From: Agelaius tricolor
Lineage: Eukaryota; Chordata; Aves; Passeriformes; Icteridae
Direction: 5' to 3'
Assembly (NCBI GenBank): GCA_023055355.1
Contig: JALJCS010000004.1
Span: forward strand, 27,184,744 to 27,248,743
Length of the DNA stretch: 64,000 nt
Shown here: positions 1 to 64,000 of the stretch, in pieces
Layout: each line of letters begins with the position of its first letter
Numbering within the stretch: position 1 is the stretch's first letter
Notes under the pieces: model-generated
Seen by the model: the letters and a program-made list of their open reading frames with translations, nothing else
Told to the model about the DNA's origin: nothing
Databases searched by the model: none
Made by a program: the position numbers and the translations under genes

Positions 1-3000
1 CCTACTTTTTTTTTTTTTCTTTTTTTAAAACAGAATGCAATGTTAGTTTAACTTTCATGCCCATAATGCCTTTTGGCCTTTACCTAAGATTTCTGTTTTG
101 CTTCTAAATTAAATTAGTATGATGGATACGATGAACTCAAAGGCCTTCAGTATGAACTGATTATGAACTCATTTTCAAATTTGACTGGTTTTTTACTATC
201 AGAGGACACTTCTTTTGCTTCCCGTAACTTCTCAAATCATGACATTTCAAATTCCAGAACTCCTGTAATACTATAATTTGTGAACAAGAGAGAGGAGAAA
301 ATAGATATATTTTAATTCCTGCTTTTGTTAATGCATTTTTTTTTCTATGCAGAAAAAGAAAAGGGTCTCATTACTCAAAGCTGAAGATCTGCCAGCTTGT
401 AAAGTATTCCTTTTCACATATAAGGAAGATTAAGTTTGCATTTTATGCAAGTTCCCTAGTATGCAGCTTTGTCTCTTGTCATACATCACGTAATTACTGC
501 GTTTCACCACCAGCAATCATTCTTAAGTTAAAACCAGCTATAAACCTCTCATTAGTAAAAAAATAAGACAATGAAAGTAGGATGTACACCTTCAAAAAGA
601 GAACCTACTGTTAAGGGAGTTAATCTCTTCATTGCACAATAGGTGAAGAAAAAATAATTTTCACTTAGGGCTTTTTTTCACATGCAATCAAAATTGTTTG
701 TGATAACATTTCTGCTGCCAAAGGCTTCATGAACACAGAGTGTTTTGCAGATGGAGTTGATCTTCCTTCTACACAGCATTCAAATAAGGTAGTTTTTTTA
801 ATCACAGCAGTTGACCAGATTTTGATGCTTGTATTATGGAGAGGGTTTATACCCTCCATATAGAGGGTTTATTACAGGGGGCTGCACACCACCTATTTAC
901 AGCCTCTGCCAGGATAAAGTATGTTTTCTGGACAAGGAAAAGCCCTTGGTCAAACCACATTTCCTCTCAGAAGTTTTGTCCTGAACTGTAACTGGAGCAT
1001 GGAGGCTGATATTGGCACTGAGAATGGTTGTTGGCAAGCATGACATTATTTTGTGCCAGTCAGAGACTTGGAGTGCCTTCTAGGTTATTGCCTCCTATGT
1101 AAAATCATATTCTCTTCCAATCTAGTTCCATCAAGCCAAAAGATGAAGAACTAGGAAACTAGATGTTTTCTCTTGTTGCCAAAGCTTTCCAGAGTTAGGA
1201 AGAAAGCATTAAAAAATTCAGTGTTCCATCTTCCAGTGGGAATTTAGTTTAAGACATCCTCCATGTCATGTCAACGTTTAAAATGGCCTTTTCCTGTAGA
1301 AGGCTTACTGTGGGATGGATCACTGTCACCTGTGTTTGGTACTAGCATGCTGTGGGCTGCTACAACCATTGATAAATTTCCACTTTTGAAAGGGACAAGA
1401 GAGAAGAAGGCACAAAAGGGAGAGAGGAAGGAAAAGGTTGCAGATCCATTACACTGCAGAATGATACAGGGACTGAACTGTGTTCAAAAGTAGTACACCA
1501 TCACATATCATAAGTGTATAACATCCATATTCTGCTTATGGGATCACTGCACAAGATAAATGTCCAGAAGTATTTTATCTTACCTTTGGAACTCATTCAA
1601 AATGTGTGTTTTGTGTATGCAAAGTGAAGGAAGGTCATCTAAGTGTCTTGGTGTCCTGGTGTGGTAGCGTCACCAGGAAAAGAAAATTATGAATACAATA
1701 GAAATATGTTCAGGTGAGATTTTCAAAATTGACTATTGATTTCAAAAGTAAAGCTATGGCAATGCAGCCAGGTCAGTAGAGAATGCTTTTCAGAGCCCTG
1801 TTCTTGTACCAGAAGGTGGGTAGGCTAAATACACCTGAAAATTCAGGAAATGGGTTTCCTGTGTATGATGACCCAATGTTGCACAGGTGCTTTGCAGAAT
1901 TTTCCTACATGACTTACAATAGAAGCAAATAACCAAACAATTTTTAGGTAGTTTTTCAAAACTTTCTAGCACCAGAGATATCTTGTTGCTTATAAAACGT
2001 CTGAATGTCAAAATCAAAATTAGAGGACAAATAACATCTCTTGTTAAAGTAGCATATGAAAGTTAGCTATGCCAAATTCCTCCCCTGCCTCCCCCCAAAA
2101 CAGCTGAAAAATCTATTGAAAAAGATTTTTTTCCACACAGGATTAAACTACAGCAAAAAAAAAAAAAAAAAAATCTAAAAAACCTGAAATTGTATAATAG
2201 TAATTATAGTAACGATGAAAGATTCTAAATAAATTAGTTCTTCCAGAAGCCATCCATGAGAAACTTCAGTGGGAGCCAAACCACAGGCACTTTTTTTGCC
2301 TCTTTGAAACATTTAGATGGAATGCTTTCCAAAACAGGGATGTGCTTGAGGGTAAAAGAAGAAAAATAAGAAAAGTAATTTTTTAACCAAAATAAGTAGA
2401 ATTCAAAATTACTTTTGGAGCTTTCCCTTTCCTATTGAGAGAAAACAATAGGAGGGGAAATGTTCCTGAACTAAAATTCAGTTCATATGTAAAATGCACT
2501 TGCCATTGCAGGGTCCTTTTGCAGTTGCAGAGTAGGAATGTTCTCTGAAGCTCCCTAATTTTACTCTTCCAAGTAGTGTGACTTGCTAATTCTACTAGAA
2601 CTCTTAGTGAATAAGAATGCACATGAAGTTGGCTCTTTCAGGTGTGTGTGGTTTATATCCTAGAGTTACAAAGTACTTTACAGAGAGAAATATCAAATAA
2701 AAGCAACTACATTGCACTAATGATGTTTCTCCAGGCTCTTTGAGCTTAATTACTGTAACCAGTAGCAAGTGCAAATATCATTTCAGTGTAATAGGTTACC
2801 TCAGGCCCAATTAGCCTACAACTAGCACAGAAATCACATAGTGAAATTGCTTGGTCTCCAGTTAAGAGGTTCACTGATTTTTCAGGAAATTTAAATCCCC
2901 AACTGTTACATAAGCCAGCATCAACTTGCCTTCTAAATGTGGGCACTTATATTTGGGATTCATCAAAATCTGAGTAGCAGTTATTTCTTACACCATATTT

Positions 3001-6000
3001 ATGAATAATGACAAGACGCTGCCAGCTGGTATGTGTAAAGTTGTCTAGACCAATCTAAGAGCAGTATGTTTTTGCATTTTTTCTTATGGCAGCTCTGAGG
3101 GCCAAGGAGGGAGACTGGATAATTTTCCAGTGACTGCTAAATGACCTCAAACTCTACTAGAAATAATGCCTGCAAACACTACAGCTTTGGCAGCTGTGAC
3201 AGAAATACTAAAAAAAAAATAAATTAAAAAAATAATATATATATAAAATTGGAAGGCCATCAGAGTTTTCTACCTAGGTCTAATATTTCATAATTTTGCA
3301 ATGCGGAAATTATAAATAATCATTATCATCACAATTACATAGTGCTGATCACTCTTTGAAATATGATAATGAGTTAAGACTGGGAGGTGTGACCTAGTGG
3401 GGTAGGCAGTTGTATCTGCAGTGCATTCTGCAGTGTTCCCTGGTGAAAGACTGCATGAAGGAATTTATTAAGTTTGTTTTACTTTTGAAAACACATTTAT
3501 TGACATCTTTTCACATGCATTTCTTTTCTATCTTGTGTACATGTTGAATTCTAGGTATCTGTGCAGTTGCGTGATATAACTGGGGGTTTTTCCCCCCTGT
3601 ACTTTTTTTCACTAGAAGGGAGTCCTGCAAACAACCAGCATTCAAACTGCATAGTTTAGTTAGGGTGAGAACCCTAATCAAAAATGCTGGATTCTGAAAG
3701 GGACAACGTGTGGCAATTTAGAAAAAACAGGAAAAATACGAGGTGAGGGAGATATGGTATGAAGAAGACTTTTATGAAAGAGGAAATTTTTTGTATGAAA
3801 AAGAAAAAAGATAAAGGCAGAGGAACTGTAAAGGAAAGTTAGATTATTGTAAGATGCCTAATTTTTTCCATGAGGCATAAATGTTTTGACATAGACATCA
3901 ACTCCATCTCTAGATGGGAAGACTCCATACCATGAATACCACAAACTGAATTCTCAAATTATTCTCAATAAAAATTACCTATAGCTTTATTGGGAATATC
4001 CTTGTCTTTATGTGTAATAAATATTCAATTCATGCTGAAAAAATAATTCATAGGTTAGCATTTTAGGGAGAAATGTTTGATAATGATTATAAATATCACT
4101 CGTAGATCTGTAAATAACATACAGCCAGTTCCCCTGAGTGATCCCTTGAACAGTCATATATACTATTATTTTAAAAAAGACTTCTGCATGTGGTAAAAAC
4201 ATTAAAGGTAGCATGCACACAGTTCATGCTAATATTTTGTCACTTTGAGGACTTAGCTCTCTCTCTTTCAATTTTTTTATTTTACTGTGTATTCATGTCT
4301 AATAAATGCACATTAAAAGAAGATTGAGTTTAGCCATGTGTAGTAAAAAGATATAATTCTACTGATCTGCTAAAAAAAGAGAGGAAAAAATATAATTCTA
4401 CAGTTTTCTCTCTCAAAAGAGTTTGAAAACATCTGTTAAAGTTTCCATCTCTTGCCCCACTCTGCTACCATATTGTAGAAAAGTGAATGAGTTTATTTTT
4501 TATTTTGTTTTACACCTGGATACAATGAGTTGCTGTGGGGAAGATCGTGACTCTCAGAAGCATCTAGACAAACTGTGACTCATTAGACATTCCTGAAGTG
4601 TGGTGAAATGGAAAAGTCAATGGAGTGCTGTAATATCTGGGTACAAGTTATGCAAACCCAGTTAAGAGTATAGTGTTGAGGGATTAGCATTATGTAGTAT
4701 GTTTTCGATTTAATTAATGAGATGATGCCACTCCATCTACAGTGGTATTTGTAGAGAAATGAATCCCCTATCAATATGAATGTTTAGAGCTCTCAAGCCA
4801 AAAGCACAGCTTACTCAGCAAAAAGAAATTGCATTTCTCTTGGGAAAAGAATGGACCTATCTGTGGCACTGCATAAATACCCTTGTTATTGTTTTGCAGT
4901 GAACACTTGCCCACATCTCTGGAAGATGCACTTATCCATGTTAGGAGAAGGATGCTAAGAATCTGCATTTCTTGGTGAACTGAATAGATGGAGGGAGCAG
5001 ATTATCTTCTGTGCTGTGTGCTGTCTGCTCTGTATCCCTGTCATGCCTTCTCACTCTTGCTTAACCTCTGTTTTTCATTGGGAACCTCAGTCTCATGACA
5101 TTTTTCCCCTTGTGGAGACTCCAGCTTTCTTTCTGACCACTAGAGTGGATGGGTCTCATTGCATCTTCTTACTGTGCTAATCAACAAAATGTCATTTACA
5201 TTTTTTAAGTTCTCTTCTCCCAGAAACAAGAAAGAGAACACTAAGTAGATTCAAGATGAGAGAGGTATGGCAGGAAAATAGCTTCCACCAGTTTCTGCCC
5301 TCTTTTTCCTTCACCACCAACTGGAGCTGATAAGAGGCATAAAAAATAGGAGAGTCAGAGAAAAGTTTGAGTAATTCAGCTGGTCAGAGAAGGATTGGTT
5401 TTCACAGGTGTTCACATACATTTTTTAGTTTGTAGTGGTTTTTACGTGAGATGGTGCAAAGTTGTGTTTGCAGGGCTGGTAGTCTAGGAAAAGTACGACC
5501 CTGCCCCATTTTGCTTCTCTGATGAGCTGTAGTTTAACAGTCTAATAGCAGTCATAGCTGCTCTGCACATTGCTCTATCTTGTGATTTTAGAGAGCATCT
5601 GTAGATAAGCTATTCTTCTGGAAGGCCTCTTCCATTTCTGGTAAATGGTACATGAGGCTGTCAGCCAACATTGAAGACTCTGGTTCCCCTCCTGGCTGAC
5701 ATCAGATATGTTTTGGGCATGCAGTGTTACCATGTACATGCCAGGAATGGCTAACAAAACTGGCAGAGACTAAGTAGATTAAATTTTAGCAAAGCTACTT
5801 ACTGTGGCTTGTGCCCAGGATGTACCTCAAGAAGTCTCATCTGTAAAAGACGCTATATTTAACTAGTGAGAATTGTTGTCAAGTCTGAGAATTTCTTTCC
5901 ATGGAGCTCATCTGAGAGTGGTAAAACAAGAGCTGGCACCATCTTTCTATAACACAAACAGCATTATAGAAAGAAAATATGCATTTTTCCTTTGTTAGGG

Positions 6001-9000
6001 AAACAAGTCTGTACTATTTAATATAGGATTTTTTCCTGCTACTATTTTTCATAGATTGGTTGTTGTTGTCCACGTTAAGATAATAATTTTCTTTTGCAAC
6101 TATTCCAGCATTCCAGACTTCTGACTGCAATCACTAAATATATAGTAACAATTTTTAAAAACTCACGTAAAATAAAAAAATTAAAAATTGAGAAAGATCT
6201 CCTCCTTTATTTTCAATGCAGATCAAGTGCCTTCACTCTTTTTTGCTTAACACTAAAAAGAAATACAGGCAAATAAAAATCAAATAGCAAAAAGCCCAGC
6301 CAGACTGATCTACATCTACAGAGCAATGGTCACTTGGAACTATGTCATGCTGGGGGACATGATTGTTCATATGTGTCCTTTATATCATTATGAAGGAGAG
6401 AGTACTCAGAATGGACAAACTCTGTGCTCCATTTCAGAAAACAAATTGTTTATTTAGAGCATGAAAAAATACCCAGGATTGAGATCTCAATCCTCTCTTA
6501 CAGCTTTCTATTCCTGCACATTGTGGGACTAGGTATTATAATTGAATATGGTATTTTTTGGAAAGATGAACATGTCCTGTGGTATCACATAAATTTTTCC
6601 AGAAGCCAACTGGGGGAAATTTTCAAAAACACCTTTCACAGACAATCTTCTGCTCCCCCTCAAGGTGGATCCTGGTAGGAAAAATAAAGCAATTTGACTG
6701 TTTTTTCCTAAGAGCCCAAACAATAGAAGCACTTCAACCTAGATACGTGTATCATACCCAACTTAAATTCCAATTCAATTTCTCTAATATACAGCACATT
6801 TTTTTCAGTGGCAAGGTTGACAGATATATTATTACAATTTGCAGATTGTTTTCTGTATGAAAGTTAATTTTTTTGGAAGGCTCAGGTGGAATATCTTTCT
6901 TTCTGCCTAAATTAGTCCATTGGGCTCCAATAAACCTACTCACAAGTTAGATGTGTATTCAACAATACAGATTAATTAGGTTTATAAACAGTGGCATCTG
7001 TGAGTTGTGTGTGGCTTAAAAAGCATATTTCAGAGACTGACATTCAGCTGTGTGTGAAATGCAATTTGCAGACCAAATTTTTCATTTGTCTAAATATATT
7101 TGCTTTAATTCAAAGGATGTCTGTAGAATTATTTCTGGTTTACCTTGGAGTTACTGAGAGATGCCATTCACTTCAGAGACAAAGTACATGAACAAATATT
7201 AAGTTCTAAAAATTTTTGGAGCCACAGACTTTATTAGCCATTTTAAGATGACTGCTGTCTTCTCTTATTTTCCATCCCCAGGCAGTGGAAAATCTTTAGA
7301 TAACCAGGTTGCTGGATGTACTTTGATTCTAAAGGGTGTGAATATATTTCATACAATAAAAACAAATTAGTTGTATTTCCAGGTGACCAAATGAGCTTTT
7401 GAAAACTATCTTATATATTGAAATAGAAGCTGGCTTTGGTGCAGATATATGTCATTGCTGCTTATGGATGAAATGCTTGGTGCCCAGTGGCAGCTAAATC
7501 AAAGAGAATTTGACATAATTGTGTCAAAGTTATTTTGTAAGCTCTTGTAAGCTTTTGTAGTAAGATCTGTTGGGTTTCCCCCTTGGCCTCAAGAACCCAT
7601 CTATTTCACTACTTGGCATCCTCTGAAGATACTGCTAATTTTCACATGTTTTGTGGTTATGTAGTGTGGCAAAGTCCCACTAGGTGCTAGACAAACAACT
7701 TCTGTTTTTGTGATGTAAGCCACATTTGCACTGGGCTGTCAGAGGTAAAGGATTAATACATCATTCCAACTCATTAGTTGGTTGTCCCTCCCAAATCCTT
7801 CAGGGAGGTTTGCACACTGGAAATTTCATGTAACCTTCAACTTTTTAGTTTGAAATAATCATCAAAATACCCAAAACTATTATTACAGCATCAATGAACA
7901 GTCTGTGGCATTTTAGTTGTTTTGCTAAGGAGTGCTCAGTCTTTTGTTCCCCAAGTTGTTTTCCGTTTACTGTTCCTTACAAAAACCTCTTCAATATGCT
8001 GTTTTTTCAGAATATGTTTTTAATCAAAAAGTACATGTTGATGTTTTACGATAAGGCAAGAGGAAAGATTGGCCACACCTTAAGGAAAATGCTCTAATTC
8101 TACAGCTTACTCGTTCCCTTGCTTGGAAAATCTTGCTGGCTCTCAAAATATTCAACACCATTCAAATTTGCCTTTTGCTCTCAAAAGGATGCAAAACACT
8201 AAATCCCTTCTCCAAAACCAAATGCTTGTAATGTTATGAAAAGGGAGAACAGATGGTAGCATAAAGCTTAAGGGGAAAGTATAGCACTTTAATTCAAATT
8301 GTTTGACAGAGCTAAAGACAGCCACTTAGTTACCAATTGCTTAAGTTATTTATGCTCCTTTGTGTAAAAGAAGAAAACAAGGAAATTAAAATGTTTTGTA
8401 CATTCAGAGAGAAAAGGGTAAGATAAGGCAAAATGGTAGTTTATTTGATTATGCTGTTTGCTAAAAGTAATGCCCAAAATGTGATGGATCTTACTAAGAA
8501 GCCTTACAGAATCATTAGAATAATTGAAAACTAATTGTATAATAAGTTATCATATAATTTTGGTTTCACAGTGGGCAAGTTTACCCTGTTACAATGTGAT
8601 AGCCTACTAGTAAAATACACAGAGCTTCATAACTTGGAACCTTTTGGTATTTTCCTTCCACTTTTAACTAAATTAGTTTTGCAGTTTCTCAGCATTTAGA
8701 TTGTGATTCAGTGCATTAACTTATCCCCATGCTGCTTTGATTGAACAGCAAAGCATCCATTACCAATGCCATATCCAAAGTGACGTTTCCATACAGACTG
8801 CCTGCTGTTTCATTCATAACCACAAGGCAGCCCAAAATGACTTTACTTCTTTTACAACTTGCAAGGAGTTAATGGACTGTGCTGGCCCCCTGCCAAAACC
8901 TTTAAGAAACTTTATTAATGTGTTATGAGGCTGGGACACCATAGTGCGGGATTTTATTGGTTGCTCATTTTAATGAATAAAAATATGTATGCACAATTAA

Positions 9001-10405
9001 AACCAGGTTTTCAAGCAATTGCCTTCTAGTAAATGTTAAGTCTTTGACGATGATATTCCTAATGTTTGCTAATGACAGTTTTGCATATTTCTTCTCATAA
9101 TGCAAAACTTTGCCCTGCAAGGATATTAAATTTGTGTTGTGAATGCTCCTTTCCATGCTAGCACCACCTTTTGCCCTGAGAGTACTCCTTTCTCATGCAG
9201 AAAAAGTACTGAAAGCTTCTGGTTGGACTTTACCGTAAAAGACAGTGAAGGCTACATGGCTGTGGAGACATTGTCAATCTGTGCACACTATATTAAGAAC
9301 TAACATAATGTAAATAGCTTCAAAATTAATGCCGGAAGTCAGTTACTGGTAGGCTGGTTGTCTGATGTGATTTAATTGTTATTCTGCAAACATTTCTTCT
9401 CAAAAGGCAATGGTTCCTCTGACCTATCTTTAAAATTTAGAGTTCACTCAAACAGTGACGTAGATAAGACTAGGTAATACTCTCAACAGATTCTAATGCC
9501 TGGGCACAAGGACAGGGATGGTTCATTGTATAAAGATATATGAACATTTTTTTAAAAGAAGGCTGATTCATTACTTTTCCTTCCATCATTAAAAAATAAA
9601 AGTGATAACTTAGAGTCCTTATTCATTAAAAAGTATCCCCATTTCCAGTCCCTGGATGCTATTTTCTAAAACCTACGAATACTATCAGAGAAAAAAAATC
9701 ATCATAGAGATAATGAAGATAACAATAGGAAATACAGAAAGGAATGTGGAACTGAAATTTAGTAAGGGATGGATTGAAGAGTTGGTAGCAAAGCAGAAAC
9801 TTTAAATAAAAATGCCTCCATCTGTTTAAATAGTTTGTTATATTAGCACACATTGACAACTGTTGAGTTCTCATAAAAGTTTCCATTCTGTTGTCAGGCC
9901 TCTAATTTGGACTTAAAAATTTTAAAGCTTGGTCCCTTAGAAAGCAGTCATGCTTTGCATGTAATTTAAGCGAAGAAGATGGCAATGGTTTGCATGTATA
10001 AGGAGACTCATGAAGGACAGCCCTTAGTATCAAAAGAGAATGATCTTGTGACTTTTGCCACAAGATGCTTACACTATTTTCCTGTGACAAATATGTGGAG
10101 ATAGAAAAACTGTATGCTGGGGACGCTTACTGAAGAGTGCTGCAGTGATTATTTTAGGTTTGTGGGTGATGCACACAGTATTTTTGTAGGAATAGCACTT
10201 CAGAATCCCAGGTGTAGTTCAGCCTACATTCCTCCTCCCTTTAACCTCTAATATAGTAACTGTGTGCTTGACACAACTGAAGCTGGCCATAAGCATATGT
10301 AATTAGTTAACAATGGTCTCAAGGAGATGCTGCAGCTGGTAGATCATCTTCAGTTGGAGATTTTGATTTAGGAATATATTTTCTCTATAAAAGGGAGGAA
10401 CTCTT

Positions 10406-10469
10406 ATACTAATAGAGATTCTTCGCAAAATAATACTAATATACTAATAGAGATTATTCGCAAAATAAA
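10406..10469. repeat. Tandem duplication, 29 bp, period 35
   Basis: Two copies of a 29-bp block beginning ATACTAATAGAGATT (10406-10434 and 10441-10469), with mismatches at one internal base (CTTCG against ATTCG) and the last base. A near-perfect match implies a recent duplication. Confidence 0.9.
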
Positions 10470-13400
10470 GACTTTTGGTTCAATTTTGCACATACATATG
10501 TGCACAAGTGCTGCATGAGTATCAGGACAGCATGAATATTTAAGACATTAGGTTTACTTGATGCAGGACTTTAAGAAAGTACTACAAATACTAAAATACA
10601 TATGGCTCAGAGAGCAAAAAAAAAACATATTGCCAACACTGATTGTGACACCTTGACTTTCAAGGATCTATCCATGTGACTTTCTTTTTGCATATAGCTT
10701 TGTATACTTCAGGGAAGATAGATTAGGAACCTCTGGATGTGTAGGATAAACAAATAATAGATTGTTGTAAAATCCAGAATTATATTGTGATAACTTTTGC
10801 CCCTTCATGCTTTAGAGTGAAGTACACAATTCAGTGTTCTCTTCCAGGAGATTTTTATGAGATTTAGCCATAAATTCTAGCCATTAGCTAAGGAATACAA
10901 GGAAAGTGGAGGTGTTATTCGTAACACTTATGTAAGTCCGAAACATCTGTAGTGGTGCTCCTGAAAGAGGAAATACTCTGAGTTTTCCTGTCTTGAAAAT
11001 TTTCAACTAAAGGAAGATCATGTAGGAGCAAGTGTAAATAATAAAATACATCTTGATCCTTTTTTCCTTTGACTACTTCAGCAAGCCATATTCCAGTGAA
11101 AATGTGATCCAATTGGTAGAACCTTTCTAAATACACAAGTGGAACTGCTAAGATACTAAAATACTCTGATACTGATAAGATACAAGGATGTTTCCTACAG
11201 CATTAAAAGTATAACATGAGTAAATGGAATATTTTTTTAATACTGTAAATGGAATTTCACAGTCATTTTAAAGCTGGAATAGGTAAAATTTGTTCACTTT
11301 GGATTTGGTAAACCAGTTTGCCAGTAGCATGCAGAACCTAGGGACTGGGGATGCAATCTCATTTTTTTTTACTGCTTATAGCATGAAGGTGCTGAGTTAC
11401 CTGCAAGTATATAGTCATCTTTATCCCAAGTCACTGGCCTGGTATCAGGATGGTCTGATAAAGTGAGACCCTGGAATTTGAGCTGGACAAAGCTGTTGTT
11501 GTACATCTGGGTTTTGTCTCTCATAAATGAACAGAATTGTATTCTTGAGCACTTCCAATATTTCTTTCAGTCCAGAGGAAGTTTCAGGATTCTCAGTAAG
11601 TGAAGTACTCAGTGCATCCATAGAGGAAAATAGCCTGTGTTTTTTAGTGTTTTAAGTAAAAGTGCATTGTTAACTCAGTGAAGATGAGAAATGGGGAACA
11701 GGTAGATATTTATCTTTCAAATGCATATATGTCTTTGAAAGGAAGAAGAGTGGCACGATATTTACAGAATGAAGCTTCATCTGTAGAGGCTGTAAGCAGC
11801 AGATAAGATGGAAAGTGGTGTGATTTTTTGAAGATGTCCCTTTGCACGAGAGATTGATAAACATAGTCCCTTGCTAGTTTTGTCCCCCTTTTATTTTTTT
11901 TCCTCTTTTTTTGGTAGACAGCAGTTTAGAGATACACTTATTAAATATTAATGGATGAGATGCTCTTTGGAACCTTAACCTCAGCTCACTGGGACCTTAC
12001 AAGGACATCAGTATTACACAGCTGTGTGACTTCGACCCTGATTACTAATTAAACAAAGGTGAAAGTCACTTAATTCAGAAGCATATTGAGTGGACATAAC
12101 CATCAAAGTGAATGTCTTCTCTATTTACAGCAGTACAAAAATTTCTCAATAGAGTAGAAAGGATTAGAAATGAAATATAGTTATATAAATAATTGACTGG
12201 GGTTGATCTGAACTCTTCTGATGCAATGTGGCCATGGGCAATAAATATTTAATGGATTTGTTGACTAGCATTTTTACAAAAAGCTCATGTTCAGATGTTA
12301 TTATTTAATGATAGTTGATAGGGAGGCTCAGGACTGTAAATAGATAGGGGCAGCAGCCACAAGACAAGCTTTGTATTCACTTAGTGTCTGTAAGGTTGTG
12401 ATTCTTCTACTAATGGAATACTTTTTTCTTCTGTGGACACTTCCTTTTTATTTTTTAATTCCAAGTAACGCTAAAATGCCTGTAGAGCTTTATCTTGTAA
12501 AGAGAATTCAGTGAAAACATCATGATGCATTCAAGTGTCAGCTGTCATTATCCAAACCACCAGAAGCTTGTGAAACTGCCCAGTGAGACACAGGAAAGCA
12601 GTGAAATGCTTTTGCTTTGGTTGTGCACAGTTATGGTTAGAGCAGAGTACAAGGCCTAAGGAATCTCTCAGTTTACATTTGTCTTGACATTGGACACAAT
12701 GAAAAAACACTCTTCTGTCTGTTATATAGACCTGGGACAGAATAGTTAAGGTTTGCTAATTCTGCCCATGGCTGGCATATCTTGATGAGGCAGTCCACCT
12801 CAAATAAAATAGAGACAGTCACAGCAAAGGCTTGAGATGTTTAGAAGGGTTTTTTAAATTTTGCTGGTAGCTTGGAAAAGACAGGGATTTTCTTTAAAAG
12901 CTGGCAAATGCAATCAGTGTGAAGGAGGTATAAAGTGTCTGGGGCTTTGCTGATGCCTCGTGCCTGAGCACAGAGTAGCTGGGCTTTGCAATGTCCCAAC
13001 GTGTCTGCTCCTGGCGTAGGGGAAGCATATGACGATTTGTGCATAATTTAAAACAATAAAGTAAGCTTCCCTTCAGGAAACCCCTCCTCCCCCCTTTCTC
13101 CCCAGTGATGGTATATGTGGAGCAGTCAGCATGTCTTTTAGCCCACTGCTGTGCACAGTGTACTGGTGAGCCTGGTGTGACTGACCTGTGGTGCCAGGTC
13201 CCACTCTTGTCTGGAAAACCAGCTCCTTGCCTCACTTAAAACAATCTGATGGTTTTAGAACGAGTTTTGACTTTTGCCCTTCATGCAGGACGACACTAGA
13301 TCGACGACATTTCGGGATAACTGTTTGGCAGCCATTTTAGATACTGCCTGTGCTGAGAGCTCTCTGGCTGCCAAAAATTGCAAACGCTCTGTGCCAAAAC

Positions 13401-13949
13401 ACTCTTGGCAGTAGAGATAAACTTTGCAGAGATACACAGTCTAGAAATATCTTATAATTACAAAGCACAGGGGGCAGAATGTTTTTACAATACAGCTGTG
13501 CTAATGTAAACATTTAATTTGGCAGCCCTCTCCACCCACTTTTCAATTAACGGGGTTTATGCAGATACTTTAGGTCTGCAATAAACTTTATTGCTGCTTC
13601 TCTTAGACTACAGTTTATGAAACACAGATTTGAAGTATTTTGGAGGCTTTCTATCCATTTAGCAAGGCACATTGAAAATGTTAGGCTGTTGTAAAGGGAA
13701 GTGTCAATTCCTGTTTTAAAATGCCTTAGCTCTGGCTTCACTAAAAGCCTTTGCTTTAAAAGTATATATTAATTGGGGCCTGTCTCCTTTGTTTTTCCCA
13801 AAGCAAGTAACGGGATATTAATAGAAAGAAATGAAATCACTTAAAGAGCTACAAAAGGACATTTTTGCTGGTGGTGATCATTAGAAAAGACAAATGTTCC
13901 TGGTATTGCAAAATGGTGTTACAGAGAATAGCGCTGAACAGCAGTCTTC

Positions 13950-14140
13950 ACAACTATAATTGCAATAATTGTGTGATAGCTGCAGTAATTGTTCTCATAG
14001 AGTAAAAGAAAAATAATTTCCTATCACAAGCATTATTCAGCCTTAGATGGCAAAAGCAGCCAAAGAGCCTCTCCTGAAAACTCCAGAATGCTGGAGGTTG
14101 CAGTATTTTATAATGACATGAGTTAATTTGCATTGTGAAA
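13950..14140. promoter_or_regulatory. Candidate enhancer: homeodomain/POU motif cluster
   Basis: Three TAATTG cores in 35 bp (13957, 13966, 13986), followed by a perfect octamer ATTTGCAT at 14126-14133. The surrounding 13.4-14.25 kb is an even-composition, repeat-free stretch with the look of a conserved non-coding element. The motifs are seen directly. Enhancer function is inferred. Confidence 0.35.
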
Positions 14141-15473
14141 TTGGTTAATGTTTTATAATATAAAAAGGCATATTAGAAAAAATATTTTCACTGACTATCA
14201 AATAAATTAAAGTAATTCTCTCTAATAACTTTTGCATTTTGTGGGCATGAAAAGCGTGACTTTGAAAGGCCAAAAGGTGGAGTCCTTCCTCACATTCCCT
14301 CCCCAATTCTGAGGGGGATCAGACCGTGTCAGAGGGGCTGTCCCTGGTCTGGAGGGCTCTGTAATCAGGAGCTAGGCAACACAGAGTAAGCACAGTCACA
14401 GAATCACATTAGCATGTTCTCTAGGGGTGCCAGACTTCAGGATTTAAAGGATCACTTCAGTTTGGACAAACTGAGGAGTAGGACTGATTGTTGGTTGGTT
14501 GGTTTTTTTTTTTGAAAGTATGTTGAGACTTTAGTTATGAAACTTGGATGGGCAGCCAAAAGAAGCTGTCTTGTCTACTTTAATTTTGACATTTATATTT
14601 CCAGGCCAAGCCACTTATTGCTGATAATTATGCCATAGCAGCAGCAGAATGAAGGCTTTTGATAGTCCCACTGCAGTCTGGATAATGGTCTCTGCCCCAC
14701 AGAGTATTCAGCTTTGGTTTCCCTGTGTGTGGGGCCAGGATGTGGTGGTGTGAGGCAGTGGGATGACTGGCTAAGGAAAGCAAAGTGCCTTTACAGTTGA
14801 CGTGCAGAAACTTGTTGGGGACTGTTGTAGTATTTTTGCTTTAAACTTCAAATGAGGGAAGGTATGTAAGTAGATAAAAAAGTGAAAAGACTGAGGGCAT
14901 AGTTTACCAGAAAGTTTTTAAATGGGTGTGTTATGGCCCAAAAACAGCTTAGTGATATTAACTACATAAATTTTTAATGGATTCCAGAAATTTAGATTCT
15001 TAATACGAGTGAAAGGCAATCAGAAAAACAAGAGCTTCTTCCAGTTGATTTGCCTTTTCCCAACTTTCATTGAAGTGAGTTAATCTTAAATGCATTTATT
15101 TTCAAAAGTGAATTTATAAAAGTGAATTTATTGTTTATAGTAGACATCATAGAAATGTGATTAAGTTGCTCAGTACTAAAGCATAACAGCGTAGATATAT
15201 TAAAAAACTGATTGAAGAAGGTCAGCAAAAGCAGATGCTAAACACTAATGATATAAGCTAGGACCTACTTGTAGGGTTAATTCTGTCTCTGCAACTTGTT
15301 GAGCTATAAAGATTAGCTGTGAGGAAGGGAATATAGTTTATTTATGGATCCCATACAATTGACTACTGCAGGAATCCAAATAACTTCTTGTCCTGCATGA
15401 TCACATGACATTTTCTTGCACTCCTACTGTAGGAAGTGATCATTACTTTAAATTTATAGTTGTATTACTTTCT

Positions 15474-15498
15474 ATCAATCAATCAATCAATCAATTAA
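15474..15498. repeat. (TCAA)n microsatellite
   Basis: About six units of ATCA/TCAA in a row, ending in a degenerate TTAATT. Confidence 0.9.
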
Positions 15499-15999
15499 TT
15501 TTGCTGATAAATTGGAATTATATGTTTATCTCAAGTGCTCTCTCCTTTATTAGGAACACAGTTGTTCAGCATTGTTGCTGTGATTAGAGTATAATTACAG
15601 TACAGAACAGAGTGCTTTTGGGAGTGGTATGAAACTTTTTAATAGATTTTGGCCTCTCTGTTAACAATAAAAATTCAGTTTGGTGGCAAAGGACTCTGAT
15701 GAGTGGGATCTTTATTTTCTCCTTTATTTGGCCATGGGAGTCTGTGAGAATGCTGCTCAAGGCCCAAAGGCAGAATCAAACATTTAAAAAAATTATGCTT
15801 TGCAATTCACTGGTGTTAAAATAACATGTAATCAAGATAGTAAAAGCCTGGCCACGGGAATGAAAGATCTGAAAAGCAGTGAGAAATGCATTCCACACCT
15901 ACAAAGAGATTATCAGTCATCTTTGACACCAGTAGTTTAATGGATTATTGGTAAATAATCTGTATAGAATGCCATCCCATGGTTGCCTCCCTTCCCAAG

Positions 16000-16860
16000 G
16001 CTTTATTGAACCATGGGTGATATTTGGGGACAAAATAGCCCTTGTATTTTTTTCTTTATGAATAAGCCTCCTAAACAGCTGGGGTTCGCAAGAGGTGGTT
16101 TTGTGATTTTGTACCAGTCTGGGAGAGCAGAGGCCCTCTACACTGAGGGTCACTGGCTGCTGAGGGTCCTCTATGTGGAAGAAAATCTCCATGTCTAGCA
16201 GGGAGCCAGACCTTCCTGGGCAGCTGAGCAACATGTGCCACACTCTCCCATGTCCCCTTTGAAATTTGTGGTCCACTGTAAGTGCAAGAAACCTTGACTA
16301 ACCGGTGGAGGAACCATCTATAGTATTCCTCCCTCTGCACATGCTGGCAACGTTCCCACCTCTTCCTTTGAGGCAATGAGCACCACTGCTGCACTGCCCC
16401 AGGCTGCAACAGCCTGCAGCAATCTGCGGAGCACTGGGCTGGAAGTGACATCCCCAATTCTGTGCCCAGGATACCCACAGAAGAGTCCAAAACAACCTCC
16501 CTTTGTTCAGGTATTTGGGAGTATGCAAAACCAAAGCTATTTTCTCATCATGGGTTTGAAGCTGAATGTTGGCATAATGTTCGGGCAAATGCTGGACATG
16601 AAATAATATGTTCAGATGACATGTCAAGAATTAAAAAACTATTTTCAAAGTGGTAAATGCAGTTTGCCACAACTAGCAATCTGCTGCCAATGCATCCTGA
16701 GGGTATTTTAAAGCTTGGATCCTCAGGAGCAGGGGTTGGGGGCAAGACAGGGATGTGTGTGGAGGTGATTCCATGCTCTAGCAGTGTCTTAGTGGATTTT
16801 TTAGAAGGATACTGAAAGCACTTATACAGTGGCAGCAGGATTTTACCCTGCCAGCCCATA
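16000..16860. other. GC-richer, stop-poor unclassified patch
   Basis: Open frames of 103-139 codons overlap on the - strand, with 61-76 codons on the + strand. The translations have no recognisable motif, and the overlap in several frames points to base composition rather than a gene. It adjoins the NFI half-site cluster at 17.03-17.28 kb. Confidence 0.35.
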
Positions 16861-17027
16861 GATGATAGTAACGATGCTGTGTCAGTTCCTTGGGAAACAC
16901 ATAAACAAGGGCAAATGGAGTATTCCCCTGTAGAGCAGAAGAGTTTAAATAGATTAGGCTCTGGTATAGCACTTCAGTTTATCAAGCATTTAGTGTTTAG
17001 GATGTACAATACAGCCGTATGTGGCTT

Positions 17028-17277
17028 GCCAACTATCTGGGCTTCCCCCACTGTTTCTGGTTTGGCAACAACATGGTTTTTCACCCTGTTGCAATGCTGA
17101 CTGCCAAGGAGACATGGCCAGCTTTCTGCTTCCTGTCTTCCTCTTTGTTCTGGCTTGGCCTGCATTCTGCCTGCCAAGTCACAGATGCCAAAAGCTTATA
17201 CAAAAAGGTCAAACAACTAAGGCTTGAAATCACCTATGCCAACATTTGTATTTCCCTTCTATTCTCCTGTATTTGGC
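17028..17277. promoter_or_regulatory. Cluster of NFI half-sites (TTGGC/GCCAA)
   Basis: Eight exact half-sites in 250 bp: GCCAA at 17028, 17103, 17173, 17187 and 17238, and TTGGC at 17062, 17155 and 17273. About 0.5 would be expected for a pentamer on two strands under equal base composition. None forms the full TTGGC(N5)GCCAA palindrome. Binding of NFI proteins to their own gene here is inference. Confidence 0.35.
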
Positions 17278-20200
17278 TAAATGGAAAGCACACGCCACAT
17301 AGGCAGGCATACAGAGAAGTTTTTGCAGGAGAGTGTACCTATCATAGTTCTAAAAAGTGCTCATGGTGGCAGGGAGCACTGAAGCTTTCTTAAAATTCCT
17401 CTAATGGAATTCTAAGTGCTTAAGACATATAATAACCTTTTGATTTTGTGGATTTATGTCTCTCCCCTTCCTCACCTGACTTGATTTTTCTTACTCTTGC
17501 TGTTTTATTATACTGAGGATTCAAGTTCCTTTGGAAGCTAGTACTACAGATCTCGGCAGTTGGATCTACAGCTGCATTAATATCTGTGACCCTGTTGTAA
17601 CCACTAAGAAAACTTGTCTTTCTGTAGTATTTATAATTGGAAAAATCTAATAATAAGTATGCAGCTTTAAGAAATTTAATCAACATGAATCTGAAAACTC
17701 CTGAACTGTATGGTTTTATATATTTTCTCTAGAATAAAATTAATTTTTCTGATTGTGGTTCAGCCTCTCCTTATCTTGTGAGATAGAAGCAGAAAAACAT
17801 ATCTACCACTTCTATTCCTGTAATGTTTCTTATCATGATAATGATATTCACTTATTATTTTAACCTCCAAATTTTAACCTAAACACTTAGACTGATAATA
17901 GTAGCCTTCAATGCAGAGTGACTGTTGACCATGAGTTTTAAAGTTCCATACTTGTAAGGTAAGCCTTCCGTTGAGATGATTCATCAAAGCCCAGGCTGAA
18001 AAGCACAGCTTACTATTTCAGTCAGTCTTCAAAGGAAACTTTACTCATCATTGTCTCAGCTTCTCCCCTACCCTCACATCCTTAAAGAGAAGGTGTTTCT
18101 TTAAAGTAATGGCAAGAAGCAAAATTAAAAAAAACCCACAAGGATGCCTTCAGCAATAGGCTTGATAATAATAATTTCATAATAAGCAATATTGAATTGC
18201 CTCTTATTCAGATGAGCAAGAAACCTGTACAACTCTTAGTGGTTTTACATTGTTTAACTAAAAATGTTTTCCTGGGTACTGCAAAAATTGCAGGGTTGAA
18301 GAATATTCCAAGGTGTATAGCAGTGCCACAAGGAAGGTAGAGAGACAATGCAAACAGGAGATAGGGAAAAGAATACGTGTCGTTGCAAGTTATCTTAGAG
18401 TAAATCTTTAACAGTTTAACAATACAGTAAATCTTTAGCAATAAATTATGCCTAAAGTTAATTATAGACCTGGGTAAATGGAGCTGCCAAAGTCTTTAAT
18501 GGGGTAACTCTGCCTTTTCTAGGGTCGAATATTGGTTGTGGGCAATTGCACGTGTACAAAAATATGTCAGTTTTCTGTCACTCTTCCCTAATAATCTCAT
18601 GAAAAAATACAGTCCAGAGAATTTACCTTGTTCTGCCCTAAAATCAGTGCACTTCTTTTTTCATGCCTTATAACTTAATAACTGTCATTTTTTGATGTGT
18701 GAATGTTTTTATCTGTGTTTAGTCTAGTATTTTTTTTTTTGTAACACTGCAACACACTGATTACATTTTTTTCCATCTGCTGCTTATTAAAGTAGACTTA
18801 TGCTAATACATTTGGGAAGGCAGCTATCCTTTTGGTGTTGACATATGCCTTTGCAGAGAGATCCTCATGTGATTGCCTGTATTCTACATGAACTTAATGC
18901 TAGGCTGTGGTGTGTTGTTTGAAATGGTGTAGGTGAGAACCGTGCAAAGATCCCTGCACTTGCTGTGGCTGAACCAAGTGGTATATGAAAACACTGTAGA
19001 TTTGCAAGCTTAACAATCTTCCTAGTGATGTTTTCTGGGCTGTCTCCTATATACAGTCACATACTGTCTAACAAACTGTGGTAATCTCTAGACTAAACTT
19101 GGTATAAAACTTTAGTTTTATTCTTATTGTCATGGCTATCTGTCTTCATGTACTGTTTCCATCTTCTGAACACTTACATCATGCTGTTATCATTAGCTAT
19201 GCGTATGGAAGTGATTTCATTGCTCATTTGATTAAAATAGAAGAAAGGGTCCGTACAATATTCCTAGTGTTTCCTGGGGGGACACAGGGCTTTAGACTTA
19301 GAGCAGGCAAACTGACTTGATATGGAATGTGTTTTAATGTTGTTACACAGCTTAAATTTTAGCAATTGTGTATGTAGGAAAAGTAATGCCAGAATCACTT
19401 TAGAAAAATTGGCCAAACAATGTGCTGGTCTATGCTTAATTTCTGGAGATTGCTTTGCTGTTGGTGGAGTGCTTCTGTTACCAATCCTGATGTTGGTTTG
19501 TTCTACTGCAGGCAGGTCATACACCATAGCTGTCCTTCCACATGTGCAAATGAATGTGGGCCATTGAACAGAAGAGTATCATATGAGACGTGTTTATTAC
19601 TGTGGGGCAGTTTCACACTTTTGTGGAGGTAGGGGCAGGGGAGAAATAATCTGGGAGGAATTCTGACCAACAGACTTAACTGTGCTGTGTCCTGGGATCA
19701 GTCCCCTTTTTTTTCCCCTTTTGGTTTTTTTCTGTTTTTCTTGGTTTGTTTATACAAGTGTGATGTGTGATTTACTAGTGGGCCCTCTTCAATGCTTGCC
19801 TGTCAGTCACACCCACTGGGTGGAGAAACACTGCCCTAGGCCAAGGTGAATTTCACGTGAGAATTGTATTTTCTCATGTTCTTGCCATTACTGATATCAT
19901 ACTGCTGTCCTCAAAAAGGCTCCATTGTTGTTCACACTTCACTTTTAAGTTGGCATTAAAGGGATACAATTCTTATTTAGAGGTACAACACCTCCTGGAA
20001 AACTACTTGAAAGGATAAAAGCATTTTTGAGCTTTGGAGATTTGCTTAATACAGCTGTTCATAAGTGTAAAATTTAATATCAAACTAGCCAATTGGTCTC
20101 ATCTGCATATCAATACAAATTCTAGCAACTAGAAACCCGGAAACCTGAACTGCTCAAAATTAGGCAGATGTGAATGAAGTTTAGACTTGGCATTGTGCAC

Positions 20201-22487
20201 TTTTCTGAATTCACTTTAAGTTGCTCAAGCAGCACAGACAGATTGACTTTACACTGCTCTGGAGTGTTAGTAAAAACCACACCAAAAGAAGGCTGGGCTG
20301 AAAAGGGAGCTGTAATAATTTCAGAATCACACAAGGTGTGTTGTGTATTTTCATGGAGCAGGGAGAGACAGGCAGAAGGGAAGAAGGTAAAGCAAAATGG
20401 GTTTGCAGGTTTCCATTAGAGTATTGTCACATGCTTGAAATCAGTTGTAAAAAGGTCTGCCATAATTTCAGTGCATACAACTGAACTATTGTGCAGTACA
20501 TTGTGTCTCATCTAACTCCTTCAGGTCACGTGCTTTTAACCCATTTGTTCAGGAAAACAGAGCTGCCAAGGGGCTTGAATACACTTAAGGTATTAAACTG
20601 AATCTTGAACCTGCTATGTGGGTGCACAATAGGGAAAATGATTAGTATTGTTCACAGAAGAAGAGCAGTGCAAGTATGAAGTTGCTATTTTTCGCTCTAA
20701 CGTTTTTTGAAAAATCTCAAAAAATTTCTGTGAGGAATGCTGTTGTGAAAGTGCTGTTGTTCACATTTATTTCTGTTCTTCCAGTAATGCACAAGAGAGT
20801 CAACATATTTAACCCATTAGACTTCCACCTTCTCAAAGCCCAAAACATTGGCTATAATTAAAATAAGCCGGAATCTATATGAATTTATAATTTCTGCACA
20901 CATACACACATATATGCACAGATACATTAATACAGAGGGTTATTAAAATGGAAAGTTCTGTTTGGATTGAATTTTATTTTATATATTTAGCTAGCAGAAA
21001 GGGTGGGGTTTTTTTGTGTCAGAGGGCCTTTAATAAGAACTTAAATCTGCAGTTATAGGAGATGTTGAATTTCTAAGGTTACTCATTCTGTCTTCATGTC
21101 TTGGAGCTTTTGGGTGGTACAACTTCTTTTGCTTTGTACACAGACTGAAACTTGAGTTTCTGATATATTTTCCGTAAACATGTACAAGGTTTTTTAACTC
21201 CAAAGACTTTCTTTTTTATAGCGGCAGACCAAACCAGTCTTGATAACTTTCTCAAGGTCCAGCTGTGATAAAGTAATGGTAAGAAAATAAGCCTTAGAAA
21301 CAGTGGATGGTTAAATAGTATTCAAGGCACTGGCAAATTACCAGGTGCAGCAAGAATTTTGAGTCAGGGTTTTTGTTCTCCTTCATTCTCCCCTCTGACC
21401 CCCCCTTAATTAGCACTCAATTTTTACTCATGCAAAAAGCCCCCAACAACTAGTAAGCAATAAAAATGAAAGACTTGGAATTTGAACCATCTGGTTCTTT
21501 AAAATAAAAAGTAGTATCCTTTTTTCAAGTATATAATACCCTTAGGTACTGCAAGAACATGTGCCAACTTTTGTAAATAAAACAAAATTGGAAGAGCAAA
21601 AGCAGTCTCTGCTGTATATGGAATGGGCAAGCATATTTTAATATCTTGCAAAACTGCAGCTTGTATTGTCCCCATCAGGTACAATAGTCCCTGCCAGGGA
21701 ACTTCACCTACATAGATGCTTAGAAAGTTAGGGAAATTGGAAATTAGGGAACTTTAAAGATGTGATGTGTAATATCCAGTGAAAACTATGGAATTTCAAA
21801 CAGATGCTGCATGTGATATTAGCCACAAAACTACAGAGCTATGTTGGGCAGGCACAAATGAATATGATCAAATATGTAATACATTAATACTTTTTAAATA
21901 CTTCTAATAATTTTTAATAGCTTTTGACCAGTACAACAGTAACGGCTGTACTTTTGCTAGTAGGGAGATGAGGAATCTGGGGGAAAAATGTTCTTTAAAA
22001 TTGCTTTGTTTTAAACTTGAAAGTCATGGTTTACATGCTTTAAACCAAGATAACTTTTTTTCTTTGTAAGTTACATGCTTTAAAAATAATTCCTTGCATT
22101 TATTTGCAGAACATTGCTGCACAAACTCAAAACTGAGTTGGTCGTACATTTCTATGCTTTAGTCAGTTTTACATTTTAAATTCTGCTGGGGCACATAATT
22201 TGACTAGCTACTTCTAATTTTTACCTACTGTAAAAGGTCAAAGTAGAGAGAAAACTAATTCATAGGTCATAATTTTTTTATCACTTTTGCTTCAGTACTT
22301 TCTCATCATTTGTTACAAACCTGTGTGTAAACGTGGTGCCTGTGAGCACACATGAAATTAAAATCAAGGTTTGAACCACTGGCATGAAAAGCTGGGGTGA
22401 TTTTTCTCAGCCAGTTCTTGTATATTACGTACTTAGTGCCCATTAATAGATTTAATCCTTCTTTTGTCATGGTTAGTTTGTTTTAAT

Positions 22488-22515
22488 TGTGTGTGTGTGT
22501 GTGTGAGTGTGTGTG
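22488..22515. repeat. (TG)n microsatellite
   Basis: Fourteen TG dinucleotides with a single GTGAGTG interruption. Confidence 0.92.
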
Positions 22516-23152
22516 AATATGGTTAGGCACAGTGGTGCATATTTTGTCTATGAACTTTTAGATTACAGCAGATGAAATTAAACCCACCTTATAAAGAACA
22601 TGTGTTTATACTTCTATTTGAGACTTTTTTTCACAAAGATCTCTGATAAAAAAATGTGTTACTTGAAGATCCACAGAACTATGGCGTTCCTTATGCCCCA
22701 ATGTCTCTTAGAAGTAAGTTAAGTAGCATACAATTGTAAATGTCTGAACTGCTGAGGAATCTGTCTTTTATTACTGTATGATTTAGTGGAGAGTGCAATG
22801 CACTTGGAAGAAAAAAAATGCCAATCTGTCCTACAGTATTTGCTGAACTATGTTTTTTTATTGTTCTTTTAAGCTGTAATTTACCATAAAGTGCCTCATC
22901 CAAAACTTGATAGAGCAACTTTTCATTGATTTTTAACAACCTTTGTCTGTGATTCATGTTAACAAAACTGATTTTTTCTTACTCCTGTCATCCTTATCCC
23001 CTAAGAATGTTGTGGAAATGTGAATTTTATCTCCCTGAACTCTTTTTGCTTTACTGCTCTACAGTTCAACAGAAAATAAAATCCTGATTGCATGGGACTC
23101 AGTGGTAGAATTTACATTAGCTTCCCTGAAACCAGAATCCATTCAGCAGATT

Positions 23153-23389
23153 CAGGTTGGATGTCAGGAAGAATTTCTTCACAGAAAGAGTGCCTAGAAA
23201 CTGTAATAGGCTGCCCAGGGAAGTGATGGAGTCACCATCCCTGGAGGTGTTTAAGAAAAGACTGGATCTGTCTCTTACTGCCATGTCTGACATGTGCTGT
23301 CTCTAACTAACAAGGTGGAATTTAATCATAGGTTGGACTCAATAAGCTCAGAGGTCTATTCCAACCTAATTGATTCTGTGATTCTGTAA
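23153..23389 (+). mobile_element. CR1 LINE fragment, 3' end
   Basis: The stretch reads as the 3' terminal part of a chicken-repeat-1 element: GGTTGGATGTCAGGAAGAA, TTCTTCACAGAAAGAGTG, GCTGCCCAGGGAAGTGATGG, CCCTGGAGGTGTTTAAGAAA and the diagnostic octamer-like end GATTCTGTGATTCTGT. It is 5' truncated, as nearly all CR1 copies are, and diverged (for example TCATAGGTTGGACTCAATAA for the usual AGGTTGGACTYGATGA). It lies in the same orientation as NFIB. Confidence 0.92.
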
Positions 23390-23950
23390 AGATCTCAGCA
23401 ATTTGCATTGCATATACATCAGGGTCAACTCTGCCTTACAGAACAGAATAAAGTGGATGGTTTATTATCTAGATGAAGGTATATGCAAGGAAATTCCTAT
23501 TATTTGCTTGCAAATATGAACTTTTAAATTAATATAGTCTATCATATAATTTCTTCCTTTTCTAAACATCACAATAAATCCTCACTGTGTTCTACATTTT
23601 GGTTTTGATTTTCTGAAGAATCGGTAAAAAAAGCTCTTTATGAGATATACCTTAACGTAAAAGGACTTCTTGGTTTCCATAACCGACTTCTGAATATTTC
23701 TGACTATAGTGGTATCCACAGTATCCTCCAGATGGAGAAGATTAAGCATTCATATCTCATCTTTTCCAACTGAATCCAACAACTTTTGGAAAGAAATGTC
23801 ATTCTTTCACATTCATCCACATATGGCTTGATACCTATGTAAATCTCTTCTTAATGTAAATGTCAAGAAAGAGCTCAACTAATTTTATGAGGTATGGGAA
23901 ATATTTGTTTCAGGCCATGAAAAAATGTAACCCTTTTCTTAACTTAAAAA

Positions 23951-23987
23951 TGTGTGTGTGTGCATGTGTGTGTGTACATATGTGTAT
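23951..23987. repeat. (TG)n compound microsatellite
   Basis: TG repeats interrupted by CA and ACATA (TGTGCATGTGTG, TGTACATATGTG). Confidence 0.9.
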
Positions 23988-24423
23988 ATTCCATGCACAA
24001 CTTGTAACACAGCTGGGGAAATTTGTTCAGTTTTCAATACGAGCAACATATGGTCTTTATAAATTGTATAAGAAATATTTTGAATAAATAATTGTTGTGA
24101 CTTATGCCACATAAACAAATAAAGGAATTTAAATTAAAAAGATAAATCTATGCATGGGATATAAAGCTGAAAATCTTACTATCTGTATTGCTATTTTTGT
24201 TCTTGTAAGTGCTTCTAGGTCCTTGGATTTCTTTCAACTATATAAAATCTGAATTTACTCCCAGAGCTCCACTTCTTAACTAGGGCAGTTTAAAAACTAA
24301 ACAAGGATTGAGTCAGTTAATTAATTTAAATGAGATTACAAATCAGAAACACATTACGTAATGTTGATTTAATTACCATTTTTTATTTACCTAATTAAAA
24401 TACTCTGAAGGAAAGTTAACTGT

Positions 24424-25130
24424 CTTGACAATGGCCAGTTGGGTGACTTGGCGGAGTCAGATCTGCTGATAAAAGAGCAGGTGAAGCAGGGAGCCTGCCA
24501 TGACCTGTTGGGCTCTGATGCCCCAGCCCATCACAGACCATCTCAGTCCCAGCCCACGTGGAACTGGCATTGCCCCGACAAGCCCAGGCGTGGGGATGCT
24601 CCTCCAGTGGCAGAGACGTGGGGTTTCACACAGCCACAGGCAAGCTTCTCTGGGCTGGGAGGGCACAGGGGCATGTGGGGAAATGGGTCAGCTGATGGCT
24701 TAATAGCTCTTGCTGTGTTCAAAGCAAACAAGTTTAAACTGAATTGGAAACTGAGCGCAGCTTCTGCTGGCTATCCTGACCAGCTGCCAGCAGAAGTGCC
24801 TCCATGGGCTGAGCCCTGAAGGCTTTGTGGAGGGACTTGCCTGCTTGGACTAAAGCCTAGGTACCAACAGTAAGAGACAGCTCAGCTTTCTGGGGTGAGT
24901 AGTCAGCTCTGTTTTTTGCTGCCTTTTTTGGGTAGGTGATGGTTAAACAGCAGCACTCTTCTGACGTAAAGAGCCTAAGTCACTCTTACAGCTCCTGGTG
25001 CAACACATGGGCGCTGATGACGCCTGGCTGCAAGGATTACTACATCCAGCCTTCAGGGTAGCTCCTGCTGTTTTACTGGTCTCCTGAGAGGTCCCAACCA
25101 TGCCTCCTGGGTCCCTTTTCTATGCTTCTC
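24424..25130. other. GC-rich unclassified patch inside the long intron
   Basis: Roughly 700 bp of markedly higher GC content than its flanks, with a 126-codon + strand ORF (24439-24819) and antisense ORFs. I do not recognise the protein, and CpG dinucleotides are too few for a CpG island. It may be an old LTR or other transposon remnant, or a non-coding RNA exon. It lies about 1 kb downstream of one CR1 copy and about 350 bp upstream of another. Confidence 0.4.
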
Positions 25131-25467
25131 ATCTACCACCAGTTGTATGAATATGAAGCACAATAAAAATGTATAGGACTAGCTCTTTGTGTAGTTACCC
25201 AGTGCAATAGCAGAGCTGTCTTGTAAACACAGAGGAAGTCCTTGCAGAATAAGCGTAGTAGAACAATGTTTTTAAAAGAAGTCACTGATTCAGTGTTGTG
25301 GATGTTTCCAGTCTGGGTGTCATGAACACATATTGCTAACAAGTATACACTGTTGGGAGAGATGCAAGGGGAAACATGCCTTTCTCACAGTGAAGCCCTA
25401 CTTGTTTTTTAAGGTTCTGCTTTCTCCTTCTGTAACTGTGCTGCATACCATATCTCTTCAGGGGCAT

Positions 25468-25885
25468 ATAATCATGGAATCCTTTAGGTTGAAAAAGACC
25501 TTTAAAATCTTGAAGTCCAACTGTAAACTAACTTTGCCAATTCCACCCTTAAACTATGCTCCTAACTGTCACATCTCTAGGTCTGTGAAATTCCTTCATG
25601 GAAGGTGACCTTCTGACTTCCCTGGGTGGCTGATTCCAATGGCTGGCCACCTTTTGGTGAAGAATTTTTTCCTAGTGTCAAAACGAAACCTCCCTAGGTG
25701 CAATTTTAGGCTGTTTCCTCTTGTTTTATTGCTTGGTACATGGGAGAAGAGACTGTCCCCACCTGGTTACAACCTCCCGTCAACCTCCTGCAGAGGGCAA
25801 TAATGTTCAGCCTCCTTTTCTCCAGGCTAAACAATGTCAGTTCCCTCAGAACTCCTAACAGGACTTGTGTTCTACCAAGCAAATT
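25468..25885 (-). mobile_element. CR1 LINE fragment, antisense
   Basis: Reverse-strand CR1 3' end. The + strand starts with AATCATGGAATCCTTTAGGT (complement of the CR1 terminus). It continues through GAAAAAGACC, GGTGACCTTC, GTGAAGAATTTTTTCCTAGTG, GTTTCCTCTTG, GAGAAGAGACTG and CTCCTTTTCTCCAGGCTAAAC, all typical CR1 landmarks. The upstream limit is uncertain because similarity fades after about 25860. ORFs of 70-91 codons here are element debris. Confidence 0.9.
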
Positions 25886-28800
25886 GGTGGTGGTGAACAT
25901 TTTATCAGAAGACCTCAAAGAGCCAAAATTTTCTGCAGAAGTATTTGATTAAGTGTAATGATCTCTGAAGATGTGAAAAATAAATCCCCCCTCAAGTTAA
26001 CACACTTATGAAAACAAGGGTGACACTAGCATTTCCATGTTTGTAGAAGCCTTTCAGTGGATGCTATCCACTTTTCAGTGGATAATGCATTAAAACACTT
26101 TTACCTGTTCTATCACAAGAATTGGTGTGAATAATGCTATTAAAATAGTACAAATGGTCTCTATTGTCCAATGGAGAAAGACTACACTAAGAAAGACACT
26201 GCTTTTCAAAATGAAATTGTTACAATTGTTTGGGAAATTTGTCAAACCAATCAGTTGCTTTGTCAAGGTAAAATAGTGTAGGCAGTAAAAGTAAAAGGTA
26301 GTTATGTAGTAAAATTAGAGTAATAATAAGTCAAGGTAATGATTTAAAGTTCAGGGATAAATTAGTTATCTCTTTGTTTTTATGGATTTTTGCGGCTCAT
26401 GTTATTTGCTTTGGAGAAGAGGAAGATGTCTTACTTTTCTTTGCTGTGGATGTTCTGAGAGTCTTTGAGAGATCAAGAACTGATTAGACAGGGGTGGGGA
26501 TGGAAGACATTCCGAGGTCTCTACCACACTATGGTAACCTGTGATCTTGTGATTTTCAGGGATACAACATTTGTGTCAAGTGATGTCAGATGGCAAAGTA
26601 ATCCTGACATTCTGGAAGGTTGTTGTGATTCTTGTTCATGATAGTGACTCTGTCAGATGTCAAGTGCTGTATATGAATGTGAAAGTTTGGACAATGTCAT
26701 ACATGGTTTAGTGATGGCCACATCTCTGTGGTTCCTTATCCCTCACACCAAAATCAGAGACTATCAAAGAACAAGGATGTATTTACCTGGTGGTGAATGA
26801 TTAAATTAGTGTCGATCAGCTGAGATCAGCTGAGGCTAATTAAAGTCTGTCCTCATAGCCTGTGGCAAATAGAAATGTGTTCACTGAAACCACTGAGCAA
26901 GTTCATTTCATTACTGTGATGCCTGTAGACAATCTACTTATTTCCCCAAGACATGGCTTTAGAAAATATTTTTAGATTTTAACAGATTCTGCTGCTACTT
27001 GTTTTCAGTGCCTTTGGTATTATGCTCTAACAGAGAGCCTTAAAACCAAAATTTCTTGTACAGGATGGGGCATAAGGAAGGTATAGCAGCTTACTTTTTA
27101 AAGAGAGTATCATATCAGCTGAAAAGTGAAAGGTTAGATTACTTAGGTGAACAGTACTAAAAATCCTTCAGGAAGCTGGTGGGCAACAACGTGACTTGCT
27201 TGGCTTTGCTGGCATGGGTGTCCTTCCTGCTTGTCAAAGACAATGTGGTTCAAAGGGTGAGAGCATCTCATCCTTTGCTAAATGGACTTTAAGGATACAG
27301 CTTTTTAAAATTTTCCTCTGTCTTATGAAGCCAAGACTTTTCCTAGTGTACCACAGGGAAAATGGAAGCTTATTTTTTCACTTGAAGCAGGCCTCAGCAG
27401 TCAGTCTTAACTCTGGCTGCACTGGGAGTTACCTGCACTCACAGGTGCTCATTGTGATCAACCCCTGGAAATGAAAACATAGGAAAAAAATTAAGTATTA
27501 AATATATGTCAGCTTCTTGTCTCATCCTTTCATACAGTCTCCTAAAAGCAAGAGTAATTTGATATAAAGTTTGAATGTCTTGGAGATAGCCGTGCTAAAT
27601 CATGATAAGTTATACATAAAGGGCATCAGGGTTACATGACCTGTTAAAAGTAAAGTCTGGCTTGAGCCTGTTTCATATTAGTTGTTCATCCATGGGGCAA
27701 TAAGTTATCAAAGATAAGTTTTATCAGTCAGCACCAAGAAGAACAGAGTAGAAGATGTGCTACTGTAGCTGTGAGGTGCACATGAAAGCCATTTTGGGGA
27801 AATGGTATGTGTAGGAGACATTTTACTCCCTATCAACCATTACAACTACATCAACAGCAACAACAAAAATAAGGGAACTTACAGTTGGGAGCTAGCTAAA
27901 TGAAAATTATGAAAATTTCAGTTTCATTGCATAAACATGATGGGATTTGATTTTCTTCTTGTTGTGTATTTTTTCATCCAGCTTCTAGCTTATGAAGTTG
28001 CTTGGGTTTTCTTTTGGTGGTTTGATTTCTTTTGCTTTTGGTTGTTGGGTAGTTTTTTTTTATTTTTTAAATTTTTTTTAATGTGTAAGAGTTATTTGCT
28101 GGGACAATTGAATGCAAGTCCTGCTAGACAGACAGTGAATTTGTTTTATGTCTTTCTCCATCTTCCCTTCCTGGAAGAAAGGGCTCATGTTGTTAATTAG
28201 TGGTCTTGTACAGATGAGGACAAAGAAAGATTTAAAGTGTCTTAACAAGTCTTTTACTTCTGTAGCTTCTGTGGCTTCCCAAAAATGGCTCTTACTCCCT
28301 CTTTTAGAAGAACATTGCTCCAATGTAGCTGTTCATTCAGTGTTCTGTTTATATGAAGTTATATAATTTAATCCTATAATGACCATGATTCTTTTGTACT
28401 TTGCAAAGCTGTTTGCATCCAATCAAAACAGAAGAGTGCTTTGTAATCACTGACATTGGTAAGAGAATTGAATCATCACAGGCTATCTCAAGTCTGTGTC
28501 TTTCATCTTGAGGATCAGATGCTTCTCTGTGTTTTAAGTGCTGAGTTCCATAGCTTGATGTTCTCATACAGAATAAAAGTCTTTGATTTTTCAGCTGCAT
28601 TTAGTGAAGGCTTAGATAAGTTTCTTCTCATATTCTTCCTCAGTATTCTCAAAATCTTGTTGAGATCTCAAAAAACACAGATTGAGAATCAATACGTAAA
28701 AGCCGTGATTACTGAGTAGTTAACAAAACCCAAAGCTAAGGCTGACTGGAAAATTATAATAAATAGCCAATTGCTTATCCCTACAATTAGAAAATTCTTT

Positions 28801-30356
28801 GCTAAATTTCTTACTATAATAACAATTGTTCAAACTGCCATTAATCTTTAAATCCTGAATACAGAAACTAGAAGTAAAGGCAAATTTCTGTGCTAGACCT
28901 GAAAAATTATTTCACTTTGTCCTTTTTTAAAATTAATTTTAACAGGAGAAAACTTCAAAAGTTATTTTCTGGTAGGTCTCATTAATTCAGTTTCAAATCT
29001 TTGTGATCCTGAAGCTGTTGTTCAAGCTTTATTGGTTTTATCTACTACCAAAATGACAGTTCCTTTATCCACATATCTGCTGTAGTTTTACACTCGGACC
29101 ATTGCTGTGTTAAATTAATCCTCTCTTATAATTTGAATTTAAATAGTGGTATGTAAGGTTTGCAGAGTCAAAGAATGTCTGTTAGAGGAACATTCTAATT
29201 CACACGGAAAAAAGGATGATTCTCCACAAATTGATCCATATGTGGAGAAACATTAGACTCAGCATTTCTTGTAGCTGATTAAGTTTTCAAATTAGCTTGA
29301 TTTAATTATATTAAGGGAAGTATCACATCATGCAAAGAAACAGACTGAATGGCTGCATACTGTGCTGCACAATGGAACACCTGAGAGTACCCAGGTACCA
29401 AGCCATGGTAAGGGCAGAATCCAGCTCATAGTCTTGCCCTTCATGTTTCCTGCCCAAGGCTGAAGAAGATAAATGAAATTTCATGGGAAATTCCCTATTC
29501 AATGTGCATTTTATTGTGCACAAGAGTGATTTGATTCAGTATTGGAAAAGTTAATTGTTTTTTTTTAACACCATTTGAACTGTGTTTCACATGTGCCTTG
29601 GAATTCCAGTACTCAGGTAGCTACCCAGATATATAAATTTTGGGATAACTGCCATTAAGATCAGCTTAGTAGAACCTGAGCTGTGAAAAGGATTTCCATC
29701 TCAGTCAAAATCTTCTGTAGAATCAAGCTTGTGCTAACTTAAAGAGTTTGAGAGAACATGTGTGTCAAGCCATGTTTATGAAGATGCATAATGGGTAGCA
29801 ACAGAATTCAATGAACTTCTTGTAGCAGGTAGAGCGAATCTCTCATTCTAAGATGTGGAGTACATCAGCTATAAGAAGTAGTAATGGTAATTGAAGGAAA
29901 AATATTTGTTGATATGCACTTTTCTTCTTTTCTATAATATTTTTTCTTTAATTTGGGCACTGTAAGCAGCAATGCATTCAACATCCATCTGGAATTCATT
30001 TGGTGGTAGCAGTTTCTATGGTGCTATGATGCAATCTTTTGGTGATCTTATGCTATTAATAGCTATAATAACCACTATATTTAAGAAAATTGATCTTTTT
30101 TATTCAGACTCTAAAACAGCTCCAAAACCAGCCTGTATGTGGAAAAAAAGGTGGTGCCTAATTTATTTTCTTCTCTGCATTTTTTGTTTTTTTAATCTTT
30201 GTTAGTTCCTTGCAGTGGAGAAGGGTTTTGTTGTATTATTGATGTGGGAATACAGTGAAAAGTAGATGTTTTTAAAATAAACTGTTTTTATGAATAAGGA
30301 TATAATTTATTATTTAGTGTATTAACATGAAATTACATTCTCCTCTTGATTCAATA

Positions 30357-30393
30357 GGTGCATGTATGGTGCATGTAGGTGCATGTAGGTGCA
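30357..30393. repeat. 10-bp minisatellite, about 3.6 copies
   Basis: Units of GGTGCATGTA at 30357, 30368 and 30378, with a partial fourth at 30388. One extra T separates copies 1 and 2. Each unit contains the GCATG core recognised in RNA by RBFOX proteins, about 650 bp upstream of the exon at 31026. Confidence 0.88.
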
Positions 30394-31025
30394 AAAGAAC
30401 ACAGTTTGAATTCTACAGCATTTGAGTTTTGTTAGTTTTTACATTACATAATCTTAATTTCACAACAGCAGTTCTCACAGGCTAGGAGCACAAAGACCAT
30501 ATTGTATTTAAACAGACTGTCATATCCTCATTGCAGTCATGAGTCTGTGGAAGCAATGTAGGCCTTTGTGCTTTAAGAAAAAGCTGAGGCAAAAGGCCTC
30601 ATCACTGCAAGCACCACTAATTGCCTGATACAGTGTGTCTCTCTGGTCATTGAATGAGAAGAAGTTACCTCTGCTTTGCTCATTATGCAATATTATATTT
30701 GGGGGATGGTGGGAAAGGTAATGAAAAGGTACCCTTGTAAATGTGCTTACAACTTAAGTATTTAACTGAATGACTCTCTTGTCCTTATTCAGTGATCTAC
30801 AAGTTCCTCTTATGAGGATCATTGCATCTTTCACAATGTTTCTACCTCTGCATAAAATAGCTTACAGGTAGAGTGTTTGTTCAATAATGCGTCACATAAA
30901 AAGTCAGGGAAATGACCTTTAAAGAATAAAGTAAAGCATTAGTTTAATAGTTAATAGAGGGCATTAAAAGATTGCGAGATACTTGCAAAACAAATTATTA
31001 AAACATTTCTTTCATTTCTTTATAG

Positions 31026-31079
31026 ATTCTGGACAACCAGGAAGTCCAAGCCACAATGATCCTGCCAAGAATCCACCAG
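31026..31079 (+). CDS. NFIB: NFIB exon (probably exon 3): linker after the DNA-binding domain
   Basis: A 54-bp exon between acceptor TTCTTTATAG and donor GTAAAT. It enters in phase 1 (completing a split Asp codon, G|AT) and encodes SGQPGSPSHNDPAKNPP, leaving one base of the next codon. This hydrophilic, Ser/Pro/Asn-rich piece joins the N-terminal DNA-binding/dimerisation domain, encoded upstream of this window, to the regulatory C-terminal half. It has no catalytic or metal-binding residues. The SGQPGSPSHND signature matches NFIB and not NFIA/C/X. Exon limits follow from frame continuity with the exon at 42109. Confidence 0.95.
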
Positions 31080-34000
31080 GTAAATATAAGTTCCAGAACA
31101 TGTGCATCTAACATTGTTTGAGAACAATGATACTACTGATAATGGCTAAAGAGAGTTTAATTAGTCAGCAACCTATCTTGCACTGGTAAAATAATCAGGA
31201 TAAATTGTGATACTTTAGTTCCTCTAAACTAGCAGTGCCTTAATTGCTATTTCATCAACATTAATTTTATCTAAGGAGTTTTTCTTTCATCTCATGCTTT
31301 TTAGAATTTTCTAAGTGGGGATGGGCAAGAAAGTGGGAGTAAAGAAACAAGATCCCAAATAACTTTATTTTTATAAAAGTCTTCCAATGCTACTAGTTTT
31401 CTTTCATCTCAGGCAAAAGAAAATTGACCTATGCTTAAACTCTGTGACTACACTACCAGCTTTTTTACTTTTCATATGTGCTTTATAAAATAAAAATGTG
31501 TTAATTTAAAATTATTTTTTGGCATCAGCTCAGAGCAGTCTTTGAACATGTTAATGCATCATGGCTAGTGACACTTGATATTCCTTTGAGAGAGATGTTA
31601 GTGTAAATGGTCCTTTCAAGGATTCTTTTAAAATAAAAACACAGGAGAAAATCAAACCCAAGTTTTGCCATTCCAGTCTGTTTAGACAAAAGGTTCCTTG
31701 AATTTTTATGAGCCTATCCTTCTAATCAATTGGGCTGTACTAGTAAATCTTGTAAACCTTTGCCGTGTTATCAATTTTATCAGACTAAGACAAACAATTG
31801 TGACAGACACACTATCACTTCTTAATGACCAAGGAGTGACTCTACCCACCATCATCACATCGTATCTTCTCATTTTAGCTCTCAGAAGATGTGTGTATTT
31901 GAAACAAGCTGCAACTGACTCAGTTTGATCTTCCAAATAAGAAATGAGCCATATTCTGACCAGGACGTAATTTTGTGTTGCTGGGCAGCTAACATATACG
32001 TGGATATTTTCTGGATCTGTTACAACATTAGGATAAACAGTCTGCTTTGTGGTTGTACCATTTTGTAATATGTATATCATCAAAGAATTCTCTATTTGTG
32101 AAATATGTCATGTGTATTGCCTGCGAATATCCAAAAGTGGGAGAACCATCAAAGATTGTTATATATAAAGTCATATTCCTGTAACATAAACCCCAGATAT
32201 GTATACTTGAAGATAGCAGATGTACTTTAGAGGTAAGAGGACAGAACAAGTCAAATAACATCATTCTAAGCTCTAATGCAAGTGATTTTTTTTCTTTAAG
32301 GGATCATGCAGGCGTGTTATCAGTTCCAATTGGAGATTTTGATGCTATTTCTTTCCAAACTGTGAGGGATTTTGAGAGTGAAATTTTATTTTTCTACTAA
32401 ATGCATGCCCACATTATGTAGAATAGTGGTTTAAAAATCCAAAGAAACAAATTGACTCAAAATGAATATGAAAAATTTCTCTATGGATAATTACTGTTTT
32501 TGAAACTTGGACCATTTAACTGTAGAAAATTTATTTGCTTTAAGAACATCCCTGTAAGTGAAAGAAAAGCCAAGCACATTACTTACCCCTTCTGATTTTG
32601 AAGGACTTTTTTGTACCTTCTGGGTTTAGGAAGCTGAAGGCAGAGTCAACTCTCAACTCTCCTTCAACATGTTTTAAAATTCTGGTTTTGTAGTGCCATT
32701 TAGCATTTGGAGTAGAAAGGTAGCAGTACGTATTTTACTAGTGAGGATTACGCCCTATAGTGATTCCAGTCCCTCCAGCCCTCAGCCTTAACTCCACTAA
32801 GGAGTACTCTTGTTGCCAGTAAGAGCCTTGGGGAGGCAGCAGACAGGCTGCAGAGGCTTTCTTGTGGGGAGACTTATGGGTCAAGATGTAATGTTTGACA
32901 AACTCCACTGTCTCAGAATGTGAAGGGACGTAGAAAGCAGATAAATCTGAAACATCATGAAACTTTCTGCTTAAAATATGAGCATAGAACTTTCTCATGA
33001 TTTGGAGTCACTGCAGCCAGTATTATCCCTTTGTCTGCTGCCAAGTGGGGACAGAAAATATAAGCTGCGCCTTGGTTCCCTTGAAACCCTTCATTTAAGC
33101 AGAGACAGAAGGATAATTGAATGTCATCTGTTGGAAGATGACCTTCTAGCTTTGTTCAGCTTCCCTGTGTAATACTGTTTTGGAGTTAAACTGGCAAGGT
33201 GAAAGTGCTGTGGTTTGTGGGATTGGAGAATACAGGACTTCTGGGGCTGTGCAGGAGAATGAGAAGGAATTGCATGCCATTCAGCTTCTCTGGGAAAAGC
33301 ACTACTGTCCTTTTCTTTCTTACTAAACTTCACACGATTCTTATTATTAGAGCCAGACAGTCACTTCTGTCAGAACCCTGGGGTATATCCACTCTGAGGT
33401 TTGTTTTTAGTCCCCAGCCAGGAGTATGTGGATTGGTAGTGCCAGGAGGGTTGTTCTTCTAGCATGTTTTGTTCTAGTGCCTGTATGTCAAGGAGCCAGG
33501 TTGCTGGCAAGGGATGTGTGCTGCTAGCTTTTGGATGCCACTACTTTCACAAGGATGCTGCCAAAGAAGAGGTTGCTGGAAACTGAGTGGTAGTTGGCAA
33601 AACCGTTGGTGTTAAGAGTGGTTTTTTCCTAGGTTTGGCGAGACTGTTGCATTCTTTAGGGTGTCTGGTAATTTGCTGTCCTAACAACAAGTTGGAGAGA
33701 GGGTAGTGTCACTTGCCAAACAAAGGAACATGAAGAGCATTTGTTGGAATTCTTTACAATATGTTCCTAATATTTTGATAGCTCAGTGCAGTGATAAGAC
33801 CTGTGGTATAGCTTGTGGTGATAGTGGGATGTAGCTTTTGTGGCTACATGCAGGGGTATCCTCCTCTAAGTTTTATTTTTCAATAACTTTGAATTATTTT
33901 TAAAATAAAATATATTATTAAATATATATTTGTATTAGCATAAATACATTTTTATAAAGGTTTAATCTTGTTTTTCAGAGGGCTGGGTTGTAAATTTTGC

Positions 34001-37000
34001 TTCTCTGCAGGTACTATTAAATAAGTTCCAGACAGATAGGTGAGCAGAATTGAACTGAGAGAGGAGAAAAATCTGAACACTACTGCTGTCTGCATCAGCC
34101 TCAAGTTCCTGGTATCTAAAAGTTTGTGCTGTGCTAGCACAGTCCTAATTATTAAATGTTTACATTATTTAAAAGAGAGAATGGACATGACAAAGGCCCC
34201 AGTGAGGGTGTCTGAACAGATAAAGGCACACCTGATTAGAAATTTGAAAATGCCCGTATTTTTGCACACAAAAAACAAACACCAGCAAGCCACCAAAACC
34301 CAAACATAATCAAAGTACTTTAGGCCTGTCTTGTTTCTTACTTTGTGCTCAGAATGTTCGGAGCTATAGCTGAAGCAGTCTGTTAAAGGTAACCTAGTGT
34401 GGCAGTTTCAGTCTAACGCTGCATCATTATTTGCTCCCTCCACGTTCCATAGGTCTTTTGTACAGTTTAAGAAAATCCAAAAAATAAGTCTTCACTAGTG
34501 TATCTGGACAGTGGTGTGGCAGAATATGTACTGATGACAGAAGATGTCCTCTTTTAGTAAATTAATCTCTTAAGCATGAGAAAATTATGAGGGTGAGTAA
34601 AAAGAGAAAAATATCTAGAACTGTAATCAGGCTAATGATATTGACCCCAACCATAACAATATGGTCTTCAAAGATACAGTCCTTACTAGCCAGTTCTTCT
34701 AGGTGAGGATTTTCTAGATTTTACTTTGCTTTATTATTCTGTCCCTTTCTGCCTGCTGGCCACAATGACTTGATATTAATAAGACTTGCCATTTGCCCTT
34801 GGTTTGAGGTTGCTGCTTGGCAGATTTGATTTATACATCAGCATTAACACGACTGTGTCCAGTTGTTACTGTGTTGCTCAAATCTTTGAAGACAGCCTTT
34901 ATAAACAACTAAAATAGGAGTAAAAAGTAGCAATATTGATAGAGTTAAACACCATGTGGATAGGACAGGGAGGAGACTCAATTAGCTGTGAAGATAATTT
35001 TAAATCAATTTTTAATGGGTGCCTTCTGTATTTTGGAGCCATTTTTGTCCAGCAATGGGAAATACAAAAGATAGCTTTTCAGAAAGTGCAAAGAAAACCT
35101 AGCTGTCCTGACACACACAGGTATGAGCCTTTTTGGTGAGGGAAGATGAATGTGTTCAGATTTTTCCTTTTATCCAAGCAGACGAGTTTGGGTTACTAGA
35201 GCTAAATTTCCTAACAAGTGGCAAACATTAGGTTTTTTATTTGTTTTGACTTTTTTCTTGATACAATTTACTCCATTTTAGCTGGTTTAAAAAATATTTG
35301 CATAAATTTTTATGACTGTAAGATCATTCAGGATGCAGAGAACTCAGGTTTGAGCTTTTGTGCTAATAAATATTAAATTATTTATATGGGATAACACTTC
35401 TAGATGAAGATATGGACAAACTGTCTCTGTCTCTTTGCCTTTCATTATACCCCATTGGTTTCCTTCTTTCTTTCACAATAACCCAGGATATGTTGTTAGG
35501 GAATTTGCCTAGAGATAAAATCCTTAATCTGAATGAGGTATAGGTAGTTGAAGCCCCATCCTCACTGTACTGGAATTGTTTTTCCTCTTCTATTTTCCCT
35601 AGAAATTTTATTTTAGGAACCACTTCCAAAGAAGACCTGAGTGAAATCTCCAACTCTGAAGTTCGTTTTGTTTTGTTTTATTTGTTTTTTAGTTAAAGAA
35701 GGTGTTGCCAAAACCCTTGCAACGAGCCTCATCTATCTCTCAGTATGCAAATCTGTCTTGCAGCTGTAGAGCCCCAAAGGCTTTCCTTGCACTTTCATAT
35801 GGCCTAGTAGCCATTGGGTGAACATTTTTTTGGATCAAGCCCTTAGAAGTGTGTAATAAATTTGACTACATATTTCTGTTTCAGATAGAAGTATTTTAAT
35901 ATTAAGTTTTAGAATTTGTAGTTTCAGAAATAACCTCTGAAGAGGAACGTGGTCTCAACCTTTCCACCCTTTTGGAAATGCAATACACAAATGTCTTTGA
36001 GTTTTGAGTGTCTCGGACCACAGATGCTTTCATTATTTTATTCTATTGCAAGCTACCCTCTTGTGGGTGGAGAATTAGCCCCATAATTAATTGGAATAGA
36101 AGAGATATTCCCTGGCCTCATCATTGTAAGCAGCTTTTCTTGTGGAAGCAATGATGACATAGTAGCAGTATAGGGAATTCCAGCAGAATTGTATTTAAAT
36201 AAACAAATATCCACCTCTTTTTCAGCATGGAAGTAGATACCCTGAAATGCTTGCTGTTTCTCATATGCTTGTAGCTGTGCCATCTCAGATAGTGATCTTC
36301 AAATAAAACAGGGTTGGGTTTGGTCAGATCTTGATTTTCTGTGAAGTTCTCTCTTTCCCAAATGTTCTATGAACTAGCAACGTCAGAGGTTGAGAGATGA
36401 TACTTTTCTTTATCAGCTTCCCAGCAGTGAGCTGGGAGGGAGTTGGGTGGGGCATTCTGAGGTCAGTGCCCAGCTGCACAGGTTGCACAGCCCTGCTTTC
36501 CAAAAGAAAGAGTTTTTGGTCTTTCGGGATGGTTTGGAATTTGGTGCGGGCAATTACTACTGTCTGCAGGTTTAGGATTACTTTTACATTCTTGTTTGCA
36601 CTGGCTGTCCTTTATGAAACTGCTGTGTGAGTAAGAGATGCTGTGATCAATTCTCCTGTTGATTCAGATGCTGTTGTGTTCAATGGTGGATGTGATGGTT
36701 TTACTTCAAAGCATGCACAGAGAAAGAATTTACTAAAAACTCTTATGTTATCATCTAGAATTCCAGAAACCTCCTTTGGCATCAGAAAATTCCCTTTTGG
36801 TACCTACTAGTCCTACAGCTGTTAGAAAGCGGTTCCCCCAACTTTTTCTTAAGTCTTGGCTATAGTTTTGGTATATCCTGAGACCCTCTGGAACAGAAAG
36901 CAGTGTGTATATGTGTTATTTACCCTTTCTGTTTCTTGCTAGGTTTCAGGGCAACTCACTTCTTGAATTCTAGCCATGGATTTCAGAATCAATTAAACGT

Positions 37001-40000
37001 GGTTTTTACTTCTTCAAATTAATGCAACACAGATGACTATTGTTCAGTCTATAATTTTGAGGATGTCAAATATCTCATTTGTTTCTGAAAATGGCACATT
37101 TGGCTTTTTAGTTCCTAATTGTGTTAAAAGTTCAGTGGAGTCAGGGGGTCTTTTTGCAAGTTTTTTTCCTGTCCCAGTTACAACATTATTGCAACTTTTA
37201 GGGGAAAAGAGCCCAAACCAAGCTGTGGGCATGCTACATGACTGCAGAAGGTTGTGTGACAACAAAAATAGCCTCATTCTCTAGGTAGACCTTAGTTCAA
37301 TTGTTTCAGTGATATCATCACTGAAATCTTTATCACTACTTGGCAAATATTATCCACCCATATCAGTCTTTAAGATATTCTGTTTTGGTATCAACTTGTT
37401 TCTGGTACTGTTTTTCAGGCACTGGTTTCAAAATGCATGCAGTAACTAGAAAACAAACTGTATATCTGCTGACTGTATTTTGACTTATGAACAATGTGAG
37501 ACTAATTTTTCACTACCACTTCTGACTGTAAATAATATCTGTACAAAGCTGTAGCTAGCAGCATTGCCCTGCATAACTTAAAGTTTATGTCTGCTTTAAA
37601 CCAGAGTTTTCAGCCTTTCTTCTCACGGTAGCTCCTGATGTTTGTGTATTTTTCTTATTGCTAGTAAGTCTATTTGCAATTCTATAATTCCTCTTTCTAA
37701 AGATCCATAAATAAAAGTATATTAATAAAAAATTGTTTCCGGTACTGGTTGGGTCCTCACCTTTCTTTTATAAGTTGCTCAAAATCAAGGCAGTATCAAT
37801 GAGAAAACTATATTTATAATCATACCAGGAAACAGTTTTATGGTTAGGTGGTAGCCAATATGCAGCAGAACATAAACAGGCATTCTATTCATAAAAGCAC
37901 AATTAAATCAGAAGACATAAAAAGATCGGTTAAAAATTTTCAAAGCTAAACGTCACTAGTAAGCTTTTAAGTAATGTGAGAACAAGCTTGTTAAGGAATT
38001 GTTTCAGCAAACTGAAATTTTTCAGTCAGTTGAAACTATATTTCCTCCTCCTTCCCAACCCTTTAACTTTCTGCATTGTTAGAACAGTTAAAAGCTGCAC
38101 GTGTAACTCATCTCTTCAAGGCAGAGTACAAGGCATAGTGCAGAAATAGAGTGGGAGAGGTGCAGGGAGTAGGGCGGTAACTTCTACAGCAGTTGGAGGC
38201 ATTGCTGCAGGTTTCTCCCTTTACTGACTGTATATGGGAGCTTGATCAGAACTGCTGCTTGGCTTAACCTGTTCTTTCATTGTTGATGCCACTGGCTTGG
38301 CCATTGGGGAATTGTATGGAAAGTATATTTTTCATGAGTGATTTTTCTTTAAAAAAGATAAGGAGAGAAAGATTTTATAGTCTCCATGTACAAAAACTAG
38401 GCAAAAATGTAAAAAATCCACTCTTGTATATGGGTTTTGGAAGTTACTGACTCTCTGTACAAGATCTTACTATGGCGGTTTTGTCAGACATTCTCCTTTT
38501 GTAGAAATCAGATTTTTAAGAATAATGGCAATTAGTAACATGCATTTCAGAGTGCCATCTCTCAGGCAGGATGAGTTTTATTAAAAAACAATATTCAATG
38601 CTTTCGTTAGGTTTGAATGATAAAGACAGCAGTGTTACAATGACTATCGAATGATACAGTAAATTGTCTGTGAGGCATACAATAGACATATCAAGTGCAT
38701 TAATGTCTGTACTGAACAGATCAGAAACACACACCAAGAGTGCTAATTTAAGGCTCTTTTACATATTAATATAAACAGTGCATTAGGAAGGGGCAATCAA
38801 AAAACCCAGTAAGGCCTATATTGTATGAAGTATATTGATATAAACTACATATTTTTGTCTTGCATGAAGTGTAATAATGTGAATACAAATGTTAACTCTT
38901 ACTCAGTGGTGTGATCAGCTTCATTAGGTAAAAGGCAGTATCTCACATCATAAACAGAAAATGTCCTATAATGCTTAGCTTCTGCATACAGAAAATGTCC
39001 TATACTACTTAGCTTCTGCATGTTAAGAGTTTTGTTCTTTAACCTCTGTGTTACATAGAATGTGTTTCCACAACAAATTACAGAAATTTGATGGCACAGA
39101 ATATTTTCCTCTTGTACAGTTGGGAGCCAAGTAACAGTTGTGTAACACACTCATTGCAGGTGATCTTCATAACTAGGTGAAACTTTTGAAGTTCACTGGT
39201 ATTGGACCTTTACATGCACCCAGAGTCAGTGGTGGAGTCCACCTTTCCTGTCAGACCATAAAGCTCAGGATGAAGTTTCTCAGTGCTATGACACTGATTG
39301 TTTATTTTTGCATTAATTCTTTGATAATAATTTGTCGCAATACATAGAGAAAAAATTCAAGTTGTATTTTCATGTTGATTGAGATTGAAAATAGCTTCAA
39401 TTTCCCTTTCTTTCCTTATGCCAGACAAAGCATTTGCATATATCTGTGAATGTCATTATTTTTGGCCATTCCAAGGCAGGAGTGAAAAAGACATGTCCCA
39501 TCATTCAACAATACATCCTTTTGTGAGGGGATGAGAGATGGTGGTACCACTTGATGGTAAAATACTTTTCCTGCTCCCATTTCATTATCACAAGGAGAGA
39601 AACACTGTAGTTCTCTTTATATTATATATGTATTCTCAATATTGCCAGTGAGAAAAACTAGGAATCCATGAGAGTAGACAGAAGATTAAACATATATGTC
39701 TGGGTGTGTATGCATGAACACATGTAAACATCTGTGTTCTTACATATAAAATCAAACATAGGCTTTTTCTTCTTTTAATATGAGCCTTGCATCTTATTCT
39801 TACTATAATGATAGCTTGATTAATTTACACTTGGCTAGAGCTTCTCTCAAGTTAGTCTTGAATGAGAGACGTTGTGCTTCAAAGTAGTTGTGCTTGGATA
39901 AACAGCAGAGAAGTTCAGTCATGTCTCATTACCAGCTTCAGAGCTGGCTGCATGGTTGTACACTGGCTTTATGCCACACTTCACTTATGAGCCAACTAAA

Positions 40001-42108
40001 ATCAAGAAACCACTTTCTCTTTGGAAATCTCCCTTCCATGTAGTACTTTAGATTGTTCCTGCTGGAGGAAATAAGCAGAGAAGAGAAAGATTGCCACTGC
40101 TTGAGGAATTATACTAGGATTCATCCAGCTTTCCTGATCTTAGATTAAAAAACAATAACTGAGGAGGAAAGGAAAAGCAAAAATTTACTGTTTGCATTTT
40201 TTTATTATATGGGTATACCAAGTTTTGTCAAATAAAGAAGTACATGTTTCAGAAGCTATGTAATGTTTTCATCCACACAAAAAACATGGAGGAACAGTGG
40301 AAGAGAATGCATAAAATTAAGGGGAAATCTTTCAGTCCTTAGACACTGCAGAGGGCAATATCCAGGTGAAGGATGGTAAGAGAGGAAAAAGTAATGGATA
40401 TGGAGAAAATCTGTTTAAAATTAGAGACAGAGAAATATGAAAGGAAGAAAATTAAAAAGGGAGGGAGACCTGAAGAGCTACTAGAGGGAATAAAGACATG
40501 CAGGAATAGTGTATGAAGTGACATTGACTGGGAGATGAGAAGACGACTGCAATGGCAGAACACTGTTCAGGATGATCCCACAGGCCTCAGTGCTCTGTAC
40601 ACCCGTGGTGCTTGGTCATGGGATGGTTCTCAGCTGGGAAAGACTGACAGCATAACAGAGATGTTGGGAAATGTGCTTGGTCAGATGGGTTCCTATTCTT
40701 TCAGCTAATGCTCTCTGATGCACTGTTTATACCTGCACTGGTAAATAATACCGGGGGTGCTGGATGAGGCAGCTCTGTTAGACTAGTAAGCAGGGAAAAC
40801 CACTCTTTTTATCTCTGCCCTCTTTTTGACCCTGGAAAGTGAGTAGAGGTTTCTCCAGATATACCAAGGACGGACCTCTAAGGTAGTGGGTACTGCTTTT
40901 ATAGTTACTTTTCTGATTATAGTGGCCATGTTTTTGCTAAATCACTTGAAGATAAAAGCAGCAATTTCCAAAAGAAATCCAAAGAGAATAGTACCAAATC
41001 ACTGTTTTCTAAATCAATAGGTATTCCAGTATTTTTGTTGATCTGTTTTGTTAGTTAAAATATCTAGAATATTTTGCTCCTTCAAACATTGGGAAGAGCA
41101 AGTTGGAAGTTTATTTCCAAAAGAAAAAATGATGTTTATTCAGAAAAGAGACTAGAGTAACCACAGTAAGAAATTCTTAGTGCACAGTTTTACATGAAAA
41201 GAAATTAAAAAGTAACACTGTTGAAGCAGCAATGTGCATCAAGTACAGATCTAAATACTTTTGTTTGTAAATGCTTGTTATTATTACCTATAAAAGGCCA
41301 TGATGCTATGTAATCTCAAATTCACTAATACAGCTTTTGCATGTGAGGCTTCCACAGAAAAATTGTTTTCTTGGCTCTCTTTGCATAATGTTACTAGTTA
41401 CACTGCTGAGATAAGTCTTATCAGCTGCTGTTTCACAGCAATACTTCAACTTATGCCTGAATTTCACATCAGAGAAAGTATATCAAATACATTTATCTCA
41501 GAATAAGTGAATACAGGCCAAAATAATAATATGTCTTTTCTTAAACATAGGTTTCTAGATATACAATTCAGCATGTGTATAAAATATACCCCACTGAATA
41601 GCTCAGCTGCTTTGTTCAGTTCCTGTTTTTCTAGTAGATAATGACTTGTCAATGCAGGCTGTACTGCAAAGTCACAATCAACAAGGTGAGAGTTAAGTAA
41701 AAATCTCTTTAGCAGAAACATGCAAGGACAGGACTGCTCTGTGAGGATATTGCTTATCCAGCTGATACTGGTTGTAGTTCAATAGTAGCTTAAATTTCCA
41801 GATACTAGTAAAAGAAACTAGCTTTCAGACACTTTTCGGATGGATAGCTAGGGACTAAGTATATTGCTTGTTAGTTTTCATATTCTTTTAAAAAATTGCT
41901 CTATCACAGATCCTTAAGACTTTTTTGCACTTTTTTTACCCTCAGTTTCAACTCACATTAGATCCTGTGATCAGCTTTGGATGCACTTTGATCTTGTATT
42001 ATTGTTCTGTGGCTCTGTTAACACCATTGTTAGCTAGTGTATAAATCTATCTATAGTTATTTATTAATCTTATCATTATACTGACTATGGTTCTGTGGTC
42101 TTTTTCAG
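31080..42108 (+). other. NFIB: NFIB intron (11.0 kb)
   Basis: Intron between the 54-bp and 69-bp exons, starting GTAAATAT and ending in a pyrimidine-rich TCTTTTTCAG. It is mostly unremarkable AT-rich sequence. It carries a 34-bp imperfect tandem duplication at 38955-39022. A stretch at about 31690-32080 is open in both strands for 76 and 125 codons respectively and is rich in CAATTG/TAATCAATT-type motifs. That suggests a conserved non-coding element rather than a gene, but this is only an impression. No CR1 copy was recognised in it. Confidence 0.85.
38955..39022. repeat. 34-bp imperfect tandem duplication
   Basis: CAGAAAATGTCCTATA followed by CTTAGCTTCTGCAT occurs twice, at 38955 and 38989, with a period of 34 and only a few differences. 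Confidence 0.9.
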
Positions 42109-42177
42109 TGTACCTTGAGGACAGTTTTGTGAAATCTGGAGTATTCAACGTGTCAGAACTTGTGAGGGTGTCAAGAA
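42109..42177 (+). CDS. NFIB: NFIB exon (probably exon 4): conserved YLEDSF...ELVRVSR segment
   Basis: A 69-bp exon, acceptor TTTTTCAG at 42108 and strong donor GTAAGT at 42178. It enters in phase 1 and leaves one base of the next codon. The split first codon reads G|TG (Val), followed by [19 protein letters not shown], then Val-Ser-Arg. This block is among the best conserved parts of the NFI family outside the DNA-binding domain (NFIA and NFIX have related DSFVTSGVF-type sequences). As I remember the mammalian protein, the residue at the exon boundary is Gly, so Val here would be a lineage difference created by TG instead of GT at the exon edge. Confidence 0.95.
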
Positions 42178-46401
<4,224 letters not shown>

Positions 46402-46595
46402 TAGCATGGAGTTATTTTACCTTGAATTATGCTCAAATATAGGCATTTCATTGCTGCAATAAAATGATGGCTTTTTAGAAGAATCTTTACTCTGTGTGGA
46501 GTATGTATTTGCTGGTTTTGTAAATGTATTTAAAACCAACAGGATATTGTATTAACAACCACCATAAACAACATTATTATTATTTACACAACAGC

Positions 46596-46688
46596 ATAAT
46601 AATAATAGTAATGATAATGATAATGATAACGATAACGATAATGATAATGATAATGATAATGATAATAGTAATAATAATAATAATAATA
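46596..46688. repeat. (AAT)n-(GATAAT)n microsatellite
   Basis: About 90 bp of ATAATA units, GATAAT hexamers (some with GATAAC) and final AAT units. It begins 200 bp downstream of the exon ending at 46396. Confidence 0.94.
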
Positions 46689-47400
46689 TTTTTCTATCTG
46701 GTGATAGCATTATTGTTTGAAAAGACATGTGACAAACGAGGTACTTGATATTGTCTGTGCTGTGATCATCCCAGTAGAATTTGGAGTCCAGTGCTTTCAG
46801 AAATCAAAAGATCTCCTTAATATGATTACTAAAACATAAGATTACACCATTTCTTTATTACCATGGCATGGACATTTAGTCTCTACCATGTGATTCACAT
46901 CAGATCCAATAGGCTCTTTCTGAAGAGCCCACATGTAGCTCTGTGGGACTCTGTCTGAGGGGATTGCTAAGTAGTGGCATGTTCTGGGTTATCCAAAGCA
47001 ACAAACATGCTTACTGTGGAGAAGAAGAGTGAAATTAATCAAGAGTCAAAAGAGTGAAATCAATTGTCATAACTCTCTCTCATGTTATCTTGATGTTTTA
47101 TAAACCTAGCTGCCTGTGCAGTCTTTTCCCTCCCCTTTGTTATGTGAGAATGTGTTTAAACTCATACGTTTGAACAGTATTGGTTAATGGATCCTGTGGC
47201 TGAGGTACTGCAGCTGTCTGGACGGACTGTGACATGTAAAGCATAGTATGTAAAAGGGAAATAGTTAAAAAGACATGCAGTTCCTTCCTTTGTGAATCTT
47301 TCAATAGTTTTCATATCGACTGCTGATCATTGCTCTCAGTTCTTCCGCAACTGAGTGACCCTTTGGTCTTACCTCATTTTTATATTCTTTTAAAGCTTCT

Positions 47401-47541
47401 TAAAAAAACAACAACAAAAAAAGAACCAAACAAAACAAAAAAAAACCCAAAAACCAAAAAACAAAAACAAACCCAAAAATACCACCAAAATAAAAAGACC
47501 CCACAACAACAACAACAAAAAACCAAACAAAAAAACCCCAA
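47401..47541. repeat. A/C-only low-complexity tract
   Basis: About 140 bp almost entirely of A and C (AAAC, AACAACAAC, AAAACCC patterns), with only two G residues by eye. The ORFs read across it on either strand are artefacts. It may be a decayed poly(A) tail or a simple-repeat expansion. Confidence 0.9.
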
Positions 47542-48902
47542 CTCTTTTTTTCCCCCTGCTAAGTTTCCTATTTCATCTCCATATGCAAGGAAACATCTGA
47601 CTGGTATGTCTTTTAGTTGCCAAACTCTCACATTTCTATTATAGTGGGTCTCATTTTAATCTTCTTTCGCCTACCTTTTTATCTGCGTTCTTACCATTAG
47701 GCTGTTCTAGGGTTAACTAGTTTTTTTCTTCATAATTTCTTTTGTATGTCATTTCTTAGGGAGCCTCTGATATTTATTTTTCACTGTTTGAAGCATTCAC
47801 TTTTGTATTTTTTAAAAAGAAGCTTGCCTGTGGTTTTGCATAATCTAATTTAAGAACAGTATAAATAGCAGATCTGCCATCCAGAATCTTCCTCCTTATG
47901 CAAAATATTTTTCTCTGTGAATGCTACTTGTTTTGCCATGAAACTTTATTAAAATTCTTCATGAAAGACAGGACCATACCTCAAATTATTTTTTTACTTT
48001 CTAGATAAATTATTTTTTATAGTTGTAGGGAAGAATGTATCCCCATTTGTGAAATGTAGTTTTGTCCTGCTGAGTGAGCTGTAGGGGCTTCTGGGAAGTG
48101 CTCTGCCAAATAGACTCCTGAGTGCAAGTCCTGCTGACAGAGCCTTTCTCAGGTGATCTTTATAGTTCTCAAGTATCTCAACTGCATTTTAGGTTTCGAA
48201 TCATTCTGCTTGCAAAGAATTATTTTCCATGAACACTGGATTTGTTTATGTTTGTATGAACTTCATGTTACAGTTACCAGTAGTGAACAATGTTATGATT
48301 TAAATTGCTTGAGTGTATTTTCAATGAACCTTTACTTAATTTCTGTGTTATTAGGTAGCTAGACTTCTGGAGTGAAATAGCTTTTAATATGTTCCATAAA
48401 ACAGGGAACTCCAATATGAGGAAGATAAATGATAGACTTAAATCAGGGTGTTTTGCTTCCTGGAGTTTGCATCCCTCCCCAAATGTCCTGTCCTCCAGCA
48501 CTAATGAGCTTAGTGAAATTTTACCAGATTCCTGTCAGAGAGATAGCCTTCAAGTCACTATTATGGATTTTCTTTTTTCCATCCTTAAGATGTTCTTCCA
48601 TTGCTGCAGAGGCACAGATACAGCACTGTCCAGTGCAAAAAACATTGTACTGGGGGAAATAGAAGTCTTTTGCCCCAAAAAAGTTATGTTTGCCTCTGAT
48701 CACTTTCTGAGATTATTTGCTGCTGCAGAAACACCATAAGTAGTAACTGATAAGCAATCCCTACCCTAGGTGCCCAGGCTCAGTGGGAAGTAGTGTGGGG
48801 CAGCTCCTGGCACATTTGTTCTGCTGCTAGTTTGTTAGATGCTTGATATCATCTTCATGGCACTGATTTAATCTCTCTGGTGACCATGGTATGACCCAAA
48901 GG

Positions 48903-49128
48903 AATGACAGATTAGGTTAAATATTAGGAGAAGGCTCTTCACACAAAGGGTGGTTGGAACAGGCTCCTCAGGGAAGTGGACATAGCTCCAATCTGACAGA
49001 GTTCAAGAAGCATTTGGACAGTCCTCACACACATATGGTTCTCGGGGCTGCCCTGTGCAGAGCCAGGAGTAGGACTATGGTGATCCTTTCTTGGTCCTTT
49101 CCAGCTCTGGATATTCTATGATGATTCA
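48903..49128 (+). mobile_element. CR1 LINE fragment, 3' end
   Basis: A diverged CR1 tail: ATTAGGAGAAGGCTCTTCAC, GGTGGTTGGAACAGGCTCC, CAGGGAAGTGG, CAAGAAGCATTTGGACAG, GGTCCTTTCCAGCTCTGGAT and the end ATTCTATGATGATTC. It belongs to a different 3' family from the copy at 23.2 kb (internal ATTTGGACAGTCCTCACACA version). It sits about 3 kb upstream of the candidate exon at 51874, in the same orientation as NFIB. Confidence 0.88.
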
Positions 49129-51873
49129 ATTACTTATATGTATCTGTGTAAAAGCTCCTTTCAGACACAGATGTTGTATCATGATATCGTATTTATGAAA
49201 ATCTATTTTCTGCTTCCATATGCCTGCAAACACAAAGATAATATAAGTAAATTTTGGGGGTGGTTTCTATGCCAGAGATCTCACTTGTGCTATTTCTCTT
49301 TTATCTATGTAAATCTGTGTGCTATATGAAGTTAAGATAAATGAAAAAGAAATAAGACTTTTGGGATCACATTTGTGTTTATCCAGTGTCAAGAAGGAAT
49401 GATCATGTGGCCACATCAGATTGCTTCTTCAGGCAATATCCACAGGTCATCAGCACCAAAAATGCAAATCGTTTCACAGTACCCACGAATAAATATGTCT
49501 CTGGATATCATGTTTATGGGCAAATAGCTTCTCTACCATGCAAATGCAGTTTTAACTTTTCTAAGAGAGACAACATCAGGAATAGTGTTGATACGAAAAT
49601 ATGCCATTGTTAATTTCAGTTTCATTGTCTCAGTTTTGGACTTGACAGAAAGAGATTTTTAACTTCTGAAATGAAATAGGTTTAGTTTCTTCTTTACAGT
49701 ATCTAAATGTAAAGTATTTTCATAGAAACTGAAATGACATAGTTTTGAAAGACTCTTTTATCATTAAGGCTTTTCACATCTTTATTTAAATATTTCTAAA
49801 GTAACAGAAATGTCATGAGTGGTAGTTTGGAACTGGATAGTTGCAATAAAACAATAACATCTGAAACACATTTGAATAAAATATTTAGGATTTTCCTAGG
49901 TGTCCCAGGGGCATTCTAACAGTTTTGATAGAGAGAATGAGACAGAAATTAATGGGCAACACAGAAATATACTGAAATTAAAAATAGGACAGAGGAAAAT
50001 TTTGCAGTAGGGTGAAATGGGTTAGATTAACCTTCCATTGCTTTGAAAAAAAATCATAGTTTAGTACGTAAGAAGAGTTTAGGAGAGGAGTGATTTTGTT
50101 GTATTCATGATAGGTTTTATAACTTCTCTGTGCAGGCATGCATCATGAGGTTCAGGGACATGAATATAGGAGTACTTGTGGTGTTGCCAGGATGTAGCAT
50201 TTGTGGATGTAAGAAAAAGAAATCTAGCCTAGTTACAGTAAATATTGCTCATACCAGACTCTGCTTTCAGTTGTAAAACTCCAGACTGTCCTTTTGCTGT
50301 TAACTGTCTTCCTGTCATAGTACTTCCAAAAATGTTTTGATAAGATTTCCAGATGTTGTGCTTTATAGTCTGTTTTGGGGGAGCTGTCTCTTTGAAGTTG
50401 TAACTCTGGGCAGAAATAAACAAGCGTACCCTAAAAATAGTAACTTTATAGATGGCATACACTTGGTAAGAAAAAAATCCACAAAGAGTTATGTTACCAA
50501 TCTGATATAAAAGTATTAGCCTTCTCTAATTAACCCAAATTAACATGAAAATTAAGTTTTAAAATACTTCTATTTATTGAAGTTTGATCATTGATCCTTA
50601 TAGAAAAAAAGAAAATCTTATTAAGCCATGATACTGTCCTGGAGATTTGCTCCACTGGCTTGCAAAATAGTTTTTGACTATTTTAAAAATATATGTAACC
50701 ACAAGAGTATGTGTAACTGTTTCAAAAACAGATTAAAAAAATACTGTGGAATGACAGTGTTGTTTTTTATTTTGGAGACATCCAGTCAATGTGGGAAGAT
50801 TCTGTAGTTTTTGCCATTATTTTTTGCTATGTTGAAATGCTAAAAATATGCTTCTATTTGTGTGATTTTTTTAAACAGGTTTGAGGTTTTCTGGTAGTGC
50901 AAATAGGCAGTTTTATAACTGCAGAGATTTCTCCCAAGACTTTTACCATTAGCCTTTCAAGTAACTAACTGTCCTCCAAAAATCCTACAGCCCAAAAAAG
51001 GGAAAAGTCATCTCTGAGAATGCTGCATTATTTAGAAGTTGAGCCCTAACATGACAATTGGGATTTCAATTGCTGTGTCTTCTGTCATATATTGTACAAG
51101 TTATTTTTTCTCTCTTGTGGCTTGTTTCTTCCAACTGGATGCCTGAATAACTTCAATAATGTCTGGATCATGTCTTAAATCTCCATCAATTAGAAATACC
51201 TCTACGTCTAATGACTAATTTACTGTAGATCTCTCTTAGTCTTCCTTTCTCCAGGTTGCTGTTGCTGAATTCTTCACTATGTTTTCATATCAAACAAAAT
51301 TTTAAGTTCCTGCACTAGTAAGATTTTGTGAGATAGATGTAAGTTTCTGCCTGAGTAAAGTTGATGAGTGTTTGAGCAATTTAGAAATTTTATGCAGTAA
51401 AAAAAAAAAAATTCCCTCACAAAATATGGAAGAGGAAGTTACTAAAAATTTAAAATGTCTCTAGTGACTAGTGCAGTGGCTAAAGGATCTTTAGGATTAA
51501 TAGGCTAATAACTGTTGGTGAACATCTTGATTTACTAACTGGCAAGTAAATTAGATGCTTTTTTTCTTAACTTGTAAGGAAACAGAAATATCAGAAAAGA
51601 GAAGGACAGTGTTCCCATCTATGGCCTCCTTTTTGAAAGCTGGCTTAAGAAAGTTCATTAACATAATTTCAGACAGTTTCTGTATTTGTCCTTGAGATCT
51701 GTTTTACTGTTATAGTGTTACAACACTGTGTACATTGGAAATAAATATAACAGTTGTCATCAATGCACACTGTTCATTACAGAAGTGGAGAGATTCATGT
51801 GGATTTCCATAGTAGACAGGTGTCTGGAAATACTGAATATCAATATACAATGAACTGAATTTTAATTTTACAG

Positions 51874-52322
51874 TTTCTTCATCATGTTCATTCTCTTACA
51901 CCTCACCCACCTCTACCAACAGTCAAGAGCCAAGATGCCATCATTCCATTAAAACTGAAACAGCTGGACCGCCTTCACCTGTTGCTTGGCCAGCCTCTGT
52001 TGGACCCTCCACTTCTCAGGTCCCGACACCCTTTGTTGGATACTCCTCTTCCGGACACTTGTCCCCTTTTTCTTTCTCCCCATCCACTGGAAACTCCTTC
52101 CCCATTGGGGTCCTTCCTGATCACTGTTTCTTTCTTGGATCTTCTTCTCATCAGCTCTCAAGGATGGATGTTCTTATTTCTGAAGTGAGGGAACTAAAAG
52201 AGGAAGTAGCTAATGTAGTCCAGGAGTTGAGAACAGTAACAGAGCACCTTGGCTTTTTGGTATCCTGTGTTGGACAGGGTAAAGGATTTTTTCCAGCTCC
52301 TGGTGCTCCTTCTGAGGGCTAA
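51874..52322 (+). CDS. NFIB: Candidate alternative NFIB exon: Ser/Pro-rich, SUMO motif, coiled coil
   Basis: A TTTTAATTTTACAG acceptor at 51873 is followed by an open frame that continues NFIB in the phase left by the exon ending at 46396 (G|TT, Val). It runs 149 residues to TAA at 52320-52322. Seen in the translation: residues 1-95 are rich in Ser, Pro and Thr, with IKTE at 26-29 (consensus psi-K-x-E SUMO motif, followed by TAGPP). Residues 97-129 form a helix with Leu/Val at every a and d position (L101, V105, L108, V112, V115, L119, V122, L126, L129), a coiled coil of more than four heptads. A possible donor (AGG|GTAAAG) at 52279 would give a 405-bp cassette exon ending in G|, correct for joining 60253. 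Otherwise it is a terminal exon. I do not recognise the sequence from known NFIB isoforms. A nested or domesticated-transposon gene is the alternative. Confidence 0.6.
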
Positions 52323-52574
52323 TACTTTAGAAACACACTCTCCATCTAACAGATCAATTCAGTTTGCAAAGGTTTACCTTGATCAATATCTGTTAAATGC
52401 CATTCTGTGTTTTTGACTTAGACTGAATTGTCAAAATCCTTCCATGTCAAAATATATTTGAAAGCAATTTCTGTCTTATTAGTAGCTTGTTGCTTCTACC
52501 TTTGTATATTTTTATTTCAAAATACTTTTTAAACAGTGTATACACATGCATACACATACATTTCGTATCTCTAT

Positions 52575-52625
52575 ATCTCTATATAATACAATAATTTATA
52601 ATCTCTATATAATATAATAATTTTA
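52575..52625. repeat. 26-bp imperfect tandem duplication, AT-rich
   Basis: ATCTCTATATAATA followed by an AATAATTT-like end occurs at 52575 and again at 52601. It lies in the possible 3' UTR of the candidate exon at 51874. Confidence 0.8.
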
Positions 52626-53593
52626 TACGGTTTTGACTAGTATGATAGGATTATTTTCAGCACTGTAATCAAATACTACCACTTGGTAAATTTTCATAAC
52701 TTCACATTTGTAAAATGAGAGATATGTTTCACCAAGACTAACTTTTCAAAGTGTATTTCCAGAGTAAACCCTTAGCCATGGCTTCTGTGAGCCTGTTGGC
52801 AGCTGTGCCTCTGAAAATGGCATCATGGTAACAAACAACAGCCTTACAAGGAAGAGTTACTTGAAGACCCTATTTGAGTCCTCCTTGTTTTTCCTCATTG
52901 TAGAAAAAAGATGTTGGCAGAATTCAGTGCATGAACTTTGTCTGCTTCTTAAAAATAATGTCAAATGTTGGGATAGTTTAAACAAATCCAAGATCAATAG
53001 GGAATTGGTTTGCTTTTGTTTTCTATAGTGACAATTTTGCAAGAAAAGCTGCTGGTACCTGGAATAAGTAAAAAGTTATTTTTATAAAGATGAAAAACAC
53101 TTAAAGCTTGAAAGGCACTATGTATAGAAAAATAGGTGAAGGATCTCCCAAATACTTATTTAATGAAAATACAGAGAGAGAAAAACATACTATGAACAGG
53201 ATGGCAAAAATGTTACCTTAGAATGAGTAAGTTGCTCGTACATCAAGAAAATTGACATCCTGCATTATTGAGAATGACAAGTTTATGCTGTCTTCAAAAC
53301 ACAAAGCAACAAAGATTATATCTGGTTTTCTGTATTTAAAATTGATTTAGACAAAATTTACAATTGTTCATAAATATCTCCAAGTATTCAGAATAACGGA
53401 TGAGGAAGTTTTTCTTTTGGGCAGAGCAGAGACCTGACTTTTCCTTCAACCCATGAACACTTAAGTTTCCAACTGAATGAAGAGTGTTTAGAAATATAAA
53501 CAGAAGGACTAATAAAATTTGAGATGCAATAGGAAGCATACAAAAAAGGTTTGATTTTTTTTTTGAGTTCCTGGAAATTACTGTTATTTGCTC

Positions 53594-53599
53594 AATAAA
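53594..53599 (+). promoter_or_regulatory. Candidate poly(A) signal AATAAA for a short NFIB isoform
   Basis: A canonical AATAAA lies 1.27 kb beyond the stop codon at 52322 and is followed within about 30-45 bases by a T-rich tract (TTTGTCTTTTTTTTTTG, about 53628-53645). This is the usual layout of a cleavage signal plus downstream U-rich element. It would serve a terminal-exon version of the 51874 exon. AATAAA is common by chance in AT-rich introns, so this is only positional support. Confidence 0.35.
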
Positions 53600-56500
53600 G
53601 TTGCTGTAAAAAATCTCATTACACATTCTTTGTCTTTTTTTTTTGACAAATATATTGTGGAAAGACCTATTACTTAATGTTTTCTATGTGTGATTAGTGA
53701 GGTGAATACACTTAGGGTCTCCATATTGATCAATGAAACATGTTAGTGAAAAAAGAATTTTTCATGTATTCGTGGCCATTATCCTGTGATGAATTTTGTA
53801 TCATGGCAACATCCTGCTATCTGGATGGTAGACATCTTTTGATTGAAATGAGTGATACAATGAATTTCTTAATGTAAGATTTGTCCCAGGAGCTATTATG
53901 TGTAATTTTCTTATTCCAATTTTGCTGAATAAGAGATTTAGTATTTTGAAATGGATCACTTCTTTTTAGAACTTGAAGGGTATGTGTTAGTCTGCATAAT
54001 TTAACATATGTGGTGCACAATGTCTTCATTTATGGAAAGAAGAGGTATTGTCATTTTTTGGGCACCCCTCTTCATTCACAGATTCTGTGTTTCTACGTTT
54101 ATACATAGATATATTTGAAAAGGTACTTTTTTACTACTTTCAAACAATCTGTATCAAACTTGATCAAAGTAGTATATTTCAGTTTGACTTAATGATTTTT
54201 AAAACCATTCTCCAGATGGATCAACAATTAATGTGGCACAACTCTTAAAATATTCCTAACCGTTACCATTAGAGACGATTAGATAAGAGTAATAAAAAGA
54301 TTTCATAATCTGAATGCTTCTAAATCAACAAATTCCATCACATTATTTTATCTCAATTAGCCATTTAATCTTATTGCATTAGAAACTGGAAATACTTTTG
54401 TGACTTTGGCAGTTATGATTACAGTATTGATTTTATTTTCTGGCCATGGTCCTTTCCTGGCCAAAGTCTCAGTCTTAATGAAATGTTACAGCTGTACATT
54501 TTTCCTTGAAGTCTGGATGACTTTCTGTAGGATAACTTAATAAATGACTAATACTACTCCAAAGTCTTTATAACTTTTTTGGTTTTTTAGGAACATTTTT
54601 CTCATTCTTCCACAATGCTCTTCTATCACAGCTGTGTACATGAATCACGCCTCTTTACAGTAATTCATAGAAGATGAAATGGCTCACTCTATTTCTGAAG
54701 TGTAAAGATAAACAAAAAAGTACTCAAGTACCTGAAATACACTGGAGCTGCTTAAGGGTTTTTTTTATGGCAGTGGCTTTTTTAGTGATCATATATATTT
54801 GCTCTAGCAACACAGTATTTTTGGTCTGATGCCTTTTATCTCTATTTCCAAAGTCAGCCCCATTACTTCCGTGCCTATTCCATGTTTAAGAGGTAGCCCC
54901 CCACTGAGCTCTGTGCTAGTCCCAAGTACTTGCCATACGACATCTGACACGCTGTGTTGATACAGAAGTGGCTGGATGAACTGAGTCTGCAGTTGTAGGA
55001 AGATGTGAGACAGGAGAGGCTGCAGAGGTGCAGCTGGTCCCTGTGGGTCACTGTGAAGGGGATGGAGATATTCTCACCTCCTTCCAACAGCAGCATCCCA
55101 GATCCCAGTGATCTCCATGATGGCACCTGCAGCTTGGGTGTCTCACAGCAGGACAGTGTTTCTGGTATGAGATGAGGATGAGGAAAGGTGAGGAAAGCTG
55201 GGCAGCTTTATCTAGAAGGTCAATGCATGGGAAAAAAGGTATGTTTCTTCTCTTGGAAACAGTGCAGTTATAGTAACATAGTCATGCTGATTATAAACCT
55301 CCCCTGGGTGTTCTACTGTTACTTCCTGGTGAGAAGTGGTGAGGTGTGTTTATAGATGAGAATGAAGAATTGCTGCCCACAGCCTTTACAGGACAGTGTA
55401 CCATAGTTTCAGCCTTATCTTGGTGGGAATAGCTGTAAGTTTACACAGACATACATCTCTTCATTATGGCAGTTAATTAACTACATGTAATATGATCTTG
55501 TCAAATAACAGTTATGGGATTAGGTCTGTATGTCCTGTCCCATAGGTGAACATTTTTTTTTAAATTATTTTGGGATGGGGAAAGTTTTGGTGTTCACATA
55601 TTCAATATTAATTTGATCTACCATCATAGCTTTGGTCATCCCCCATTTTATAAATAGCGTTCTGTTAAAATTGAAAAAAAAAAAAATTTGGGGAAATGTG
55701 TATGCAGGTTTCCCAATTACTTTAGTTTAAATGTCCATGCACTAGATTATACTTCCGAAAAGCTAGTGCATATAATTTTAACAGGAACTGTACTGAGTTT
55801 TACTTTCTGTCCATAAAAAGTAGGATAGTCAGTAATGCAATGGAAAATTTCAGTTGTCCAATTTTATACAGTCAGAAACACCAGCAAAGAGTGTCCTACA
55901 TTCATTCATACAGGTATTTGTCTGGGTTTTCCACCCTGCCTCCCTATATCCACCTTCCCCCTGTATGCTGGGAGGTGTAAGGGCAGGTAGGTAAAACCCT
56001 TCTGTCTCTTGCCCAAACCCCTTTCTGCTGAGATAAAGAAAATCTTCAAGGTAAACACAGCCCACAGAATGTTACTTTTGGCAATGGAGTACAGCATTCT
56101 GCAAGTTCACGTAGTTAAGGATGAGAAGAATGACATGTCTGCTCCATCTAAAGGGTTCTGACTGTTGTGTTTCAGTTGTCTGGAAGTTCTTGTATCACTT
56201 TCTTCTCTTATGTATATTAATACTTAGAGAGCAAAGCAAAATAAAATAGTGTAATTAATTATATGACTAATGAAAAAAGAAATAATTCAGTTGCTATTGC
56301 AATTAATTGACTCATTTTGCTGTAGTTTTTCTGAATTACAGTATTGTTTTAGTGTTTTTCTTGACAGCTTACAATACTGAAAATGGCTAGAAATTCTAGT
56401 CTAGTTTCTCTTCTTAGGTTTTAAATACAAATCTCAAAAGATGATACACTGAAATGGTTTATCTGTTGTGAAATGGCATAATAGCACAACAGAGCATTTG

Positions 56501-59500
56501 ATTAGCCTTGGGCATGGTTCCCGATGGGAAAACAGGTGTCACAGTCTGGTAGACTGGATTGTGTAATATCAGAGGTGTGCCTGTGAAAATAACATTGGCA
56601 CTAAGTAGGCTGATTTGAAAATGGGAGGTTATCAAGTCTTCATACACTGAAAAATTCTAATCTAGTGTAAAGTTTTCATATGTAAAATGGTTTGCCACAC
56701 TTGATGCAGAAGTAAAACTAAAACTGAGATCAGTTTTTAAAATGTGAGGTAAAACAGATCAGTCTTTTGAATGTGAAGTGAACAGCTCTTTCCCAACTTT
56801 GACACTGGTCCTAAAGTTCAGAACACTCTCAGCTGCTAAGCAGTATGCATGCAGCTCCATGACCCTGTTGTTTCTCACAAAAGTGAGTACAAAAGCCTTC
56901 ACCTTGAGAATTGTTAAAATTTGCCTCAGAAATCCATAGCATGGAACTGACCATGATTTGTTTGTTCTGTTTTATTTTGTTGATTTTTCAATATGGAGAA
57001 CCTCAATTACCAGAATTTTTCATGGAAATAAATAAATTTTTAGGAGGCCTTATCTCTGGTCCAAGATAACACTTACAGTGAAGTGGAATGAGACACCAAA
57101 AAGTCAAGGATTAGGGTACAGATTTGTAAAAGGGATGAGCTAGTTGCACAGACTGGTTTCTGTCTGGTATAGAACAGGAACTCTAAGCCACTCTTTGTTA
57201 CAAACATCAAGTATCTCAGACACCAAGCTGTTCAGGCACATTTCTCTTTCTTTCATATTTATTCACATATCTGTATAAAAATATGTCCCCACTCCTTTTC
57301 TTCCTTTTGTGGAGGAGATAAATGATTAAAATGCTTTTATTTTCATGCTGTTTAGTTTTAATCCAGTCCTAGTGCCAAATCTTTGGGGCAGATATAACAA
57401 AGCCTTTTTTCAATAGGGAGAGGTGGTTGTGGTTTAAAGTCACTCAGGTGTCAGTATTCAGTATTAGGTGCCTTATTAAAATGCACAGTTGAGAAATACA
57501 CAATGTTAAAGGAAATCATATTGAGCTATCAGAAAAAATGGTGATGCTGGCTTTGCCTGTGCAAAGTGGCTCTGCGCCTTCTTCACATGTGCAGGTGTAA
57601 AGCAAAACAAATTCTCCTGACCATAGTGAGATTTCTTGTCATTATACAGACATCCAAAGTGAATTCAAAATTTTACTGAAATTTTCATGTGCTTCACACA
57701 AGAGTACCTATTGGATCAGGTGAAGACTGAGGTCAAGCTGGCTGTGATGTGTGTAGTGTATCCTGCAACCAGAAATCATTCCAAGTACTGCCTCTGAGAA
57801 AGAGCAGTTCATTTAAAACTGTAGCATGGAAGGATGCCTCTTATAGCTTGGCAGTGGTGCTATGGACTCCATGGTTTTTTGTCCTTCATGACAGTGATAA
57901 ATACTGTAAGCTGAATATGGGTTTATGTTACTTTCTCTGGAGGTGATGCTACACTACTGAGTTGTAAATAAATCTTTACAGATTGTTGTTTGCAAGAGTG
58001 TACCTTGTAAAAAAAGGTTTGTGAAACCAAGCAGTAGAAAATATACTAATAAGAAGATTTATAGAGTTAAAAGATTGAAAGATATTTATTATTTGTTTAT
58101 GGAATCTTCTAGCTCTTCTCATAAGCATCCCTCATAAGCAAGAAAGAGAAACTGCTGTGCTGTGGCGGTGATCAAGAAAGTAGGTCAGGTGTCCAGAAAT
58201 GGGCAGGTGGATGTTTAAACTTGCCCTGGGTCACTATTTGGTTCCAGCTGAGTTCTCCTTACAGGTGGCTTACCAAGTGCTGTGTCAAGATGACACTCAT
58301 CCAGGAACTGCCTGGATGGCAAGCTGCTTTAGACAGAGGAAGAGGGTCTTTGCTTTGATGAGGAAATTGCCAAAACTCAAGTCTCATCAGTGTTTCCTAA
58401 GGTTCTTTGGAAGTGAACAACAGTTTAATTAAAGGCTGATGTAAACATGTTTCTGCACTTTCCCTGCAGCATTTTATCACATTAGAATTGATCAAAATTG
58501 TTGCCTTGGGCTGTCTTGAGCAGCTATACATCTGGAGCACCATTTGTGCAAGCTGCTGATAACAGGCTACATATGCTATCTTTCACAGCAGCTCTTCTGC
58601 CCTCTTACATAGGCTGGTTTACCTTTTGGAAGATGAGATGTTCTAACTTTTTTTATTTGCATAAGCCCTTTTTACTTTGATGTGATGCTTTAGAATGTAT
58701 AACATGCAACCTGTTTGGGTGCTGTATCTCCAAAGTAATATGAGAATACAAATAACAGTGATTTGGAACAGCACTGAGAATTTTAACATTTGAAGAACAT
58801 TCTCAGCAGGACAGGACACTGTGTCTGATTAATTTTGACCTTAAAATGACTTTGTCTGAGTGCTTTTGACATCTTTCTGCTTTCATCTGTATTTCAGATT
58901 ATTTTTTCCAAAAGTCTGTTTTATTTTCAATCTCAAAGTAATAAGGATTGGAATCCCCTCCTGAAACTTAAAAACAAATAAATCGTTTTTCTGCAGCATT
59001 GTTAAAGAGATGAACTTTTCAGGGTATTCAGGCACTCATCAGACGTGTAGTCAGGATCAAAGTGGAGCGTGGGACTTGCAGGGGATGGTGGAGGGTCACA
59101 GGCAGAGTCTGCTCTGTGTCTAGTGGCGGTGCCTGTGCAGGGCTTGACAGCAGGATTGGACAGGGTAAAGAAGTGGACTCAGTTTCATGTGTCCTGCTCT
59201 AATCTCAGTTCAGAAAACATTGATCCATTTATGTCTCAGTAAGGCATTCACATTTTGCAGGCCTGTCTTAGCAGAATAGAGTAATAGAGTATGCCAATAT
59301 TAAAAGGGTCAAAATAATTTTAAAAATAACATGGTCCATGTAAGAAAGTCAGCTGCACTGTGGCCCCTGTCCAGTAAAGTGCTTAAGGAATTACCTCTGC
59401 TTTGAACATGAGTTGAAAGCAGAAGTAATTGTTTTGAAATTCCATTGATTTGAAATGGAACCAGTTATAATATTAATGTCTGTTCTATAGAAATATGGTA

Positions 59501-60194
59501 ATTATATTTGAAATAATTTGGTGCAAAGTCCAACAAATATTGATCAATTAATGTAAACTTTCCGAAAAAATCCAGTACTTTTGCTCTGGGGAACTTCAGT
59601 AAGCTTGGTAGAAATCATACATTTGTCCCTATCAGTCTGTTATCTTCATATAGTGAGCTCTAAAGAAATGCTTTTATTGATTGGGAAACTCAAAGGAAGA
59701 AGTGACAAGACCATCCTTGAGACATGGAAAATATGAGAATAGTTAAAGTATCCCTTGTTCTTAGGGAAGTTACATTGTTTCATTATGGTTTTGGGAAGAG
59801 TAAGGGATAAGTTTTGAAGCAATAAAATAATAAATACCATAAACTGGCATGTGTATGGCAATTGCCCTACACACCTGAGTGTAGGTGTTGCATTGAGAAA
59901 TGAAATAAAAATTAAGTGGCTGTTGAAGGAACAGATGATTTGGTGATGTACTAGGGAGCTGAGGGGTGTCTGGGAAGGTTGTAAAGACAAACATTTCTTC
60001 ACTGTTTGACTTGTATGGTATGAAAGAAATGTAGTGTCTGTTTTGCAGGACAAGGACCTGTTAGGACATTATTTTTAATTCTCAAATTTGAAAGCAGTAA
60101 TTTAAAATTAGTTTATTCACCATATGGGATTTGGATTATCATACCATATTTGTGCAAGAAAAAGAGAAAGGAATATCTTCAGTCTATAAAATGA

Positions 60195-64000
<3,806 letters not shown>

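Follow-up and report, generated by a model that had tools for sequence, protein, structure and literature searches.

A probable alternative last exon of NFIB in birds, turtles and squamates that encodes a predicted coiled-coil tail

Maturation of the lung and development of the brain both require NFIB (Steele-Perkins et al. 2005), and according to PMC13379096 diversity of Nfib often concerns the C-terminus and includes dominant-negative isoforms. By analogy, the nearest precedent for the isoform considered here can be seen in human NFI-B3 (Liu, Bernard and Apt 1997), a truncated NFIB which PMC2747697 presents as a repressor acting through heterodimers with other NFI proteins. Both forms involve alternative RNA processing and the absence of the usual NFIB C-terminus. 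However, according to PMC2747697 NFI-B3 apparently cannot bind DNA by itself, whereas the isoform predicted here keeps the whole DNA-binding domain together with all residues as far as 308, to which a conserved tail of 149 residues is added. The short isoform NFIB4, which PMC11775196 connects with the differentiation of megakaryocytes, is similar in being an alternative NFIB form with a part of the protein missing and with interactions of its own, but it is the reverse of the isoform studied here in that NFIB4 is devoid of the DNA-binding domain (PMC11775196). The available part of PMC4133727 holds nothing on isoforms. Predicted database isoforms of a finch, a hawk, turtles, a skink and a wall lizard, known by their names alone, represent the same isoform as ours. 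No description of the alternative exon was found in the open-licence literature, so the exon, present in databases as predicted isoforms, is apparently undescribed.

The NFIB locus and the predicted alternative splice junction

The window, i.e. the whole stretch of 64,000 nt that was analysed, corresponds to positions 27184744-27248743 in the 1.16 Gb assembly of Agelaius tricolor. NFIB exons were placed in it by local tblastn with the human NFIB protein, and their boundaries were then taken from the sequence. All are on the forward strand: 31026-31079, 42109-42177, 44268-44388, 46278-46396, 60253-60384 and the proline-rich exon 62789-62973. The exon 46278-46396, 95% identical to residues 268-308 of human NFIB, ends with RTWHERDQ and one additional base, and its donor, GATCAAG/gtgagt, is in phase 1. 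Triplet repeats (TAG/TAA and TAATGA-like) flank this exon at 45475-45626 and 46597-46688.

The 13.9 kb intron between exons 46278-46396 and 60253-60384 contains, on the same strand, the segment 51874-52322, which is the coding part of the alternative exon and consists of a split Val codon, 148 residues and the stop TAA (52320-52322). It is preceded by a 3' splice acceptor (acag, 51870-51873) with the sequence ...ttttaattttacag/TTTC, where the first base of the exon is 51874. The first-pass annotation, made on this DNA before our analysis, regarded the segment as an unrecognised NFIB exon with a good acceptor, the phase left by the exon 46278-46396 and 149 open codons. The phase and the length were confirmed, as the donor is in phase 1, the joined frame is open to the TAA and 149 codons are obtained when the split codon is counted. 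The acceptor is usable, with a score of 5.68 on a rough scoring scheme, compared with 4.51-9.53 for the other six NFIB acceptors in the window. That the segment is a phase-matched NFIB exon also stands, while the word unrecognised does not, because predicted isoforms which carry it are already in databases.

These isoforms were found with a chimeric query composed of NFIB residues 1-308 and the alternative exon, in which only the region 292-457 was scored, so that full-length isoforms were eligible as candidates. Nine of the 410 candidates passed and all nine are annotated NFIB isoforms, namely X8 of the house finch Haemorhous mexicanus, an NFIB-like protein of the hawk Accipiter gentilis, X9, X6, X6 and X11 of the turtles Chrysemys picta bellii, Lepidochelys kempii, Pelodiscus sinensis and Chelonia mydas, respectively, X10 of the skink Tiliqua scincoides, X13 of the wall lizard Podarcis muralis and X3 of Gekko japonicus (P0017), in which the exon is limited to its first part and serves as an internal cassette. 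The other eight have the whole alternative tail. All nine are machine predictions, where prediction or listing itself requires an open frame, and each represents a cluster of 1-45 members, not every one of which need carry the exon. The junction WHER[D/E]Q-V-[S/T]S, equivalent to the splice from 46396 to 51874, is present in 9/9, and because exactly the same junction occurs in nine annotated isoforms we consider 51874-52322 to be an NFIB exon. The isoforms of the skink and the wall lizard (P0015 and P0016) possess an alternative N-terminus, ME[A/S][T/S]PYRAQ..., over approximately residues 1-45, versus the MMYSPICLTQ start.

A search with the 148 residues as query gave seven proteins of 25 candidates, 75-90% identical and situated on Logan contigs (one also in ENA). 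Since six of these seven frames begin 5' of the acceptor and continue across it, with the codons NFNF[T/A]V kept there, they look like unspliced genomic frames. Directly 5' of the acceptor, the intron at 51837-51873 has no stop in this frame (ISIYNELNFNFTV), and five of the seven Logan frames resemble it, which means that the similarity there need not all be coding; the acceptor region may also be conserved as DNA. With a turtle protein as query and 276 candidates, six proteins were obtained, the query itself included, from four turtles and two birds, and none from a mammal, crocodile, amphibian or fish. This silence says little, because the three known squamate copies were missed as well. Every match bearing a name in the chimera and turtle-protein searches is NFIB, none is named as another NFI gene and no mammalian copy is among them. 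When viral contigs were scanned for related DNA, 26 stretches matched, but no relative was among them. Presence of the exon in birds, turtles and squamates suggests that it dates to the sauropsid ancestor or earlier.

Downstream of the stop codon lies a probable 3' untranslated region (52323-53625, end approximate), the extent of which is deduced from the stop and a putative AATAAA poly(A) signal at 53594-53599, behind which lie a CA and a T-rich element (ttctttgtcttttttttttg). This hexamer, 1.27 kb 3' of the TAA, is in our judgement the best-looking of five listed between 52323 and 57000. Judged from these signals, the alternative exon is a terminal exon, and the donor at 46396 serves two choices, the alternative exon at 51874 or the exon at 60253. 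With a stop and a poly(A) signal the isoform would skip the exon 60253-60384, lack the proline-rich exon 62789-62973, i.e. lose the residues encoded from 60253 onward, and gain the tail instead. The first-pass annotation had foreseen the gained segment, which holds, but it missed the accompanying loss of the usual C-terminus. This predicted loss of the C-terminal activation region would be a consequence of alternative RNA processing. In the four alternative isoforms tested, the match to Pfam CTF_NFI ends at profile position 120-163 of 288, compared with position 206 for human NFIB and position 288 for the cassette form of the gecko. The isoform thus keeps about half of CTF_NFI as well as two further domains, NFI pre-N and MH1, and as both of these were matched, DNA binding is expected.

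Conservation of the predicted helix and the IKTE motif

Identity of the tails to that of the window (P0001) is 97% in the house finch, 84% in the hawk, 66-70% in the four turtles, 48% in the skink and 45% in the wall lizard. This divergence is not evenly distributed. In the skink and the wall lizard, the squamates whose tail is complete, 75% of residues 25-36 and 59-68% of residues 97-130 are kept, versus 26-50% in the other four segments, and the Ser/Pro-rich part, residues 37-96, is only 26-40% identical. The alignment used for the counts that follow (A3) has 15 rows and excludes P0004, with its altered C-terminal frame, and P0017, which has no helix; both are included in the counts over 17 sequences given for the IKxE motif.

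The longer of the two well kept parts is a helix at residues 96-133 (52161-52274, forward strand), a probable coiled coil. In the monomer model from AlphaFold2 (pTM 0.26) this helix is the sole structural element, with block pLDDT values of 78, 94, 97 and 88 over residues 91-130 and 58 over 131-140, and an overall mean of 62. Its a/d residues are L100, V104, L107, V111, V114, L118, V121, L125 and L128 in P0001 numbering, which is one less than that of the first-pass annotation, and the strict 3-4 register extends to eleven positions with M97 and V132. Neither 20,000 shuffles of the complete peptide nor 20,000 of the helix yielded a run of 11. The strict a/d heptad of nine Leu/Val proposed earlier is therefore real as a pattern: all nine positions are I, L, V or A in 15/15 rows, while the remaining helix positions are I, L, V, M, F or A in 22%. 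The coiled-coil prediction which had been suggested as a check gave an agreeing answer, one confident AlphaFold2 helix with an unbroken 3-4 hydrophobic repeat. We read this as evidence for a helix that has a coiled-coil face, a probable coiled coil and not a proven oligomer. E103 and K108 are invariant in the 15 rows and, with the register as assigned in our analysis, would pair as g and e' if the helix formed a parallel dimer. Several candidate relatives of the tail were rejected: the best Pfam family, Med21, has an E value of 0.15 and scores 12.8 bits where the cut-off is 37.3, and we attribute to coiled-coil composition or chance the sequence matches in PDB to a pair of designed coiled coils (E values 0.00057 and 0.098, with no single stretch passing alone) and to F-box protein 22 (two chains, E 0.47 and 0.48).

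The other well conserved element is IKTE at 51948-51959 (forward strand), a tetrapeptide which matches the psi-K-x-E consensus for SUMO. As a sequence this motif, noted already in the first-pass annotation, is well established, being IK[T/S]E in 17/17 sequences, and as a SUMO site it is a candidate. The further claim, that it is a site of the synergy-control type near Pro, was not upheld. Synergy-control motifs have prolines on both sides, no more than four residues before and no more than three after psi-K-x-E, and such spacing is present in none of the 17 sequences. The first Pro after the Glu of the motif is at +4 in eight sequences, at +5 in five (P0002, P0006 and three squamates) and at +7 in four, all turtles, and a Pro within eight residues before the motif is found in six of the 17. 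Conservation of the tetrapeptide is hence not accompanied by conservation of the prolines.

An explanation in which the peptide matters little is that the exon is mainly a switch at the RNA level, where the early end of the transcript lowers the amount of full-length NFIB. We regard this as unlikely, and it is the alternative that survives best. It would agree with the terminal layout, with a stop and a poly(A) signal, with the low identity of the Ser/Pro-rich part in the two squamates, and with the fact that two of the seven Logan frames (P0007 and P0004) are disturbed at one end. P0007, a frame with 4 members and 10 contigs, starts with MFILLHLT, which is the window's frame read one base off, and joins the NFIB frame only from TSTNGQ onward, the anomaly being confined to residues 1-13. 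Approximately four bases appear to be missing near its start, as deduced by counting codons in the protein; such a net loss would break the join to NFIB, so that the lineage of P0007 may have lost the isoform, unless the record is faulty. In P0004 (9 contigs) a change of frame in the last codons leads to a different tail end. Against a role at the RNA level only, the IK[T/S]E motif is kept in 17/17 sequences, the a/d core is hydrophobic in 15/15 and the helix is better kept than the linker, a pattern which argues for selection on the protein.

The cassette form and the origin of the segment

The usual product could also be an internal cassette spliced to 60253, which would add a Ser/Pro-rich segment with IKTE to full-length NFIB. 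The gecko model P0017 is of this kind, as it splices from ...GIPLIT inside the exon to the DMSSPT exon and omits the helix, and the in-phase donor GACAGG/gtaaag after 52278 in our window (rough score 5.79) makes a cassette form conceivable. This donor, 52278-52284, is directly 3' of the helix codons, and joined to 60253 it would give a cassette with both IKTE and the helix in full-length NFIB. Another donor-like sequence, TCTGAA/gtgagg at 52184-52190, lies within the helix codons and scores higher; it is in phase 0 and would shift the frame if joined to 60253. As the usual product, the cassette is nevertheless improbable. The terminal form is present in 8/9 annotated isoforms, although the search favoured isoforms with a full tail, at the place of the gecko's splice no donor in the window scores above 2, and the donor after 52278 sits in GQG codons found in only three of the 15 rows of A3 (P0001, P0002 and P0009).

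That the segment was derived from a mobile element, or captured as foreign coding sequence, seems very improbable to us. A coiled coil whose best Pfam candidate is Med21 (E 0.15), and the lack of any match named as another NFI gene, would be compatible with it. On the other side, the exon has a single match in its own 1.16 Gb genome (nine candidates scored), it overlaps no direct-repeat family among 20 of the 21 listed for 45-64 kb, and every named protein match is NFIB.

Several properties of the exon could have arisen by chance when taken one by one. The score of the acceptor by itself is weak evidence, because 375 of 4394 AGs outscore it (rank 376), and the length of the open frame alone is not beyond chance, since frames of at least 161 codons arise in 7/60 simulated windows and in 2/200 simulated copies of the host intron. 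In simulations of neutral decay (substitutions only) the frame stays open in 131 per 1000 at 70% identity and in 22 per 1000 at 48%, so that the control at turtle distance, 13% open, is not extreme for one pair. The exon has a GC content of 47%, and the flanking stretches of 500 bases have 32% and 31%. A chance open frame in the intron, brought into databases by gene prediction, is still the least probable explanation of all, for while length and acceptor score are unremarkable, predictions need not have RNA support and P0007 starts out of frame with NFIB, the same tail and junction recur in birds, turtles and squamates with the motif and the helix core selectively kept. What settles the reality of the exon, as far as sequence evidence can, is this conservation together with the annotated isoforms that have the same junction. 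From the sequence and the predicted isoforms, it is very probable that the exon is real and conserved.

A proposed tail-swapped NFIB isoform in sauropsids

The best explanation of the results as a whole, to which we assign a probability of roughly 0.7, is that NFIB possesses a true alternative terminal exon, which would give a DNA-binding isoform with a swapped tail. Splicing from 46396 to the acceptor at 51873 and polyadenylation near 53.6 kb would produce a protein of about 457 residues. Residues 1-308, which comprise the complete domain for DNA binding and dimerisation and the beginning of the modulation region, would be followed by Val and the 148-residue tail, which would replace the canonical proline-rich C-terminus and is predicted to consist of a disordered Ser/Pro-rich stretch with IKTE and of one 38-residue helix with a coiled-coil core. 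A Ser/Pro-rich C-terminal segment after the NFI DNA-binding domain is also a property of NFIC/CTF1, and the proline-rich activation domain of CTF1 is not known to have such a helix.

Such an isoform would probably still bind NFI sites as a dimer, but without the usual activation region. The coiled coil might strengthen or diversify oligomerisation, IKTE may recruit SUMO and co-repressors, and the isoform could tune or antagonise full-length NFI. How the exon affects NFIB activity is thus a more tentative matter than its existence. In its most specific form the proposal would be a sauropsid-specific exon giving an activation-deficient, DNA-binding NFIB with a second oligomerisation surface and SUMO-dependent repression, where the choice of the last exon would switch NFI sites between activation and repression and mammals are without this control; we hold this complete version to be rather doubtful.

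If the preferred reading of a tail-swapped isoform is correct, birds and reptiles would have, in this conserved isoform and its coiled-coil tail, an NFIB output possibly missed by isoform work in mouse and human, and the isoform would offer a simple test case for the tuning of an NFI factor by the choice of its last exon.
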